From contig NZ_JAKKDU010000013.1 of NCBI RefSeq assembly GCF_021728535.1, positions 1-64,000 on the forward strand: a stretch of DNA of 64,000 nucleotides. The letters run 5' to 3'. Under the pieces are notes generated by a model. That model did no database searches and was not told the DNA's origin. It was given only the letters and a program-made list of their open reading frames with translations. Numbering within the stretch: position 1 is the first letter of the stretch; the number at the start of each line of letters is the position of its first letter. Below are positions 1 through 64,000 of the stretch, in pieces. A program made the translations under genes and the position numbers. The DNA is from Wocania arenilitoris (lineage in GTDB: Bacteria > Bacteroidota > Bacteroidia > Flavobacteriales > Flavobacteriaceae).

Positions 1-83
1 AGTTTTCCTGCGGTAAGTTCGTCTAAAATTTTGAGTTTAAAGGATTCTGAATACCGTCTAATTACTTTGTCATTTTTGTACAT
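1..83 (-). CDS. IS3-type transposase OrfA, N-terminal fragment (cut by window edge)
   Basis: Only 27 codons are visible. They read MYKNDKVIRRYSESFKLKIL followed by DELTAGK, the typical opening of the short helix-turn-helix OrfA protein of IS3-family elements, where RRYSxxFKxKI leads into the DNA-recognition helices. OrfA binds the element ends and, by -1 frameshifting onto OrfB, forms the DDE transposase. The ATG at 81-83 lies about 30 bases inside the terminal repeat. Completeness cannot be judged. A helix-turn-helix protein of another family is possible but less likely. Confidence 0.6.
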   Translation of the reverse strand, partial: MYKNDKVIRRYSESFKLKILDELTAGK

Positions 84-122
84 AATGTTTAAAATTATGT
101 AGCCTTTATTCAGGACGGGTCA
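1..122 (-). mobile_element. IS3-family-like insertion sequence, 5' end only
   Basis: On the minus strand this is the left end of an insertion sequence. It holds a terminal TGACCCGTCC-type end at 113-122, a short leader, and the first codons of an OrfA-like transposase gene. The rest lies outside the window. The terminal sequence resembles inverted repeats I recall for IS3-family elements of Flavobacteriia. I cannot see the other end, so the family call rests on this end and the protein start. It abuts the first attC-like repeat directly, which suggests insertion into the distal part of the cassette array. Confidence 0.6.
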
Positions 123-130
123 AAATGTGT

Positions 131-265
131 TACAACGGTCTTGTGTATGGTTTCGTTGCGGAATGACACGCAGTGTTATTCCGACGTAAACCGAAAGATA
201 GCAAAAGTGCAGGGAATTTCCGATAGGAAATTCCGCCGTAATGAATTATATACGGTGTTAGCAGT
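131..265 (-). repeat. attC-like repeat, copy 1
   Basis: Read on the minus strand it opens with ACTGCTAAC (265-257), a 3-base spacer and GTATAT, and closes with ATACAC, a 6-base spacer and GTTG. Inside are two stem-loops: 159-169 with 173-183 (11 pairs, one a G-T, loop GCA) and a perfect 9-bp stem 213-221 with 226-234 (loop GATA). It follows the 170-aa cassette gene and borders the IS3 end. Confidence 0.6.
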
Positions 266-274
266 TCGGTTTTT

Positions 275-787
275 TTATCCGATTTCAAATATGTCATTTA
301 TTATTCGATTGACTACATTTTTAGTTCTCGGTACACTGTCTTTTTTTAAATAGTCTTTTAGTCCGTTTGCTATTTTGTCCAGTTTAGGATTGTCAGTCAG
401 TTTTGGATTCAATTCTCTCATCCAAAGCGATTGATTTAGTCTTTCTCCTCTTGTAGTACAAAACATTGTTGCATCAAGTGCTATTAAGCTCAAAGGTCGT
501 CCCATTTCAAGCCATTTCTCTGCTCTTTGCCAAGTGAAATTCGAACTTGCAGATAAATGTCCCCAATCCTGCGTTATATTTTTTGTCCGATTTGCATTTT
601 GTTCGACCCAATCTAATACAGGCTCATATTCCAGAAAATTCAGAGGTGCCATAAATTCAGTCAGATATTTGTCTTCACATTCATTAAGTTCAGAAGTAAT
701 TAATTCAAAAGCCTCTTTTTTGTCGAGTTTTTCAATTATTTCTTCCATTCGAATTTGAAAGTTTTCTATTTTCTCTCTGTCGTACAT
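275..787 (-). CDS. Cassette gene 1: uncharacterised 170-aa protein
   Basis: I do not recognise this protein. It is soluble-looking, with no signal peptide or membrane segment. The first half is acidic and helical (MYDREKIENFQIRMEEIIEK onwards), there is a Trp-rich middle around residues 60-95, and a basic C-terminal third. The start ATG lies about 20 bases inside the cassette, after the TTAGCAGT end, and the stop lies about 10 bases before the complementary ACTGCTAAC. It therefore fills its cassette, as integron cassette genes normally do. No promoter is evident inside the cassette. The neighbours are other orphan genes, so context gives no function. Confidence 0.75.
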   Translation of the reverse strand: MYDREKIENFQIRMEEIIEKLDKKEAFELITSELNECEDKYLTEFMAPLNFLEYEPVLDWVEQNANRTKNITQDWGHLSASSNFTWQRAEKWLEMGRPLSLIALDATMFCTTRGERLNQSLWMRELNPKLTDNPKLDKIANGLKDYLKKDSVPRTKNVVNRIINDIFEIG

Positions 788-805
788 TTAGAGTGGGTTT
801 AACTG

Positions 806-942
806 ACTGCTAACGTGTTTGTATATGGTTTGTTGCGTGGTTTAGTGCGTAATTTAGCAAATAAAAACCGAATAGAAAATCCGCGAGGATTTTCGTAAGT
901 AGGCTAGAACCAAGCAATAAATTATATACGGTGTTACCCAAC
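806..942 (-). repeat. attC-like repeat, copy 2
   Basis: On the minus strand: GTTGGGTAAC (942-933), 3-base spacer, GTATAT, body, ATATAC, 6-base spacer, GTTAGCAGT (814-806). GTATAT and ATATAC are perfectly complementary. The centre carries a perfect stem-loop GAAAATCC-GCGA-GGATTTTC at 875-894. Most of the body is nearly identical to copy 4. Confidence 0.65.
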
Positions 943-1656
943 GTTTTTATTTTTTATTTTTTTCAATTCCTCAAACTTTTTTGGATTCAGAAATTTCCAT
1001 AGTAATACTATGAATCCAAGACCAAAGAAAAGCATTGTCGGGATTGCAACGTCCTTTGAATCTTTATACATTATAAATCCCAAAACAGTAAAAGCGAGAG
1101 AAGTAATTATTGCAAGAATGTCTTTTGTTTTTTGTCCGATTAAAGGTTTCCTTTCCTCAATTGTTTGGCTTGGAATAATATCAAGAATATGATGATAATT
1201 ATTTTTATCAAATGATATTAATTTAAACATTTCCTCTGCTGATTTTAACTTCTTTGTTTTTCCTCCAAAGTCATATAAGTAGTTCTCGTTTTTGTCATTC
1301 ACAAGGTTTACATTATCATATTCCTTATCATTTTTAGAAACATAAACCATTATCCAATCTCCAATATTAAATTCAGATTTCTGCTTGATATTTGATGTTC
1401 TGTAAAAGCCTCTTAAATAAGGTGAAAACTTTTCGTGTTCAGCAGGATACTTTATATAGTTGACAAAATAGTTAAACCTTTCAAAATCTGGCTGATTTGA
1501 GAAAAGGATTAAAAATGAATCGAATTTATCTTTTTTTCTGTAAAATTGAATTCCATTAACAAATTCTGTATCCGAATAAGCATTTGCCAATTCCATTAAG
1601 ATACTTTCTAATTCTTTTTCATTAACGTTTTCAACTATTATAAAGTTTTCAGTCAT
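934..1656 (-). CDS. Cassette gene 2: uncharacterised protein with two C-terminal membrane helices
   Basis: A 240-aa protein if read from the ATG at 1656. A TTG 21 bases upstream (1677) would add seven residues but is less attractive. Residues 1-170 look soluble (mixed alpha/beta, many Lys/Asp/Asn). Residues about 180-225 form two hydrophobic helices, around TKDILAIITSLAFTVLGFIM and IPTMLFFGLGFIVLLWKFL, followed by a Lys-rich tail. That predicts an inner-membrane anchor with a large cytoplasmic N-terminal domain. The TAA stop is contributed by the GGGTAAC end of the cassette itself. No family is recognised. A membrane-anchored effector or toxin-type protein is conceivable but only a guess. Confidence 0.7.
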   Translation of the reverse strand: MTENFIIVENVNEKELESILMELANAYSDTEFVNGIQFYRKKDKFDSFLILFSNQPDFERFNYFVNYIKYPAEHEKFSPYLRGFYRTSNIKQKSEFNIGDWIMVYVSKNDKEYDNVNLVNDKNENYLYDFGGKTKKLKSAEEMFKLISFDKNNYHHILDIIPSQTIEERKPLIGQKTKDILAIITSLAFTVLGFIMYKDSKDVAIPTMLFFGLGFIVLLWKFLNPKKFEELKKIKNKNVG

Positions 1657-1679
1657 TGATTCGGTCGGTTTGTTCAAAT

Positions 1680-1815
1680 GTTGGGTAACGGTATCGGCTA
1701 TGATTTCGTTGTGGAATCATCCGCAGGATTATTCCGCCGAAATCCAGCCGTTTGATTTATACTTTTACTTTGGTGTGGCACAAAACCACAATGAATTATA
1801 GCCATTGTTACCTGC
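1680..1815 (-). repeat. attC-like repeat, copy 3
   Basis: On the minus strand: GCAGGTAAC (1815-1807), 3-base spacer, GGCTAT, body, ATAGCC, 6-base spacer, GTTACCCAAC (1689-1680). The GGCTAT/ATAGCC pair replaces GTATAT/ATATAC of copy 2 while staying complementary. Inner stems are 1713-1722 with 1726-1735 (loop GCA) and TTGTGG/CCACAA near the base. The body diverges from copies 2 and 4. Confidence 0.65.
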
Positions 1816-2464
1816 TGGCTTTTAAATTTTCCATTTCGGACTTTTGTTTGTCAGTCAGAGGAACATTGTATAATTCAATTGCCAATGTTGATTCATTAAG
1901 ATTTTCAAATTCAATGTTCTTTATTTTTTCCTTTTTAAAAAGGTTAACCACTTTATCGGTACAAAAACGAAACATAGTTGAATTTCCGTTTTCTTCTGGA
2001 TTACTCATAAATAAGTCAGAGCCATCCCAATAATCATCTTTAAAATAAAAACCTTTAACGTGTGGTTTAATATTTACTCCGATTTCGTCTAAAATTATTG
2101 AGCTTTTTGCGTAATCCCGATATCCACAACGTCCAGTTATAATCAGTCCAAAATACTTTTGGTCAATTAAATCATTCTTTTTTGAACGAATTTCGACATC
2201 GTAGGTTTTCCAACCTGTAATTCCATTTGAATTAAACAATTCGACAATCCTTTCACTAATGATTAAGGGAAAAGCATTCGTTGTCCAAATAATATCATAA
2301 AGGGTTTTTCCGCCCATAGAATGTTTTACTGAAACAGTTTCGATTATTAGTTTTTCTCCGCGTGAAATTTCAGGTTCAGCTAAGTCATAATTTTCAATTA
2401 CTCCTCGAAAAGGTCTATTCGAAAAAGTTTCTCCAATTTTATATGTTTTATTGTAATCCAGCAT
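1808..2464 (-). CDS. Cassette gene 3: Imm11/DUF1629-like protein
   Basis: A 218-aa soluble protein. The middle has an order I associate with the Imm11/DUF1629 immunity-protein group: a hydrophobic strand then an SERIVELF helix (about residues 70-78), a TGW turn, a strand ending YDVEIRSKK, a YFGLIITGRCG strand, a FKDDYWDGSDLFM segment (about 145-160) and a late helix-strand IKNIEFENL. Proteins of this type are often immunity partners of polymorphic toxins, but no toxin gene lies beside it and the resemblance is from memory. The ATG is 13 bases inside the cassette. The TAA stop is supplied by the AGGTAAC cassette end. Confidence 0.65.
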   Translation of the reverse strand: MLDYNKTYKIGETFSNRPFRGVIENYDLAEPEISRGEKLIIETVSVKHSMGGKTLYDIIWTTNAFPLIISERIVELFNSNGITGWKTYDVEIRSKKNDLIDQKYFGLIITGRCGYRDYAKSSIILDEIGVNIKPHVKGFYFKDDYWDGSDLFMSNPEENGNSTMFRFCTDKVVNLFKKEKIKNIEFENLNESTLAIELYNVPLTDKQKSEMENLKASR

Positions 2465-2476
2465 TTTCTTCAGCTT

Positions 2477-2617
2477 GCAGGTAACGTGTTTGTGTATGAT
2501 TTCGTTGCGTGTTTCAGCAACTAATTTAGCAAATACAAACCGAATAGAAAATCCGCGAGGATTTTCGTAAGTAGGCTAGAACTAGCAATAAATTATATAT
2601 GTTGTTGTAAATAGTGC
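2477..2617 (-). repeat. attC-like repeat, copy 4
   Basis: On the minus strand it opens with GCACTATTTACAAC (2617-2604) and closes with an ACACG GTTACCTGC-type end (2485-2477 being the complement GCAGGTAAC on the plus strand). The perfect stem-loop at 2547-2566 is the same as in copy 2. The outer L-type pairing (ATATAT with ATACAC) is weaker than in copies 2 and 3. Confidence 0.6.
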
Positions 2618-2622
2618 TTTTT

Positions 2623-2964
2623 TCAATTCAGTTCAAGTATTGGTTTGTCAATTCCTCTGCTATAATAAATATATCTGTTAATATTCAAATCGTTAAACAT
2701 TCCGTTTTTATGAATTTCATCCACTAATTCAATTCCTACTTTGTCCAATTTCTCAGTATGTTCTCGATGAGATTCAAGTTCTTTTAAACCCATTGTTACA
2801 TAAGGATAATATTCTTCGTACCATTTTTTCAGTCGAGAAAGAAAGTCAGTTGGGATTTTTGATTGTTCAATTTCAATCATATAATCTCCATTTTCAACAA
2901 TCAGAATTCCGTAACATTTTGCGAAAGGTTCAGCCGCTAAAGTCAGTTTAATTTCGGTTTCCAT
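2623..2964 (-). CDS. Cassette gene 4: uncharacterised small acidic protein
   Basis: A 113-aa protein from the ATG at 2964. A TTG at 2988 would add eight residues. It reads as a small soluble alpha/beta protein: a strand pair around CYGILIVENGDYMIEIEQ (residues 17-34), a helix with RLKKWYEEYYPYVTMGLKEL, then a polar C-terminal half ending KPILELN. No signal peptide, membrane helix or known motif is visible. It is the cassette nearest secA and would be first in the array if an attI-like site lay on that side. Function unknown. Confidence 0.7.
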   Translation of the reverse strand: METEIKLTLAAEPFAKCYGILIVENGDYMIEIEQSKIPTDFLSRLKKWYEEYYPYVTMGLKELESHREHTEKLDKVGIELVDEIHKNGMFNDLNINRYIYYSRGIDKPILELN

Positions 2965-2988
2965 TTTATTTTCACGAATAGTTTTCAA

Positions 2989-3508
2989 TTCAGATTATTT
3001 TCCAATATTCCATTTACTCCGCAATTTTGGCGCATTATTTACAACACATAAATAACTCTGTATTTATATGTCTTATTTCAAATATACTAATTATTTTAAA
3101 ACGTACAATATATCTAGTTTAAAAGAAGTTGTTAAGTCATGTATTTTGTATAACATTTTTATTATTTTTTACAATATTGTTATATAAAATGCCTGTATGT
3201 AAACTAGGCTAGTTTTTTTTTCTAACAAAGTCAAATACATAAAAATGGCTTGCAATTTAATTTCTAACCCAAACCCCCCGATTTTTTACCAATATCTTGC
3301 TTTTTTTAAACTGAATTGGAATAGCCTTATCATAATTTCTAACTACAAAATGTAAGTGAGGTTTAGTGCATGTGTTTTGTTAGTAAAATTATTAGGTAGT
3401 CGCAGTATCACTCTTAAGTTTAGAAAACTTAATATCCTGACTATATCCTTCAAAAGTTAAAAGTATAGTCAGGAATATGAATATAAAATGTTTCAAGATT
3501 TAAAAGCT
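2989..3508. other. Gene-free stretch between the cassette array and secA
   Basis: About 520 bases with no convincing gene. At 3032-3045 lies GCATTATTTACAAC, the partner of the 2604-2617 end. It marks the last cassette boundary, but no full attC-like body follows. The rest is AT-rich with a long inverted repeat at 3435-3474. No recombinase gene or recognisable attI site was found. Confidence 0.6.
3435..3474 (-). repeat. 11-bp perfect inverted repeat downstream of secA
   Basis: TCCTGACTATA at 3435-3445 and its exact complement at 3464-3474 flank an 18-base loop, about 35 bases beyond the secA stop. There is no clear U-tract after it on the minus strand, so it may stabilise the secA mRNA 3' end rather than act as a simple intrinsic terminator. 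Confidence 0.5.
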
Positions 3509-6500
3509 TTAATCTTCAACTAAAACCCAATCGCCCTTATTAATTAAAGGTTCGGCTTGTTTGTATTTTAGGGTTTTGTTTTCACCATTTATAACGTGTT
3601 TAATAGTAACACGATCGTTACGACCAATTTTTGGACGATCGCGTACAATGGTTTCAACTACTTCTGGCTGGCGTTGCGTATTTCCTGCCGCTCTGTTTTG
3701 AGCAGAACGCTCGTCTAAATTAGGAATCTCGTCTTTTTGAGTATTTAATTTTTCCTTTTTACGAGCTCTTGCTTCTTGAATGGTGTCTTGTGTTTCTTGA
3801 GGCAATTCGCCTTTAAATAAGAATGAAATCACATCTTTATTCACTTGGTCAATCATAGACTTAAACAACTCAAAAGCTTCAAACTTGTAAATTAATAAAG
3901 GGTCTTTTTGCTCATGTACTGCTAATTGAACAGATTGTTTCAACTCGTCCATTTTACGTAAATGAGTTTTCCAAGCATCATCAATTATAGCTAGCGTAAT
4001 GTTTTTTTCAAAATCATTTATTAATTGTTTTCCTCCAGATTCATAAGCTTTTTCAAGGTCGGTAACAACGTTTAAACTTTTAGCACCATCAGTAAATGGG
4101 ACCACAATACGCTTAAATTTATCGCGTTGTGTTTCATAAACATTTTTAATTACTGGAAAAGCAATATCTGCATTGCGAGTCATTTTATCTTTGTAATGAT
4201 CAAATGCTGATTTATATATTTTAGATGTAATTTCTTGAGCAGAAAGCTTGCCAAATTCTTCCTCAGAAATTGGTGAAGCCATTGAGAAATAGCGAATTAA
4301 TTCAAACTCAAAATTCTTAAAATCGTTAGCGCCTTTATTAGTTTCGGCAATACCTTCAGATGTATCAAAAATCATGTTGGCTAAATCTACGCGTAGGCGC
4401 TCACCATTTAAAGCATTGTAACGACGTTTGTAAACCACCTCACGTTGTGCATTCATTACATCATCATATTCTAACAATCGCTTACGTACACCAAATTGAT
4501 TTTCTTCAACTTTTTTCTGAGCACGTTCAATAGATTTTGAAATCATAGAATGCTGAATTACTTCACCTTCCTTTAATCCCATTTTATCCATCATTTTTGC
4601 AATACGCTCGCTACCAAACAAACGCATTAAATTGTCTTCTAACGATACATAAAATTGCGAACTACCAACATCTCCTTGGCGACCAGCACGACCACGTAAC
4701 TGTCTATCAACACGACGCGAATCATGGCGCTCAGTACCTACAATGGCTAAACCACCAGCAGCTTTAACTTGGTCACTTAACTTAATATCAGTACCACGAC
4801 CAGCCATATTGGTAGCAATAGTTACTTGTCCACTTTTACCAGCTTGATCTACAATTTCTGCTTCTTTTTTATGTTGCTTAGCGTTTAATACATTGTGAGA
4901 TATTTTTCGAATACTTAGCATTTTACCAAGCAATTCAGATATTTCAACAGATGTTGTACCAATTAAAACCGGGCGACCAGCTTTAGAGAGTTGTGTAACA
5001 TCATCAATAACCGCATTGTATTTTTCGCGCTTAGTTTTATACACTAAATCCTCTTTGTCGTCTCTAGCGATAGGTTTGTTTGTTGGAATTTCAACAACAT
5101 CTAATTTGTATATTTCCCAGAATTCTCCAGCTTCAGTAACCGCAGTACCCGTCATACCAGACAGTTTACGGTACATTCTAAAATAATTTTGAAGTGTTAC
5201 AGTAGCAAATGTTTGTGTGGCATCTTCAATTTTTACATTTTCCTTAGCTTCAATCGCTTGGTGTAATCCATCAGAATATCGACGACCATCCATAATACGA
5301 CCTGTTTGCTCATCAACAATCATAACTTTATTATCCATCACCACATATTGCGTGTCTTTTTCAAATAAAGCGTAAGCTTTTAGGAGCTGATTTAGTGTAT
5401 GAATACGTTCTGACTTTACACCAAACTCTTTAAATAAATCTTCTTTTAGATTAGCTTCTTCTTCGGCTGAAAGTCCTTTTTCTTCAATTTTGGCAATTTC
5501 AATACCAATTTCTGGCATTACAAAAAAGTCTGGATTTTCTTTTCCAGAAATGTATTCAATACCTTTATCGGTAAGTTCTATTTGATTATTTTTTTCTTCA
5601 ATTACATAGTATAATTCAGCATCAACCTTTGGCATTTCGCGGTTGTTGTCTTGCATATAAAAGTTCTCTGTTTTTTGAAGTAGCTGTTTTACTCCTTCTT
5701 CAGATAAAAATTTAATGAGTGCTTTGTTTTTAGGAATACCGCGATACACACGTAATAATTGAAAACCACCTTCTTTAGTATCTCCCGCCGCAATTAATTT
5801 TTTAGCTTGAGCTAAAACACCTATTAAATATTTACGTTGAACGGATACGATATCGTCAACTTTTGGTTTTAATTCATTAAACTCATGTCTGTCTCCTTGC
5901 GGAATTGGTCCAGAAATAATTAATGGTGTACGCGCATCATCAACTAAAACCGAATCGACCTCATCTACAATCGCATAATGATGCGGACGTTGTACTAAAT
6001 CATCTGGCGAATGTGCCATATTATCACGTAAATAATCGAAACCAAATTCATTATTTGTACCATAAGTAATATCTGCATTGTAGGCTTTTTTACGGGCTTC
6101 AGAGTTTGGTTGATGGTAATCAATACAATCTACACTTAACCCATGAAACTCAAAAATAGGAGCCATCCACGCACTATCACGTTTTGCTAAATAATCGTTT
6201 ACAGTAACCAAGTGCACACCTCTACCAGTTAATGCGTTTAAATATACAGGAAGTGTTGCAACCAATGTTTTACCTTCACCTGTTTGCATTTCGGCAATTT
6301 TACCTTGATGCATAGCAACACCACCAATAAGCTGTACATCGTAATGCACCATATCCCAAGTAATGGGTTTTCCGGCAGCATCCCACGAGTTAGACCACGT
6401 AGCATTATCGCCATCTAATGTAATATATTCTTTATCTCCAGATAAACTTCTATCAAATTCATTAGCTTTTACTGTAATACTAGTGTTATTTACAAAACGT

Positions 6501-6862
6501 TTAGCAGTTTCTTTAACCACAGCAAAAGCTTCTGGTAAAATATCATTTAATGTTTTTTCAACAGCTTCATAAGCTTCATCTTCAATTTTATCAACTTCTT
6601 GATAAATATCTTCGCGTCTATCAATATCTTCAGTAGTTTCAGCTTCTTTTAAAAGGGCTTCTTTTCTATCGTTAAAAGGCTTACGTGTTTCGGCAATAAT
6701 AGCCTTAAATTCGGCTGTTTTTGCTCTTAATTCGTCATGCGATAACCCTTCTAAAGCAGATTCAAAGGTTTTAACTTTATCTACTATGGGCATTAAAGCC
6801 TTTACGTCTTGTTTCGATTTGTCGCCAACAAATACTTTTAATACAGAATTTAAAAAACTCAT
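3509..6862 (-). CDS. secA: Preprotein translocase ATPase SecA
   Basis: Motor ATPase of the Sec pathway that drives unfolded preproteins through SecYEG. At 1117 aa it has the length usual for Bacteroidota, longer than the roughly 900 aa of E. coli. Visible parts are Walker A MQTGEGKT (GEGKT at about 195-199), the DEAD-type Walker B IVDEVDSVLVDDARTPLIIS, the second helicase motif with TNMAGRGTDIKL, the arginine motif RVDRQLRGRAGRQGD, and a helical scaffold. An extra charged insertion lies between the two nucleotide-binding domains (about residues 330-450). The C-terminus lacks the Cys-rich zinc-binding tail of proteobacterial SecA and ends GDWVLVED. The ATG at 6862 gives the standard MSFLNSVLKVFVGDKS start. 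Confidence 0.98.
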   Translation of the reverse strand: MSFLNSVLKVFVGDKSKQDVKALMPIVDKVKTFESALEGLSHDELRAKTAEFKAIIAETRKPFNDRKEALLKEAETTEDIDRREDIYQEVDKIEDEAYEAVEKTLNDILPEAFAVVKETAKRFVNNTSITVKANEFDRSLSGDKEYITLDGDNATWSNSWDAAGKPITWDMVHYDVQLIGGVAMHQGKIAEMQTGEGKTLVATLPVYLNALTGRGVHLVTVNDYLAKRDSAWMAPIFEFHGLSVDCIDYHQPNSEARKKAYNADITYGTNNEFGFDYLRDNMAHSPDDLVQRPHHYAIVDEVDSVLVDDARTPLIISGPIPQGDRHEFNELKPKVDDIVSVQRKYLIGVLAQAKKLIAAGDTKEGGFQLLRVYRGIPKNKALIKFLSEEGVKQLLQKTENFYMQDNNREMPKVDAELYYVIEEKNNQIELTDKGIEYISGKENPDFFVMPEIGIEIAKIEEKGLSAEEEANLKEDLFKEFGVKSERIHTLNQLLKAYALFEKDTQYVVMDNKVMIVDEQTGRIMDGRRYSDGLHQAIEAKENVKIEDATQTFATVTLQNYFRMYRKLSGMTGTAVTEAGEFWEIYKLDVVEIPTNKPIARDDKEDLVYKTKREKYNAVIDDVTQLSKAGRPVLIGTTSVEISELLGKMLSIRKISHNVLNAKQHKKEAEIVDQAGKSGQVTIATNMAGRGTDIKLSDQVKAAGGLAIVGTERHDSRRVDRQLRGRAGRQGDVGSSQFYVSLEDNLMRLFGSERIAKMMDKMGLKEGEVIQHSMISKSIERAQKKVEENQFGVRKRLLEYDDVMNAQREVVYKRRYNALNGERLRVDLANMIFDTSEGIAETNKGANDFKNFEFELIRYFSMASPISEEEFGKLSAQEITSKIYKSAFDHYKDKMTRNADIAFPVIKNVYETQRDKFKRIVVPFTDGAKSLNVVTDLEKAYESGGKQLINDFEKNITLAIIDDAWKTHLRKMDELKQSVQLAVHEQKDPLLIYKFEAFELFKSMIDQVNKDVISFLFKGELPQETQDTIQEARARKKEKLNTQKDEIPNLDERSAQNRAAGNTQRQPEVVETIVRDRPKIGRNDRVTIKHVINGENKTLKYKQAEPLINKGDWVLVED

Positions 6863-6882
6863 GTTGTGTATATTTTTATGTG

Positions 6883-6906
6883 TACACTTAAACGGTGTAA
6901 AGTGTA
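6883..6906 (-). repeat. Stem-loop in the secA leader
   Basis: TACACTT (6883-6889) and AAGTGTA (6900-6906) are exact complements around a 10-base loop, 20-40 bases upstream of the secA start, within a run of TTTACAC-type repeats on the minus strand. It could be an operator or a leader structure. Function is not shown by sequence alone. Confidence 0.35.
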
Positions 6907-6987
6907 AACAATTATTTATGTTTTATTTCTAGATTAGAATGCTTCTTAAAAAGCATATCAAAGATACATTTTGTTTAAAGATTAGGA

Positions 6988-7018
6988 CAAAAAAAAGCCT
7001 CAAAATGAGACTTTTTTA
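6988..7018 (-). terminator. Intrinsic terminator after the DUF2795 gene
   Basis: On the minus strand GTCTCA-TTT-TGAGGC (7011-6997, one G-U pair) is preceded by a T-run's complement and followed by eight U residues (6996-6989). It lies 20-50 bases past the stop of the DUF2795 gene and before secA, separating the two. The flanking A/T runs also make it usable from the other strand. Confidence 0.75.
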
Positions 7019-7036
7019 TCTATGCTGAGTTTTTTA

Positions 7037-7258
7037 TTAATATTCGTCCTCGTTCCAGAGGTAATCTTCATCAGTTGGATAATCTGACCAAATTTCTTCA
7101 ATCGAATCATACGAATCGCCTTCGTCCTCAATCGACTGTAAATTTTCAACAACTTCTAACGGTGCGCCAGTTCTAATAGCGTAATCTATTAATTCGTCTT
7201 TGGTTGCTGGCCAAGGTGCATCACTTAAATACGATGCTAATTCTAAAGTCCAATACAT
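7037..7258 (-). CDS. DUF2795 domain protein
   Basis: A 73-aa acidic protein of the DUF2795 family, widespread as a single small gene in Bacteroidota. The family core is visible at residues 2-42: Y-W-T-L-E-L-A-S-Y-L, then WPATKDELIDYAIRTGAP followed by VVENLQSI. The remaining C-terminal third is almost entirely Asp/Glu/Tyr/Trp. The molecular function is unknown. The fold is predicted to be a small helical DNA- or protein-binding domain, which I cannot confirm here. The gene stands alone, ending before a good terminator, so it is probably monocistronic. Confidence 0.9.
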   Translation of the reverse strand: MYWTLELASYLSDAPWPATKDELIDYAIRTGAPLEVVENLQSIEDEGDSYDSIEEIWSDYPTDEDYLWNEDEY

Positions 7259-7776
7259 TTTTTATGCGTTTAATTTTTTGCAAAAATAAATTTTTAGTTT
7301 AAACAGACAAGAAAAAAATGAATTATTTCATATTCAATTAAACTTTTATTTAAAAAGAAGATAAATAAAAGATTTTACTAAATATCAAGCATTTGGCTTT
7401 CGTTTAAAAATGCGAATGAATTTGTCTCAATAATATTCATAAAACTTTTAAACTTACTCTAATCATTAAATTATAAGAACGTATCTTTTTGTACTCTAAA
7501 CACTTGCAAATTTATTGTTGCGGTGTTAATAATATTAGCAATTTTTGTGGATTAATTTGGGCGTTACCTAAAGGTCGGGCTTTCCGCTATATCTTTTTAA
7601 AACGTTATTGCGAGCACGAAGGAAGTGGCAATCTGCCAAATTCAAATGCTCTAACAATTTTTTGTTTCATTCAAGTTTTAAAAAGGATGCCGCTGCAATC
7701 CCTAACGCAAATTACGTTTCCATTTAAAACTTAATGTTTCTCAGTCATTGAAAAATTTCTTCAAAAAATTAAAAAA
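7259..7776. other. Gene-free stretch with a composite repeat
   Basis: About 520 bases. The first 300 are plain AT-rich sequence in which I see no gene. From 7559 a composite repeat begins (listed separately). A plus-strand reading frame at 7489-7734 runs across that repeat and is judged spurious. Confidence 0.6.
7559..7708. repeat. Composite intergenic repeat (GGGCGTTACC ... CCTAACGC type)
   Basis: GCGTTA at 7561-7566 and TAACGC at 7703-7708 are complementary ends. Next to them are the GGTCGGGCTTTCCGCTATAT block (from 7573) and, at the far end, the complement of AGGGATTGCAGCGGCATCC (7685-7703). I recall both blocks as a recurring intergenic unit in Flavobacteriia. Between them sits a second REP-like piece with TTGCGAGCACGAAGGAAGTG and a TGGCA-ATC-TGCCA hairpin (7626-7638), so one repeat seems inserted in another. 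The role is unknown. Confidence 0.55.
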
Positions 7777-8349
7777 TTACTTTTTATCAGGAATCCACTT
7801 AATTTCATTTGCTTGTAAATCTGATGACAACTTTCGTGCCAACACAAAAAGATAGTCAGAAAGGCGGTTTAAATACGTTAAAGCATTAGCTTCAAAAGGT
7901 TCTATTTCGTTAAGTGCAGAAGCTAAACGTTCTGCTCTACGACATACACAGCGAGCTATGTGACAGAATGACACCGTTTGATGCCCACCAGGTAACACAA
8001 AATGCGTCATTGGTGGTAGTGCTTCATTCATGGTGTCCATTTCTTGCTCTAAGTATTCTATATTTTCAGAAGAAATTTTTTCAATATTTAAGCGTTCTTT
8101 GCCGTTTTTTAAAAGGGCTTTTTCAGGATCGGTAGCTAAAATAGCACCAACAGTAAACAATCTGTCTTGAATATGTATTAACACATTTTTGTAATGCTCA
8201 TTAATATCTTGATCGCGAATTAACCCTAAGTGGGAGTTTAATTCATCAACCGTTCCGTAGCTTTCAATACGTATATGGTGTTTTGGTACACGCGTGCCAC
8301 CAAATAATGCTGTGGTGCCTTTGTCTCCAGTTTTGGTGTAGATTTTCAT
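7777..8349 (-). CDS. pduO: Cob(I)yrinic acid a,c-diamide / cob(I)alamin adenosyltransferase, PduO type
   Basis: Transfers the adenosyl group of ATP to cob(I)alamin to make coenzyme B12. The 190-aa length and motifs fit the PduO/ATR family: the N-terminal KIYTKTGDKGTTALFGGTRV nucleotide loop (residues 2-21), then YGTVDELNSHLGLI, and the C-terminal block FCHIARCVCRRAER with ALTYLNRLSDYLFVLAR (about 135-175), which carries the family's ATP-contacting Arg and Asn residues. The enzyme is a trimeric cytoplasmic helical bundle. No other B12 gene and no cobalamin riboswitch is visible nearby, so it probably serves cobamide salvage. An ATG at 8349 is the only sensible start. Confidence 0.93.
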   Translation of the reverse strand: MKIYTKTGDKGTTALFGGTRVPKHHIRIESYGTVDELNSHLGLIRDQDINEHYKNVLIHIQDRLFTVGAILATDPEKALLKNGKERLNIEKISSENIEYLEQEMDTMNEALPPMTHFVLPGGHQTVSFCHIARCVCRRAERLASALNEIEPFEANALTYLNRLSDYLFVLARKLSSDLQANEIKWIPDKK

Positions 8350-8444
8350 TTAAAATGTTTGTCGTTATTCCTTTAGTTGTTAAGCTGTAAACCTATTTCA
8401 AATTTAGTTAATCTAAACGACTTAACAACTTAACAAAAGAACAA

Positions 8445-9212
8445 CTATACCCTAATAGTAAAATGCTCCTTAACCTGTTCTTTTCTAAAAAACACAAATC
8501 CCCAAAAAAACGTATTAATAGTTACGGTTACTTTTGGGTGTTTTTTTATACTTTCCCAAGCTTCAGTCATCTCTTTACTCCAATAAATATCATCAAAAAT
8601 AAAAACAGAATTGTTATGTGTAGTTTGTAAAAGTGTTTCAAAATAGTTTAAAGTGGCTTTTTTTTGGTGGTTGCCGTCAAAAAAAATAAGGTCGTAAGTA
8701 TTAAGTTTTAAGCTTTTTAAAGCGTTATTAAAATCATTATTTATAAGATTAATATGTTCTAATTTATTGTTTTTAAAATTCTCTTTTGTAAATTCTGAAA
8801 TATTTGGGCAGCCTTCAATAGTAATAATGTTTGCTTTTGGGTTTGTTAAAGCCATAGCTTGTGTTGCAATACCTAACGATGTGCCTAATTCTAATATGTT
8901 TTTAAATTCGAAATAACTTGCAAGTCTATATAAAAGTTTCGCTCTTTTATTTGTAGTGCCAGCATTTTTTGCTATTTCAGAAATAGAACGTTCTTTTTGT
9001 TTTGCAACATGAGAGCCAACACCTAAATCGGTAATCGAAATTTTAGTTTTGTTTTTTAAAAGCGCCCTTTTGTAGTTTAAAATATGCGCATAGGAATTGT
9101 AATTTGATTTATCGTAAAAACATTTAGTAACCAAATTATACACAAAAGGAGAATGCACACCATGTTGATTGGTGCTTTTTAAAAGGAATTTTATGTATTG
9201 TTTAATTTGATA
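8445..9212 (-). CDS. Class I SAM-dependent methyltransferase (O-methyltransferase-like)
   Basis: A 255-257-aa protein with a Rossmann methyltransferase core. The SAM-binding glycine motif is ILELGTSLGIATQAMAL (about residues 112-128), followed by an acidic strand end IITIEGCPN and motif DLIFFDGNHQKKATLNYFE (about 178-196), which resembles the metal/substrate region of catechol-type and methyltransferase-24 proteins. The N-terminal 90 residues, including HGVHSPFVYNLV, are a helical extension I recall in Bacteroidota homologues. The substrate is unknown. The gene starts at MFYQIKQYIKF (ATG near 9218; an in-frame later start would lose little). It is flanked by intergenic repeats and is probably transcribed on its own. 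Confidence 0.8.
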   Translation of the reverse strand, partial: YQIKQYIKFLLKSTNQHGVHSPFVYNLVTKCFYDKSNYNSYAHILNYKRALLKNKTKISITDLGVGSHVAKQKERSISEIAKNAGTTNKRAKLLYRLASYFEFKNILELGTSLGIATQAMALTNPKANIITIEGCPNISEFTKENFKNNKLEHINLINNDFNNALKSLKLNTYDLIFFDGNHQKKATLNYFETLLQTTHNNSVFIFDDIYWSKEMTEAWESIKKHPKVTVTINTFFWGFVFFRKEQVKEHFTIRV

Positions 9213-9231
9213 AAACATAATTCTTTTGTCC

Positions 9232-9302
9232 GGTCGAGTGCAGTTGAGACCTTCAATTCGTTATTTACATTTTTTTTAAACCCCTCGACCGCGCTCGAGG
9301 AG
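9232..9302. repeat. Pair of REP-like palindromes
   Basis: GGTCGAGTGCAGTTGAGACC (9232-9251) is an imperfect palindrome, and CCTCGA-CCGCGC-TCGAGG (9283-9300) a perfect 6-bp stem. The two share a CTCGACC/GGTCGAG core. They are GC-rich compared with their surroundings, as expected of REP sequences, and sit between two minus-strand genes. Confidence 0.6.
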
Positions 9303-9356
9303 ACAATAATCTCTTGTAAATTAAAACGTTGTGTCTTTGCACCTTAGAGAGGAAAA

Positions 9357-11219
9357 CTATTCTTCTAATTTAGCCGACAGCTCAAACCAACGTTCTTCTT
9401 TAGTTTCAATACTATTAATAATGTCTTGCAGCTCTTCGGATAGCTTGTTTATTTTATCTTGAGATAAATCAGGGTTGTTAAATTTATCTTCTAGTTTCTT
9501 TTTATCAAAAGCCAAAGATTTTAATTTACTTTCAATATTTTTAAGTTCTTTTTCTTCGTTATAAGATAGTTTGGAAGCTTCATTTTGTTTCCACGATTTT
9601 TTTTCTTTTTTATCTTCTGTAGTTTTTGATACAACGGGTTGACTATCTTCGTAAACGCGGTAATCGCTATAATTCCCTGGAAAATCTTCAATAATACCTT
9701 CGCCTTTAAAAACAAAAAGGTGATCTACAATTTTATCCATAAAATACCGGTCGTGCGATACTACAATAATGCAACCAGGGAAATCTAAAAGAAAACTTTC
9801 TAGTACGTTTAGCGTTACAATATCTAAATCGTTTGTTGGTTCATCAAGAATTAAAAAATTAGGGTTCTGAATTAAAACGGTACATAAATATAAGCGTTTA
9901 CGCTCGCCACCACTCAGTTTTTCAACAAAATCATATTGTTTTTTTCTACTGAATAAAAAACGTTCTAAAAGTTGTTGTGCACTAATTTGTTTGCCTTTTT
10001 TTAGCGGAATATAATCACCAAATTCTCTAATAACATCAATAACTTTTTGTTCAGGTTTTATGGTAATACCGTTTTGAGTATAATATCCAAACTTAACAGT
10101 ATCTCCTTTGGTTACTTTTCCAGAATCGGGTTGCGCCGTTTGGGTTAAAATGTTTAAAAAGGTAGTTTTACCTGTGCCGTTTTTGCCAATAATACCAACA
10201 CGTTCTCCTTTTTGAAACATATAATTAAAACCATTGAGTATCGTTTTGTCTTTAAATGCTTTTGAAACTTTATGGAATTCTAAAATTTTACTACCCAAGC
10301 GTTCCATGTTTAATTCTAGTTGAATTTCATGGTCGTTTCTACGTTGATGAGCACGATGTTTAATATCGGTAAAATCGTCAATTCTAGACTTCGATTTTGT
10401 GGTTCGTGCTTTGGGTTGTCTGCGCATCCACGCTAGCTCCTTTTTAAAGAGTTGTTTTGCTTTGCCAGTTTCAACTGCTTCGCGTTCAATTCTAGCATCA
10501 CGTTTTTCTAAATAGTATGAATAGTTGCCTTTGTAATTGTTTAGTTGTCCTTCGTCTAATTCAATAATTTCATTACAAACGCGCTCCAAAAAATAACGAT
10601 CATGCGTAACCATAAATAGCGTCATGTTTTCTTTAGCGAAAAAGGCTTCTAGCCACTCGATCATTTCTAAATCTAAATGGTTGGTAGGCTCATCTAAAAT
10701 TAATAAATCGGGTTTATTAATTAATGCATTTGCCAAAGCGAGCCGCTTTTTTTGTCCCCCAGAAAGTGTACTTACTTTATAACCTAAATCTTCAAGTTTT
10801 AATTTAAAAAGTATTTGCTTGTAAAGCGTTTCAAAATCCCATGCTTGGTATTGTTCCATAGCTTCAAAAGCGGTTTGATATGCCTCAGAATCATTAGGGT
10901 TTAAAAGCGCTTTTTCGTAATTTGAAATTATTTTTAAAATAGGATTTTCGCTAGCAAAAATGGTTTCTTCAATAGTTAAAGTTTCATCAAATTTAGGGTC
11001 TTGAGAGAGAAACGAAACAGTTATATCTTTTCTATAAATAACATTTCCAGAATCTGCTTTGTCATTTCCAGAAAGAATATTTAAAATAGAGGTTTTTCCT
11101 GTTCCGTTTTTAGCTACAAAGGCTATTTTTTGGTCTTTGTGAATGCTAAAAGAAATGTCTTTAAAGAGCGTTAATTCCCCGTAGGATTTTGATATGTTTT
11201 CTACTGTTAAATAATTCAA
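9357..11219 (-). CDS. ABC-F family ATP-binding protein (Uup/EttA-like)
   Basis: A soluble protein of about 620 aa with two ABC ATPase domains and no membrane segment, the plan of ABC-F proteins that act on ribosomes. Domain 1 has Walker A KNGTGKTS, signature TLSGGQKKRLALAN and Walker B LLILDEPTNHLDLEM. A basic linker rich in RRQPKARTTKSKSR follows. Domain 2 has Walker A GKNGTGKTTF, signature LSGGERKRLYL and LILDEPTNDLDI. A Lys/Glu-rich coiled-coil tail (about 530-620) resembles the Uup C-terminal domain. No ATG exists near the start. A TTG at 11219 gives the family-like MNYLTVENISKSYG, and a TTG at 11237 would add six residues. Confidence 0.92.
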   Translation of the reverse strand: MNYLTVENISKSYGELTLFKDISFSIHKDQKIAFVAKNGTGKTSILNILSGNDKADSGNVIYRKDITVSFLSQDPKFDETLTIEETIFASENPILKIISNYEKALLNPNDSEAYQTAFEAMEQYQAWDFETLYKQILFKLKLEDLGYKVSTLSGGQKKRLALANALINKPDLLILDEPTNHLDLEMIEWLEAFFAKENMTLFMVTHDRYFLERVCNEIIELDEGQLNNYKGNYSYYLEKRDARIEREAVETGKAKQLFKKELAWMRRQPKARTTKSKSRIDDFTDIKHRAHQRRNDHEIQLELNMERLGSKILEFHKVSKAFKDKTILNGFNYMFQKGERVGIIGKNGTGKTTFLNILTQTAQPDSGKVTKGDTVKFGYYTQNGITIKPEQKVIDVIREFGDYIPLKKGKQISAQQLLERFLFSRKKQYDFVEKLSGGERKRLYLCTVLIQNPNFLILDEPTNDLDIVTLNVLESFLLDFPGCIIVVSHDRYFMDKIVDHLFVFKGEGIIEDFPGNYSDYRVYEDSQPVVSKTTEDKKEKKSWKQNEASKLSYNEEKELKNIESKLKSLAFDKKKLEDKFNNPDLSQDKINKLSEELQDIINSIETKEERWFELSAKLEE

Positions 11220-11276
11220 ATGATAATTTTTATGCAAATAACGGATAAAAAACCAAAAATTCCGATATATGTTTTA

Positions 11277-11302
11277 TTGTTCAAGCCGAAAAGTTATATT
11301 TG
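11277..11302 (+). promoter_or_regulatory. Candidate promoter of the polysaccharide operon
   Basis: TATATTTG at 11295-11302 matches the TAnnTTTG -7 box of Bacteroidota, about 23 bases upstream of the first gene. A TTG lies 15 bases before it at 11277-11279, closer than the usual spacing, so the -33 element is weak. Confidence 0.45.
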
Positions 11303-11324
11303 TGATAAATCAATGTGCCTCAGT

Positions 11325-12119
11325 ATGAAAAGATATTTTTTAGTTGCTTTAATAATTATTAATACTGTAGTAGTTTCCTGTATTCCTTATAAAGACACAC
11401 TTTATCTTCAAAATAAAAGTACTGCAACAGATTCTACTCAAATTATTGTTGAGCAAAAAAAGCCTTATCGTGTTCAGATTAATGATATTTTAAATATTAG
11501 AATTAAGGCGGCAAAACAAGAAACAGTACAGATTTTTAATCCTATTGGTGAGGGCGATTTGAATGCTAGTAGTGAAGAGCGTGCCTATTTTGATGGATTT
11601 ACTGTTGATTTACATGGTAATATATTGATGCCGAAATTAGGAGAAATTAACGTACTAGGTTTTACAACTGATGAAATAAAGCAAGTTATTGAAAAAAAAT
11701 TATTGGAAACCGAGTACAAAGCTGCTAATGATATATTTGTAACCGTAAAGCTTACAGGGCTACAATACACTACAACTGGAGAAATTGGAAGTACAGGAAC
11801 TAAAACTATTTTTAAAGAACGCGTTAATATTTTTGAAGCCATTGCAAATTCTGGTGATATACCAGATACAGGCGATAAAAAAGATGTGTTAATTATTAGG
11901 CAATTTCCCCAAGGGCAAAAAATATTTCATGTCGATTTAACCGATGTTAATGTTATGAATTCGCCATATTATTATATTCAACCTAACGACATGATTTATG
12001 TTAAGCCCTTAAAGCAGAAGTCTTGGGGAACTGGTACAAATGCTATTCAAAATATAGGTGCAATAGCTACTGTTTTGTCATTGGTTACTACAACTATTTT
12101 ACTTTTAGATAGAATATAG
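11325..12119 (+). CDS. wza: Polysaccharide export outer-membrane lipoprotein, Wza family
   Basis: Forms the outer-membrane exit channel for capsular or exopolysaccharide. The 264-aa form starting at 11325 opens with MKRYFLVALIIINTVVVSC, a lipoprotein signal with lipidated Cys at residue 19. An upstream in-frame start at 11220 would bury this signal and is rejected. The poly-export core follows (PYRVQINDILNIRIKA, about 43-58, then FDGFTVDLHGNILMPKLGEINVLG), then a SLBB-like ring (YTTTGEIGSTGTKTIF). A C-terminal hydrophobic helix IGAIATVLSLVTTTILLL replaces the longer Wza barrel helix. It is the first gene of the locus, two bases before the Wzc-like gene. Confidence 0.9.
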   Translation: MKRYFLVALIIINTVVVSCIPYKDTLYLQNKSTATDSTQIIVEQKKPYRVQINDILNIRIKAAKQETVQIFNPIGEGDLNASSEERAYFDGFTVDLHGNILMPKLGEINVLGFTTDEIKQVIEKKLLETEYKAANDIFVTVKLTGLQYTTTGEIGSTGTKTIFKERVNIFEAIANSGDIPDTGDKKDVLIIRQFPQGQKIFHVDLTDVNVMNSPYYYIQPNDMIYVKPLKQKSWGTGTNAIQNIGAIATVLSLVTTTILLLDRI

Positions 12120-12121
12120 AT

Positions 12122-14593
12122 ATGGCTTACGACGATATAGAAGATATAGAAAATTCTGAGCAAAAAAGCTTTAATTTTGATTTAAGAGGTTTTCTTTTTA
12201 AGCTCTTAAAATTCTGGAAATTATTCGTAGTTTGTATTATTATAGGTTTTTTTATTGCGTATTCAGTTAACGTTAGAAAACAGAATATTTATAGGCTAAG
12301 TTCTTTAATTTCTTTAGAGAATGACCAAAACCCGTTTTTCACAGCAAATACAAGCATTTCTTTTAATTGGGGAGGTGTTTCGGGTAAAGTAGGTAAAACC
12401 ATTATTGCCTTAAAAACAAGAAACCATAATGAGCGCGTTGTAGATTCTTTACAATTTTATATTCAATACTTAAAAGACGGCAAATACCGAAAGGAAGAAG
12501 TTTACAAAAAAGCACCTTTTTATATTGAAATTGATAAAAATAAAGGGCAGTTATTGGGTAAGCCAATACGGATAAAATTTATTAGTAATACGCATTACGA
12601 GCTTTTTGTAGCTTTTGAAAACAATAAGGCTACTACACAAAAATATAGTGATAAATCGTTACAAAGTATAACAGTGCCAACGGGTAGTTTTACTAAAACC
12701 TTTAATGTTGGAGAGCTTGTAGATTTACCATTTGTTAAGTTTACTTTAAAAATAAAAGAGGATTTAACCATTACACCAAATTCAGAATTTTTTATTCAGT
12801 TCTTAAATTTTGATGCGATTGTTAATGGTTATAAAGGACAAATCTCAGTATCTCCCTATAATAAAACATCTTCTTCAATAATAACTCTCTCATTAGCAGG
12901 GTATAATAAGCAAAAAATTGTTGATTATTTAAATGCTACTACAGCTATTTTAAGCAAAACAGATTTAGAACGAAAAAACCAATATGCTACAAACACGATT
13001 AAGTTTATTGATAGTACTTTAAGTATTGTTAATACAGAGTTAAAGGCAATTACAGATACAATGAATGCATTTAGGAAGCAAACCAAAATGTTTAATGTAG
13101 ACAAAAAACTTATACAGGTATCTGAAAAAATAAGTGATTTAGAATTAAAAGAAGAAGAGAGTCAATCAAAATTACAGTATTTAGAAATTCTTGAAGACTA
13201 TTTAAAAACAAAAACAGATTATACAAAAATTGCAGCACCTACATCTGTAGGTATTGAAGAAAATAATATTTCAACTAGTGTTAGTAAAATTACTGCTTTA
13301 GCAATACAAAGGCAAGAACTTCAGCAGTTGGTTCAAGAAGGCTCTACATCATTACAAGATTTAGATGGAAGTATTGATGCAGAAAAAAATGTATTACTAG
13401 AAACCATAGCTTCAACAAAAAAAACAATAAGAATTCAACTTGATAGAATAAGAAATAATAAAGCTAATTTAGAAAGCAGATTGAATGAGTTGCCAGAAGA
13501 TCAACAGCAATATTTAAAAATTCAGCGAAACTTAGATATAAGTCAAGAAGCTTACAATGTATATATGTCTAAACGAAGCGAAGCTGCAATTGTTAAAGCT
13601 GCAAATATTTCTGATATTTCTGTAATTGAAGCTGCAAAGGATATAGGTGGGGGATTAATAGGGCCTAATAAAAACTTGAATTATATGATGGCTTTATTAA
13701 TTGGTTTTTTTGGCCCTTTTGCTCTTGTTTTTATCTTATTTTTATTAGATAATACTATTCATGGTGTAGATGAAGTTAGAAGGTTGTCTAAAATCCCAGT
13801 TCTTGGTTTAGTAGGGGAATATAAACACGATAATAATTTAGTTGTTTATGATAAGCCAAAATCGGCAGTAGCAGAATCGTTTAGAGCCATTCGCTCAAGT
13901 TTACAATTTTTTTATAAAAAACAAGAAAAGAAAGGTGGTAGAACCATTATGTTAACCTCTTCGGTAAGTGGCGAAGGCAAAACGTTTTGCTCTATAAATA
14001 TAGCAAGTGCCTATGCCTTATCGGGTAAAAAAACCATTCTTTTGGGACTGGACTTACGCAAGCCTAAAATTTTTGGTGATTTTAATATTGATAATAATAT
14101 AGGAATTGTCAACTATTTTATTGGTGATAAAAGCTTAGAAGAAATTACATTTAAAACCCATATTGAAAATTTAGATTTGATTACTTCTGGCCCCATCCCT
14201 CCAAATCCCTCAGAGTTATTGATGAGTGATGCAATGACAGAGCTTATTCAAGAGTTAAGAAAAACTTATGATATAATAGTGTTAGATTCACCACCTTTAG
14301 GATTGGTAACAGATGCTTTAGAATTATCGCAATATGCAGATGCTTCCTTATTTGTAATCCGATTAAATTATACTAAAAGAGGTATGTTAGAACTTGTTAA
14401 TGCGAAACACAAAACAGGTGAATTAAAAAACATAAGCTATGTGTTAAATTTCTATAAGCATAGTAAAAGTCATGGTTACGGTTACGGCTATGGTTACAGT
14501 TATGGTTATGGCGCTTACGGAAATGCTTATCATGAAAACTCTAGAAAAGAAACGGTTGTTGATAAAATTAAAAATTGGCTTAAAATAGGTTAA
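12122..14593 (+). CDS. wzc: Polysaccharide chain-length regulator / BY-kinase, Wzc family
   Basis: Inner-membrane co-polymerase and tyrosine autokinase that partners the Wza channel. In the 823-aa protein there is a first membrane helix at about 33-49, a large periplasmic Wzz-type region with coiled coil (about 290-480), a second helix near 520-545, and a cytoplasmic BY-kinase. The kinase has Walker A SSVSGEGKTF (about 612-621), Walker A' LLGLDLRKPK and Walker B IIVLDSPPLG (about 717-726). The tail from about 783 alternates Tyr and Gly (HGYGYGYGYSYGYGAYGNAY), the autophosphorylation cluster. It is the usual partner of the preceding wza gene, with only two bases between them. Confidence 0.94.
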   Translation: MAYDDIEDIENSEQKSFNFDLRGFLFKLLKFWKLFVVCIIIGFFIAYSVNVRKQNIYRLSSLISLENDQNPFFTANTSISFNWGGVSGKVGKTIIALKTRNHNERVVDSLQFYIQYLKDGKYRKEEVYKKAPFYIEIDKNKGQLLGKPIRIKFISNTHYELFVAFENNKATTQKYSDKSLQSITVPTGSFTKTFNVGELVDLPFVKFTLKIKEDLTITPNSEFFIQFLNFDAIVNGYKGQISVSPYNKTSSSIITLSLAGYNKQKIVDYLNATTAILSKTDLERKNQYATNTIKFIDSTLSIVNTELKAITDTMNAFRKQTKMFNVDKKLIQVSEKISDLELKEEESQSKLQYLEILEDYLKTKTDYTKIAAPTSVGIEENNISTSVSKITALAIQRQELQQLVQEGSTSLQDLDGSIDAEKNVLLETIASTKKTIRIQLDRIRNNKANLESRLNELPEDQQQYLKIQRNLDISQEAYNVYMSKRSEAAIVKAANISDISVIEAAKDIGGGLIGPNKNLNYMMALLIGFFGPFALVFILFLLDNTIHGVDEVRRLSKIPVLGLVGEYKHDNNLVVYDKPKSAVAESFRAIRSSLQFFYKKQEKKGGRTIMLTSSVSGEGKTFCSINIASAYALSGKKTILLGLDLRKPKIFGDFNIDNNIGIVNYFIGDKSLEEITFKTHIENLDLITSGPIPPNPSELLMSDAMTELIQELRKTYDIIVLDSPPLGLVTDALELSQYADASLFVIRLNYTKRGMLELVNAKHKTGELKNISYVLNFYKHSKSHGYGYGYGYSYGYGAYGNAYHENSRKETVVDKIKNWLKIG

Positions 14594-14617
14594 GATTAAT
14601 TCAATAAAAAAATAAAA

Positions 14618-15490
14618 TTGAATACTAAAGAAGATCGTTGGTTATATACTATATCTCCTAAGCAAAGTTTAATTCATTTAAATTTTAAAGAGATTTGGCA
14701 ATACAGAGATTTACTATTTTTATTTGTAAAAAGGGATGTTATTACCTTATATAAACAAACCATTTTAGGCCCTTTGTGGTACTTTATACAACCCTTGTTT
14801 ACTAGTGTTATATTTACTCTTATTTTTAATAACCTTGCAGCAATCCCCACAGGAGAAGGTATTCCTGCATTTTTATTTAATCTTGCAGGTATAACATCAT
14901 GGAACTATTTTAGTGCGTGCTTAACAGGCACTAGTAATACCTTTACAGCAAATCAAAGCATTTTTGGTAAGGTGTATTTTCCAAGAGTTATTACGCCATT
15001 ATCAGTTGTGTTTTCAAATCTATTAAAATTTGGTATTCAATTACTAGTATTTATATGCTTTTATATTTACTTTATTTTTTTTACAGACAAGGCCTCTAGT
15101 GCTATGCCACAAATGGCTATTCTGTATCTTCCGGTTCTTATTGCTTTTATGGGCTTATTTGGTTTAGGTTTTGGGATGACGATTTCTTCTATGACGACTA
15201 AGTATAGAGATCTTAGTTTTTTAGTTGGTTTTGGTGTACAGTTATTAATGTATGGCTCTGCAGTAATGTACCCTTTATCTTATTTTAAAGAGAAAGTACC
15301 AGAATATGCTTGGTTAATAGAATACAATCCTATGACAACTATTATTGAAATATTTAGGTACATGACTTTGGGTATTGGAGAGTTCTCTTTATATAAGTTT
15401 ATATATGCGGGAAGTATTAGTATAATATTCTTTTTAATAGGGTTGATAATATTTAATAAAACAGAAAAATCTTTTATAGATACCGTTTAG
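14618..15490 (+). CDS. wzm: Polysaccharide ABC exporter permease, Wzm-like (ABC-2 type)
   Basis: Membrane half of an ABC exporter for lipid-linked polysaccharide. The 290-aa protein opens with a cytoplasmic amphipathic segment containing LWQYRDLLFLFVKRDVITLYKQT-like residues (QYRDLL at about 28-33), then six membrane helices. The LGPLWYFIQPL motif (about 52-62) is typical of O-antigen ABC-2 permeases. No ATG is available. The TTG at 14618 gives NTKEDRWLYTISPKQSLIHL. The following ATPase gene starts one base after its stop, so the two form a Wzm/Wzt pair. Its presence beside Wza/Wzc is unusual and is discussed in the findings. Confidence 0.93.
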   Translation: MNTKEDRWLYTISPKQSLIHLNFKEIWQYRDLLFLFVKRDVITLYKQTILGPLWYFIQPLFTSVIFTLIFNNLAAIPTGEGIPAFLFNLAGITSWNYFSACLTGTSNTFTANQSIFGKVYFPRVITPLSVVFSNLLKFGIQLLVFICFYIYFIFFTDKASSAMPQMAILYLPVLIAFMGLFGLGFGMTISSMTTKYRDLSFLVGFGVQLLMYGSAVMYPLSYFKEKVPEYAWLIEYNPMTTIIEIFRYMTLGIGEFSLYKFIYAGSISIIFFLIGLIIFNKTEKSFIDTV

Positions 15491-15491
15491 T

Positions 15492-16763
15492 ATGAAAGAT
15501 CAAGATATTATCTTAAAAGCAGAAAATATTTCTAAACAATACCGTTTAGGATTAGTTGGTACTGGTACTCTTAGTCATGATTTAAACAGATGGTGGTCTA
15601 AAATAAGAGGTAAAGAAGACCCATATTTAAAAGTAGGTGAAGTTAATGATAGAAGTTCAAAAGGAAGCTCACAATACGTTTGGGCATTAAAAGATATCAA
15701 TTTTGAAGTTAAACGTGGCGAAGTATTAGGAATTATAGGGAAAAATGGAGCTGGTAAATCTACACTGTTAAAAATTTTATCTAAGGTAACAAGCCCAACC
15801 ACTGGTGAAATAAAGACAAAAGGTAGAATTGCTTCGCTATTAGAAGTTGGCACAGGTTTTCATGGGGAAATGACAGGGCGTGAAAACATATATTTAAATG
15901 GTGCTATTTTAGGAATGACTAAAAAAGAAATTAATTTAAAAATTGATGAAATTATTGAATTTTCAGGTTGCCAACGCTATATAGATACACCAGTAAAACG
16001 TTACAGTAGTGGTATGACAGTACGTTTAGCATTTGCAGTAGCAGCGTTTTTAGAACCAGAAATATTGGTGATTGATGAGGTTTTAGCTGTTGGTGATGCT
16101 GAATTTCAAAAGAAGGCGATTGGAAAGATGCAAGATATTAGCAGGGGTCAAGGAAGAACGGTCTTATTTGTAAGTCATAATATGTCAGCTATAAAAACTT
16201 TGTGTACAAGAGGCATTGTTTTAGAACATGGTAATATTGTGTTTGAAGGAGGTTCACACGAATCGGTTGAATATTACAGTAAACTATCTTCTTCAAACTC
16301 TTATGTTGAAGCTATACATGAATCTTATGGCGATATTATTTCAGAACTCAACTTTGAAATTTCTAGGGGAAATATAAAACCAGATGCTTCTTTTTTTATT
16401 GGTGATGATATGTTTTTTCGATTAGGTTTTAAGGTGAGTTCTAAGATGAAAAACATCTTGATTTCATTTAATGTTTTAAATTATAACAACGAACTTATTA
16501 GTCACATATCTAATGAAGATTCAAACTATATCTTAAATATAGAAGAAGTTAATAGTAGTGTAGAAATATGTATTAAAACCGATAAAATTTTATACATTCC
16601 AGGTAGATATAAGTTAAATTTATGGATTGGTGATTCAAAATCAAATACACTTTATACAGTCGAAAATATTTTTAATTTCATAATTGAACAAGGGAATTAT
16701 ACCAAAAGGGTTAGGCCATTACCTAAACATTCAAAGGTGTATTTACATAGTAACTGGGAGTAA
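15492..16763 (+). CDS. wzt: Polysaccharide ABC exporter ATPase, Wzt-like with C-terminal substrate domain
   Basis: ATPase of the exporter. Residues 1-250 are an ABC domain: Walker A GIIGKNGAGKSTLLKIL (about 79-95), the TGRENIYLNGAILGM Q-loop region, signature YSSGMTVRLAFAVAA (about 171), Walker B LVIDEVLAVGDAEF, and switch His in LFVSHNMSA. Residues about 265-423 form a beta-rich extension like the Wzt C-terminal carbohydrate-binding domain that reads a terminal modification on the polymer. Such a domain predicts export of a polymer with a capped non-reducing end. Coupled to the permease gene with a one-base gap, and to the next gene as TAAATG. Confidence 0.93.
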   Translation: MKDQDIILKAENISKQYRLGLVGTGTLSHDLNRWWSKIRGKEDPYLKVGEVNDRSSKGSSQYVWALKDINFEVKRGEVLGIIGKNGAGKSTLLKILSKVTSPTTGEIKTKGRIASLLEVGTGFHGEMTGRENIYLNGAILGMTKKEINLKIDEIIEFSGCQRYIDTPVKRYSSGMTVRLAFAVAAFLEPEILVIDEVLAVGDAEFQKKAIGKMQDISRGQGRTVLFVSHNMSAIKTLCTRGIVLEHGNIVFEGGSHESVEYYSKLSSSNSYVEAIHESYGDIISELNFEISRGNIKPDASFFIGDDMFFRLGFKVSSKMKNILISFNVLNYNNELISHISNEDSNYILNIEEVNSSVEICIKTDKILYIPGRYKLNLWIGDSKSNTLYTVENIFNFIIEQGNYTKRVRPLPKHSKVYLHSNWE

Positions 16764-17633
16764 ATGGGTTTCTTATATAAAAATAAACGAAGACTAATTA
16801 AGTTTTTGAGCATTGTCTACAATTATGCAAACTTTCTAATATTAAAAATAAAGTCTAGATATTATGAGTTGTACAAATTTCAAATAGAAACAACCTTCAC
16901 TACGTTGGCAATTATAGAAAAAGCTATTGAGAATAATGAGTTTGGTGCGTACTTGAGGTTTGGAGATGGAGATGTTATGTTACTAAATAATCTAAATGAT
17001 TCTTTTCAAACCCCATCTAAAAAATTAGCAAACGAAATGGAAGAAGCCTTTAGAATTAATGAATCAGGAGTAATCAAATCGCTAGCTATTCACTCTAATT
17101 TTTTTGGTTTTGAACAAGGAATGACAAATGATAGCCATAAAATCGAGGACTATTATGCCATGCAAATGTTATTGAAAACACATAAGTTTTTTAAAGGTCA
17201 AAAAGTTTATAGCTCTGTAGCATTACATTTTTTGTCTATTACAGATCCTTTAAGAGTAAACAGTTTTCTTAGGTTACTTAAAAGTAAAGTTAGATTATTT
17301 GTGGGTAATGAGGATGTTACATTTAATACGTTAAATAAACTTTTTGGCAGCCCTTCAATTGTTTTAATTCCAAAAAAAAATGCATATAATGAAATTGATA
17401 GTATTCATGAAAAATGCTTAGAATATATAGATAGTTTTGAAAATTATGGTGTCGTAGTTGTTGCAATGGGATGTTCAGGAAGAACATTAATAAAAAGGTT
17501 GTTAAAAAGTAAGAAAAGACAAATATACTATTTTGATTTTGGTAGTTTATTAGACGGTTTAGATGATCATCTAACAAGGAAATGGCTAAAAGTTAATAAA
17601 CTTGACAAAACTATTTTATTAAAGGATTTATAG
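16764..17633 (+). CDS. GT-D fold glycosyltransferase-like protein
   Basis: A 289-aa protein resembling the GT_D (DUF1792) glycosyltransferases. The hallmark is YLRFGDGDVMLLNN (about residues 67-80), close to the family's RFGDGE metal/nucleotide-sugar motif, with GD in place of GE. A late segment VVVVAMGCSGRTLIKRLL followed by IYYFDFGSLLDGLDD (about 230-265) matches the family's C-terminal phosphate-loop and aspartate-glycine end. Predicted to add a hexose to a lipid-linked glycan on the cytoplasmic side. It follows the exporter ATPase directly. The acceptor and donor cannot be named. Confidence 0.7.
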   Translation: MGFLYKNKRRLIKFLSIVYNYANFLILKIKSRYYELYKFQIETTFTTLAIIEKAIENNEFGAYLRFGDGDVMLLNNLNDSFQTPSKKLANEMEEAFRINESGVIKSLAIHSNFFGFEQGMTNDSHKIEDYYAMQMLLKTHKFFKGQKVYSSVALHFLSITDPLRVNSFLRLLKSKVRLFVGNEDVTFNTLNKLFGSPSIVLIPKKNAYNEIDSIHEKCLEYIDSFENYGVVVVAMGCSGRTLIKRLLKSKKRQIYYFDFGSLLDGLDDHLTRKWLKVNKLDKTILLKDL

Positions 17634-17751
17634 ACAACGTATATCATAAATGGTATATTTCATTAATTATATTTAAAGAAGGAATAGGGTAAGTTTTTAT
17701 GGTTTCCTATTAATAATATTCTATTTAATTATAAAATTAAAATTTATTAGT

Positions 17752-18411
17752 ATGAATAAATTTAACTCATCTTATGTAGGTTTGAGATATGATTTACTTC
17801 AATTTATTGAAGGAGAAAATTTAAGTGTGCTGGATGTTGGTTGTGCAACAGGTGTGAATGGTAACTTTTTGATTGATAATAATTTGTCAAAAAAAATAAT
17901 AGGTATTGAGCTAGATTCAAAAATGGCTAAAAAAGCTGCTTTAACTTATGATAACGTTTTTGTAGGAGATTTGAATTCAGTAGACTTCATAAATCACATA
18001 CTGAATAACACTAAATCATTTGATTATATAATATTTGGTGACATACTAGAACACTTAATCGACCCGTTTTATGCGTTAAAAGAATTATCAAAAGTTTTAA
18101 ATAAAAACGGACGGATTATAATATCTGTTCCAAATATTGCTCATTTAGAACTTTTTATGCAAGTATTTATTAAAGGTACATGGCCAAAAAATGAAAGAGG
18201 TATTTTTGATAAAACACATTTAAGTTGGTTTACTCGAAAAGACATCCAAAAATTAATAATAAAAGCTGGTTTAGAAACTATAACTTATCAAAGGAAGCTA
18301 CGAGGTAGAGACGCAAACCCTAAGTTTAATATCTTAACAAAAATAGTAAAAGTAATAAATAAAGATTGGGTTACATTTCAACACATAATTGTATGTAAAC
18401 ATGGAAAATAA
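17752..18411 (+). CDS. Class I SAM-dependent methyltransferase (Methyltransf_23-like)
   Basis: A 219-aa methyltransferase. Motif I is SVLDVGCATGVNGNFLIDN (about residues 23-41), acidic strand 2 is KKIIGIELDSKMAKKA, and the motif region YIIFGDILEHLIDPFYALKE with NGRIIISVPNIAHLEL completes the core. In polysaccharide loci such enzymes O-methylate sugars or cap chains. Given the adjacent Wzt with a C-terminal domain, capping is an attractive inference. It overlaps the next glycosyltransferase gene by 11 bases, so the two are translationally coupled. A 118-base gap separates it from the previous gene, with no clear promoter. Confidence 0.8.
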   Translation: MNKFNSSYVGLRYDLLQFIEGENLSVLDVGCATGVNGNFLIDNNLSKKIIGIELDSKMAKKAALTYDNVFVGDLNSVDFINHILNNTKSFDYIIFGDILEHLIDPFYALKELSKVLNKNGRIIISVPNIAHLELFMQVFIKGTWPKNERGIFDKTHLSWFTRKDIQKLIIKAGLETITYQRKLRGRDANPKFNILTKIVKVINKDWVTFQHIIVCKHGK

Positions 18412-19318
18412 TTTATTCGTAATTATAGTAACTTACAACGGAGAGCAATGGATTAGAAAATGTCTGAATTCTATTATAGAATCTTCAATAAAATCATTTA
18501 TTATTGTTGTAGATAATAAATCTACAGATAGTACTTTACCTATAATAAAAAAAGATTTTAGAGATGTTGTTTTAATTGAAAATGAAGAAAATTTAGGATT
18601 TGGTAAAGCAAATAATATTGGTATTGAAAAAGGATTGGCTTTAGGAGGGGAGTATTTTCTTTTGCTAAACCAAGATGCTTATTTGCAAAAAGAGACTCTT
18701 GAAAGTTTAGTTTCTAAAAATAAAAAAAATAAAAATCAGGGTATTATTAGTCCTATTCATTTGGATGGAAGTGGTAATCAATTAGATATTTATTTCCAAT
18801 CTTATATTTCACCACCAAACTGTAAAAATTTATATTCTGATATCTTCTTAAAAAAGAAGTTGAAAGCGCTTTATAATGTGGATTTTATTAATGCTGCAAT
18901 TTGGTTACTTTCTAGACAAACGATAAAAAAGGTAGGAGGTTTTAATCCTTATTTTTTTCATTATGCAGAGGATAATGATTATATAAATAGATGTAAGTAT
19001 AAAGGGCTAAAAGTATCAGTTGACCCTCATTCTTATGCTTATCACGATAGGCTACAAAAAAAGCGAAAGACTACAGCAAATGTTTTAAATAATATTCGAG
19101 ATGTGAAGCTTATGAACCCAAATAACAATATAGATACATCTAGAATGCTAAATCTAACTTTTAAGAAGCTTGTTAAATCACTTATAACTCTAAATAAGTC
19201 AAATTTGAAAGATAATTTTAAATATTTTAAAAAGATATATAAAAACAGAACGATTATTAGAGAAATTATTAATAAAGTTAAAAATGATGATTACGCATTT
19301 TTAAATTATAAAGAATGA
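18401..19318 (+). CDS. Family 2 glycosyltransferase (rhamnosyltransferase-like)
   Basis: A 305-aa GT-A enzyme from the ATG at 18401. A TTG at 18389 in frame would add four residues. Visible motifs: N-terminal FVIIVTYNGEQWIRKCLNSI, VVDNKSTDST, the ENLGFGKANNIGIEKGL segment typical of WbbL/RfbN-type rhamnosyltransferases, the metal site region LLLNQDAYLQ (about 86-95; NQD replacing DxD, as is common in this subgroup), and the acceptor block FFHYAEDNDYINRCK. A basic tail follows. It probably transfers a deoxysugar in the repeat-unit assembly. It overlaps the preceding methyltransferase gene and ends ATGA-coupled with the next gene. Confidence 0.85.
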   Translation: MENNLFVIIVTYNGEQWIRKCLNSIIESSIKSFIIVVDNKSTDSTLPIIKKDFRDVVLIENEENLGFGKANNIGIEKGLALGGEYFLLLNQDAYLQKETLESLVSKNKKNKNQGIISPIHLDGSGNQLDIYFQSYISPPNCKNLYSDIFLKKKLKALYNVDFINAAIWLLSRQTIKKVGGFNPYFFHYAEDNDYINRCKYKGLKVSVDPHSYAYHDRLQKKRKTTANVLNNIRDVKLMNPNNNIDTSRMLNLTFKKLVKSLITLNKSNLKDNFKYFKKIYKNRTIIREIINKVKNDDYAFLNYKE

Positions 19319-20142
19319 TTTTGAATAAAAACAAACTACTTGCAGTATTAGTAAATTATGGCGATGAACAACTTAACTATTTGGTAGAAGTTGTTTCTGG
19401 CTTAAAAAGGTTTAAGTATTTTGAAGTTACTATAATCGTACAAAGTAATATACCTCTAGATATAGAAGGCATAGACACAGTTAATGTAATCACATTGGAA
19501 GACTACCAATTACTACCGCTGACATGTAGAAAAGTGATTTGGAATAATAGAAATAATTATGATGTTTTTCTTTATGGTGAGAATGACCATTTATTTCTTG
19601 AAAAACATGTAGAAAAACATCTAGAATATGAAAAAATACTTCCAGAAAATAGAATCACAGGGTTAATACAGTTTGAAGAGAATGAAAATGGACGCTATTA
19701 TCCAGGATATCATCATCATTTTGACTGGAAGTATAATTCTGTAGAGACTTATAAAGGTTTAAAATTTGCACATTTTTTTAATACACACCAAGCATCATTT
19801 ATTTTAAGTAGAGCGCAATTATTTAAAATTAATAAAAGTTTTGATTTTAATAGTTTAGTTGAAGATGCTCCATTGTCATTTATGGATAAAGTGTTAAATA
19901 AATTAAAAAAAACAATAAAAAAACCCTTAAAGTATCCAAACAATTATAGTGTAAAATGTAAAGTTAATACAGATGTTTATGATTATGGAGGTATGAAAAA
20001 ACTAATTTGTATTTCTGAATTTGAAGACAATTTAATCCATCATTTACCAAATATATATATAGATGGATTAAGAGGTAGAAATAAATTTAGATCTCGTGAA
20101 GATAGAATGAATAATGCATTAAAAAAACTATTAAAAAAATAA
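19315..20142 (+). CDS. Uncharacterised glycosyltransferase-like protein
   Basis: A 275-aa protein I do not recognise as a standard family. The start KLLAVLVNYGDEQLNYLVEV looks like a GT-A first strand and helix, and YDVFLYGENDHLFLEKHVEK (about residues 81-100) sits where a DxD metal motif would be, with END in its place. A His-rich stretch YYPGYHHHFDW (about 128-138) and FAHFFNTHQASFILSR follow, like an acceptor region. No membrane helix. The ATG overlaps the previous stop (ATGA), and the next gene starts TAAATG, so it is fully inside the operon. A glycosyltransferase or a related sugar-modifying role is inferred from fold hints and context only. Confidence 0.55.
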   Translation: MILNKNKLLAVLVNYGDEQLNYLVEVVSGLKRFKYFEVTIIVQSNIPLDIEGIDTVNVITLEDYQLLPLTCRKVIWNNRNNYDVFLYGENDHLFLEKHVEKHLEYEKILPENRITGLIQFEENENGRYYPGYHHHFDWKYNSVETYKGLKFAHFFNTHQASFILSRAQLFKINKSFDFNSLVEDAPLSFMDKVLNKLKKTIKKPLKYPNNYSVKCKVNTDVYDYGGMKKLICISEFEDNLIHHLPNIYIDGLRGRNKFRSREDRMNNALKKLLKK

Positions 20143-20988
20143 ATGGTTAGCCTTTCTTTAATAGTGCTTTCTAATACAAATTCAAATCGGATTTTCGAAA
20201 TGAATAAAGAGTGTTTTAAAACATTTATAGATAGCGCTAAAACTGTTAATAAAGATTATGAAATAATATTAGTAGAAAGTAATAAAGCATCAAACTATAA
20301 TTATGAGGTGCCTAATTTAAAAATTATTGTTATTGAAGAGGTTTTTAATTTTCATAAGTTTTTAAATGTTGGAATTAGTCACTCAAAAGGAGAATATTAT
20401 ATATTAAGCAATAATGATGTTATTTTTGATAAGAATTGGTTAGTAGAACTGTTTAAAGTAGCTAGCACTAACCGTACATTAAAATCCTTTTCACCTTATG
20501 ATGCAAAATCAAATAAACTGCCAAACGAGGTAGTATTAAATAATGACTATGTTTGTGGCTATCAAATACAAAAACACATAACTGGGTGGTGTATAGTTAT
20601 GCACAATAGTGTAATAAAAAAGATTAAAAAGTTAGATGAACGTTTTAATTTCTACTACGCAGATTTTGATTATGCCATGCAGCTTATTAAATATAATATT
20701 AATCATGCGTTAGTAACTAAAGCGAAAGTGTTACACCTTGAAGGAAGAGCGAATAACCAAGGACAACTATTAGAGTTGGAAAAACTACCAAAAAGAACAC
20801 CTAAGTATATAATAAAAGAAAACTGGGTTTGGGTACTTAATGATGATAAAATGATAGATGCAGTTATTAAATATCATGATAAATGGGGTAGCCGAAGAGC
20901 ACTAAAAATAAAACTATCAATTATAAATTTACTAAAAAAAATAGGTTTAGGTTTTTTTAGTAAATTTATATTATGCCATAAAAATTAA
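20143..20988 (+). CDS. Family 2 glycosyltransferase
   Basis: A 281-aa GT-A enzyme. It opens MVSLSLIVLSNTNSNRIFEM, with a strand ending EIILVESNKA, and the donor/metal region GEYYILSNNDVIFDKNWLVE (about residues 83-102). The NND in place of DxD resembles several Bacteroidota capsule transferases. The acceptor block RFNFYYADFDYAMQLIKYNI (about 167-186) is the usual E/DxxD position of GT2 enzymes. Predicted cytoplasmic and membrane-associated, adding one sugar of the repeat. The specific sugar cannot be read from the sequence. It directly follows the preceding gene as TAAATG. Confidence 0.8.
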   Translation: MVSLSLIVLSNTNSNRIFEMNKECFKTFIDSAKTVNKDYEIILVESNKASNYNYEVPNLKIIVIEEVFNFHKFLNVGISHSKGEYYILSNNDVIFDKNWLVELFKVASTNRTLKSFSPYDAKSNKLPNEVVLNNDYVCGYQIQKHITGWCIVMHNSVIKKIKKLDERFNFYYADFDYAMQLIKYNINHALVTKAKVLHLEGRANNQGQLLELEKLPKRTPKYIIKENWVWVLNDDKMIDAVIKYHDKWGSRRALKIKLSIINLLKKIGLGFFSKFILCHKN

Positions 20989-20992
20989 AGAT

Positions 20993-21919
20993 TTGAAAAC
21001 ATATTTAATAACAGGAGGTGCAGGAAATGTTGGTGGCACACTAGCGTTGTATTTAGCAAAAGACAAATCTAATACTATTATTATTGTAGATAACTTATCT
21101 ACAGGAAGTCTTGATAAAGTCCCAAAATTAAATAATGTACACTTTATAAAGTCTGATGTCAACTTGTATGCTGATATAGCACCAATTTTTGCAAGATACA
21201 ATTTTGACTATGTATTTCATTATGCTGCTTTAGTTGGTGTAAAGCGTACTTTGGAGTATCCTATGCGTGTTTTAAACGATATTGAAGGAATTAGAAATGT
21301 GTTGTCATTATCAAAAAACTCTGGTGTTAAGCGTGTATTCTATTCCAGTTCATCTGAGGTATATGGGGAGCCTTTCGAAATTCCTCAAAATGAAAAAACT
21401 ACTCCATTAAATTCAAGATTACCTTATGCGATAGTGAAAAATGTTGGTGAAGCTTTTTTTAAATCGTATTATCAAGAATATGGTTTGGAATACACAATTT
21501 TTAGGTTTTTTAATACCTATGGGCCAAATCAAAGCGAAGATTTTGTGTTACCCCGGTTTTTAAAATTAGCACTCCGAGATGAAGATATTAGTATTTATGG
21601 AGATGGTATGCAAACACGTTCGTTTTGTTATGTAGATGATAATGTAGAAACTTGTTTAAAATCTATAACAAATACCACTTGCGTTAATGCTATAATAAAT
21701 ATTGGAAGTGATAAAGAGCAGACTATTTTATCTTTAGCTAAAGAAATTATTAAATTAACCAATTCCAAAAGTAAGATAATACATTTGCCTGCTTTAGAAG
21801 AAGGTGATATGGCAAGACGATGTCCAGATATATCAAAAATGAAATTAATTTTAAATAGAGACTTGGTAAGTTTAGATGAAGGAATAAAAAAATTAATAGA
21901 GTTTTATGCGCAAAGGTAA
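20993..21919 (+). CDS. NAD-dependent nucleotide-sugar epimerase/dehydratase (extended SDR)
   Basis: A 308-aa extended short-chain dehydrogenase that makes or epimerises a nucleotide sugar. The NAD loop is ITGGAGNVGGTLALYL (residues 6-21), a strand ends IVDNLSTGS, the catalytic Ser region is FYSSSSEVYGEP, and the active-site YxxxK is YAIVK (about 146-150). FRFFNTYGP and GDGMQTRSFCYVDD are typical of UDP-glucose 4-epimerase and UDP-glucuronate decarboxylase relatives. Substrate unknown; UDP-GlcNAc or UDP-glucuronate derivatives are reasonable. The only start is a TTG at 20993. It overlaps the following glycosyltransferase gene by 14 bases. Confidence 0.88.
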   Translation: MKTYLITGGAGNVGGTLALYLAKDKSNTIIIVDNLSTGSLDKVPKLNNVHFIKSDVNLYADIAPIFARYNFDYVFHYAALVGVKRTLEYPMRVLNDIEGIRNVLSLSKNSGVKRVFYSSSSEVYGEPFEIPQNEKTTPLNSRLPYAIVKNVGEAFFKSYYQEYGLEYTIFRFFNTYGPNQSEDFVLPRFLKLALRDEDISIYGDGMQTRSFCYVDDNVETCLKSITNTTCVNAIINIGSDKEQTILSLAKEIIKLTNSKSKIIHLPALEEGDMARRCPDISKMKLILNRDLVSLDEGIKKLIEFYAQR

Positions 21920-22931
21920 TAACCCAAGTAACGAAGAAAAAGTTGAAAATGGAGGAGGGTTTCATCGGGCTATTATACCTGTTTGTATTCCTCACGAAAA
22001 AGATTATTTTAAAGATGCTTTCGAAATTTTTACTTATTGTTTGTTTTCACTAAAAAAAACTAGTTCATCCAACATTGGCATATCTGTAATTAGCAATGGT
22101 AGCTCTGATAGTATTAATGAAAAATTATTGACTTTATACAAAGCTAATCACTTCGATGAGCTAATTATTGAAAGAAAGGGAATAGGTAAAATTAACAGTA
22201 TATTAAAAGCATTGCGAACAGCTGAAGAACAGTTAATAACTATAACCGATGCCGACGTTTTGTTTGATAATGGATGGGAAGACGCTGTAATTCAAGTTTT
22301 TAAAAACTTTCCAAAAGCAGGGGCAGTATGCCCTGTACCCGTTTTTAGAAAACAATTTCAATTAACTAGTAATATTTGGTTTCGTTTTTTATTTTCAAAA
22401 AAGCTTAAATTTTCGCCTGTAGTAAATCCAGAAGCTATGACACAATTTGCTAAAAGTATTGGTTGGCCATGGCTTGATAAAAAGTACAAAGATGTAATAG
22501 CTACATTAGAGCTTAAAAAAGATAAAATTGCAGTTGTAGGCTGTTCTCATTTCGTAGCAACTTATAAAAGAGAAGTCTTCTTAGAAATGCCTAATATTAA
22601 TAGCGATTTTAAAATAAGAGGTAATAGTGAACTTTTGTATACAGATCAGCCAGTATTAAAACGAGGAGGTTATAGATTATCTACCTATGATAATTATGCG
22701 TACCACATGGGAAATGTTTTAGAAGATTGGATAGTTGATAAATTTAAAATTTTGAAAGATTCAATTAAAAATGATCAAAACCTCAAATTAAAAGAGTTAA
22801 AAAAGCCATATATAAACCCTCTTTTTATTGATAAAATATTTAAGTTTTTAATTTCGATTAATATATTTAAGAGGAGTGTATTAAAAAATAAGGGATTAAC
22901 TAAGAAACAGATTAAAAACTTTTTATCTTAA
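21906..22931 (+). CDS. Glycosyltransferase, GT-A fold (family 2-like)
   Basis: A 341-aa protein with a GT-A core. The region ISVISNGSSDSINEKL ends the nucleotide-binding strand, and LITITDADVLFDNGWEDAV (about residues 111-129) holds a DAD metal motif. A long middle with VCPVPVFRKQF and a cis-acceptor segment VVGCSHFVATYKREVFLEM follow, and then RGNSELLYTDQPVLKRGGYR, where an ELxxTD-type base would lie. The start ATG lies inside the end of the epimerase gene (14-base overlap). It is followed by a 145-base gap with no clear signal before the next gene. Confidence 0.78.
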   Translation: MRKGNNPSNEEKVENGGGFHRAIIPVCIPHEKDYFKDAFEIFTYCLFSLKKTSSSNIGISVISNGSSDSINEKLLTLYKANHFDELIIERKGIGKINSILKALRTAEEQLITITDADVLFDNGWEDAVIQVFKNFPKAGAVCPVPVFRKQFQLTSNIWFRFLFSKKLKFSPVVNPEAMTQFAKSIGWPWLDKKYKDVIATLELKKDKIAVVGCSHFVATYKREVFLEMPNINSDFKIRGNSELLYTDQPVLKRGGYRLSTYDNYAYHMGNVLEDWIVDKFKILKDSIKNDQNLKLKELKKPYINPLFIDKIFKFLISINIFKRSVLKNKGLTKKQIKNFLS

Positions 22932-23076
22932 TATATTTAAAAAGTAGATTAGTAGGGTAAAAGATTTTAAGTGTAAATTATTTAAAGATTGCTAATGAAT
23001 ACAAAACAGTAAAGTGCCTTTAGTTTATTGTTTGGAAGAATTACAAAGTGAAATTTAATTAAAAAAACATAAAACA

Positions 23077-23748
23077 TTGAATATTAGAAAAATAATTAAG
23101 AAAACATTTAAAAGAAAGTCACCTAGTCCAAAATATTTTAAAACCAAAAACTATAAAAGTTTTGATAAGTTTTGGGTACAAAAAGTTACTGTTAAAAATA
23201 TTGATAATAGGTTAGATTTTTTTAAAGAAAGGTGTGCCAATAAAGATGTATTACATTTTGGATGCACTGATTGGCCCATTTTTAGACCAGAAAAAAATTT
23301 ACATATCCAATTAGCTAAAGTTGCAAAATTAATACATGGATTCGATGTCGATTTAGAAGGTATAGAGAACTTAAAAAAATATGTCAATCAAAAATATTTT
23401 TCAGACTATATAAACATTGAAAATCACAAATATGATGTATGTCTTATACCCGAAACTATCGAGCATGTGGATAATGTAAAAACGTTTTTAGAAAACATTT
23501 CAAAAGTTAATGCTGATACCTTTTTAATAACTGCTCCCAATTGTTTTACCGAAGTGCACATTAACAGAAATTACAGAGACAAAAATCATTTTATAGAAGT
23601 TGTGCACCCAGACCATAATTGTTGGTATAGTCCATACACTCTAAAAAATCAAATAGAAAAATACTCTAATTTAGAAGTAAAAAACACATACTTATTAAAT
23701 AAAGGAATGATGATTTGTTGCGAAGCAGTAAAAAAATCATCATCTTAA
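23077..23748 (+). CDS. SAM-dependent methyltransferase-like protein
   Basis: A 223-aa protein with an altered class I methyltransferase core. Motif I appears as DVLHFGCTDWPIF (about residues 54-66; GCTD in place of GxGxG). Strand 2 is HGFDVDLEGIENLKKY, and YDVCLIPETIEHVDNVKTFLENI (about 120-142) is the motif usually reading D-x-EH. N-terminal residues are very basic. Substrate unknown; a sugar O-methyl group is the likely product in this context. The TTG at 23077 is the only start that includes the basic N-terminus; no upstream ATG exists. Ends three bases before the next gene. Confidence 0.7.
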   Translation: MNIRKIIKKTFKRKSPSPKYFKTKNYKSFDKFWVQKVTVKNIDNRLDFFKERCANKDVLHFGCTDWPIFRPEKNLHIQLAKVAKLIHGFDVDLEGIENLKKYVNQKYFSDYINIENHKYDVCLIPETIEHVDNVKTFLENISKVNADTFLITAPNCFTEVHINRNYRDKNHFIEVVHPDHNCWYSPYTLKNQIEKYSNLEVKNTYLLNKGMMICCEAVKKSSS

Positions 23749-23751
23749 TTC

Positions 23752-24945
23752 ATGATAAAAAAAAATGTAAAAAAAGGAATTAATTATTTAAAGGCATTTT
23801 ATAATTTTTTTAGGTTTTGTATAAACGATATAAAAAAAATAAAGCATGCTCAAATTGTTTTTGTGTTACCTTATTTTCAAACAGGAGGGGCAGAGCGTGT
23901 ACATTTAAATATTATTAAAAGTGTAAAAGATAAATCATTGTGTGTAATATTTACACATAATTCTGCAACTGATAATTTTAAAAAAGACTTTTCTGAATAT
24001 GCTCAAATTATTGAAATAAATAAGATACTCAATAAAAAAAGTAATACCATTACTAGAGCTTTAAAAGTACATATTGGAAAAACCATCAATAAAAGCCAAT
24101 CAATAAAAAGCATTTTTGGAAGCAATACCAATTTTTTTTACGAGCTATTACCACAGTTAAAGGAAGAGATTGTTAAAATTGATTTAATCCATGCCATTTC
24201 TAAAGAAAACCCAACAATAGAGTCTCATTATGTTAATAGCAGTAGTAGTATTAATCATAGAATTGTAATTAATAAAAAAGCTTATGGTGATGTGTTATTG
24301 ATTTATAAAAACAATCAAGTTAATGAATGCTTAATAGATAGAGTAGTAGTAATTGAAAATGCTATAGAAATTAAAGAAAACGATACCTTTAAAGAAAGAG
24401 ATAGTTTGAAAATTGGATTTGTAGGAAGGTGGTCTAAAGAGAAAAGACCAGACATATTTTTAAAAATAGCTAAAGCCGTAAAAAAACACAATCCTCAAAT
24501 CGATTTTGAAATGGTAGGAATTGGCATGAAAAGTAATGTAAAAAAGATTAACCAATTTGGAGTTTCTTTTTTAGGCGAAATAACAGATGATGATGCATTG
24601 AGTAGATTATACAAATCATTAACCTTTGTATTAATAACCTCTAGTAGGGAAGGATTTCCAATGGTAATTATAGAAGCTATGGCGCATGGTGTTATACCAA
24701 TAACAACAAATGTAGGAGGAATTAGCGAACATTTGACTAGTTTTGAAAATAGTATTTTAATAGAAAACAGTAATAACGAAGATGATGTTGCAAAACTGTT
24801 TGTGGATGCAATTCTTGAATTAATTAACAATAAAGTTTTAATTTCGAACTTGTCTTTAAATGCTTTTAACTATTCAAGAAAACATTTTAGTATAACAGAT
24901 TTTAATAAGGCATATAGACATTATTTATTGCAAGAAAAATATTAA
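23752..24945 (+). CDS. Family 4 glycosyltransferase
   Basis: A 397-aa retaining GT-B enzyme. The N-terminal domain starts after a basic segment with AQIVFVLPYFQTGGAERVHL (about residues 35-54); GGAERV is the GT4 acceptor-side hallmark. The C-terminal domain has IGFVGRWSKEKRPDIFLKIA (about 220-239) and the donor-binding ITSSREGFPMVIIEAMAHG (about 294-312) with the ExxxxxxxE pattern. The middle (100-190) is shorter and less conserved than usual. Predicted to transfer a sugar on the cytoplasmic face during repeat-unit assembly. The next gene starts immediately after its stop (TAAATG). Confidence 0.87.
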   Translation: MIKKNVKKGINYLKAFYNFFRFCINDIKKIKHAQIVFVLPYFQTGGAERVHLNIIKSVKDKSLCVIFTHNSATDNFKKDFSEYAQIIEINKILNKKSNTITRALKVHIGKTINKSQSIKSIFGSNTNFFYELLPQLKEEIVKIDLIHAISKENPTIESHYVNSSSSINHRIVINKKAYGDVLLIYKNNQVNECLIDRVVVIENAIEIKENDTFKERDSLKIGFVGRWSKEKRPDIFLKIAKAVKKHNPQIDFEMVGIGMKSNVKKINQFGVSFLGEITDDDALSRLYKSLTFVLITSSREGFPMVIIEAMAHGVIPITTNVGGISEHLTSFENSILIENSNNEDDVAKLFVDAILELINNKVLISNLSLNAFNYSRKHFSITDFNKAYRHYLLQEKY

Positions 24946-26013
24946 ATGATAACCATAGCACTATCATACCGTAACCGAGATTTAAGCATAGTAAAGAACT
25001 GTTTGGAATCTTTAGAAATTCAAACCAATAAACAGTTTAGAGTAATTTTGGTTAATTATGGTAGTTTTAAAAGCTATACAGAAGGTTTAAATACATTAGT
25101 AGAAAAATTTAAATTTGTTAATGTTATAAATTGTTTAACAGAAAAACAATTATGGTGTAAATCAAGAGCTATAAATATAGCTTTAAAAAAATGTGAAACC
25201 CCCTACTTTTTTGTTGGTGATGTAGATATGATTTATCATCCAAGGTTTATTGAATTTTTATTACATTTAAAAGAAGAATATGATACTGTTTATTTTCAAG
25301 TAGGTTTTTTAAGTTCAATAGAATCAAAAAAAAACAAAGATTTTTTTAATTATGTTATAGATTTTAAGTCTGCTAAAGAAGCCACAGGTATGACTTTGTA
25401 CCAAACCCAAATATTAAAATCTATAAACGGTTACGATGAGTTTTACAATGGATGGGGAAGTGAAGATACAGATGTGCATGTAAGATTACAAAACGCAAAT
25501 AAAGAGGTGTTTTATTTTAATACAGATATTTTAATGCTACACCAATGGCATGCTAAAGGATACAGAAGTAAAGATAGTAAAGCACCATTTCATCCTAATT
25601 TAGAAGCTATTAATCAAAAATATTTAGAGTTTACTAAGGAAACTCAAAAAACTATTGCAAATACAAAATTTAATTGGGGAGAATATAATGATCAAGATTA
25701 TATTCAATTAGAAAATATAGATAGAAGTTTTAGCATAACAAACGAATTACCATGTATAAAAGGGTTTGTAAACAGTACGCTTTTAGAGTTAAAAGATCTA
25801 GTTGTTTTTGTTTCAGTAAAAAAGCATGATGATTATAAATCGTTTAAACAAAAGGCGAAAAAAGTTTTAGGAAAAAAAACAAAAGTTTATTTAACCATGC
25901 AAGAAATAAACAATTTGCTTTTAGAAGTAATAATAACAAATTTAAGAACTTGCCCTTACAAGCTTATGTTTAATAAAGATTTACAAGAAATAACCTTAAT
26001 AATTAAGTTATAG
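24946..26013 (+). CDS. Glycosyltransferase, GT2 with galactosyltransferase-like C-terminal block
   Basis: A 355-aa GT-A enzyme. The N-terminal half contains IALSYRNRDLSIVKNCLESL and the metal motif YFFVGDVDMIYHPRFIEFL (about residues 87-105, DVD). A second conserved block NGYDEFYNGWGSEDTDVHVR (about 161-180) is the WGxEDxD motif of the Glyco_transf_7C / chondroitin-synthase type catalytic end, where the Glu-Asp acts as base. The last 100 residues are an uncharacterised extension. Such enzymes add hexosamine or hexuronate. The gene is contiguous with its neighbours on both sides, so it belongs to the operon. Confidence 0.83.
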   Translation: MITIALSYRNRDLSIVKNCLESLEIQTNKQFRVILVNYGSFKSYTEGLNTLVEKFKFVNVINCLTEKQLWCKSRAINIALKKCETPYFFVGDVDMIYHPRFIEFLLHLKEEYDTVYFQVGFLSSIESKKNKDFFNYVIDFKSAKEATGMTLYQTQILKSINGYDEFYNGWGSEDTDVHVRLQNANKEVFYFNTDILMLHQWHAKGYRSKDSKAPFHPNLEAINQKYLEFTKETQKTIANTKFNWGEYNDQDYIQLENIDRSFSITNELPCIKGFVNSTLLELKDLVVFVSVKKHDDYKSFKQKAKKVLGKKTKVYLTMQEINNLLLEVIITNLRTCPYKLMFNKDLQEITLIIKL

Positions 26014-26020
26014 TCAATTT

Positions 26021-27169
26021 ATGAAAATACTTCTTGTTTCTATGAATTCTATCCATTTTCAACGATGGACAAACCAGCTTAAAAATTCTGAGCATGAAGT
26101 ATATTGGTTCGATATTAGAGATGGTGGTTATTCTGAAAAACTATCGTGGGTAAATCAAATTGTAGGTTGGAAACAAAAATTCCCTAATCTAAAAGGAAGG
26201 AGTTTTGTAAAAAAAAAACTGCCTTGGCTGTATAGAAAAATAAGTTTTTTATTAGAAAATAATACAGAAAAAAAATTTGAAGCTAAGCTAAAGGAAATAG
26301 AACCAGATCTAGTGCATAGTTTTGTTCTTTATATTGCTTGTACACCTATCTATAATGTTATGAAAAAATACGATAGCTTAAAGTGGATATATTCTTCTTG
26401 GGGAAGCGATTTATATTATTTCCAAAATCAAACTAAATATTTAAAAGAGATAAAAAAAGTACTTCCAAGAGTAAATTATTTGTTCACAGATTGCAAACGC
26501 GATGTAGAATTAGCAAAAAAATATGGGTTTACGGGGGATGTTTTGGGTGTTTTTCCAGGTGGGGGGGGCTACCCATTACAAGATTATCAACAATATATTT
26601 TGCCTGTAAGTGTAAGAACACTAATTTTAGTAAAAGGATATCAAGGACGCTCTGGTAGAGCAATTCCTATATTAAAAGCTTTAAAACTGCTATCTAGTCA
26701 ACTAACTAATTTTAAAATTGTAGTTTTCGCAGCAGATAATGATGTTAAGCAATTTATTATAGATAATAATTTAGAGAAAAGGTTAAATTTATATGTTTAT
26801 AGTAAAAAACAATTTTTGCCACATTTAGAAATTATAAAACTTATGGGGCAAGCTTTAATTTATATAGGTAATAGTAATTCTGACGGTATACCAAATACTT
26901 TATTAGAAGCTATTGTTATGGGGGCCTTTCCCATTCAATCTAACCCTGGAGGAGCTACGGGTGAGGTTATTAAACATAGGGAAAACGGTTTGTTAATTGA
27001 AGACTGTAACAACTATAGGTATATAAAAAAGAATATTTTAACTGTGCTTAATGATTCAAAATTAACAATTAATGCTTTTAGAATTAATCAAGAAAAAATA
27101 AAGCCGAATTACAGTAGACAAATTATAGCAGAAAAAGTATTGTTGAAGTATAATTCAGTTACTAATTGA
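26021..27169 (+). CDS. Family 4 glycosyltransferase
   Basis: A 382-aa GT-B protein. The first Rossmann domain starts MKILLVSMNSIHFQRWTNQL; HFQRW with the following WFDIRDGG is a subgroup I have seen in Flavobacteriia. A central motif YSSWGSDLYYF is the GSD acceptor site (about residues 126-136). The donor domain has LVKGYQGRSGRAIPILKAL and YIGNSNSDGIPNTLLEAIVM (about 279-298). Glycine-rich loop VFPGGGGYPL is longer than usual. Probably adds one residue to the repeat. A 68-base AT-rich gap follows before the nonulosonate genes. Confidence 0.85.
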   Translation: MKILLVSMNSIHFQRWTNQLKNSEHEVYWFDIRDGGYSEKLSWVNQIVGWKQKFPNLKGRSFVKKKLPWLYRKISFLLENNTEKKFEAKLKEIEPDLVHSFVLYIACTPIYNVMKKYDSLKWIYSSWGSDLYYFQNQTKYLKEIKKVLPRVNYLFTDCKRDVELAKKYGFTGDVLGVFPGGGGYPLQDYQQYILPVSVRTLILVKGYQGRSGRAIPILKALKLLSSQLTNFKIVVFAADNDVKQFIIDNNLEKRLNLYVYSKKQFLPHLEIIKLMGQALIYIGNSNSDGIPNTLLEAIVMGAFPIQSNPGGATGEVIKHRENGLLIEDCNNYRYIKKNILTVLNDSKLTINAFRINQEKIKPNYSRQIIAEKVLLKYNSVTN

Positions 27170-27237
27170 AATTAAAAAAATGCTATTTAAAAAGCAAAAC
27201 TGTACTTTAGCATAAATATACATTATAAGGTTTATAC

Positions 27238-28392
27238 ATGAAAAAAATAGGATTTATTCCATTAAGAAAAGGATCAAAAGGTATTCTAAATAAAAACAAA
27301 CGAAAAATGGTTGGCAGACCATTGTTTACTTGGGTTTTAGGAGAAGCTATTTTTTCTGATCTAGATAAAGTTTATGTGTATACAGATGACCAAGATATTA
27401 TTGACTTTATACACAAAGAATACCATTGGACCAATAAAGTGAAAGCACTTTTAAGAAGCAAAGAAAGCGCAGGCGATACAAGCTCAACGGAGTTTGCTAT
27501 GTTAGAATTTGCCGAAACTATAAATCATGATTTTGATGTGTTTTGCTTGCTTCAAGCTACTTCGCCGTTTACCAAAAGAGAAAATATCAATGCGTGCTTA
27601 AATAAATTGGACGACAATTACGATTCGGCTTTAACAGTTGTAAATACACATAGATTTACATGGTATGAAGATGGAACACCAGCTAATTATAATATAAACA
27701 ATCGCCCAAGACGACAAGACTTTGATGGTTTGTTAATTGAAAATGGTGCTGTTTATGTAACAACAAAAGAAGCGTTGCAGGAAAGTAAAAATAGGATTAG
27801 CAATAATATTGCTTTAGTAAAAATGCCAGAGGAATCTTTACATGAAATTGATTCTGAAAACGACTGGATTATTGTTGAACAATTACTTATTCAGCGTCAA
27901 AAACTTCAAAAAAAGCCTAATAAAATTACGCATATAATTTTAGATGTCGATGGGGTCTTTACAGATGGAACAATAAGCTACACAAAAGATGGTGAACATA
28001 CCAAAAACTTTGATATGCGTGATGGTATGGGGTTAGAGATTTTAAGACAATTTGGGGTTAAGGTGATGGTAATGACTTCGGAGCAATCCGAATTGGTTGC
28101 AAAGCGTATGCAAAAGCTAAAAATTGAAAATGTATTTTTAGGGGTGAAGGATAAGTATAGTTTGCTACAAAACATCATTCAAAAGAAAAGTATATCGATT
28201 AATAATGTAGCCTATTTAGGAGACGATGTTAACGATTTAACTAATATCTGTAGCGTAGGCTGGTCTTTAGTTCCAAATAATGCCACCGATATTGTAAAAC
28301 AGCATGCAGATATTGTACTATCAAAAAACTCTGGGGCTGGTGCCATAAGAGAAGCTTGCGAATTTATAATAAATTATAATAAAAGATTTTAA
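27238..28392 (+). CDS. Fusion: acylneuraminate cytidylyltransferase plus KdsC-like HAD phosphatase
   Basis: A 384-aa bifunctional protein. Residues 1-225 are a CMP-nonulosonate synthetase: GFIPLRKGSKGILNKNKRKM is the CTP-binding loop, then LLQATSPFTKRENI, VYVYTDDQDI and a late LLIENGAVYVT. Residues about 230-384 are a KdsC-type HAD phosphatase with LDVDGVFTDG (D at 235 and 237 as nucleophile pair), NFDMRDGMGLEIL, a VMTSEQS motif and GDDVNDL. The fused phosphatase suggests the sugar acid is made as a phosphate ester (as in Kdn-9-phosphate routes), but in animal CMAS the equivalent domain is inactive. It lies 13 bases before the synthase gene. Confidence 0.88.
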   Translation: MKKIGFIPLRKGSKGILNKNKRKMVGRPLFTWVLGEAIFSDLDKVYVYTDDQDIIDFIHKEYHWTNKVKALLRSKESAGDTSSTEFAMLEFAETINHDFDVFCLLQATSPFTKRENINACLNKLDDNYDSALTVVNTHRFTWYEDGTPANYNINNRPRRQDFDGLLIENGAVYVTTKEALQESKNRISNNIALVKMPEESLHEIDSENDWIIVEQLLIQRQKLQKKPNKITHIILDVDGVFTDGTISYTKDGEHTKNFDMRDGMGLEILRQFGVKVMVMTSEQSELVAKRMQKLKIENVFLGVKDKYSLLQNIIQKKSISINNVAYLGDDVNDLTNICSVGWSLVPNNATDIVKQHADIVLSKNSGAGAIREACEFIINYNKRF

Positions 28393-28405
28393 TTGCCCTA
28401 ACCAA

Positions 28406-29281
28406 ATGAATACATATAAAAAACCCTATGTTATAGCTGAAATAGGATGTAACCATAAAGGCGATATTGAAATTGCTAAAGAACTTATCAAAGTGGCTAA
28501 AATATTTTGTAATGTTGACGCTGTAAAGTTTCAAAAACGACATAATAAAGAATTATTAACCGAAGAGCAATACAATAAACCACATCCAAATCCTGTAAAT
28601 TCTTATGGTAATACTTATGGCGAACACCGCGAATTTTTAGAATTTGATGTTAACCAACATAAAGCGCTTAAAGAATTTTGTGAATCTATTGATATTACCT
28701 ATTCAACATCGGTTTGGGATCTAACTTCTGCAAAAGAAATAACTTCAATACACCCAGAATTTATTAAAATCCCTTCAGCTTGTAATAATAATATGGCGAT
28801 GTTAAACTGGTTGTGTGAAAATTACAAAGGAGAAATTCATATTTCAACAGGAATGACTACTAAAACTGAAATTGAAGATTTAGTTAATCTATTCAAAAAA
28901 TATAGCAGAAATAAAGATTTAGTACTTTATAATTGTACTTCGGGTTACCCAGTTCCGTTTGAAGATGTCTGTCTTTTAGACATCAATTTATTAATAGATA
29001 AATATAAAAATGATGTAAAGCATATCGGTTTTTCAGGTCATCATTTAGGTATTGCAGTTGATGTGGCAGCATATACTTTAGGCGCAAATATTGTAGAAAG
29101 GCATTATACTTTAGATAGAACGTGGAAAGGCACAGACCATGCGGCATCTTTAGAGCCTATGGGTTTACGTAAATTATCTAGAGATTTAAATGCAGTCTAC
29201 AAAGCCTTAAGTTTTAAAAACCAAGATATTTTACCAATTGAACAAGTTCAACGCAATAAGCTAAAAAACCAAAAAATCTAG
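28406..29281 (+). CDS. neuB: N-acetylneuraminate/nonulosonate synthase, NeuB family (no SAF domain)
   Basis: Condenses phosphoenolpyruvate with a hexosamine or hexose (or its 6-phosphate) to a nine-carbon ulosonic acid. The TIM-barrel is complete: VIAEIGCNHKGDIEIAKELI (residues 9-28), AVKFQKR, SWTSVWDL-like STSVWDLTSA, IKIPSACNNN, HISTGMTTKTEIEDLV, CTSGYPVP, and GFSGHHLG then ERHYTLDRTWKGTDHAASLEP. The family is normally near 340-350 aa with a C-terminal antifreeze-like (SAF) domain. This protein stops at 291 aa after a short helix, so the SAF domain is absent. No UDP-GlcNAc 2-epimerase (NeuC) gene is in the window, so the substrate is open. Confidence 0.9.
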   Translation: MNTYKKPYVIAEIGCNHKGDIEIAKELIKVAKIFCNVDAVKFQKRHNKELLTEEQYNKPHPNPVNSYGNTYGEHREFLEFDVNQHKALKEFCESIDITYSTSVWDLTSAKEITSIHPEFIKIPSACNNNMAMLNWLCENYKGEIHISTGMTTKTEIEDLVNLFKKYSRNKDLVLYNCTSGYPVPFEDVCLLDINLLIDKYKNDVKHIGFSGHHLGIAVDVAAYTLGANIVERHYTLDRTWKGTDHAASLEPMGLRKLSRDLNAVYKALSFKNQDILPIEQVQRNKLKNQKI

Positions 29282-29282
29282 C

Positions 29283-30104
29283 ATGTTTTCATCAAATAAA
29301 ATTAGATTGTTTTGGTGGAATGAAACTAAGTTACAAGGAAAAACTAAAGAAAACTTTGGTGATTTATTGGGGAAATATTTAGTTGAAAAAATATCTAAAA
29401 AAAAAGTAGTTTGGAGTAAACCAAATAAGCATTCAATTTACAATTTATTTAAGCCAATTTATGTTACCATAGGTAGTATTTTAACACATGTAAACAAAAA
29501 CTGTGTGGTTTGGGGAAGCGGTATTATTTCTAAAGAGTACCCAATTAAAAAGGCTAAGTTTTTAGCAGTAAGAGGTCCGCAAACAAGAGCCCATTTACTA
29601 CAACAAGGTTATCATGTTCCAGAAGTTTATGGCGATCCAGCTTTGTTGTTGCCAATGTATTACAATCCTAAAATTAAAAAGGAATACGAGGTTGGTATTA
29701 TTCCGCATTATTCCGATTTTAATAAAATAAAACCACTTTATAAAACAGAAAAAGATTTGTTACTAATAGATTTAATGACGAATGATATTGAAAAAACAAC
29801 AAATAAAATTTTAGCTTGTAAAAAGATTGTGTCTTCATCTTTACACGGTGTTATTGTAGCTCATGCTTATGGAATTCCAGCAGTATGGCAAAAATTTTCG
29901 GAAAATGTATTTGGAGACGACATAAAATATCAAGATTATTTTGAATCTGTAGAAATACCAAGTTATAAGTGTAATACTATTGATTATAAGCTAAATAAAG
30001 AGATGTTAATAGGTCTATTTAAAGATAAACAAACACTCCCAAAACAAGGTGTTATTGATGCTTTATGTATAAAATTATTAGTAGCTTGCCCTTTTAAAAT
30101 TTAG
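29283..30104 (+). CDS. Polysaccharide pyruvyl transferase family protein
   Basis: Adds a pyruvate ketal (4,6- or 3,4-linked) to a sugar of the repeat, using phosphoenolpyruvate. The 273-aa protein shows the family layout: IRLFWWNETKLQGKTKENFGD (about 7-25, ending in the NFGD motif), a middle VVWGSGIISKEYPIKKAKFL with LAVRGPQTRAHLLQQG (about 95-110), YGDPALLLPMYY, and the C-terminal KIVSSSLHGVIVAHAYGIPAVW (about 180-200), whose SSSLHGxxxAxAxGIP is the diagnostic donor site. It overlaps no neighbour but sits one base after neuB. Confidence 0.88.
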   Translation: MFSSNKIRLFWWNETKLQGKTKENFGDLLGKYLVEKISKKKVVWSKPNKHSIYNLFKPIYVTIGSILTHVNKNCVVWGSGIISKEYPIKKAKFLAVRGPQTRAHLLQQGYHVPEVYGDPALLLPMYYNPKIKKEYEVGIIPHYSDFNKIKPLYKTEKDLLLIDLMTNDIEKTTNKILACKKIVSSSLHGVIVAHAYGIPAVWQKFSENVFGDDIKYQDYFESVEIPSYKCNTIDYKLNKEMLIGLFKDKQTLPKQGVIDALCIKLLVACPFKI

Positions 30105-30111
30105 TGTATAG

Positions 30112-31512
30112 ATGAAGAAAAAAGTATTTGTTTTTTTTCCAGATGGTGTTGGTTTAAGAAATTTTGCTTTTACTAAATTTAAAAATATTGGTGAGCAAAT
30201 GGGGTTTGATATTACTTATTGGAACAACACTATTTTTTCGTTAAAAGATAATTTAGGTTTTAATGAAGTTAAAATTGAAGACCACTCTGTACATCCACTT
30301 TTACCAATATATTCTAGAGCAAGAAAACGAGCAGAACTAAATGTATCTAGAGATAAGTTTAATGAGGATGTTTATTTAACTTATAAGTTTCCTTTTAATT
30401 ATAAAGGGATAAAAAACAGTTTTAAAAGCTTCTATACAAGATGGTTGATTGCTCTATACTCATCTGAAAAAGGCATTGTTAAGCTAAGAAAAAAGATTAA
30501 TAAATTAGAGCGTTCTACCTCAAAGTACAGGTATTGTAAAGCACAATTAGAGCAGCACAAACCAGATTTAGTGTTTTGTACAACACAACGTGCTACACAA
30601 TCTATTAGTGCTTTATTAGCTGCAAAAGATTTAGGGATTCCAACCGTGGCATTTGTATATTCTTGGGATAACGTTCCAAAAGCAATGCAAGTGGTAGAAA
30701 CCGATTATTACTTTGTATGGAGCGACTTAATGAAAGCCCAAGTCTTGCAATATTATCCGTTTGTAAACGAAAAACAAGTTTTTGTAACAGGTACACCACA
30801 GTTTGAACCGCATTATGATACTAATTTAAGGCAATCTAGAGCAGATTTTTTTAAAGATTATAATCTAGATGTAAATAAAAAATACATCTGTTATTCTGGT
30901 GATGATGAAACCACTTCACCTTTAGATCAATATTATTTAGAAGATTTAGCAAACGCTGTTAGAAATTTAAATAATAAAGGTGAAAACTTAGGCGTAATTT
31001 ACAGAAAATGCCCTGTTGATTTTACATCTAGATACAATACCGTTATCGAAGCCAATAAAGACATTATTGAAGTATTAGACCCTATTTGGAAACAAGTAGG
31101 TAACCAATGGAATCAAGTATTACCAACTCCAGAAGATTTTAAAATGCTTTATAATGTTTGTGAGCATAGTGAGTTTGTAACTAATGTTTGCTCATCAACC
31201 GTATTCGATTTTGTAGCGCACAACAAACCTTGTATTTATTATAATTACGAGCAACCGCAATTAAAAAAAGGCATTCGCGATATTGGGCAAAATTATAAAT
31301 ACGTACATTTTAGAAGCATGCCAAGTAATAAAGCTGCTGTTTTTTGTACCGATAAAAACGATTTAGAAAGTTTGGTAAAACAGATTTTAGATGCTAAACT
31401 TTCTAATGTGAATGAATGCAAAAAATGGTATGAAATTGTAGTTGGAAAAACACCTACAAAAGCTTCTAAAGCTATTTGGAAAACCATAGATAACCTTTTA
31501 ATGAAACCTTAA
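30112..31512 (+). CDS. GT-B glycosyltransferase-like protein
   Basis: A 466-aa soluble protein with a two-domain GT-B look. Residues 1-130 are a basic N-terminal part; DLVFCTTQRATQSISALLAAKDLGIPT (about 152-178) then VAFVYSWDNVPKAMQVV resemble UDP-glycosyltransferase and CDP-glycerol-transferase-like capsule enzymes. Later come VFVTGTPQFEPHY, YICYSGDDETTSPLDQYY, and a donor-site-like segment FVTNVCSSTVFDFVAHNKPC (about 362-381), followed by IYYNYEQP. The exact activity is uncertain: UDP-sugar transferase or glycerol/ribitol-phosphate transferase. The operon position, seven bases after the pyruvyltransferase gene, supports a role in building or decorating the repeat. Confidence 0.65.
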   Translation: MKKKVFVFFPDGVGLRNFAFTKFKNIGEQMGFDITYWNNTIFSLKDNLGFNEVKIEDHSVHPLLPIYSRARKRAELNVSRDKFNEDVYLTYKFPFNYKGIKNSFKSFYTRWLIALYSSEKGIVKLRKKINKLERSTSKYRYCKAQLEQHKPDLVFCTTQRATQSISALLAAKDLGIPTVAFVYSWDNVPKAMQVVETDYYFVWSDLMKAQVLQYYPFVNEKQVFVTGTPQFEPHYDTNLRQSRADFFKDYNLDVNKKYICYSGDDETTSPLDQYYLEDLANAVRNLNNKGENLGVIYRKCPVDFTSRYNTVIEANKDIIEVLDPIWKQVGNQWNQVLPTPEDFKMLYNVCEHSEFVTNVCSSTVFDFVAHNKPCIYYNYEQPQLKKGIRDIGQNYKYVHFRSMPSNKAAVFCTDKNDLESLVKQILDAKLSNVNECKKWYEIVVGKTPTKASKAIWKTIDNLLMKP

Positions 31513-31517
31513 CGTTT

Positions 31518-32459
31518 ATGAGCAAAGCAACACCTAGAATATCATTTGTAAGTCCTGTTTATAAAGCGGAAAAGATATTAGATGAATTGGTTTTTGAAAT
31601 TCAAAAAGTAATGAATAACATAGATGAACCTTTTGAAGTTATTTTGATTGACGATAGAAGTCCAGATAATAGTTGGGAGGTAATGCAAAAGATATCTAAA
31701 CAAAATTCTAGAGTAAAAAGTGTGAGACTAAGTCGTAATTTTGGGCAACATTCAGCTATAATGGCAGGTTTATCACAAGCAAAAGGAGAGTGGGTGGTTG
31801 TTTTAGATTGTGATTTGCAAGATCAGCCAAAAGAAATCGTTAAGTTGTATGGTAAAGCCAAGGAAGGGTACGATATTGTGTTGGCAAAAAGATTTGATAG
31901 AAAAGACACATTTTTTAAAAAATTTTTCTCAAAATTTTTCTCAAAAATTTATCGGTATTTAACCGATGTAAATCTAGATAATTCAGTAGCCAATTTCGGA
32001 ATATATAATTTTAAAGTCATAGACTCTGTTTTAAACATGAACGATTATATAAAATCTTTCCCTCTTTTTGTAAATTGGGTTGGTTTTAAATCTACTTCAA
32101 TAGTTGTAGAACATGGAGAAAGAGTTTCGGGTAAATCAAGTTATACGTATTCAAAACTTTTAAGATTAGCTTTTAATACAATTATTTCGTTTTCAAATAA
32201 ACCTTTAAAACTTTTCGTTAAATTTGGTTTGGTAATTTCATTACTGTCTTTTTTATTTGGCATCTTTACTTTATACAAATATCTCAAAGGAGAAATAACT
32301 GTATTAGGATATAGTTCTTTAATTGTTTCTATTTGGTTTCTATCTGGTATGATAATGACGATTATTGGAGTTGTTGGTATATACATAGGAAAAATATTCG
32401 ACCAATCTAAAAACAGAGAATCTTTTATAATAGATAAAATTGTTACAAATGAAATATAA
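31518..32459 (+). CDS. Undecaprenyl-phosphate glycosyltransferase, GT2 (ArnC/DPM1-like)
   Basis: A 313-aa integral-membrane GT2. The catalytic domain has RISFVSPVYKAEKILDELV, VILIDDRSPDNSWEVMQ (DDRSPD, about 45-50), the SRNFGQHSAIMAGLSQAKG segment and the metal site VVLDCDLQDQPKEIVKLY (about 95-112; DxDLQ). Two C-terminal helices near 225-250 and 262-290 anchor it, as in GtrB and ArnC. It should make an undecaprenyl-phosphate monosaccharide for a periplasmic transfer. That pairs naturally with the GT-C type membrane protein at 34374. Overlaps the acyltransferase gene by 11 bases. Confidence 0.88.
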   Translation: MSKATPRISFVSPVYKAEKILDELVFEIQKVMNNIDEPFEVILIDDRSPDNSWEVMQKISKQNSRVKSVRLSRNFGQHSAIMAGLSQAKGEWVVVLDCDLQDQPKEIVKLYGKAKEGYDIVLAKRFDRKDTFFKKFFSKFFSKIYRYLTDVNLDNSVANFGIYNFKVIDSVLNMNDYIKSFPLFVNWVGFKSTSIVVEHGERVSGKSSYTYSKLLRLAFNTIISFSNKPLKLFVKFGLVISLLSFLFGIFTLYKYLKGEITVLGYSSLIVSIWFLSGMIMTIIGVVGIYIGKIFDQSKNRESFIIDKIVTNEI

Positions 32460-33240
32460 AAACATAGATGCTGAAGAACTTTTAATTGGAAAAAATACGT
32501 TTATAGAACCTTCTGCGCAAATAAGAGGAATAAATGGTAGAGCCAAAAAAATAAGTATTGGAGATAATTGCTATATCGGGGAGAATGTACAGATAATTTG
32601 TGATGATTTTTCTTTAGGCGATTATTCTAAAATACAGCATCATACAAACGTGCATGGTTATTTACCATGTCATATTGGTCATAACGCATGGATAGGGCAA
32701 TACAGTATTATAGATTCTATAGGCGGGACAACAATAGGTAATAATTGTGGTATTGGTGCCCATTCTCAAATTTGGAGCCATGTTAAATATGGAGATACTT
32801 TAGAAGGTTGTAGATTTTTTTTAGAAAAAGAAATGATTATTGGTAATGATGTTTGGTTTGTAGGGCATTGTATTGTTTCTCCAATTACAGCGAAAGATAA
32901 ATCTATGGCATTAGTAGGGTCTGTAGTTACTAAGGATATGAACTTTAACGAAATTTATGCAGGGTCACCTGCTAAATCAATATCAGATAAGGTTGGTTTT
33001 CAGTTTACAGAAGTATCAATTGAAGAAAAATTTTTAAAAATGAAAAATTATTTAGAACAATGGAATTCGAATTTTTCACGAATAAAAATAGTAAAGAGTA
33101 TCTCAGATGAAGACCTTAAAAATACAGATTTCACTTTTTTTAATGTAACAGATAGAATGTACACAAAAAGAGGTACAGATGCAGAAGTAAGTTTTATGAA
33201 GTTTTTATTACCAGAAAAGGCAAAATTCGTACCTTACTAA
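32449..33240 (+). CDS. Hexapeptide-repeat acyltransferase (LbH family)
   Basis: A 263-aa left-handed beta-helix protein from the ATG at 32449. A TTG nine bases upstream is rejected because the ATG overlaps the previous stop. Repeats run from about residue 12 to 170, with [LIV]-G-x-x units such as IGDNCYIGENVQIICDDFSL, HIGHNAWIGQYSIIDSIGGTTIGNN and MIIGNDVWFVGHCIVSP. GAHSQIWSHVKYG contributes the catalytic His. It likely O- or N-acetylates a sugar of the polymer. Sitting just before a WecE-type aminotransferase gene, it could acylate the new amino sugar, but many enzymes of this fold have different substrates. Confidence 0.82.
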   Translation: MKYKNIDAEELLIGKNTFIEPSAQIRGINGRAKKISIGDNCYIGENVQIICDDFSLGDYSKIQHHTNVHGYLPCHIGHNAWIGQYSIIDSIGGTTIGNNCGIGAHSQIWSHVKYGDTLEGCRFFLEKEMIIGNDVWFVGHCIVSPITAKDKSMALVGSVVTKDMNFNEIYAGSPAKSISDKVGFQFTEVSIEEKFLKMKNYLEQWNSNFSRIKIVKSISDEDLKNTDFTFFNVTDRMYTKRGTDAEVSFMKFLLPEKAKFVPY

Positions 33241-33246
33241 ATCTAT

Positions 33247-34371
33247 ATGATTCCATTTAATAAACCATACCTTACGGGAAAAGAAACCCTTTATATCGAA
33301 GATGCCGTAAAACGTGGGCATATAGCAGGTAACGGTTATTATACAAAAAAGTGCCAAAACTATTTTCAAAGTAATTTTGGATTTAAAAAGGCATTACTAA
33401 CAACATCCTGCACAGATGCTTTAGAAATGTGTGCTATATTGGCAAATATTAAAGCTGGCGACGAAGTCATTATTCCAAGTTTTACTTTTGTATCAACAGC
33501 CTTAGCTTTTGTTCGCCAAGGAGCAAATATTGTTTTTGCTGATTCTTATTCTGATAATCCAAATATTGATACCACTAAAATTGAAGGATTAATTACATCA
33601 AAAACAAAAGCCATTGTTGTTGTACATTATGCAGGATTAGCTTGCGACATGGATGCTATTATGGCAATTGCTACCAAGCACAATGTGTTGATTATAGAAG
33701 ATGCTGCGCAAGCCATTTGCTCTAAATATAAAGAAAAATACTTGGGTTCTATTGGTCATTTAGCGACGTTTTCATTTCATGAAACAAAAAATATTATTTC
33801 TGGAGAAGGCGGTTTGTTAGCAATAAATGACGAGCGATTTATTGATAGAGCTGAAATTATTTGGGAAAAAGGCACGAATAGAGCAGAGTTTTTTAGAGGA
33901 GAAGTTAATAAATATGGTTGGGTAGATACGGGTTCATCATTTTTGCCATCAGAAATTATTGCGGCATTCCTTTGGGCGCAAATTGAAAATATTCTGGATA
34001 TTCAAAATAAAAGATTAGAACATTGGTTTTTTTATTATAATAATTTGGGTGAATGGGCAAAAAACAATCATATTAAAATAATGCCATTGCCTGAAAAAGA
34101 AGCCAATAATGCACACATGTTTTATTTAATCTGCAAGTCTGAAGCGCAACGTTCTGCTCTAATAAATCATTTGAAAACCAGAGAAATACACGCTGTTTTT
34201 CATTACTTAAGTCTTCATAATAGTGATTATTATAAATCAAAACACGATGGTAGAGCATTACCAAATAGTGATGAATTTACAAAACGATTATTGCGTTTGC
34301 CTATGTTTTATGAGTTAAATGAGAAAAAGGTTGTTAAGGCTATTTTAGAATTTAAAACTCAATTAGGTTAA
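33247..34371 (+). CDS. wecE: dTDP-4-amino-4,6-dideoxygalactose transaminase, WecE/RffA type
   Basis: A PLP-dependent sugar aminotransferase that converts a dTDP-4-keto-6-deoxyglucose to the 4-amino sugar. The 374-aa protein aligns by eye along its length with E. coli WecE: MIPFNKPYLTGKE, LTTSCTDALEMCAILANIKA, EVIIPSFTFVSTALAFV, VVHYAGLACDMDAIM, the cofactor Asp in IEDAAQAI, and the Schiff-base lysine K181 in FSFHETKNI, followed by GEGGLLAIND and EKGTNRAEFFRG. HMFYLI and FHYLSLH near the end also match. No dTDP-glucose synthase or dehydratase genes are in the window, so the donor must come from elsewhere. Begins six bases after the acyltransferase gene. Confidence 0.93.
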   Translation: MIPFNKPYLTGKETLYIEDAVKRGHIAGNGYYTKKCQNYFQSNFGFKKALLTTSCTDALEMCAILANIKAGDEVIIPSFTFVSTALAFVRQGANIVFADSYSDNPNIDTTKIEGLITSKTKAIVVVHYAGLACDMDAIMAIATKHNVLIIEDAAQAICSKYKEKYLGSIGHLATFSFHETKNIISGEGGLLAINDERFIDRAEIIWEKGTNRAEFFRGEVNKYGWVDTGSSFLPSEIIAAFLWAQIENILDIQNKRLEHWFFYYNNLGEWAKNNHIKIMPLPEKEANNAHMFYLICKSEAQRSALINHLKTREIHAVFHYLSLHNSDYYKSKHDGRALPNSDEFTKRLLRLPMFYELNEKKVVKAILEFKTQLG

Positions 34372-34373
34372 GT

Positions 34374-35645
34374 ATGAATGAAAGATATGCAAACTCAATG
34401 TTTATTGTTTTCATTGTTTCTTGGGTTGTTCGTTTAATTTATTCTAATAAAAATTTCAACCCAAATGCAGTTGGAGATCCTGACCGTTATTTTAGAAGTT
34501 TTAAGTTTTATTTAGAGCATGATTTTTATACAGTTGTAAGTCAAGGTTCAAGTTTATTGTATAATGTGGTAATAAGTTTTTTTTATAGTATAACACATAA
34601 TGTAAGTTTGTCATTTTTTTGCACCAATTTTATTTCAGTATTATTGGTTGTGGGTTTAGGCGTTGCTATTTTGTTTAAGATTAATAAAAAAATACAATCT
34701 AAATATATATATGTTATCGTAGCAATTTATGCTTTTAATGTTTTAGAATTAAATGCTTACCAAAAAGCATCTAATGATATGTTTCAAGCTGTTTTTTTGT
34801 TAGCAATATTTTATGTATTCTTCATTTTTAAAGAAAAAACTATTCCATATAAGTATTTTATTATTGGTGTTTTTGCAGCATTATGTACTCTTATAAGACC
34901 AACGTCTCTTATTTTAATAGTATTAATTTTTGTAAGTATATTTGTTAAAGGTTTAATATCAAATAACAATTATAAATACATTGCCAGGTGTTACTTATTG
35001 TTTCTTGCTCCTTTAATTTTTTTAATGCTTATATTTCATTACCCAGCAATAAAAGAAAACAACAAATTAGGTTTTTATAGTAAGAATTTTAATAAAAATT
35101 TAAACTGGACTCAACGTAATTATTTAGGAATAAAACGGATGCAGTCTGGAGAAATTCCTATTCATAAAAATTCTATTTTTAGAAAAACAACATTTGCTTA
35201 TGTTCGTAATTATTTAAATGAAAATGGCTCAGAAAGTCTTCCTAAAAATCAAATTGAATTTTTAAAAAAAGATCCTCTGCTATATTTTCAAATGGTTGTT
35301 TATAATGTTACTTATGCTTCGGCTAAATATTTTAGGTATTATGCATTTTTATTAGTTATACCAATTTTGTGTCTTTTTAAACAACCAATATTAATTAAAA
35401 GTAAACTACCAATTTATATGTTTTTCGTTGTCATTTTGATAATTTCATTGGTATGCTTTACTCTTATAGAATATAGATGGTTTACTGGTTACGGAATTTT
35501 ATTAAGTTTGGGACTTTTGTATGGTCTTCATTTTTTTAAAACATCTAATCTAGAAAAGATTTTTAGAAGTGTAGTTTACTCTTCATTACTAATAATTAGT
35601 GTATTTAATTTTTTATTAACCTTTTTTATTAAATCTAGTTATTAA
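34374..35645 (+). CDS. Multi-pass membrane protein, GT-C glycosyltransferase-like
   Basis: A 423-aa protein with about ten membrane helices. A first loop after the first helix contains NAVGDPDRYFRSFKFYLEH (about 30-48), in the place where GT-C enzymes such as GT39 family members carry acidic catalytic residues. A cytoplasmic/periplasmic loop lies near residues 215-290, and helices fill most of the rest (YFIIGVFAALCTLIRPTSLI). I infer transfer from an undecaprenyl-phosphate sugar, such as made by the DPM-like enzyme upstream. An uncharacterised polymerase or flippase-like role is the alternative. It lies three bases after wecE and two bases before a GT4 gene. Confidence 0.6.
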   Translation: MNERYANSMFIVFIVSWVVRLIYSNKNFNPNAVGDPDRYFRSFKFYLEHDFYTVVSQGSSLLYNVVISFFYSITHNVSLSFFCTNFISVLLVVGLGVAILFKINKKIQSKYIYVIVAIYAFNVLELNAYQKASNDMFQAVFLLAIFYVFFIFKEKTIPYKYFIIGVFAALCTLIRPTSLILIVLIFVSIFVKGLISNNNYKYIARCYLLFLAPLIFLMLIFHYPAIKENNKLGFYSKNFNKNLNWTQRNYLGIKRMQSGEIPIHKNSIFRKTTFAYVRNYLNENGSESLPKNQIEFLKKDPLLYFQMVVYNVTYASAKYFRYYAFLLVIPILCLFKQPILIKSKLPIYMFFVVILIISLVCFTLIEYRWFTGYGILLSLGLLYGLHFFKTSNLEKIFRSVVYSSLLIISVFNFLLTFFIKSSY

Positions 35646-35646
35646 T

Positions 35647-36792
35647 ATGAAAATAGGTTTTATAACCTCCGAATACCCACACCCAAAAGTAAAGCATGCT
35701 GCTGGAATAGGAACGAGTATCCATAATCTTTCAGTAGCGTTAGTTAAAAGAGGTATTGATGTTACTGTATTTGTTTATCATCAAAATAAAAATAATATTG
35801 TTTATAGTGAAGGTGTAGAAATTTATCTTTTAAAAACAAAACGCTATAAATTTTTTACTTGGTATTTTCACAGAAAACATATTCAAAACTATGTTAATAA
35901 GGTAGTTTGCGAAAAAAAAATAGATGTTTTAGAAGCCCCAGATTGGACAGGCGTTACCGCCTTTATGCATTTTAAAGTGCCATTAGTAATAAGGCTTCAT
36001 GGTAGCGATGCTTACTTTTGTAAACTGGAAAACAGAAAACAAAAGTTTAAGAATTTTATGTTTGAAAAGCTAGCATTAAAAAAGGCAACAGCTTTTATAG
36101 CACCAACTACTTATGCAGGTGTTGAAACCAGAAAAATTTTTAGTTTAGATAAAAAGAAGATAAAAACAATACATTACGGACTACAGTTAGAAAATTTTAT
36201 AAACGTAACACCAGATGATTATAATAGACATACCATTTTGTACATTGGTACAATCATCAGAAAAAAAGGGGTTTTAGAACTTGCACAAATATTTAATAAG
36301 ATTGTAGAGGCTAACCCTAATGCGCAATTAATTTTAATTGGTAGCGATGCTTCAGATATTAAAACAGGAAGTAAATCAACATATAGTTTGATGCAGAATC
36401 TGTTTTCAGAAAAAGCAAAAAAACAGTCAAATTATTTAGGAAAAATACCATACAAAGATGTAAAGGTGCATATTAAAAAGGCTCATGTTTGTGTATTTCC
36501 ATCGTTTGCAGAAACTTTAGGAATGGTAACTATCGAATCGATGGCTTTACAAAAACCAGTTGTAAATACAAGTATTGGATGGGCACAAGAGTTAATAGAC
36601 GATGGTGTAAATGGTTTTTTGGTGCATCCGTCAAAAATAGATGAATATGCCGCTCGTATTATAGCGTTATTTAATGATGAAGCATTGTGTTTAGAAATAG
36701 GAAAGGCTGCTAGAAAAAAAGTAGAAACCCTTTTTGATATTGATAAAAATGTTGATATAAATATAGCATATTATAAAAGCATTATTACATGA
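35647..36792 (+). CDS. Family 4 glycosyltransferase
   Basis: A 381-aa GT-B retaining enzyme. The N-terminal opening is MKIGFITSEYPHPKVKHAAG followed by IGTSIHNLSVAL, with the acceptor loop LVIRLHGSDAYF (about 113-124). The donor domain shows LYIGTIIRKKGVLELAQIFN (about 198-217) and CVFPSFAETLGMVTIESMAL (about 282-301), then NGFLVHP. These motifs are of the ordinary GT4 capsule type. It may add a hexose in the middle of the repeat. It ends ATGA-coupled with the next gene (four-base overlap). Confidence 0.87.
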   Translation: MKIGFITSEYPHPKVKHAAGIGTSIHNLSVALVKRGIDVTVFVYHQNKNNIVYSEGVEIYLLKTKRYKFFTWYFHRKHIQNYVNKVVCEKKIDVLEAPDWTGVTAFMHFKVPLVIRLHGSDAYFCKLENRKQKFKNFMFEKLALKKATAFIAPTTYAGVETRKIFSLDKKKIKTIHYGLQLENFINVTPDDYNRHTILYIGTIIRKKGVLELAQIFNKIVEANPNAQLILIGSDASDIKTGSKSTYSLMQNLFSEKAKKQSNYLGKIPYKDVKVHIKKAHVCVFPSFAETLGMVTIESMALQKPVVNTSIGWAQELIDDGVNGFLVHPSKIDEYAARIIALFNDEALCLEIGKAARKKVETLFDIDKNVDINIAYYKSIIT

Positions 36793-38333
36793 TTTATCTT
36801 ATACACCAAAATAACAGGGTTTTAAAAATTCTTAATAATGAGAAAAAAGAAGTCGTTTTTAATAAAGAAAAATCTATAGCTAAAACATTATTTTATTTAG
36901 CAAAAACACATCCTGATGAGTTAATAATTTGGTGTCATAATAATTACTTCGATTACTTAAATATAAAAGAATTACCTAATGTGTTTCATCATAAACGCGT
37001 ATTAGCTTCTTTTAATGTTGCCGAAAATAATTACCTTCCTAATCAAATTGGGTATGTCGATTTATCGATTTACATCAAAATAAATAAAAAAATAAGTTAT
37101 GCAACATGGTTAATGAGTAGTGATGTTGGAGGCATTTATGCAGAAGTTTTAAATACTATATTATACAATTTAAAAAGGCATTCTAACTTTAATTATTTTT
37201 TAAATTCGGTAGCAAAAACAGCAATGCAGCAAGGTTTGTTTTGTTATTCAAATCCTAATTTATTGCTAGATAAACCAAATGCTATAAATGAGATAAAACA
37301 AGCGTCAACATTCACATTATTTCAATTTGTAAAACAACAATATAAATGGCGTTGGATTTATATCTTGTTTTTATCTTATATAATTTATGAAAAGAAATTT
37401 CCACTTTTTCCACTTTTAAGAAGTTTGTTTTATAGAAAAAATAAATACGATTTCGATTTTACTAATATTCCATTACAATCTTCAAGAAAAATTATTAATA
37501 AAAAAGAAGTAGACGTTGTAATACCAACTATTGGGAGGAAAAATTATTTGTATGATGTTTTAAAAGATTTATCTGTGCAAACCCTATTGCCAAAAAATGT
37601 GATTATTGTTGAACAAAATCCAATAGAAGATTCAGTTTCTGAATTAGATTATATAAAAAATGAAAAATGGTCGTTTAATATTAAACATAAGTTTATACAC
37701 CAAACAGGTGTTTGTAACGCAAGAAATATTGCCCTTAATTTGGTTGAAAGCGAATGGACACTTTTAGGCGATGACGATAATAGGTTTGAGCCAAATTTAA
37801 TTGAGTGTTTTTTTATAGAAACAGAAAAAACAGGTGCTAACGTAGGGACTTCGGTTTATTTAAAACCAGATGAAAAACAAACTTATTTTAAAACAACCCA
37901 AACTTCCATTTTTGCAGGAGGGAATAGTTTTTTAAAATCTGAATTAACTAAAAAAGTAAAGTTTAATTTAAATTTTGAACATAATTATGGAGAAGATCAT
38001 GAGTTTGGTATGCAATTAAGGCATTTAGGCGAAGACATTATATTTTATCCTAATATAAAAATTAAGCATTTAAAAGCGCCATTTGGCGGTTTCAGAACCA
38101 ACTTTGTGCATCCTTGGGGTAATGAAGAAACACCACCAAAACCTTCGCCAACTTTAATGTTACTTTATCTTAAAAATTTTACAAAACAACAGTTACAATG
38201 TTATAAATTGCTATTATTTATAAGATTTTATAAAAATCAGCCTATTAAAAATCCATTCCGCTATATTAGTGAGATGAAAAAGCGCTGGCAAGTAAGTTTA
38301 ACTTGGGCAAATAAGTTAGATGATAATGCTTAA
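36789..38333 (+). CDS. Two-part glycosyltransferase: unknown N-terminal region plus GT2
   Basis: A 514-aa protein. Residues about 238-450 are a GT2 domain: VDVVIPTIGRKNYLYDVLKD, EQNPI, the ICNARNIALNLVES-type CNARN segment, metal motif WTLLGDDDNRFEPNLIE (about 321-337), and HNYGEDHEFGMQLRHLG (about 397-413). The first 235 residues are unrelated to GT2. They include a Rossmann-like start (MIYLIHQNNRVLKILNNEKK), IWCHNNYFDY, and YKWRWIYILFLSYIIY near 205-215, a hydrophobic stretch that could be a membrane-associating helix. This front part may be a decayed second transferase or an acceptor-binding module. The gene overlaps both neighbours (ATGA at each end). Confidence 0.75.
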   Translation: MIYLIHQNNRVLKILNNEKKEVVFNKEKSIAKTLFYLAKTHPDELIIWCHNNYFDYLNIKELPNVFHHKRVLASFNVAENNYLPNQIGYVDLSIYIKINKKISYATWLMSSDVGGIYAEVLNTILYNLKRHSNFNYFLNSVAKTAMQQGLFCYSNPNLLLDKPNAINEIKQASTFTLFQFVKQQYKWRWIYILFLSYIIYEKKFPLFPLLRSLFYRKNKYDFDFTNIPLQSSRKIINKKEVDVVIPTIGRKNYLYDVLKDLSVQTLLPKNVIIVEQNPIEDSVSELDYIKNEKWSFNIKHKFIHQTGVCNARNIALNLVESEWTLLGDDDNRFEPNLIECFFIETEKTGANVGTSVYLKPDEKQTYFKTTQTSIFAGGNSFLKSELTKKVKFNLNFEHNYGEDHEFGMQLRHLGEDIIFYPNIKIKHLKAPFGGFRTNFVHPWGNEETPPKPSPTLMLLYLKNFTKQQLQCYKLLLFIRFYKNQPIKNPFRYISEMKKRWQVSLTWANKLDDNA

Positions 38334-39363
38334 ACTCTATACAAATACAGGCTTTTTAACAGAGGAAAACCGTAAACGTGTTTTTCCTTTGCTATTTGAT
38401 TTGTATTTTGTTAAAAGTGATGTTTTGCAGCGCTTTTATAAAATTGTAACGAATATAAAAGAAGCCGATATTGTTGTTTTTCCAATTAATTATGTTTCAT
38501 TTTTAAAACATAAAAAGGAATTATTAAAACTTCAAAAGTTAGCAAAAACATATAAAAAACCAATATGGATTTATTCTGCTGGAGATTACGGATTTACGAA
38601 CTATATTGAAAATAGTTACACCTTTAGGTTTGGTGGTTTTAAGTCTAAATTAAATGATTCAACATACATAATGTCTTCATTTATAGACGATCCTTATGAT
38701 TCTAAATTGCCACAAAGTTTTTCAGTTTTGCAAAAAGAAAACAAACCAAGTATAGGGTTTGTAGGTCATGCACAATCGGGCATATTAAAATATTTAAAGG
38801 AGTTATTAAGTCATATAAAAGTTGAAATAAAAAGAAAGCTAAATTTATTAATTGCAGATGCGCAATCATTTTATCCATCTAGTATAAAAAGAGTACAATT
38901 TTTAACTCAGTTAAAATTAACAGAAGCATTTAATACAAATTTTGTTTTAAGAAACAGATACAGAGCAGGTGCTAAAACTGAAGCCGAAAATGAAAAAACG
39001 ACTAAAGAATTTTATAATAACATCTTTAATAATGCCTACACATTTTGTATTAGGGGAGGTGGTAATTTTTCGGTAAGATTTTATGAAACCTTAGCGGTTG
39101 GGAGAATTCCTATTTTATTAAACACTGATTGTTTGTTGCCTTTAAATGATAAAATTGAATGGTGTAAACATTGCGTAATTATTGATGAAGCAGATGCTAA
39201 ATTAATGACAAGTAAAATAATTGATTTTCATAATAATTTATCTGATGACGAATTTGTTGAGCTTCAAAAAAGCAATAGAGATTTATGGAATAATTATTTG
39301 AGAAGACATACTTTTTTTAAAGAAGTACACGACGATTTTGTTAATGAAAACAATAGCAAATGA
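38320..39363 (+). CDS. Exostosin-like glycosyltransferase (GT47-type)
   Basis: A 347-aa protein. Its C-terminal half resembles the exostosin domain: GFVGHAQSGI (about 144-153), a central ATTKEFYNNIFNNAYTFCIR-like block reading TKEFYNNIFNNAYTFCIRGG (about 228-247), NFSVRFYETLAVGRIPILL and the following CVIIDEADA, which fits the donor-site FYE-x-LxxGxIPV pattern. The N-terminal half has VVFPINYVSFL and GDYGFTNYI. GT47-like proteins of bacteria add glucuronate, GlcNAc or xylose. ATG choices at 38320 and 38326 differ by two residues. The start overlaps the previous gene, and the end couples to the next as ATGA. Confidence 0.72.
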   Translation: MIMLKLYTNTGFLTEENRKRVFPLLFDLYFVKSDVLQRFYKIVTNIKEADIVVFPINYVSFLKHKKELLKLQKLAKTYKKPIWIYSAGDYGFTNYIENSYTFRFGGFKSKLNDSTYIMSSFIDDPYDSKLPQSFSVLQKENKPSIGFVGHAQSGILKYLKELLSHIKVEIKRKLNLLIADAQSFYPSSIKRVQFLTQLKLTEAFNTNFVLRNRYRAGAKTEAENEKTTKEFYNNIFNNAYTFCIRGGGNFSVRFYETLAVGRIPILLNTDCLLPLNDKIEWCKHCVIIDEADAKLMTSKIIDFHNNLSDDEFVELQKSNRDLWNNYLRRHTFFKEVHDDFVNENNSK

Positions 39364-40370
39364 GTAAAACTAACTTCACATTAATAGTCTGTACTTACAT
39401 GCGTTCGAAGGCGTTGTTAAATTTGTTGAATTCAGTAAACAAGCAAACGCTTTACCCAAACGAAATTTTAATTATCGATGGATCTTTTGATGGCAAAACA
39501 AAACAATTATTTGAAAAACACACATTCAATAACTTAAAATATTTTAAAGTTGAAAAAGCACATAGAGGCTTAACAAAACAGCGTAATTACGGCGTAAGTT
39601 TAGTGAGTAAAACATCAGAAATTGTTTGTTTTTTAGATGATGATACCGTGTTAAATGAACATTATTTTAAAGCCGTTTTACGAACGTTTAATAATAATCC
39701 AAAATGTATTGGTGTTGGTGGTGTAGCTGTAAACGAAAATAGATGGAAAAAGATAGATAATAATAAATCAATAGATTTAAAAACACATTATCTCTTAGAT
39801 GGATATGCCATTAAGGAAAGCTCAAGAAATGTAATAAGAAATAAATTAGGTTTACAATCGCCTTTAAGGCCAGGAGTAATGCCTGATTTTTCACATGGAA
39901 GAACGTATAGTTATCCACTTAACAATAAAGAATATCAAGTAGATTTATTAATTGGTATGTCTTTTAGTTTTAGAAAAGAAGTTTTTAATCATATAAAATT
40001 TTCAACGTATTTTGAAGGTTATGGTTTATACGAAGATGCCGATTTTAGTTTACGAGCTCTAAAATTTGGTGTAAATTATATAAATACAGCAGCAAAATTG
40101 AATCATTATCACGATGCTTCTGGTAGACCAAATAAATATAAATACGGTAAAATGGTTATAAGAAATGGATGGTATGTTTGGCGTGTAAAATATCCAAAGC
40201 CTAATTTAAAAGCTAGAATAAAATGGAATGCTACATCATTTTTGCTAACCTTAATAAGGCTTACAAACATAATAAATACAAACAAAAGTAAAGAAGCTTT
40301 AACCGAAAGTTTGGGTAGAGTAGTAGGCTGGTGGTCGTTAATTTTTAATAAACCAAAAGTTAGCAGATGA
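39360..40370 (+). CDS. Family 2 glycosyltransferase
   Basis: A 336-aa GT-A enzyme with textbook motifs: FTLIVCTYMRSKALLNLLNS at the start, ILIIDGSFDG, the GLTKQRNYGVSLV donor loop (about 64-76), metal site IVCFLDDDTVLNEHYFKAV (about 87-105; DDD) and the acceptor-base region EGYGLYEDADFSLRALKFG (about 218-236). A cytoplasmic basic tail follows. It resembles transferases that add the second or third sugar of capsule repeats, but the donor is unknown. Four-base overlaps with both neighbours place it inside the long operon. Confidence 0.85.
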   Translation: MSKTNFTLIVCTYMRSKALLNLLNSVNKQTLYPNEILIIDGSFDGKTKQLFEKHTFNNLKYFKVEKAHRGLTKQRNYGVSLVSKTSEIVCFLDDDTVLNEHYFKAVLRTFNNNPKCIGVGGVAVNENRWKKIDNNKSIDLKTHYLLDGYAIKESSRNVIRNKLGLQSPLRPGVMPDFSHGRTYSYPLNNKEYQVDLLIGMSFSFRKEVFNHIKFSTYFEGYGLYEDADFSLRALKFGVNYINTAAKLNHYHDASGRPNKYKYGKMVIRNGWYVWRVKYPKPNLKARIKWNATSFLLTLIRLTNIINTNKSKEALTESLGRVVGWWSLIFNKPKVSR

Positions 40371-41482
40371 GGTTTTTAATCATTTCTCATACTATTCATA
40401 AGGAGCAAGGCAATTTGCTATACGCTTATGCACCTTATGTGCGAGAAATGAATATATGGTTAAAGCATGTAAATAAAGTAGAGATAATTGCTCCAAAAAC
40501 TCTGGAAAATGTATCTGAAATTAATCTGGCATACAGGCATGATAATATTTATTTTAATCACATACCTACAATATCATTTACTTCAATAAAAAATACATTA
40601 AAGTCATTAATTCTAATTCCAAAAATTCTATTTAAAATTTTTAAGGCTTGTGAAAATGCCGATCATATTCATTTACGCTGTCCAGGAAACATCGGTTTGT
40701 TAGGATGCTTAGTGCAAATTTTTTTTCCAAAGAAAATAAAAACAGCTAAGTATGCAGGTAATTGGAATCCCGATAGTAAACAACCATTAAGCTATAGATT
40801 CCAAAAATGGATTTTAAGTAATACATTTTTTACCAAAAACATGCAAGTGTTGGTTTATGGGAATTGGAAAAATCAAACAAAAAATATTAAGTCGTTTTTT
40901 ACAGCAAGTTATTATGACTCTGAAATTGAAAAACCTCTAGAACGAGATTATTATAACAAGCTAAACTTTATTTTTGTAGGTAGTTTAGTTAAAGGAAAAA
41001 GACCTTTATTGGCTATTAAAATTATTGAGTTGTTAAAAAAAGAAGGAAAAAATGTTTCATTTGAATTATTTGGTGATGGTGTTTTAAAAGAGAAATTGCA
41101 AGACTATATAACAATAAATAAATTAGATGATGTAATTACCTTAAAAGGAAATCAGAAAAAAGAAGTGATTAAAAAAGCACTGAAAAAGGCTCATTTTTTA
41201 ATTCTACCATCAAAATCTGAAGGTTGGCCAAAAGCCATTGCAGAAGCTATGTTTTTTGGTACAATTCCTATAGCTACAAAAATATCGTGTATTCCTTTTA
41301 TGTTAGATTATGGAAATCGAGGTATTTTGATTGAACCCAATTGTGATGCAGCCACTTTAACTATTCTTAAAAATTTAAAAACTAGTAATTTAAAAGGAAT
41401 GTCTAAATTGGCTAGTAATTGGTCTCAAAATTATACATTAGATGTTTTTGAAACCGAGGTCATTAAATTATTGAATAAATAA
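40367..41482 (+). CDS. Family 4 glycosyltransferase
   Basis: A 371-aa GT-B enzyme. The N-terminal side has FLIISHTIHKEQGNLLYAYA and HIHLRCPGNIGLLG, followed by a KYAGNWNPDSK loop (about 127-137). The C-terminal donor site is FIFVGSLVKGKRPLLAIKII (about 202-221), the AHFLILPSKSEGWPKAIAEA segment (about 277-296) and ATKISCIPFMLDYGNRGILI. All the expected GT4 landmarks are present. It is coupled to the next gene by a TAATG overlap (last base of the stop is the first base of the start). Confidence 0.87.
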   Translation: MRFLIISHTIHKEQGNLLYAYAPYVREMNIWLKHVNKVEIIAPKTLENVSEINLAYRHDNIYFNHIPTISFTSIKNTLKSLILIPKILFKIFKACENADHIHLRCPGNIGLLGCLVQIFFPKKIKTAKYAGNWNPDSKQPLSYRFQKWILSNTFFTKNMQVLVYGNWKNQTKNIKSFFTASYYDSEIEKPLERDYYNKLNFIFVGSLVKGKRPLLAIKIIELLKKEGKNVSFELFGDGVLKEKLQDYITINKLDDVITLKGNQKKEVIKKALKKAHFLILPSKSEGWPKAIAEAMFFGTIPIATKISCIPFMLDYGNRGILIEPNCDAATLTILKNLKTSNLKGMSKLASNWSQNYTLDVFETEVIKLLNK

Positions 41483-42549
41483 TGCGAATATTACAATTGA
41501 TAGATTCTTTAGACGCTGGTGGAGCTGAACGTATGGCTATAAATTATGCCAATATGTTATCTCAAGAGCATTTATCTTTTATTTGTGTAACAAGGACTGA
41601 GGGTTTGCTAAAAAAAGCTATGAATAATAACGTTGATTATTTGTTTTTAAATAAAAAAAAGACTCTAGATTTTAAATCGATTAAACGACTAAATAACTAT
41701 GTAAAAAAGCATAATATTGAAATTGTTCATGCGCATGCTACATCGTTTTTTATAGCCACTTTAATAAAGTTTTTTAATAGAAAAATTAAATTAATATGGC
41801 ACGATCACTATGGCAATAGTGAGTTTTTAAAATATAGGAAATTTAAAATTTTAAAGCTTTGCTCTTACAAATTTAATACCATTGTAAGTGTGAATGATGT
41901 GCTTAAAACCTGGTCTGAAAACAATTTGAAATGCAAAAAGGTTTCAGTTTTAAATAATTTCGTTACTATAAGCACTAATGAAGTTAAAGAAACAGTTTTA
42001 AAAGGACAAAAAGGAAAACGCATTGTTTGTCTGGCAAATTTAAGACAGCAAAAAAACCATTTGATGTTACTTGATGCTTTTAGAGGAGTTTATGAATATG
42101 ATAAAGAATGGACGTTGCATATAGTTGGTGAAGATAAAGCAGATAGTTATTCTTCAACATTAAAAGAAAAAATAGGTGCTTTAAAATTACATAATAATGT
42201 TTTTATTTATGGGAGTAGAAGTGATGTTCAAAATATTTTGAGTCAAAGCGATATGGGAGTTTTGTCATCAAAATCGGAAGGTTTACCTTTAGCTTTGTTA
42301 GAATATGGTTTAGCTAAATTGCCCGTTGTTGCTACAAACGTGGGAGATTGTAATAAGGTGGTGACAAAAATTTCTGAAGGTGTTTTAGTAGAATCAGGAA
42401 ACTATACGGCGTTTGGTGAAGCTATGTTAAACTATATAAATAATAAAGATTTAAGAACAAGTTGTGGTGAGACTTTATTTGAAAATGTTACAAATAATTT
42501 TAGTCATCAGTCAATAAAAAAACAATTAATAGAAATTTACTCAAGTTAA
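41482..42549 (+). CDS. Family 4 glycosyltransferase
   Basis: A 355-aa GT4 enzyme. The start LQLIDSLDAGGAERMAINYA is the GGAERM hallmark seen in WbnK/WcaL-type capsule transferases. VHAHATSFFIATLIKFF and IWHDHYGN contribute the acceptor side. The donor domain has IVCLANLRQQKNHLMLLDAF, and SDMGVLSSKSEGLPLALLEY (about 252-271), then GLAKLPVVATNVGDC. Probably adds a GalNAc, GlcNAc or glucose unit, but no sequence signature settles this. Its start overlaps the previous stop by one base, and the polymerase-like gene follows after four bases. Confidence 0.88.
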   Translation: MRILQLIDSLDAGGAERMAINYANMLSQEHLSFICVTRTEGLLKKAMNNNVDYLFLNKKKTLDFKSIKRLNNYVKKHNIEIVHAHATSFFIATLIKFFNRKIKLIWHDHYGNSEFLKYRKFKILKLCSYKFNTIVSVNDVLKTWSENNLKCKKVSVLNNFVTISTNEVKETVLKGQKGKRIVCLANLRQQKNHLMLLDAFRGVYEYDKEWTLHIVGEDKADSYSSTLKEKIGALKLHNNVFIYGSRSDVQNILSQSDMGVLSSKSEGLPLALLEYGLAKLPVVATNVGDCNKVVTKISEGVLVESGNYTAFGEAMLNYINNKDLRTSCGETLFENVTNNFSHQSIKKQLIEIYSS

Positions 42550-42553
42550 AACA

Positions 42554-43909
42554 GTGAAAAGTTATAATTATATAAACTTAATAATATTACATGCCTGTAT
42601 TGGATTTGTGGTTTATATGTTTAAACCATTTTCTAAATTGTATTTTGTAGGTATTTTATTGCTAAGCCTTTATTATATTTTTTTAGCAACAGCAAAAAAA
42701 AGAGAAGTATATGTTTTGGTATCGTGCGCTTATGTAGTAGGTTCTGAGGTGTTTTTAAGGATGACAGATGGTAATTTTTTGTACGAAGCATCAAAATACT
42801 TTGTTATTTTGTTTTTATTTATAGGTATGATATTAAGCGAAGGGGTTAGTAAAAAATCGTTTCCATACATTATTTATCTATTAATTTTAATTCCAGGAAT
42901 AGTGATTGCTGCAAGTACTTTAAACTATGATACTAATATTAGAAAAGCAGTAGCATTTAATTTAAGTGGCCCATTTTGCTTAGGCATTGCAGCTATATAT
43001 TGTTATGGTAGAAAAATAAACATTAAAGATTTACAAAATATTTTACTAGCTACCATATTACCATTAATTGCCACCACCACTTATTTGTTTTTATACACGC
43101 CTAGTATTAAAAGTATTTTATCTGGTACGGGGTCAAATTTTGCTGCCTCAGGAGGATTTGGACCTAACCAAGTAGCTACTGTTTTAGGTCTAGGGTCATT
43201 TTTATTGGCTGCAAGATTATTTTTGCAGTCTAAAAACTTGCTTTTAAAGATTATTAATATTTGTATACTAGCCTTAATGACTTATCGAGCTATTGTAACT
43301 TTTAGTAGGGGAGGTGTATTTGTTGCTGTAGTAGTTATAGTAGCTTTTATAGCTATTTTTTATTATAAATCAACTTCAAAAACAAAAACCAGAATATTAT
43401 ACTCAGGGTTAGTATTTGGTGTTTGTATTTTATTTACATGGTTGGTAAGTTCGTTAAATACAGAAGGCTTAATAGATAAAAGATATAGTAATCAAGATGC
43501 TTTAGGAAGAGAAAAGGAAGATATAACAACTGGTAGAACAGATTTACTAGCTAATGAATTAAATGCATTTTTAGATAGCCCTTTTTTAGGAGTAGGTGTT
43601 GGTAAATTAAAAGAGTTAAGGTTTGAAAAAGAAGGTGTAAAAGCAGCTTCCCACAACGAAATGAGTAGAATAGTTGGGGAGCATGGTGCTTTTGGTCTTG
43701 TCGCATTTTCTATTTTGCTTTTAACACCCTTGTTTTTAAGGATAAGGAATAAAAACAATATTTATTTTTATTCCTTTTACTTATTTTGGTTTTTAACCAT
43801 AAATCATTCGTCAATGCGTATTGCAGCCCCAGCTTTTATTTACGGATTATGCTTGTTAAATATACAATATGAAAAACCTGCTATACATAGGAAACAAATT
43901 ATCAAATAA
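42554..43909 (+). CDS. O-antigen polymerase/ligase family membrane protein (Wzy/WaaL-like)
   Basis: A 451-aa protein with about twelve membrane helices and one long periplasmic loop (roughly residues 300-370). It carries the conserved core MTYRAIVTFSRGGVFVAVVV (about 236-255; SRGG is typical of Wzy_C proteins) and the loop motif SPFLGVGVGKLKEL (about 335-348), then AASHNEMSRIVGEHGAFGL with the catalytic-type His. Such proteins polymerise repeat units or ligate polysaccharide to lipid A core or protein. Which of the two applies is not decided here. A GTG at 42554 is used; no ATG precedes the first helix. It overlaps the next gene by 41 bases. Confidence 0.82.
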   Translation: MKSYNYINLIILHACIGFVVYMFKPFSKLYFVGILLLSLYYIFLATAKKREVYVLVSCAYVVGSEVFLRMTDGNFLYEASKYFVILFLFIGMILSEGVSKKSFPYIIYLLILIPGIVIAASTLNYDTNIRKAVAFNLSGPFCLGIAAIYCYGRKINIKDLQNILLATILPLIATTTYLFLYTPSIKSILSGTGSNFAASGGFGPNQVATVLGLGSFLLAARLFLQSKNLLLKIINICILALMTYRAIVTFSRGGVFVAVVVIVAFIAIFYYKSTSKTKTRILYSGLVFGVCILFTWLVSSLNTEGLIDKRYSNQDALGREKEDITTGRTDLLANELNAFLDSPFLGVGVGKLKELRFEKEGVKAASHNEMSRIVGEHGAFGLVAFSILLLTPLFLRIRNKNNIYFYSFYLFWFLTINHSSMRIAAPAFIYGLCLLNIQYEKPAIHRKQIIK

Positions 43910-44879
43910 AGGTAAAACAGTAACCTCTATTGAAACTTTAGGGAGGTTTCTTGCAGCTGAAGGGTTTATTGTAAAAACGGCTTCAAGCAAAACAAACAAG
44001 TTTTTTAGAATGGTTGATATGTTGCAACATGTTTTTAGATATCGTAAAGCAACAGACTTTGTGTTAATTGATACTTATAGCACTTCTAATTTTTATTATG
44101 CTTTGTTTGTTAGTCAATTATGTAGGTTTTTAAAGTTAAAATATATTCCAATTTTAAGAGGTGGCAATTTGCCAAATAGGTTAAAATCAAATCCAAAATT
44201 GTCAAACGCAATATTTAATCATGCCTTTAAGAATGTAGCTCCATCTAAATATACACAATCAAATTTTGAAGCTTTAGGATACTCAAATTTAATTTGTATT
44301 CCTAATTCAATTAAAATAGAGAATTATTCATTTGAGAAACGGAATTTTAATAAAGTAAAGCTATTATGGGTACGTTCTTTTTCAGAAATATATAACCCAT
44401 TATTAGCAGTAAAAATTGTAAAGTCTTTAAAAGATGAGAATGTTGAAGCAGAACTATGTATGGTTGGTCCAGATAATGATGGTAGCTTAGAAGAAGTAAA
44501 AAATTATGCTAAAAAGCTGAAAGTAAAAGTAACTTTCACAGGAAAATTATCTAAAACAGAATGGATAGATTTATCTAAAAACTATAATTTTTTTATAAAT
44601 ACTACCAATTTTGACAATATGCCAGTAAGTGTTATAGAGGCTATGGCACTAGGTTTACCTGTAGTTTCTACTAATATTGGTGGCATGCCTTTTTTAATTG
44701 AAAATGATAAAGACGGCATTTTAGTTGAGCCTAATAAAACAGAATTGTTTGTAACTACTATTAAGCAAATTATTAAACAACCAGAATTTGCAAATACATT
44801 GGCTATAAATGCTCGAGAAAAAGCTGAAATGTTTGATTGGCAAACAATTAAGCACAAATGGGTAGAGCTATTGCAATAA
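43869..44879 (+). CDS. Family 4 glycosyltransferase
   Basis: A 336-aa GT-B enzyme, at the short end of the family. It starts MKNLLYIGNKLSNKGKTVTS, where the GxxSxKGxT loop replaces GGA. An acceptor segment IPILRGGNLPNRLK is followed by VAPSKYTQSNFEALGYSNL. In the donor domain KLLWVRSFSEIYNPLLAVKI (about 159-178), MVGPDNDGS, and NTTNFDNMPVSVIEAMALGL (about 243-262) are visible. The start lies 41 bases inside the preceding gene, which implies translational coupling. A 57-base gap separates it from the final transferase gene. Confidence 0.86.
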   Translation: MKNLLYIGNKLSNKGKTVTSIETLGRFLAAEGFIVKTASSKTNKFFRMVDMLQHVFRYRKATDFVLIDTYSTSNFYYALFVSQLCRFLKLKYIPILRGGNLPNRLKSNPKLSNAIFNHAFKNVAPSKYTQSNFEALGYSNLICIPNSIKIENYSFEKRNFNKVKLLWVRSFSEIYNPLLAVKIVKSLKDENVEAELCMVGPDNDGSLEEVKNYAKKLKVKVTFTGKLSKTEWIDLSKNYNFFINTTNFDNMPVSVIEAMALGLPVVSTNIGGMPFLIENDKDGILVEPNKTELFVTTIKQIIKQPEFANTLAINAREKAEMFDWQTIKHKWVELLQ

Positions 44880-44936
44880 TTTATGGCTTAACCAAATTAA
44901 CTTATTATCTTTATATTGTTAAGTTATCATTCTAAA

Positions 44937-46328
44937 ATGTCAAAAAAAGGTATTCATTTTAATATTTCCGAACGTAAAGTTCTGCTGAGGCTGTTCGATA
45001 TTGTTTCGGTATTGTTAGTATTATATTTTGTTAGTAATACGTTCGATTTTGATTATTTTACAATAACAAAAGAAAATTGGACTTGGGTTTTTGTTTTAAT
45101 GCTTTATATTTCTGTTTTTGGTACTATATTCGAACTTTATGATTTACAGGTATCCAGCAAAATAGAAATCGTTGCGGCCAATATTGTACTTACAGTTTCT
45201 TTTACGGTGCTGTTCTATTTTTTAACTCCTTTTTTTACACCTATATTACCCGATAACCGGTTGCAAATTTTATACTTTTATTTTGCTATCCTTTTGGCTC
45301 TTTTTTTATGGAGGTTAGCATATATAAACTTTATAGTGTCTCCAAGATTTTATAAAAAAGTACTTGTTTTAGCTGAGACATCGAATATTCAATCTATTGT
45401 CGATGTTTTTAAAGTAGTTGATCCTAACTATAAAATTATTGGATTTATTAACTGCGAAAAAAATAAAACCGATAAAGTAAAGTTTAAGGGCATAGTTGAG
45501 TATAGTCCTAAGCAAATTTATCAGGTTGTTAAGGATGAAAACATATCAGAAATTGTAATAGCAAGTTATAATTCAGAAAACATAACATCTAACATTTACA
45601 GAGATTTAATAACGCTTTTAGAAGGTGGTTTTTCAATACGGGAATATACTCAGGTTTATGAAGATTTAGCAAGACGGATTCCCGTTCAGTACGTTGGTAA
45701 GGATTTTTACAAATATTTTCCGTTTAGTAGAAGTAATCAAAATAAGTTATATCTGTTTTTTAGCAGGTTTTTTGATGTATTAATCTCTGTGGTAGGGATT
45801 TTAATAGGAGCAGTTTTGTTGCCATTGATAATTTTAGGAAATATTTTAGGCAACAGGGGTTCGCTTTTTTATACCCAAGAACGGATTGGTAAAAATGGAA
45901 GCCTTTTTAGAATTATTAAATTCAGGACCATGATCAAGAATGCTGAAAAAGAAGGAGCGGTTTGGGCAAAAAAGAACGATGTAAGAATTACCAAATTCGG
46001 TAAATTTTTGAGACATTCTAGATTAGATGAAATTCCACAGTTTTGGAATATTTTAATGGGAGATATGAGTTTAATAGGCCCAAGACCAGAACGGCCTTTT
46101 TTTGTTAGAGAACTGTCACAATTGCTACCTTTTTATGAAACCCGACATATTGTAAAACCAGGGTTAACAGGTTGGGCACAAGTAAAAACTAGATATGGTT
46201 CCTCTGTTGAGGAAAGCCTTCTTAAACTACAATACGATTTGTATTATATCAAGCACCGAAGTTTTTTTCTAGATATAAATATTCTTGTGAAAACATTAAG
46301 TACTATGATATTTTTTAGAGGACAATAG
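44937..46328 (+). CDS. Polyprenyl-phosphate sugar-1-phosphate transferase (WcaJ/WbaP type)
   Basis: Starts repeat-unit synthesis by moving a sugar phosphate from its nucleotide to undecaprenyl phosphate. The 463-aa form begins at the ATG 44937 (a TTG at 44916 is rejected). It has four N-terminal helices, a CoA-binding-like central region, a fifth helix near 275-300, and the catalytic C-terminal domain: SLFRIIKFRTMIKNAEKEG (about 320-338), FGKFLRHSRLDEIPQFWNIL with the catalytic Asp-Glu, GDMSLIGPRPERPFF, and KPGLTGWAQV. It is the last gene of the operon although it acts first, as in several Bacteroidota loci. Convergent with the next gene. Confidence 0.92.
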   Translation: MSKKGIHFNISERKVLLRLFDIVSVLLVLYFVSNTFDFDYFTITKENWTWVFVLMLYISVFGTIFELYDLQVSSKIEIVAANIVLTVSFTVLFYFLTPFFTPILPDNRLQILYFYFAILLALFLWRLAYINFIVSPRFYKKVLVLAETSNIQSIVDVFKVVDPNYKIIGFINCEKNKTDKVKFKGIVEYSPKQIYQVVKDENISEIVIASYNSENITSNIYRDLITLLEGGFSIREYTQVYEDLARRIPVQYVGKDFYKYFPFSRSNQNKLYLFFSRFFDVLISVVGILIGAVLLPLIILGNILGNRGSLFYTQERIGKNGSLFRIIKFRTMIKNAEKEGAVWAKKNDVRITKFGKFLRHSRLDEIPQFWNILMGDMSLIGPRPERPFFVRELSQLLPFYETRHIVKPGLTGWAQVKTRYGSSVEESLLKLQYDLYYIKHRSFFLDINILVKTLSTMIFFRGQ

Positions 46329-46350
46329 CTGCATTTTAATGTTTTACAGC

Positions 46351-47520
46351 TTATTTGTTAAAGAATTTTATCAAATAAATATATCTGACAAATAAAGCTA
46401 TTAATAACGGAATTAATCCAATAGCAAATACTTGCACACCAATTAGCCAATGTAAGCTCATTAAACAAAGTAAAATTACTAATAACTTTAAATATTTAAT
46501 AAACCATTGGTGTGTTGTTTTTTTTAATAGTAGCGGAATCATAAATATATTAAGTGCAAAAGCCCAAAGCAAATTATAGTTTTGGTGTGTTCCTGTGTGG
46601 TCTGTTGCGAACCAAAGCAATAAAATAAACATGCCTATAATTCCTGTAATGCCAAATAAAAAAACATCTAACCATTTGCTCTGTTTTTTATTTTTATGGT
46701 CTTTGTAAGTTATAAAAAGAATTAGTAAACCAGCTACTCCAAAAATAAATAATGGACTTGATAAAAAGTTACTTGCTTTAAAAGCATTCTTTTGGGTAAA
46801 GAGTACTTTACTCTTTTTTACAAGCGGTTTACTGTTGTTTTTTATAGTTGCATTTTCAAAGAAAACACAAATATTTTCAGGTAAAAACATATGTTGTTCA
46901 GGTGTCGCTTTTCTATCAATTACTGAGCCTAAAGCCACATCAATACCCAAACTTCCCCAAGTGTTTTTATTGAGGTTATTATGAATTAAAGTTCTAAAAG
47001 TCTCCTGCTTAAAATCTTTTGGCTCATTAAAAGTAATAGTATTATTTAAAGCTATATTGGTAACATCTTTAATTTTTGTGGCACAATTATCAAAAAAGAA
47101 TTCATAAAGATAATCCCTATTTTCGGGTTTATAATTGTTGACTAAAAAATTATAAAGTTTTTGTTTTTCGGATTGTGTAAGGTTTAAACTTTGCTCTTTA
47201 ACTGCTCTATTTTGCCTTATGTAAAAGCTTAAAAAATCATAGTAGTTGCTAGTTCCTAATGAATAGTTTAATTTGCCTCTAGCAAAGTTTAAATAAAAAT
47301 TAGGAGCTTCAAAATCAAAGCGGCCATAATCAAATGTTTTGTCTAAATTATTTGAAGGGTCTTTAATTCTAAAAGCATTATGTCCAAAGGCGTCATTTAA
47401 TGATGTGCCTGCTCCAATAGTTAGCACGCTAATTTCTGCTTCGTTTGATAACTCGATTTGTTGCGCAAACAAAACTTCTGTGATTAAGAAGAGAAATAAA
47501 AGAGGTACTATTTTTTTCAT
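46351..47520 (-). CDS. DUF4105 domain membrane protein
   Basis: A 389-aa protein with a signal peptide (MKKIVPLLFLFLITEVLFAQ; cleavage after AQ). Residues about 25-170 form the DUF4105 domain: ISVLTIGAGTSLNDAFGHNAFRI, FDYGRFDF, NFYLNFARGKLNYSLG, and FFFDNCATKIKDV, with a conserved Asn-Cys that suggests a cysteine-dependent hydrolase-like site. From about 255 there are five membrane helices after a basic KNKKQSKW. The family is common in Bacteroidota and its role is unknown. The gene converges with the polysaccharide operon (23 bases between the stops) and is probably independent of it. Confidence 0.85.
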   Translation of the reverse strand: MKKIVPLLFLFLITEVLFAQQIELSNEAEISVLTIGAGTSLNDAFGHNAFRIKDPSNNLDKTFDYGRFDFEAPNFYLNFARGKLNYSLGTSNYYDFLSFYIRQNRAVKEQSLNLTQSEKQKLYNFLVNNYKPENRDYLYEFFFDNCATKIKDVTNIALNNTITFNEPKDFKQETFRTLIHNNLNKNTWGSLGIDVALGSVIDRKATPEQHMFLPENICVFFENATIKNNSKPLVKKSKVLFTQKNAFKASNFLSSPLFIFGVAGLLILFITYKDHKNKKQSKWLDVFLFGITGIIGMFILLLWFATDHTGTHQNYNLLWAFALNIFMIPLLLKKTTHQWFIKYLKLLVILLCLMSLHWLIGVQVFAIGLIPLLIALFVRYIYLIKFFNK

Positions 47521-47576
47521 TTAAAATGTAATTATTTCATGTCATTTAGATTTGCTAAGTAAGTGTCTATTAAGGG

Positions 47577-48647
47577 TTATCTAAAGATACTTAAATCGAG
47601 CTTTAAAGAAAACACATTAGAATATAGCGCTACACTTTGGTCGCCAATATCTGTAAAAGCATAATCTATTTGTACACCATTGTATTTAAAACCAACTCCA
47701 AAACTAGGTTGAAAACTTAATTGTTCGGTATTATCTATTTGTAATTCGTTTTGAAAATTACCCATTCCGGCACGTAAATATACCATATCGATATACCCAA
47801 ACTCAAATCCTAAGGCTGGATTTATGCTAGCAAAAGATGAGGAAATTATATCATTATTTTCTTCAAACCTAACATTTAAATTTACTGCCGTTAAAAGGGT
47901 GTAGTCAACATTAAAGTCAACTAATTTAGAAATACCTATTTGTAGTTTTGGTATTGTTATTTCCGTAGTTTCTGGTAGCTCTTGATTTTGTCCAGCAACT
48001 GCATTTTGTATTGTGGCAAATGCTTCCTCATCAATAGCCCAAGCATTAAAAGTTGTTGTAATATCTCGAGCCATTACACCAAACTTCCAATTGTTTTTAG
48101 TTTCAAATTGAATACCAAGATCAAATCCAAAACCCCAAGATGAGGCAAAATCACCAATTATTCGTCTAATAACTTTTGCATTTACACCGTAATTTAGTCC
48201 TTGTACAGGTAGCTTTCTAGCATAAGAAAAAGTAAGTCCATAATCGGCTGTAGAGAACAAACTAATTCTATCATAATTTATATTTCCCTGTGCATCAATT
48301 AATTGGGTGGTATTTAAAATATCATCAACAGCAAATCGAATTAACGATACGCCAATAGCACTTCTATTGTCAAGTGGCATTGCAAAAGCAGCATAATCAT
48401 AATTGGCTATATTGGCAAAGTAACTAGAGTGCATTAAAGCAAGTTGATTGTCTTCAAGATTTAATATACCAGCAGGGTTCCAGTAACCAGAATTTACATC
48501 GTTGGTATGTGCTGTAACTGCACTACTCATACCCAAAGCAGCAGCATCAACACCAATATTCATAAACTCATTAGAATATTTTCTAGCAGTTTGACTAAAT
48601 ACTACCATTGATAACAAACAAAATAATGTAGTTATATTAGCTTTCAA
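47577..48647 (-). CDS. PorV/PorQ-family outer-membrane protein
   Basis: A protein of about 357 aa with a signal peptide (LFCLLSMVVFSQ) and an FadL-like beta barrel. The N-terminal FMNIGVDAAALGMSSAVTAH with NDVNSGYWNPAGIL is the PorV/PorQ plug signature, and alternating strands run to the C-terminal Phe-Arg end. Members either shuttle type IX secretion cargo (PorV, PorQ) or are paralogues of unknown role. Which it is cannot be told from sequence alone, and no other Por genes are in the window. There is no ATG before the signal peptide. TTG at 48647 gives MKANITTLF; a TTG at 48653 is two residues longer. Confidence 0.82.
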   Translation of the reverse strand: MKANITTLFCLLSMVVFSQTARKYSNEFMNIGVDAAALGMSSAVTAHTNDVNSGYWNPAGILNLEDNQLALMHSSYFANIANYDYAAFAMPLDNRSAIGVSLIRFAVDDILNTTQLIDAQGNINYDRISLFSTADYGLTFSYARKLPVQGLNYGVNAKVIRRIIGDFASSWGFGFDLGIQFETKNNWKFGVMARDITTTFNAWAIDEEAFATIQNAVAGQNQELPETTEITIPKLQIGISKLVDFNVDYTLLTAVNLNVRFEENNDIISSSFASINPALGFEFGYIDMVYLRAGMGNFQNELQIDNTEQLSFQPSFGVGFKYNGVQIDYAFTDIGDQSVALYSNVFSLKLDLSIFR

Positions 48648-48875
48648 ATGCAATTTTTTTTACAAACCGACATAAATTTTTCAGATGTAATATTCTTAGA
48701 ATATATGAAAAATTTATAAGGAGGTTACCTGCGACAAATTTAAAACAATTAACCTTTACACAGGAAAGATGCATATAATTTATCATCTAATAAACTTGAA
48801 ATAATAATAGATATTGTTTGATTGTTGTTTTTCACAATAATAGTTTGTTATTTTTACATCTCTAAAATTAAATTT

Positions 48876-49637
48876 ATGAAGCGATATATTCCGAATGCAT
48901 TAACTCTATTAAACTTATTTTGTGGATGTATTGCTGTAATTTTTGCCGTTAATAATAATTTTGTTTCTGCTGCTTTATTTGTTTTTCTTGGTATTTTCTT
49001 TGATTTTTTTGACGGATTTGCTGCAAGAAAGTTAAATGTACAAAGTGAATTGGGTGTACAATTAGATTCGTTAGCAGATATGGTAACTAGCGGATTGGTT
49101 CCAGGAATTGTGATGTATAAGCTATTACAGATGGTTGGTCCGTCGTGGCAAGAAACTGTAGATGCTATTGGATATAATAGAACAATAGGTTTTGAATTCG
49201 AACACCCTGAATTTTTCTTTGTTTTACCTTTATTAGGTTTATCAATAACCCTTGCATCAGCCTACCGTTTAGCAAAATTTAATATTGATATAGAGCAACA
49301 AAGCTATTTTAAAGGCTTACCAACACCTGCAAATGCTTTACTTATATTATCACTACCGCTAATTATGGAGTTTCAAAACAACGATGTAATCAATTCCATT
49401 ATTCTTAATAAATGGTTTTTAATTGGCTTAACGGTTTTTAGTTGTTGGATATTAAATTCTAATATCAAATTATTCGCTTTAAAATTTAAAGATTGGAGTT
49501 TTAAAAATAATGCAACGCGTTATATTTTTATATTACTCTGCATAGTGTTTTTAATTGTATTGCAATTTGCGGCTATTCCAATAATTATTTTACTTTATAT
49601 TACTATGTCTGTTTTAGACAATTTAACCTCAAAATAA
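48876..49637 (+). CDS. pssA: CDP-diacylglycerol-serine O-phosphatidyltransferase
   Basis: Makes phosphatidylserine, the precursor of phosphatidylethanolamine, in the inner membrane. The ATG at 48876 gives 253 aa beginning MKRYIPNALTLLNLFCGC; a TTG-led frame upstream is rejected. The CDP-alcohol phosphotransferase signature is complete: FFDGFAARKLNVQSELGVQLDSLAD, that is DG-x2-AR-x8-G-x3-D-x3-D (about 51-73). Six to eight helices follow, including LLIPLSITLASAY-like packing. It is the upstream partner of the DUF808 gene, which starts five bases after its stop. Confidence 0.93.
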   Translation: MKRYIPNALTLLNLFCGCIAVIFAVNNNFVSAALFVFLGIFFDFFDGFAARKLNVQSELGVQLDSLADMVTSGLVPGIVMYKLLQMVGPSWQETVDAIGYNRTIGFEFEHPEFFFVLPLLGLSITLASAYRLAKFNIDIEQQSYFKGLPTPANALLILSLPLIMEFQNNDVINSIILNKWFLIGLTVFSCWILNSNIKLFALKFKDWSFKNNATRYIFILLCIVFLIVLQFAAIPIIILLYITMSVLDNLTSK

Positions 49638-49641
49638 AAAT

Positions 49642-50523
49642 ATGGCATCAGGATTTTTTGCATTATTTGACGACATAGCAGCTTTAATGGACGACGTAGT
49701 GGTAATGAGTAAAATTAGCACCAAAAAAACTGCTGGTATTTTGGGAGATGATTTAGCTGTTAATGCTGAAAAAGCTACAGGATTTGTTTCCTCTCGGGAA
49801 TTACCTGTTTTATGGGCAATTACCAAAGGATCTTTTTTTAATAAACTCATTATTTTACCCATTGCTTTTTTACTTAGCGCTTTTGCGCCATGGGCAGTTA
49901 CATTAGCTTTAATACTTGGTGGTGTGTATTTAGCGTTTGAAGGCGCCGAAAAAATATACGAGTTTTTTGTACCGCATAAGCACACCAAAATTAAAGTTGA
50001 TCAGAAAACTGTTTCTGAAGATGAGGTTTTAAAAGTTGAGAAAAGTAAGATTAAATCTGCCATTTTCACCGATTTTATTTTATCTGTGGAAATCGTAATT
50101 ATTGCTTTAGGTACGGTTTTAGATAGACCGCTTTTATTTCAAATATTAGTCGTTTCAATTGTGGCTATTATTGCAACTATTGGCGTTTATGGTATAGTGG
50201 CACTTATAGTTAGGATGGATGATTTTGGTTATAAATTGGTTAAACTTAGTAGTAAAGACAAAAGCATTGCAAAGGTTGTTGGTAACTTTTTAATTAATGC
50301 ATTACCTGTTGTTATTAAAAGTTTATCAGTTATTGGTATAATAGCATTAATTTTAGTTGCAGGTGGTATTTTTGTTCATAATATTGAATGGCTTCATCAT
50401 TTTTTAGAAACATTACCATCAATTTTAAGAGATTTTATTTTAGGATTGTTGGTTGGTTTTGCTGTACTTTTAGTGGTGAAGTTATTTAAGTTTGTTTTTA
50501 AGGGAAGAGTTGTTAATGAATAA
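49642..50523 (+). CDS. DUF808 family membrane protein (YedI-like)
   Basis: A 293-aa integral-membrane protein of the DUF808 family. The invariant start MASGFFALFDDIAALMDDVV (residues 1-20) and the LGDDLAVNAEKATGF segment with PVLWAITKGSFFNKLIILP (about 58-76) identify it. Around six membrane helices follow. There is a polar loop after HKHTKIKVDQ. The family has no established biochemical role. It is five bases downstream of pssA on the same strand, so probably co-transcribed with phospholipid synthesis, although co-function is not shown. Confidence 0.92.
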   Translation: MASGFFALFDDIAALMDDVVVMSKISTKKTAGILGDDLAVNAEKATGFVSSRELPVLWAITKGSFFNKLIILPIAFLLSAFAPWAVTLALILGGVYLAFEGAEKIYEFFVPHKHTKIKVDQKTVSEDEVLKVEKSKIKSAIFTDFILSVEIVIIALGTVLDRPLLFQILVVSIVAIIATIGVYGIVALIVRMDDFGYKLVKLSSKDKSIAKVVGNFLINALPVVIKSLSVIGIIALILVAGGIFVHNIEWLHHFLETLPSILRDFILGLLVGFAVLLVVKLFKFVFKGRVVNE

Positions 50524-50532
50524 GATTTTATT

Positions 50533-50700
50533 TTATTCAGAATCTTTAGTTTTAGGGTTTCTCTTTGCTTTTTTAAGACTTTCGTTTAACATCCATTCTA
50601 TTTGACCATTGGTACTGCGAAATTCATCCGCAGCCCATTTTTCAATAGCCTTAAGCATATCTTCATTAATTCGTAATGCAAAAGCCTTTTTTTTTGCCAT
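50533..50700 (-). CDS. Arc-type ribbon-helix-helix DNA-binding protein
   Basis: A 55-aa protein that was found by reading the minus strand directly. It reads MAKKKAFALRINEDMLKAIE then KWAADEFRSTNGQIEWMLNE, the Arc/MetJ-type ribbon-helix-helix: an F-x-L-R-I strand (residues 7-11), helix 1 with KAIEKWA, the RSTNGQIEWML turn and helix 2, and a basic tail. Proteins of this class bind DNA as dimers of dimers. It lies 45 bases downstream of the SPFH gene on the same strand and so is probably in its operon. The stop of the DUF808 gene lies only ten bases away on the other strand. Confidence 0.88.
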   Translation of the reverse strand: MAKKKAFALRINEDMLKAIEKWAADEFRSTNGQIEWMLNESLKKAKRNPKTKDSE

Positions 50701-50745
50701 TTTAGTGGTTAATTATTAGTATTAATTTAATTATAATAATCATAA

Positions 50746-51606
50746 TTAATGATTTAAAGTGCCAGTATTTAAAACAGGAGATGCCTCTTTGTCTCCACAT
50801 AAAATTACCATAAGATTACTTACCATAGCAGCTTTACGTTCTTCATCTAATTCTACAATATTTTTCTTTCCAAGTTCTTCTAGAGCCATTTCTACCATGC
50901 TTACCGCACCTTCAACAATTTTATGTCTAGCAGCTACAATAGCAGTCGCTTGTTGCCTTTTTAGCATAGCGTTGGCAATTTCTTGTGCGTAAGCTAAATA
51001 GCCAATTCTTGCTTCTAGCACTTCAATGCCTGCAATAGATAGACGTTCGTCTATTTCTTTTTCTAATGCTTCGCTTACCTCGTTAACACTAGAACGTAAG
51101 GTAATATCTTCGGTATGTCCTTCATCTGCAAAATTATCATAGGGATACATACTTGCTAATTTTCTAACAGCAGCGTCTGTTTGTACACGAACAAAATTTT
51201 CGTAATTATCAACATCAAAAGCTGCTTTATACGTGTCTTTAACACGCCAAACCAAAATGGTGCTTATCATTATTGGATTACCAAGTTTGTCGTTTACTTT
51301 TAAACGCTCACTATCAAAATTACTGGCGCGCAGCGAAATTTTCTTTTGTGTAAATAAAGGGTTTACCCAATAAAAACCATTCTTGTTGATTGTACCAACG
51401 TATTCCCCAAAAAGTAATAAAACTCTAGAGTTGTTAGGTTGTACCATTATAAACCCTTTTGCAATAAAAATAGCGATAATTATAAGTGCTATTAATAAGA
51501 AATTTTTAGTAAAAATCATTGTTACGATTCCTCCAAAAAACAATACAAAAAATATAAATAGCATAAAGTATCCATTTGCGGGTGTAATTATTTTTTCTTC
51601 TTTCAT
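50746..51606 (-). CDS. SPFH/band 7 (prohibitin-stomatin) domain protein
   Basis: A 286-aa membrane protein. Two hydrophobic helices near 10-50 (MLFIFFVLFFGGIVTMIF and LLIALIIIAIFIAKGFIM) anchor it. The SPFH domain covers about 55-230 with NSRVLLLFGEYVGTI, SLRASNFDSERLKVNDKLGN and a charged heptad region SEALEKEIDERLSIAGIEVL, followed by RIGYLAYAQEIANAMLKRQQ, a stomatin-family signature. A coiled-coil end follows. SPFH proteins form large membrane rings that scaffold microdomains. The ATG at 51606 is followed by a small Arc-type regulator gene, and direct repeats upstream suggest autoregulation. Confidence 0.93.
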   Translation of the reverse strand: MKEEKIITPANGYFMLFIFFVLFFGGIVTMIFTKNFLLIALIIIAIFIAKGFIMVQPNNSRVLLLFGEYVGTINKNGFYWVNPLFTQKKISLRASNFDSERLKVNDKLGNPIMISTILVWRVKDTYKAAFDVDNYENFVRVQTDAAVRKLASMYPYDNFADEGHTEDITLRSSVNEVSEALEKEIDERLSIAGIEVLEARIGYLAYAQEIANAMLKRQQATAIVAARHKIVEGAVSMVEMALEELGKKNIVELDEERKAAMVSNLMVILCGDKEASPVLNTGTLNH

Positions 51607-51655
51607 GATATATTTGATTTAAAATGATATTATAATGATATCACAAATATATCAT
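51605..51655. promoter_or_regulatory. ATGATAT repeats upstream of the SPFH-Arc operon
   Basis: ATGATAT occurs at 51624-51630 and 51635-51641, exactly 11 bases apart, and its inverted form ATATCAT ends at 51655. A partial copy lies at 51605-51610. One-turn spacing on the same DNA face fits side-by-side dimers of a ribbon-helix-helix protein. The predicted Arc-type protein is encoded in the same operon. This is an inference from spacing and context. Confidence 0.4.
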
Positions 51656-51696
51656 TTAATATTTGATTTTGTACCATATTTATTAAAAAGTTTTTT

Positions 51697-51722
51697 GTTA
51701 TTCCGCCGCAGGCAGGAATCCA
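51697..51722 (+). repeat. Left inverted repeat of a REP-like element
   Basis: This 26-base unit, containing CCGCAGGCAGGAATCCA, matches the reverse complement of 51982-52007 at 24 of 26 positions. It also has an internal ATTCC...GGAAT palindrome. It is GC-rich compared with its surroundings. Confidence 0.7.
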
Positions 51723-51769
51723 TTCGGATAACTAAAATATTTATGTAAAAAACAGGCTATTGAAAGGCT

Positions 51770-51956
51770 TTACAAAAAAACGGATTATATAAGTTTATGT
51801 ATTTTGAAGCCTATAAATTTACTTATGATACAAAAAGTGAATAGCACATGAAAAAGTGGAAACGTCAATGGAAAATAGACTTGATTGAAAGAGATAATTC
51901 TACATTGGAAAGATTTATCTAAAGATTGTCCTTATTTGATTAGAGAATTAATATAA
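51770..51956 (+). pseudogene. GIY-YIG nuclease family remnant (frameshift and stop)
   Basis: Only the C-terminal end of a UvrC-type/GIY-YIG single-domain protein can be traced. In one frame it reads KNGLYKFMYFEAY from about 51776, then an in-frame TAG at 51842-51844, then MKKWKRQWKIDLIERDN (51848-51898), which is the family's KxWxRxWKxxLIE ending. A one-base shift continues it as HWKDLSKDC (51903-51929) to a TAA at 51954. The N-terminal catalytic GIY...YIG part is missing. The gene is dead as read. It sits exactly between two inverted repeats. Confidence 0.75.
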
Positions 51957-51981
51957 AATTTGAATAATCTTAATTGTCTAG

Positions 51982-52007
51982 TGGATTCCTGCCTGCGGAG
52001 GAATGAC
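51982..52007 (-). repeat. Right inverted repeat of a REP-like element
   Basis: Contains GGATTCCTGCCTGCGGAGG (from 51983). It is the inverted partner of 51697-51722 (two mismatches). With it, it brackets about 260 bases holding the GIY-YIG remnant. Confidence 0.7.
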
Positions 52008-52060
52008 AAAAAATTTAGAAATGACAGTGTAAACTAAAAAAAATAAATAACACTTAGTAT

Positions 52061-52801
52061 CTAGTCGCGAATTTTCTTTTTCCTCAACTCGAAGTTTTGC
52101 CCTAAATAAACTTTGCGCACCATTTTGTCTGCCGCTAATTCTTCAGGGATTCCAGCTTTTAAAATACCGCCTTCAAACATTAAATAAGTTCTATCGGTAA
52201 TAGCTAAAGTTTCTTGTACATTATGGTCGGTAATTAAAATACCAATATTCTTTTTAGTAAGTTGTGCCACAATGCGCTGGATGTCTTCAACCGCAACAGG
52301 ATCTACACCTGCAAAAGGTTCATCTAATAAAATAAAACTTGGGTCGGTTGCTAATGCACGAGCAATTTCGGTACGTCTACGCTCTCCACCAGATAATAAA
52401 TCGCCACGGTTTTTACGAATATGACCTAAACCAAATTCTTCAATAAGTGATTCCATTTTATCGTGTTGTTGCTTTTTGCTCAGTTTGGTAAGTTGCAAAA
52501 CACTTAAAATATTGTCTTCTATACTCAGTTTTCTAAACACCGAAGCTTCTTGTGCTAAATAGCCAATACCGTTTTGAGCACGTTTGTACATGGGGTATTT
52601 GGTAATTTCAGTATTATCTAAAAAAATATGCCCGCCATTAGGTTTTATTAAACCCACAATCATATAAAAAGATGTTGTTTTACCGGCTCCGTTAGGACCA
52701 AGAAGCCCAACAATTTCTCCCTGATTTACTTCAAGAGAAACATCTTTTACAACTTTTCGCCCGCTATAGGACTTCATTAAATTTTCGGCTCTTAAAATCA
52801 T
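52061..52801 (-). CDS. lptB: Lipopolysaccharide export ABC ATPase LptB
   Basis: Drives extraction of lipopolysaccharide from the inner membrane by the LptFGC complex. The 246-aa ATPase has Walker [21 protein letters not shown] (residues about 33-52), the [16 protein letters not shown]-loop region, the [15 protein letters not shown] signature (about 138-152), Walker [21 protein letters not shown] and the switch His in [17 protein letters not shown] near the end is typical of LptB. Other lpt genes are not in the window. It is the last gene of a minus-strand block beginning at kdsD. Confidence 0.95.
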
Positions 52802-52874
52802 ATCTTAAATACTGAACGCTAAAAATAGTAAAATCATATAGACTAATTTAGCTTGGGTTAAATTTATGTTTTAT

Positions 52875-53222
52875 TTAACGCTGCTGTTCTAAAGCTTCCC
52901 AAAACTCGTAAGCACGGCGTAAATGCGGAATAACAATAGTACCGCCAATTAAATTAGCAATACTTAAGGTTTCAATAACCTGCTCTTTTGGGATGCCTTC
53001 TTTATAGCAAGTTTCAAGATGATATTTTACACAATCGTCGCATCTTAAAACCATTGATGCCACTAAACCTAAAAGCTCTTTTGTTTTAACATCTAAAGCG
53101 CCTTCCGCGAAAGCGTTGGTGTCTAAATTAAAAATACGTTTAATTACTTTATTATTATCGGCAAGAATTTTATCGTTCATTCTTTCCCGATACTCATTAA
53201 ATTCGGTAACGATATCAGACAT
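52875..53222 (-). CDS. Carboxymuconolactone decarboxylase (AhpD-like) family protein
   Basis: A 115-aa protein from the ATG at 53222 (MSDIVTEFNEYRERMNDKIL). The CMD fold is seen as an all-helical protein with the redox-type motif LRCDDCVKYHLETCYKEG (about 68-85, CxxC-x3-H), which in AhpD relays electrons or protons. Upstream helix EGALDVKTKELLGLVASM and downstream EQVIETLSIANLIGGTIVIP fit the family. Function in this family is diverse; peroxidase-type activity is possible but unproven. It overlaps the end of tatC by eight bases. A longer frame from 53258 is rejected because of this overlap and the poor N-terminus. Confidence 0.88.
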   Translation of the reverse strand: MSDIVTEFNEYRERMNDKILADNNKVIKRIFNLDTNAFAEGALDVKTKELLGLVASMVLRCDDCVKYHLETCYKEGIPKEQVIETLSIANLIGGTIVIPHLRRAYEFWEALEQQR

Positions 53223-54042
53223 TTTTTTTCTCTTTTCTTTTTTGATTTCGTATAACAATTTTAGAAATATAAATGCTTACTTGATACAATATTATAATTG
53301 GAATAGCTACAATAACTTGACTTGCAACATCTGGAGGCGTTATAACTGCAGCTAATATGAGTACGCCAACTAAAGCAAATTTTCTGTATTTACGTAAAAT
53401 TTCGGGTGTTACTAAACCAATTTTTGTTAAAAAATAGATAACTATTGGTAATTCGAAAATTAAGCCAGAAGCTAAAACAGAAGCTCTTATTAGCCCTATA
53501 TATGAATTTAAATCGAAATCGTTATGAACTTTTTCTGCAACGGAATAAGTGCCTAAAAAGTTAATAGATAAAGGGCAAATAATATAATATCCAAAAAGTA
53601 CACCTATAAAAAATAAAAGTGATGAAATGATAATGAAACCTCTTGAATGTTTTCGTTCGTTTGAATGGAGACCTGGACTAATAAATTTCCACAGTTGATA
53701 AATTACATAGGGAAAAGCTATAATAAACCCGAAAGTTATGGATGTCCAAATGTGTGCTGAAAATTGTCCAGCCATGGTTCTGCTTTGAACTTCAAAATTG
53801 AATTCTGTGTCACAAAAACTATCAAATCCCAACATTTGAGAAGCTTTACATAAAGTTTCGTAAGTTAAAAAGTCTGATTTTGATGGTCCAAAAATTAGTG
53901 TGCCAAAAACGAAATCTTTTAATATAAATGCTACTGTAGCAGCTACCATAATAGCTACAACAGACCTAATTAAATGCCAACGTAATTCTTCAAGATGATC
54001 TAAAAAAGACATCTCATTAACGTTTTTCTTTTTCTTTGCCAT
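53215..54042 (-). CDS. tatC: Sec-independent (twin-arginine) translocase subunit TatC
   Basis: Binds twin-arginine signal peptides and, with TatA-type proteins, exports folded proteins. The 275-aa protein starts MAKKKKNVNEMSFLDHLEEL; the MSFLDHLEELRWHLIRS motif (about 11-27) is the TatC amino-terminal signature. Six helices follow, with the FITFGFIIAFPYVIYQLWKF region giving the conserved F/Y-P and the Gln-x-x-x-F pattern. VITPPDVASQVIVAIPIIIL is the sixth-helix signature. The two parts overlap neighbours by one base (kdsD) and eight bases (CMD gene). No TatA/TatB gene lies beside it. Confidence 0.96.
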   Translation of the reverse strand: MAKKKKNVNEMSFLDHLEELRWHLIRSVVAIMVAATVAFILKDFVFGTLIFGPSKSDFLTYETLCKASQMLGFDSFCDTEFNFEVQSRTMAGQFSAHIWTSITFGFIIAFPYVIYQLWKFISPGLHSNERKHSRGFIIISSLLFFIGVLFGYYIICPLSINFLGTYSVAEKVHNDFDLNSYIGLIRASVLASGLIFELPIVIYFLTKIGLVTPEILRKYRKFALVGVLILAAVITPPDVASQVIVAIPIIILYQVSIYISKIVIRNQKRKEKKNV

Positions 54043-55007
54043 TATAAAATACCTTCTTTAATTAAATCGTGTAAATGTACAACGCCTGCATAATTGCCTT
54101 TTTCTATAACTAATAATTGCGAAATATCATTATTTTCCATAATTTCTAAAGCGTCAACAGCCATAGCATCTGCGTTTATATGCTTTGGATTAGCACTCAT
54201 AATGTCTTTTGCTGTTAAGTTAGAAAAATCATCAACTTTGGTTAGCATTCTACGTAAATCTCCATCTGTTATTATGCCAACAATTTTTTCATTTTCAACC
54301 ACAGCAGTTACACCAAGCATTTTTTTTGTAATTTCAATAATAATGTTTTTAATGCTAGTGTCTAGATGTACTTTAGGTTTTTCATTAACAGAAGAAATAT
54401 CATGAACTCTCAAATACAATTTTTTTCCTAAAGCTCCGCCAGGGTGGTATTTAGCAAAATCTTTACTCGAAAAACCTCGTAATTCTAACAAGCAAATCGC
54501 GAGCGCATCACCAACAACTAATTGAGCTGTTGTACTTGTGGTTGGCGCTAAGTTATTTGGGCACGCTTCCTGCTCTACAAAAGCATTTAATATATAATCG
54601 GCTTGCTGCCCTAAAAACGAATCTTTATTACCTGTAATAGCTATCATTTTATTTTTTGCACTCTTTATTAAAGGCACTAATACTTTTATTTCTGGAGTGT
54701 TTCCACTTTTAGAAATACAAACTACAACATCATCTTCAAGAATTAACCCTAAGTCACCATGAATAGCATCAGCAGCGTGCATAAAAACTGCTGGTGTTCC
54801 TGTGGAGTTTAAGGTTGCGACAATCTTATTTGCTATAATAGCACTTTTACCAATTCCTGTTATAATTACGCGTCCTTTGGAGTTGTATATAAGATTTACA
54901 GCATGAGCAAAATCATTAGTTACAAGGTTAGCTAAATTAGAAATGGCTTTACTTTCCATTTCGATGGTATGTTTAGCTTTATTAATAATAGAAATTTCGT
55001 CTTTCAA
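54042..55007 (-). CDS. kdsD: Arabinose-5-phosphate isomerase, KpsF/GutQ family
   Basis: Converts ribulose 5-phosphate to arabinose 5-phosphate, the first step to KDO. Residues about 1-200 are the SIS domain with VIITGIGKSAIIANKIVATL (about 47-66) and the HAADAIHGDLGLI loop, then VCISKSGNTPEI and KYHPGGALGKKL. Two CBS domains fill about 210-321 (GVTAVVENEKIVGIITDGDLRRM, and SQLLVIEKGNYAGVVHLHDL). KDO would supply lipid A and possibly capsule. No ATG; the TTG at 55007 gives MKDEISIINKAKHTIEME. Divergent from recQ, as commonly seen in this group. Confidence 0.94.
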   Translation of the reverse strand: MKDEISIINKAKHTIEMESKAISNLANLVTNDFAHAVNLIYNSKGRVIITGIGKSAIIANKIVATLNSTGTPAVFMHAADAIHGDLGLILEDDVVVCISKSGNTPEIKVLVPLIKSAKNKMIAITGNKDSFLGQQADYILNAFVEQEACPNNLAPTTSTTAQLVVGDALAICLLELRGFSSKDFAKYHPGGALGKKLYLRVHDISSVNEKPKVHLDTSIKNIIIEITKKMLGVTAVVENEKIVGIITDGDLRRMLTKVDDFSNLTAKDIMSANPKHINADAMAVDALEIMENNDISQLLVIEKGNYAGVVHLHDLIKEGIL

Positions 55008-55026
55008 AATTTATTATTTTTTTTTG

Positions 55027-55055
55027 TTGATGCTTTAAAGATTTTGTTATCTTTA
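55027..55055 (+). promoter_or_regulatory. Candidate recQ promoter overlapping an inverted repeat
   Basis: TTG at 55027-55029 and TATCTTTA at 55048-55055, 18 bases apart, resemble the Bacteroidota TTG/TAnnTTTG promoter (last base A for G). TTAAAGAT at 55035-55042 and ATCTTTAA at 55049-55056 form an inverted repeat overlapping it, so an operator is possible. The recQ leader would be about 150 bases. Confidence 0.4.
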
Positions 55056-55210
55056 AGTGTTAATCAGTATTGAATTTATTGTAAATTCGTATTGCGATAC
55101 AAAACTAACGAAAAAAACATGAGGGTTCTCTAAAAACACCGCTAAATTAATGAATACTATAAACTTTAGGTGGTGTATTTTAGTTGTAAAATTAATTTTT
55201 CATTATATCA

Positions 55211-57415
55211 ATGCTAACAGCAAAAAGTAACATTCATTCTGCACTAAAAAAGTATTTTGGGTTTAATAAATTCAAAGGATTACAAGAAGATGTAGTAAAA
55301 AGTATTTTATCAAGAAAGCATACTTTTGTAATAATGCCAACAGGTGGCGGAAAATCACTATGTTATCAATTACCAGCATTAATGCAAGAAGGAACAGCCA
55401 TAGTTGTTTCTCCATTAATAGCTTTAATGAAAAATCAGGTTGATGCTATTAGAGGAGTTTCTCAAGAAGAAGGTGTTGCACATGTACTTAATTCTTCATT
55501 AAATAAAACAGAAGTAAAACGTGTAAAAGAAGACATTGTTAATGGCATTACTAAGTTGCTTTATGTAGCCCCAGAATCCTTAACCAAGGAAGAGAATGTC
55601 GATTTTTTACGTACTGTAAAAGTGTCTTTTATGGCGATAGACGAAGCCCATTGTATAAGTGAATGGGGACACGATTTTAGACCCGAGTATAGAAATTTAA
55701 GACACATTATTAAAAGAATTGGAGACGATATTCCTATTATAGGGTTAACAGCTACCGCAACACCAAAAGTGCAAGAAGATATTATAAAAAACTTAGGAAT
55801 TACTGGTGCTACAACCTTTAAAGCATCATTTAACCGACCTAATTTGTATTATGAAGTTAGACCTAAAACCAAAAATGTTGATGTAGACATTATAAGATTT
55901 ATAAAACAAAACGAAGGGAAATCAGGTATTGTTTATTGTTTAAGCAGAAAACGTGTTGAAGAATTAGCACAGGTACTACAAGTTAATGGAGTTAAAGCAG
56001 TACCATATCATGCGGGTTTAGATGCCAAAACCAGATCCAGTCATCAAGATAAATTCCTTATGGAAGATGTAGATGTGGTTGTAGCAACTATTGCCTTTGG
56101 AATGGGTATTGATAAGCCTGATGTGCGTTTTGTAATTCACCACGATATACCTAAAAGTATAGAAAGCTATTATCAAGAAACAGGTCGTGCAGGTAGAGAT
56201 GGAGGTGAAGGACATTGTTTGGCATATTATGCATATAAGGATATAGAAAAGTTAGAAAAATTTATGTCTGGAAAACCTGTTGCTGAGCAGGAAATAGGGC
56301 AAGCTTTGTTGCAAGAAGTCGTCGCTTTTGCCGAAACATCAATATCTCGTAGAAAATTTATTTTGCATTATTTTGGTGAAGAATTTGATAATGAAACTGG
56401 TGAAGGTGGTAGTATGGATGATAATGTCCGTAATCCAAAAAAACAAAAAGAGGCAAAAAACGACGTTAAATTACTTTTAGAAACCATTAAAAAAACCAAC
56501 GAAAAGTATAAATCTAAAGACTTAGTTAGTGTAATTATTGGTAAAGAAAATGCACTTATAAATTCTCATAGAACTAACGAACAAGACTTTTTTGGTAAAG
56601 GTAAAGAGCACGATAAAAAACATTGGATGGCACTATTAAGACAAGTGTTGGTTGCGGGGTATCTTAAAAAAGATATTGAAACTTATGGCGTTATAAAATT
56701 AACAGCTTATGGTAAAGATTTTATAGAAAACCCAATGTCTTTTATGATGACCGAGGACCATATTTTTGAAGGCGAGCAAGAAGATGGCACAATAATAACC
56801 GCAGAAAAAGGAGGTGGGGCAGTTGCCGATGATGTATTAATGGGTATGCTTAAAGATTTACGTAAAAAGAATGCAAAAAAGCTTGGGGTTCCGCCGTTCG
56901 TTATTTTTCAAGATCCATCTCTGGAAGATATGGCGTTAAAATACCCAATAACTATGTCTGAGCTTAGTAATGTTCATGGTGTTGGAGATGGAAAAGCTAA
57001 AAAATATGGTAAAGATTTTGTAGACCTTATTTCTAAATATGTAGAAGAAAATGATATTATTCGTCCAGACGATTTAGTGGTAAAATCTACAGGAAGTAAT
57101 TCAGCCAATAAACTATATATTATTCAAAATGTTGATAGAAAATTGCCTTTAGATGATATAGCTTCTTCTAAAAAAATGTCTATGGAAGACTTCATTAAAG
57201 AAATGGAAGTCATAGTATATTCTGGTACAAAACTTAATATAAATTATTGGATTGATGAGATTTTAGATGAAGATCAACAAGAAGAGATTCACGAATATTT
57301 TATGGAGTCTGAGTCTGATAGTATTGATGATGCCATTGAAGAATTTGATGGTGATTATGACGATGAAGAATTACGACTATACCGTATTAAATTTATAAGC
57401 GAAGTGGCTAACTAA
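55211..57415 (+). CDS. recQ: ATP-dependent DNA helicase RecQ
   Basis: 3'-5' DNA helicase of recombination and repair. The 734-aa protein has motif 0/I FKGLQEDVVK then FVIMPTGGGKSLCYQLPAL (about 39-57), motif II FMAIDEAHCISEWGHDFRPE (about 141-160), motif III GLTATATPK, motif IV IVYCLSRK, motif V TIAFGMGIDKPDVRFVIHHD and motif VI ESYYQETGRAGRDGGEG. An RQC-type region and an HRDC domain follow (GVPPFVIFQDPSLEDMALKY, about 560-580). The usual four-Cys zinc cluster is not seen: the region after motif VI reads HYFGEEFDNETGEGGSMDDN without cysteines. An acidic C-terminal tail completes it. ATG at 55211. Confidence 0.96.
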   Translation: MLTAKSNIHSALKKYFGFNKFKGLQEDVVKSILSRKHTFVIMPTGGGKSLCYQLPALMQEGTAIVVSPLIALMKNQVDAIRGVSQEEGVAHVLNSSLNKTEVKRVKEDIVNGITKLLYVAPESLTKEENVDFLRTVKVSFMAIDEAHCISEWGHDFRPEYRNLRHIIKRIGDDIPIIGLTATATPKVQEDIIKNLGITGATTFKASFNRPNLYYEVRPKTKNVDVDIIRFIKQNEGKSGIVYCLSRKRVEELAQVLQVNGVKAVPYHAGLDAKTRSSHQDKFLMEDVDVVVATIAFGMGIDKPDVRFVIHHDIPKSIESYYQETGRAGRDGGEGHCLAYYAYKDIEKLEKFMSGKPVAEQEIGQALLQEVVAFAETSISRRKFILHYFGEEFDNETGEGGSMDDNVRNPKKQKEAKNDVKLLLETIKKTNEKYKSKDLVSVIIGKENALINSHRTNEQDFFGKGKEHDKKHWMALLRQVLVAGYLKKDIETYGVIKLTAYGKDFIENPMSFMMTEDHIFEGEQEDGTIITAEKGGGAVADDVLMGMLKDLRKKNAKKLGVPPFVIFQDPSLEDMALKYPITMSELSNVHGVGDGKAKKYGKDFVDLISKYVEENDIIRPDDLVVKSTGSNSANKLYIIQNVDRKLPLDDIASSKKMSMEDFIKEMEVIVYSGTKLNINYWIDEILDEDQQEEIHEYFMESESDSIDDAIEEFDGDYDDEELRLYRIKFISEVAN

Positions 57416-57427
57416 CTAAAGTTAGTT
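57410..57427 (+). terminator. Palindrome at the recQ stop, possible transcript end
   Basis: AACTAACT at 57410-57417 and AGTTAGTT at 57420-57427 are exact complements overlapping the recQ stop codon. There is no U-run directly after, so it is a weak terminator candidate at best. Confidence 0.3.
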
Positions 57428-57469
57428 GGAGGTTAAGGGTTTAAAAGTAAGAAGTGGCTAATTTCTCTT

Positions 57470-59080
57470 TTATTTGATATAACCTTTATTCTTATAAATT
57501 TGAATATAGTAGTTGTTTAAACTATCGGAGTCCTTATATAGGTTTCTTAAATCGTTTAGTTTATCTTTAAGTTTGGTGGCTATTTCAGCATAGTTTTCAT
57601 CATTATAAACATTGTTCATTTCGTTTGGATCTTTTTTTCTATCATATAGCTCCCAAGCATCAACATCGTAATAATAGTGTATTAACTTGTAGTCTTTTGT
57701 TGCGATACCATAGTGTCGTTTAACTGCATGTTCTGCTGGGTATTCATAATAATGGTAATACACTGCATCCCTGTCCCAGACTTCTTTTTCTCCCTTTAAC
57801 AATGGCACCAAGCTTTTGCCCTGCATATCTTTTGGAGCTTCAATCCCCGCTATTTCTAAAAAGGTTTGGGCAAAATCTAGGTTTTGTACCATTTCATCTT
57901 CTGTAGTGCCAGGGGTAATTTTGTTTGGCCATTTAATAAGTAGGGGTGTTTTAAACGATTCATTATACATAAAGCGCTTATCGAACCAACCGTGCTCTCC
58001 TAGATAAAATCCTTGATCGGAAGTGTACACAACAACAGTATTATGGCTTAAATTTTTGTCATCTAAATAATTTAATAACCTGCCTACATTATCATCAACA
58101 GCAGCTATACAACCTAAGTAATCCTGCATATAGCGTTGGTATTTCCAAACCATTAAAGTGGAATCATTCATTGTAGGGTATTCCGCTTTAAAGGCATCAT
58201 TGATTGGGTTGTATATAGATTCCCAACTGTGTCTTTGAGTATCTGTCATACGATTAGTAGCGTTATTGCGTAGTCCGTTATAATCAATGTTTAATTCATC
58301 AATGGTTTTATCAGTTAACTTATTATCGTACCCTAAATGCATATGTTTTAAAATATTCATTTCGGCAGTTTTCGAGGCAGCTTCCCGTGTCTTGTAATCA
58401 TCAAATAAACTTGTTGGTATAGGAAATGATTTTGTTGTGTATGTTTTGTAATGTCTCTCAGCAGGGAGCCAATTTCTATGTGGGGCTTTGTGCAAATACA
58501 TTAATAGAAAGGGCTTTATGGTATCCCTGCGCTTTTCCATCCAATCTATGGTAAGGTCGGTGATGATATCGGTTACATAACCATTAATGATGGTATCTCC
58601 TTTTTGGGTTATAAATTTCGGGTTGTAATAATCACCTTGCTCAGGTAGAATTTTAAATTCATCGAATCCTATAGGATTATTACCAAAATGCAGTTTGCCA
58701 AACATGGCGGTTTGGTATCCTGCCTCTTTAAATAATTGGGGAAAGGTAACATTAGTGGTGTCAAAAGGAGATAAGTTATCTATTTTGCCATTTATATGAG
58801 AATGCTTTCCAGTAAGTATCACTGCTCTAGATGGTGCACAAATGGAATTGGTGACCGAAGCATTGGTGAACAATAGCCCCTCTTTTGCAATACGATCAAT
58901 GTTGGGAGTTTCTATGAGCGTATTGTTGTATGCACTAATGGCTTGGTAGGCGTGGTCGTCAGACATTATAAAAACAATGTTAGGCTTTTTTGAAACTTTA
59001 TTTTGTTTTGAAATGCAACTAAAATTAAAAAGCATTAATAACCCTATTAGTGCAGAAAGATATTTTGAAAATAAACACAT
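57470..59080 (-). CDS. Secreted lipoprotein sulfatase
   Basis: A 536-aa type I sulfatase likely acting on sulfated algal polysaccharide at the cell surface. From the ATG at 59080 it has a lipoprotein signal ending FNFSC (Cys22). The metal-binding DD is at 41-42 (VFIMSDDHAYQ), and the formylglycine motif is NSICAPSRAVILTGKH, with Cys81 in C-x-P-x-R and the GK following. GHYDxx-like TAMFGKLHFG and later VYTSDQGFYLGEHGWFDKRF complete the active site. Cys at the first position implies anaerobic-type or FGE-type maturation enzymes elsewhere. The upstream frame from 59212 is rejected because the signal sequence starts at 59080. It stands alone on the minus strand. Confidence 0.93.
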   Translation of the reverse strand: MCLFSKYLSALIGLLMLFNFSCISKQNKVSKKPNIVFIMSDDHAYQAISAYNNTLIETPNIDRIAKEGLLFTNASVTNSICAPSRAVILTGKHSHINGKIDNLSPFDTTNVTFPQLFKEAGYQTAMFGKLHFGNNPIGFDEFKILPEQGDYYNPKFITQKGDTIINGYVTDIITDLTIDWMEKRRDTIKPFLLMYLHKAPHRNWLPAERHYKTYTTKSFPIPTSLFDDYKTREAASKTAEMNILKHMHLGYDNKLTDKTIDELNIDYNGLRNNATNRMTDTQRHSWESIYNPINDAFKAEYPTMNDSTLMVWKYQRYMQDYLGCIAAVDDNVGRLLNYLDDKNLSHNTVVVYTSDQGFYLGEHGWFDKRFMYNESFKTPLLIKWPNKITPGTTEDEMVQNLDFAQTFLEIAGIEAPKDMQGKSLVPLLKGEKEVWDRDAVYYHYYEYPAEHAVKRHYGIATKDYKLIHYYYDVDAWELYDRKKDPNEMNNVYNDENYAEIATKLKDKLNDLRNLYKDSDSLNNYYIQIYKNKGYIK

Positions 59081-59196
59081 ATTATATAAATTGAAATATA
59101 AACTTGAGCAAATATATTCATATTTAATGAATTTTAATAGTTGATATGTTATTTTAATCTTTTTGATTATCATTTTTATAGGTATAATGCAATGGC

Positions 59197-59204
59197 TATC
59201 TTTG
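59197..59204 (+). promoter_or_regulatory. -7 box of the peptidylprolyl isomerase gene
   Basis: TATCTTTG matches the TAnnTTTG -7 consensus of Bacteroidota and is followed by a purine-rich start region, 25 bases before the ATG at 59229. A matching -33 TTG at the usual spacing is not seen. Confidence 0.5.
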
Positions 59205-59228
59205 CGGCTCATTTAAAAACAGAATGTA

Positions 59229-60161
59229 ATGCAAAACGGATTATACGCAAAATTCAATACAACAAAAGGAGAAATTCTAGTAGCTTTAGAATACAAAAAA
59301 ACTCCTGGAACAGTAGGTAACTTTGTGGCTTTAGCTGAAGGGAACTTAGAAAATTCGGTAAAATCTCAAGGAACGCCATATTATGATGGTTTAAAATTTC
59401 ATAGGGTAATTCCAGATTTTATGATTCAAGGAGGTTGCCCACAAGGATCTGGTTCTGGTAACCCAGGTTATCAGTTTGATGATGAGTTTCATCCCGATTT
59501 AAAGCACGATGGTCCAGGTGTTTTATCAATGGCAAATGCTGGTCCAGGAACAAACGGAAGCCAATTTTTTATAACTCATATAGAAACACCTTGGCTGGAT
59601 AATAATCATACTGTTTTTGGAAAAGTAGAACATGGTCAAGAAGTTGTTGATGCTATAACACAAGGTGATAAAATTGAAACTTTAGAAATTGTTAGAGTTG
59701 GAGCAGATGCAGAGGCTTACAATGCAGTTGAAGCTTTTAGAACTTTTGAAGGTTCAAGAGAAAAACGCCTAGCAGAAGCTAAGGCATTAGCTGATGCAGA
59801 ATTAGATAAAATTGCTGCCGGATTTAATAAAACCGATAGTGGTTTGCGTTACCAAATAATACAAGAAGGAAAAGGCATAAAGGCTGAAAAAGGTAAAACA
59901 GTGTCTGTTCATTACAAAGGTCAGTTGGTAGATGGGACAGTATTCGATTCATCATATAAACGTAATCAGCCATTAGAGTTTCCAGTAGGAATAGGACAGG
60001 TTATTCCTGGTTGGGACGAAGGTATTTGTTTATTAAATGTTGGAGATAAAGCACGCTTAGTAATACCAAGTGATTTAGGTTACGGAAGTAAAGGAGCAGG
60101 TGGTGTAATCCCACCAAATGCAACATTAATTTTTGATGTTGAGTTGATGGATGTTAAGTAG
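59229..60161 (+). CDS. Peptidylprolyl isomerase: cyclophilin-FKBP fusion
   Basis: A 310-aa cytoplasmic (no signal) prolyl isomerase with two unrelated folds. Residues 1-165 are a cyclophilin with [22 protein letters not shown] (about 58-79), [17 protein letters not shown] (about 101-117) and [13 protein letters not shown] helical linker with [15 protein letters not shown] follows. Residues about 200-310 are an FKBP domain with [20 protein letters not shown] and [20 protein letters not shown] (about 256-275) ending [16 protein letters not shown]. Having both fold types in one chain points to a chaperone for folding newly made proteins. Starts ATG at 59229. Confidence 0.93.
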
Positions 60162-60301
60162 TATAATAAAGTACAAAAATAAAAGGTCGTATAAGAAGTA
60201 TTTTTTAGGCGATTTATGACACTTCAAATTATTTAACTAATATTTTTTAACCCCTTAACAAAATTGTTCAGTTAAGTAGTTTTTGTTTTTAATAAACTTT
60301 T

Positions 60302-60326
60302 ATTTTAGTATAATTTATTTCAGTGA
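60302..60326 (+). promoter_or_regulatory. Shared 25-bp element, copy upstream of azurin
   Basis: Identical over 25 bases to 61028-61052; both begin ATTTTAGTATAATTTATTTC (then AGTGA). This copy lies 90 bases before the azurin ATG. A TATATTTG (60359-60366) resembling a -7 box is found downstream of it. It may be a binding site for a common regulator. Confidence 0.5.
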
Positions 60327-60415
60327 TAAATACTAAACAATACAAAAGGTTATATGGTTATATTTGTACTGAAAATATTTACTTAGTAGAATAAACATAA
60401 ATTAAAACACTAAAA

Positions 60416-60928
60416 ATGAAAACAATTAAATATGTATTATTATCTGTTTTTTCTTGTGCAATATTAGTAGGTTGCGGAGAAAAAGAAGAAAAAAAGAAAG
60501 AAGGTTTTTCGTACGAAAACAAAACAAAAGAAACTAAAAAAGTTGTAGAAGAAGATATAAGTAAGGTGGTTTTAACATCTAACGATTTAATGCAGTATAA
60601 TAAAACTGAGATTAAAGTAAAAGCTGGGAAAAAAGTAAAATTAACACTTAGGCACATAGGAAAGTTAGATAAAAAAGTAATGGGGCATAACTTTGTTTTA
60701 TTAAAGCAAGGTGTTAGTGTTTCAGAATTTGGAAACAAAGCGGCTACTTTTGCAAATAATGAGTATATCCCTAATGATACTCAGGATCTAATAGCACATA
60801 CCAAATTAATTGGTGCAGGAGAAACAGCTGTTATAGAATTTGATGCTCCAAAACCTGGTGAGTACGATTTTTTATGTAGTTTTCCAGGGCATTATGCTAT
60901 TATGAAAGGAAAGTTTATTGTTGAGTAA
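60416..60928 (+). CDS. azu: Azurin (blue copper lipoprotein)
   Basis: Periplasmic, membrane-tethered type 1 copper electron carrier. The 170-aa precursor has a lipoprotein signal ending VGC (Cys20) followed by a Lys/Glu-rich linker. The cupredoxin domain has all four ligands: His91 in MGHNFVLL, Cys154 and His159 in LCSFPGHYAIMKG, and axial Met163. It probably delivers electrons between a dehydrogenase and a cytochrome. It is followed by an intrinsic terminator. An identical 25-bp element occurs upstream of it and of the DUF1080 gene, so co-regulation is suggested. Confidence 0.95.
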   Translation: MKTIKYVLLSVFSCAILVGCGEKEEKKKEGFSYENKTKETKKVVEEDISKVVLTSNDLMQYNKTEIKVKAGKKVKLTLRHIGKLDKKVMGHNFVLLKQGVSVSEFGNKAATFANNEYIPNDTQDLIAHTKLIGAGETAVIEFDAPKPGEYDFLCSFPGHYAIMKGKFIVE

Positions 60929-60955
60929 AACATAAATAATAATTCTATCAAAAAA

Positions 60956-60989
60956 TTAAAAAGTCTGAGTTTTACACTCAGATTTTTTT
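60956..60989 (+). terminator. Intrinsic terminator after azurin
   Basis: TCTGAG (60964-60969), a 7-base loop, CTCAGA (60977-60982), then a run of seven T (60983-60989), with A residues before the stem. A standard factor-independent terminator, placed about 30 bases past the azurin stop. Confidence 0.85.
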
Positions 60990-61027
60990 ATGGATATAAT
61001 ATTATTCTAGATTTTAATAGCTTATTA

Positions 61028-61052
61028 ATTTTAGTATAATTTATTTCAGTGA
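61028..61052 (+). promoter_or_regulatory. Shared 25-bp element, copy upstream of the DUF1080 gene
   Basis: Identical to 60302-60326. It lies 62 bases before the ATG at 61115, after the azurin terminator, so the DUF1080 gene has its own control region. Confidence 0.5.
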
Positions 61053-61114
61053 ATAATACTGTACAAAAATGTTGATATAAATTTCTAAATTAGAGGTTTT
61101 AATAGAAAATATAC

Positions 61115-63001
61115 ATGAAAATTAAACTTTTATTAATCCTTGTTTTTATTGGGCTTAATTTGCCTGCCCAAAATCAAATAAAACTTGACAATTTAAATGA
61201 TTTTAAAGAACAAGCTGGAAACTGGAAAATAGTAGGAGATGTTACAGTAAATAGACATATTGATGTGCATCATAAAGAAACAGAAAAACACGATTTAAAA
61301 AAGAAAAATAGAAGAAGGAAGAAGGATTATGTTGAACCACCAAAAGCCATCACATTCACTCCCGGAACTGGAATTATTTTAAATATAAATGATAAAGAAA
61401 AAAATGATGCTTTAATTACAAATTGGAAACACGGAGATTTAATACTTGAGTTAGAAGTATTACTTCCTAAAGGCTCTAATTCTGGTATATATTTTCAAGG
61501 CAGGTATGAATTACAAATTAAAGATAGTTGGGGTGTTAAAAACCCTTTAGGATCTGATATGGGTGGATTTCATAACAATTGGGAAAAAACTGAAAACAAA
61601 ATATTTAGAGGTATTCCTCCAACAAGTAATGCTTCAAAAGCTCCAGGATTATGGCAAAAATATAAGGTACATTTTCAGGCACCAAGATTTAACGATGCTG
61701 GTGAAAAAATTTCAAATGCTAAATTTATTTCAGTAGATTTAAATGGTGTTAGAATTCATAATAATGTTGAAGTTTCAACATATACTGGTGGTCCTATTGA
61801 AAAAAATGAAGTAGCAAAAGGGCCATTATTAATTCAAGGAAATCATGGTCCCGTAGCTATTCGTAATATAAAATATCAGGCATTTAGCGAACCTTCTGTT
61901 ACGCTTACATCACTTTCACAAATTTCATATTTAGGAGCATTTAAGGGTTTAGAAGAGTTAAACGATCGCCACAAAGTATTTTCAGGAAAAGCAAAAGATA
62001 TCAATATACTTAGTTTAGGAGAAGAAGATAATTATGGTGTGATATACGTTGGTACTTTTAATGTAGAGGAAGAAGACGATTACACGTTTAGTGTTGGGTA
62101 TACAGGAGGTGTTAAATTAGTTGTTGATAACAATATAATTGTAGAAAATAATTCATCAAGTGCTCAAGAATTATTAAATGGTGAGATAAAATTATCAAAA
62201 GGGCAACACAAGTTTATCCTTATCAATATTAAATCTGCAGGTTGGAGAGCACCTCGGTTAGGACTATCAATTAAAACGAAATCTACCAATGCTACAGATT
62301 TTCATGCCTATGATTCCTATCCACTTAATTTAAGTACTATATCTCCAATTTTTGTAGAACCAGATTCTAAACCACGTCTATTAAGGGCTTTTGTAGCTTT
62401 TAAAGGAGGTGGCAAAAGATTGTCTCACACTATTGGTGTTGGTACACCAGAAGGTGTAAATTATATTTACGATTTACAAGCAGCTAATCTTGTTGGTGTT
62501 TGGAGAGGCGATTTTGTTGACGCAACACCTATGTGGCATAATCGTGGAGACGGGTCCTTTAAACCAAGAGGAGATGTTCAATGGACATTTTTAAATCAAC
62601 CTATTGCACAACTTTCAAACTTTAATGAAGCATTCCCTAAAACTGGAATGGCTCCAGATTTTATTTCTAAAGGATATATTATTAATAAGGCTACAGGGTT
62701 GCCAATATTTAAACATCACTATAAAGGTGTTGATATTCAAAATAAAGTAACCATGGATGCTACCAATAATTATTTGATTCATGATATTCAATTTTCAAAA
62801 TCTGGTTTAGCAAATTGGTACTGTAAGTTGGCTTCTGGAAAAGTTAAAAAAATGCCTGACGGTGCTTATCTTATAGAAAACGAGCAGTATTATGTTAAAG
62901 TTTTATCTGGACAAATTCCTATAGTAAGAGAAGTAAAAGGAGAAACAGAATTAATAATTCCTGTTGACGGTAGTAAAGTTAAATATGGAATAATTTGGTA
63001 A
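61115..63001 (+). CDS. DUF1080 (3-keto-disaccharide hydrolase-like) secreted protein with C-terminal domain
   Basis: A 628-aa exported protein (signal MKIKLLLILVFIGLNLPAQN). Residues about 25-255 are a concanavalin-like DUF1080 fold: WKHGDLILELEVLLPKGSNS, GIYFQGRYELQIKDSWGVKN (about 127-146), and a late GPLLIQGNHGPVAIRNIKY. Some DUF1080 proteins are now known as 3-keto-glycoside hydrolases, and the annotation rests on that. A beta-rich PA14-like region follows (about 315-400, VEEEDDYTFSVGYTGGVKLV), then a C-terminal unit from about 415 with GGGKRLSHTIGVGTPEGVNY and WRGDFVDATPMWHNRGDGSF that I associate with sugar-binding or cytochrome-neighbour proteins. It precedes the propeller gene by two bases, forming one operon. 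Confidence 0.82.
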   Translation: MKIKLLLILVFIGLNLPAQNQIKLDNLNDFKEQAGNWKIVGDVTVNRHIDVHHKETEKHDLKKKNRRRKKDYVEPPKAITFTPGTGIILNINDKEKNDALITNWKHGDLILELEVLLPKGSNSGIYFQGRYELQIKDSWGVKNPLGSDMGGFHNNWEKTENKIFRGIPPTSNASKAPGLWQKYKVHFQAPRFNDAGEKISNAKFISVDLNGVRIHNNVEVSTYTGGPIEKNEVAKGPLLIQGNHGPVAIRNIKYQAFSEPSVTLTSLSQISYLGAFKGLEELNDRHKVFSGKAKDINILSLGEEDNYGVIYVGTFNVEEEDDYTFSVGYTGGVKLVVDNNIIVENNSSSAQELLNGEIKLSKGQHKFILINIKSAGWRAPRLGLSIKTKSTNATDFHAYDSYPLNLSTISPIFVEPDSKPRLLRAFVAFKGGGKRLSHTIGVGTPEGVNYIYDLQAANLVGVWRGDFVDATPMWHNRGDGSFKPRGDVQWTFLNQPIAQLSNFNEAFPKTGMAPDFISKGYIINKATGLPIFKHHYKGVDIQNKVTMDATNNYLIHDIQFSKSGLANWYCKLASGKVKKMPDGAYLIENEQYYVKVLSGQIPIVREVKGETELIIPVDGSKVKYGIIW

Positions 63002-63030
63002 ACATGATAAACAAAATAATTCATAATAAA

Positions 63031-64000
63031 ATGAATAGTATAAAATTGCTAGTATTAGTTTTTGTGATTGGTTTTTCGCAAATTATATTAGCTCAAAATA
63101 CACCTAAAGAAGAAGATTATTATCGTATAACAAAAGTGCCAACACCAGAAGGTGTTCTTGTTGAAGGTGGTGGCGTTTTAGTATTACCAGATGGTACCGT
63201 TGCAGTTTGTACAAGACGAGGTGATGTATGGATTATTGAAAACCCAACCATGTCTAACGGATATCCATCAAAGTTTATAAAATTTGCTTCTGGTTTGCAC
63301 GAGCCATTAGGTTTAGCTTATCGTAATGGAGCAATTTATACAGCGCAAAGAGGAGAGCTAACAAAGTTAGTAGATACTGATGGAGATAGAATTGCTGATG
63401 TTTACGAAACCGTTTATGCATGGCCATTATCAACCCATTATCACGAATATTCTTTTGGACCAGTTTTAACTCCAGATGGTGACTTTTTTGTTACTACTAA
63501 TGTTGCTTTTGGAGCTGAAGAGTGGTGGCGTGGAGAAAGTCGTGTGCCTTGGAGAGGTTGGACTATGAAAATTACAGAAGACGGACAAATGGAGCCTTGG
63601 GCAACAGGAATGCGTTCTCCAGCTGGTTATGGCTTAATTGATGGCGAATTATTTTATACCGATAATCAAGGTGATTGGCAGGGGTCGGGTGCGTTATGGC
63701 ATGTGCCAAAAGGAGCGTTTACTGGTCATCCAGCTGGTTTAAAATGGGCAAAGCATAAAGATTCTCCTATTAACTTTACTGAAAAAGATTTTTATAGTAA
63801 AATTGATATCAGGCAAGTAAAAAAAGACGGGCGATATGTAAAGCCAGAAAATATTATGGATGAAGAAGATCCTGATTTTAAATACGAAATGAAAGCGCAT
63901 TTTCCGCAGTTGCAATTACCTGCTGTTATACTACCTCATGGTATTTTAGGAATTTCAAACTCTGAAGTAAAAGTAGATGAAACAGGAGGGAAATTTGGAC
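63031..64000 (+). CDS. Secreted beta-propeller sugar dehydrogenase-like protein, 5' part (cut by window end)
   Basis: 323 codons are visible. The signal MNSIKLLVLVFVIGFSQIILAQ starts at the ATG 63031; an ATG at 63004 in frame would add nine residues. Propeller repeats are clear: GGGVLVLPDGTVAVCTRRGD, HEPLGLAYRNGAIYTAQRGE, LVDTDGDRIADVYETVYAWP, GPVLTPDGDFFVTTNVAFG and GMRSPAGYGLIDGELFYTDN. This is the soluble glucose/sorbosone-dehydrogenase type of propeller found in putative membrane-bound dehydrogenases. It may carry a heme or cofactor domain downstream, which lies outside the window. Two bases separate the preceding stop from the 63004 ATG. Confidence 0.75.
   Translation, partial: MNSIKLLVLVFVIGFSQIILAQNTPKEEDYYRITKVPTPEGVLVEGGGVLVLPDGTVAVCTRRGDVWIIENPTMSNGYPSKFIKFASGLHEPLGLAYRNGAIYTAQRGELTKLVDTDGDRIADVYETVYAWPLSTHYHEYSFGPVLTPDGDFFVTTNVAFGAEEWWRGESRVPWRGWTMKITEDGQMEPWATGMRSPAGYGLIDGELFYTDNQGDWQGSGALWHVPKGAFTGHPAGLKWAKHKDSPINFTEKDFYSKIDIRQVKKDGRYVKPENIMDEEDPDFKYEMKAHFPQLQLPAVILPHGILGISNSEVKVDETGGKFG

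Follow-up and report, generated by a model that had tools for sequence, protein, structure and literature searches.

A conserved 33-bp palindrome upstream of azurin and DUF1080 genes is a predicted operator of an AraC-family regulator in Flavobacteriaceae

Near the end of the 64,000-nucleotide window of Wocania arenilitoris analyzed here, an azurin lipoprotein gene is followed by a presumed operon that begins with a DUF1080 gene (Table 1). The azurin scored above the cut-off of the TIGR02695 equivalog model (108.1 versus 105.1 bits), and its lipobox and Cys/His/Met ligand motif were recognized by eye. The DUF1080 protein reached 78.3 bits against PF06439 (cut-off, 26.8) and is a predicted hydrolase. 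The product of the second operon gene contains one CxxCH motif and a C-terminal Cytochrom_C match of 21.9 bits (cut-off, 21.3). Elsewhere in the window, positions 11220 to 46328 are occupied by a long run of genes for polysaccharide export, ABC transport, and glycosyltransferase-like proteins, named by eye from the translations as a surface polysaccharide cluster.

The first-pass annotation had reported an identical 25-bp element upstream of both units, at 90 and 62 bases before the start codons, with a terminator between them. Indeed, both copies of ATTTTAGTATAATTTATTTCAGTGA are exact, and a terminator-like hairpin lies between the units. The distance of 62 bases was reproduced, while the distance to the azurin ATG was measured as 89 bases. 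When up to 3 mismatches were allowed, ATTTTAGTATAATTTATTTCAGTGA matched the window at these two places only, and it was absent from all 100 dinucleotide shuffles of the window. Similarly, the 20-mer AGTATAATTTATTTCAGTGA, searched with up to 3 mismatches, was found in the whole 3.49-Mb genome only in the two window copies; the same pattern read backwards gave five chance matches in the 3.49-Mb genome.

Table 1. Features of the azurin/DUF1080 locus and of the predicted regulon. Positions are those of the window unless a contig (C) is given; C5 is the contig of the window.
Feature	Position	Strand	Remarks
25-bp repeat copy 1, ATTTTAGTATAATTTATTTCAGTGA	60302-60326	+	Exact match
Operator O-azu, 33-bp palindrome	60307-60339	+	Dyad center 60323; 10/16 pairs match
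TATATTTG, Bacteroidetes-type -7 box	60359-60366	+	Begins 36 bp after O-azu dyad
Azurin lipoprotein, 170 aa	60416-60928	+	TIGR02695; Copper-bind PF00127
Terminator-like hairpin between units	60964-60982	- (as listed)	T run after it on + strand
25-bp repeat copy 2, ATTTTAGTATAATTTATTTCAGTGA	61028-61052	+	Exact match, 726 bp from copy 1
Operator O-duf, 33-bp palindrome	61033-61065	+	Dyad center 61049; 10/16 pairs match
TAAATTAG, weak -7 box	61086-61093	+	Begins 37 bp after O-duf dyad
3-keto-disaccharide hydrolase domain (DUF1080) + PA14 protein, 628 aa	61115-63001	+	PF06439
Second gene of presumed DUF1080 operon	63004-64000	+	Continues to contig position 64956
AraC-family regulator gene (araC)	C5:96835-97860	-	36 kb from azurin
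Operator	C7:67678-67710 (9696 in locus L174)		Before PSCyt1/DUF1549/DUF1553 gene, then DUF1501 and second PSCyt1 protein
Operator	C1:298110		Before DUF7133/cytochrome c gene; sixth R2 site

Each copy is part of an odd-centered 33-bp palindrome, of which the repeat covers the left half, the center, and a little more. In 57 aligned sites, T4, TTCA at positions 14 to 17, TG at 19 and 20, and AC at 32 and 33 were invariant, and G3 was nearly so; the palindrome is near-perfect in two relatives (L007, AGTACAATATTTTTCACTGAAAAATATTGTACT; L013, seen in the alignment). Since it is the 33-bp dyad that is conserved as a unit, the exact identity over 25 bp is partly accidental. In line with this, the two copies of the relatives L003 to L006 are not identical to each other within the 25 bp.

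The relatives come from 51 azurin loci, which were fetched from named genomes. In L003, L004, L005, and L006, azurin and a DUF1080 gene are each preceded by a copy of the element. In L007, L008, L013, and L018, azurin is preceded by one, and L013 has another copy before a DUF7133/cytochrome gene. In the three presumed activated site classes, pairwise identity was 0.78 to 0.91 in the operator versus 0.31 to 0.52 in the flanks. At the araC start, a site class described below, it was 0.84 versus 0.57 and 0.68 in the flanks, the right one of which is coding.

Variant sites beside an AraC-family gene were first seen in L008, and in the window's genome the same palindrome is located on both sides of such a gene, araC. 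This gene is divergent from genes for a GMC oxidoreductase (PF00732/PF05199) and a gluconate-2-dehydrogenase-3 subunit, and it is followed by genes for two TIM-barrel isomerase-like proteins (xylose-isomerase-like), an MFS transporter, a GFO/IDH oxidoreductase, and two DUF1080 proteins. In the araC cluster, the GMC and PF13618 genes adjoin, and PF06439 scores of 163.2, 132.7, and 125.7 bits were obtained (cut-off, 26.8).

AraC scored above the cut-offs of the helix-turn-helix (HTH) models PF12833 HTH_18 (67.4 versus 33.6 bits) and PF00165 (62.3 versus 26.6 bits), and its N-terminal domain remained below that of Cupin_2 (19.2 versus 27.2 bits). In the predicted model (pLDDT, 83.7), the double HTH resembled the DNA-binding domains of AdpA (3w6v; TMt, 0.92) and AraC (2k9s; 0.76), and the fold of the regulatory domain matched BgaR (6nx3; TMt, 0.66), RhaR (0.62), and AraC (2arc; 0.55). 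The best full-length structure matches by E-value (Rns, CsvR, and ToxT) superposed poorly (TM, 0.26 to 0.41). The regulator is predicted to belong to the AraC family, with a regulatory domain near those of the lactose sensor BgaR, RhaR, and AraC.

Orthologues of araC (E ≤ 1e-60) were detected in 22 of 199 family genomes, and all 22 loci had a site at the araC start. There, the dyad is centered on the first base of a triplet, GTG in 20 loci and ATG in 2 (L113 to L134), so the operator and the N-terminal codons are constrained together. The triplet shares the reading frame of araC in 21 of the 22 loci and is, by its sequence, out of frame in G175. In the window's genome, this operator is located at C5:97846-97879 (about 14847 to 14881 in L093). 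The associated operon had a site at all 21 loci that could be checked, directly downstream of araC in 20 of them; in G002, it precedes a TIM1-MFS-GFO operon about 7 kb away. G112, whose locus ends at a contig edge, was left out of this count, and G145, which the initial motif had missed, was entered by hand. The AraC of L018 (10266 to 11285; L197) was rejected as an orthologue, being a paralogue with 47% identity; in this Seonamhaeicola metagenome-assembled genome (MAG), the paralogous gene is located 4 kb from azurin.

A symmetric matrix was built from 36 araC-flanking sites of other genera, after removal of a spurious G002 "downstream" site and with the window's genome and its genus-mate G006 left out. 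It was used to scan 142 kb of the window's genome, consisting of the window and of stretches that were picked around araC and matches of profile R1 and are thus not random. Four strong sites were found: those downstream of araC (36.8) and at the araC start (33.1), and the two window copies (61049, 23.3; 60323, 22.1). The next-best site in the 142 kb scored 4.3, and first-order Markov sequence (3.5 Mb) reached 12.0 at best. Two stretches taken later contained further sites (30.5 and 26.9). Since the matrix recovered the azurin and DUF1080 sites without having been trained on them, both belong with the araC operators. This recovery and the conservation of the operator across genera, far above that of its flanks, lend good support to the suggestion of a common regulator in the first-pass annotation.

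The plain string search had found no more than the two window copies, as the other regulon sites are too divergent, and profiles were needed. With profile R2, built from 57 sites including the window copies and giving rough E-values, the whole genome yielded six sites, five with E < 1e-6 and the last with 0.0023. They are the two window copies, the two araC sites, C7:67678, and C1:298110. Random genome positions had been named beforehand as an outcome that would speak against the first-pass reading, and these six top-scoring matches all adjoin gene starts. Because a strong operator precedes the PSCyt1/DUF1549/DUF1553 and DUF1501 genes, we place their operon in the sugar-oxidation regulon. The products are planctomycete-type cytochrome proteins without assigned function. 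Beside the C1 operator, we noted a transposase-like open reading frame (ORF), recognized by eye, whose frame contains a masked or ambiguous stretch (L175, 9127 to 10203). In G162, a homologue of the DUF7133/cytochrome c gene (881 aa) also has a site.

In other genomes, nontraining sites away from araC were located before a PSCyt1-like gene (G006), next to a DUF7133/cytochrome homologue (G180), and before a TIM1 operon (G002), an MFS-type transporter gene (G082), and an unassigned gene (G162 C1). Extra operators adjoin loci with SusC and a protein with the motif WMNDPNG, which we take to be GH32-like (sucrose/fructan; L226 of G070 at 7213 and L230 of G034 at 6728), hinting at an inducer linked to sucrose-type sugars.

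Several matches were rejected. An AT-rich BLAST match on C13, in a tRNA/EF-Tu region, was taken as chance, and weak profile matches on C32, C14, and C37 and at C7:3262 are located within coding sequence or at its margin. The C14 match spans a gene start and was left uncounted at a background matrix score of 4.3. G158 (R1, 8e-4) was without a site according to the araC-trained matrix.

The operator also co-occurs with araC. Among the 38 of 51 azurin loci that were scanned, 8 scored above 12 and 30 scored 0 or less. Of the 51 loci from named genomes, 28 were tested for AraC, which was present in 8 of 8 with the azurin operator versus 3 of 20 without it (p = 5e-5); the Fisher values here and below are optimistic, since the genomes are not phylogenetically independent. 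Of the 199 family genomes, 10 had R1 sites with E ≤ 0.001, and 8 of these 10 were AraC positive (p = 2e-7). R2 matches were found in 22 of 22 AraC-positive versus 5 of 177 AraC-negative genomes, a comparison in which the training had included sites of most of these AraC-positive genomes and of G051. When the nontraining matches away from araC were considered, 8 of 22 AraC-positive and 4 of 177 AraC-negative genomes had one (p = 2e-6). The AraC-positive matches were all between ORFs; the four AraC-negative ones were inside ORFs (G149 and G141), over an ORF start (G024), or intergenic (G147, 73% complete). Furthermore, azurin and araC were less than 15 kb apart in 13 of the 17 genomes with both genes, and less than 50 kb apart in 16. 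Of the 69 family genomes with azurin, 30 were scanned for the azurin operator itself; it was present in 6 of 16 AraC-positive versus 1 of 14 AraC-negative genomes, which was not significant (p = 0.06). Since only 6 of the 16 AraC-positive genomes have it, azurin is a lineage-specific target.

These data bear on the explanation that the palindrome serves another regional regulator or an AraC paralogue and is linked to araC by neighborhood only. A Reg_prop/Y_Y_Y/GerE protein is indeed encoded nearby (C5:86286-89096), and G051 (88% complete; 190 contigs) has the azurin operator, while araC was not found in it. Moreover, the outer right half is unlike between the site classes (TACTGAAC-like at azurin; mostly with TAAACA, TACACA, or TATACA endings at araC), so that two paralogous regulators are possible. 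However, the sites track araC at its start (22/22) and at the associated operon (21/21 checked) and co-occur with the gene, and their dyad symmetry is unlike the direct repeats described for SusR-like regulators and hybrid two-component systems (HTCS) in the pertinent sections of PMC3878776. We therefore regard another regulator as unlikely.

The promoter geometry suggests how AraC may act. The Bacteroidetes -7 consensus is TAnnTTTG, and transcription starts shortly downstream of the -7 box. Of 14 azurin sites, 13 have a TAnnTT box that starts exactly 37 bp after the dyad (36 bp at the azurin of the window), and so do 7 of 7 DUF1080-operon-type sites, the L013 cytochrome gene among them, and 20 of 21 araC-downstream operon sites; at the C7 promoter, TAGTTTTG was recognized by eye at +36. 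The order is reversed at the araC starts, where in 20 of 22 loci the dyad follows 34 bp after the beginning of a T(A/T)nnTTGC box. With a start a few bases past the -7 box, the dyad would be located near -50 at the targets and near +20 at araC. Since it lies upstream of the -7 box and abuts the -33 region at the targets, the regulator would activate them; since it lies just downstream of the -7 box and over the start codon at araC, AraC would repress its own gene. The positions in the sequence thus suggest activation by an abutting dimer at the targets and autorepression at araC.

Could the same AraC instead repress azurin and the DUF1080 operon until an inducer releases it? An operator abutting a promoter can also block RNA polymerase, and the position of the araC-start site does suggest repression. 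However, the spacing of 36 to 37 bp between dyad and box is fixed at three promoter sets, while araC keeps a wholly different one (-34), and AraC-type activators typically bind at a fixed distance near -50. Repression of the targets is thus quite improbable. The RNA polymerase site offered by the first-pass annotation as the other option did not hold up: the distance from the two start codons fits a promoter, but the element is palindromic, the -7 box is separate and begins 36 to 37 bp downstream, the palindrome is downstream of the -7-like box at araC, and six copies exceed the background in 3.49 Mb, so that a sigma-factor or RNA polymerase promoter element is hardly credible. Finally, a functionless repeat that arose by chance or by recent local duplication, as two copies 726 bp apart and identical over 25 bp might indicate, is refuted by the retention of the element at orthologous promoters of several genera, where the flanks are down to 31 to 52% identity.

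In E. coli, AraC uses paired half-sites by the promoter and a separate autoregulation site. The regulator proposed here would resemble the AraC/RhaS-type proteins of E. coli in having paired half-sites next to the promoter and autoregulation from a separate site; it shares with them and with BgaR the AraC-type HTH, and its regulatory domain may have the cupin-like fold of their sugar domains. It differs from them in its odd-centered inverted dyad at about -50, the Bacteroidetes -7 box, its own dyad on the start codon, and its targets, which are 3-keto-glycoside genes and azurin.

LacABC dehydrogenases and DUF1080 proteins were linked to the formation and hydrolysis of 3'-ketolactose in the periplasm (Price et al. 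2022, PMC9007349). The Caulobacter lacABC cluster encodes dehydrogenase subunits, a DUF1080 protein, a transporter, two epimerases, and a reductase (PMC9007349). Compared by kind with this published description, the araC cluster has matching proteins: a GMC large and an adjacent gluconate-2-dehydrogenase-3-type (PF13618) small subunit, DUF1080, MFS, two TIM barrels, and GFO/IDH; c-type cytochromes are present in the predicted regulon. In the genome of the window, azurin and distant cytochrome operons share the operator, whereas the parts of PMC9007349 on the Caulobacter system mention neither an operator nor azurin, and the words "AraC" and "cytochrome" are absent from its main text.

In Bacteroides thetaiotaomicron, BT2157 is a 3-ketotrehalose hydrolase (PMC9007349) within the cluster BT2156-BT2160 (PMC11501099), and SusR4 (BT2160) is a SusR-like regulator whose sites are direct repeats spaced by 67 or 77 bp (Ravcheev et al. 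2013, PMC3878776). Thus, a local transcription factor accompanies a 3-keto-glycoside cluster in both cases. Unlike SusR4 and HTCS as characterized there, however, our regulator is of the AraC family and has a single 33-bp inverted repeat, not direct repeats with a long spacer. Two-gene operons of azurin and a predicted transcriptional regulator were described in two Flavobacteriaceae (PMC8779525), so that members of the same family have azurin beside a regulator gene; the passages on these operons do not state the regulator family, operator, or pathway. As proposed for the present AraC, CgrA of Zobellia, an AraC-family activator of carrageenan use with a known deletion mutant phenotype (PMC5698469), acts positively on a sugar regulon of marine Flavobacteriaceae. 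It serves another pathway, and an operator motif is absent from the text of PMC5698469 on CgrA.

Taken together, we propose, with a probability of about 0.8, that both copies of the repeat are operators of the AraC encoded on C5, which would be an autoregulated activator of periplasmic 3-keto-glycoside metabolism and azurin. An AraC dimer would occupy the 33-bp dyad, with one half-site per 15 to 17 bp. It would activate azurin, the DUF1080/cytochrome operon, the TIM-barrel/MFS/GFO-IDH/DUF1080 operon, and the PSCyt1/DUF1549/DUF1553 operon, and at its own start codon it would cause autorepression. The GMC/gluconate-2-dehydrogenase-3-type enzyme would oxidize glycosides at C3 in the periplasm, DUF1080 hydrolases would cleave the 3-keto-glycoside, and epimerases and reductases would recycle the keto sugar.

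Since a periplasmic dehydrogenase needs an electron acceptor, the azurin and CxxCH proteins of the regulon are candidates. Azurin and c-type cytochromes would take electrons from the dehydrogenase, and we infer that azurin is probably an electron acceptor of sugar oxidation in the AraC regulon. A broader idea, to which we give slightly less than even odds, is that flavobacterial azurin is not a general respiratory carrier and is instead a dedicated, co-induced acceptor of periplasmic glycoside 3-dehydrogenases, wired via portable operators to AraC, which would sense the substrate or the 3-keto product.

Among the matches listed in a search of open-licence PubMed Central articles (titles and abstract openings), no paper on such a regulon was found. 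It would be a new regulon of a known kind, and the proposal names a regulator, an operator, and targets for the 3-keto-glycoside route in marine Flavobacteriaceae and gives the azurin of Bacteroidetes a testable role. If the broader idea is true, portable 33-bp operators would keep azurin and cytochrome genes in the regulon after they have moved off the cluster.
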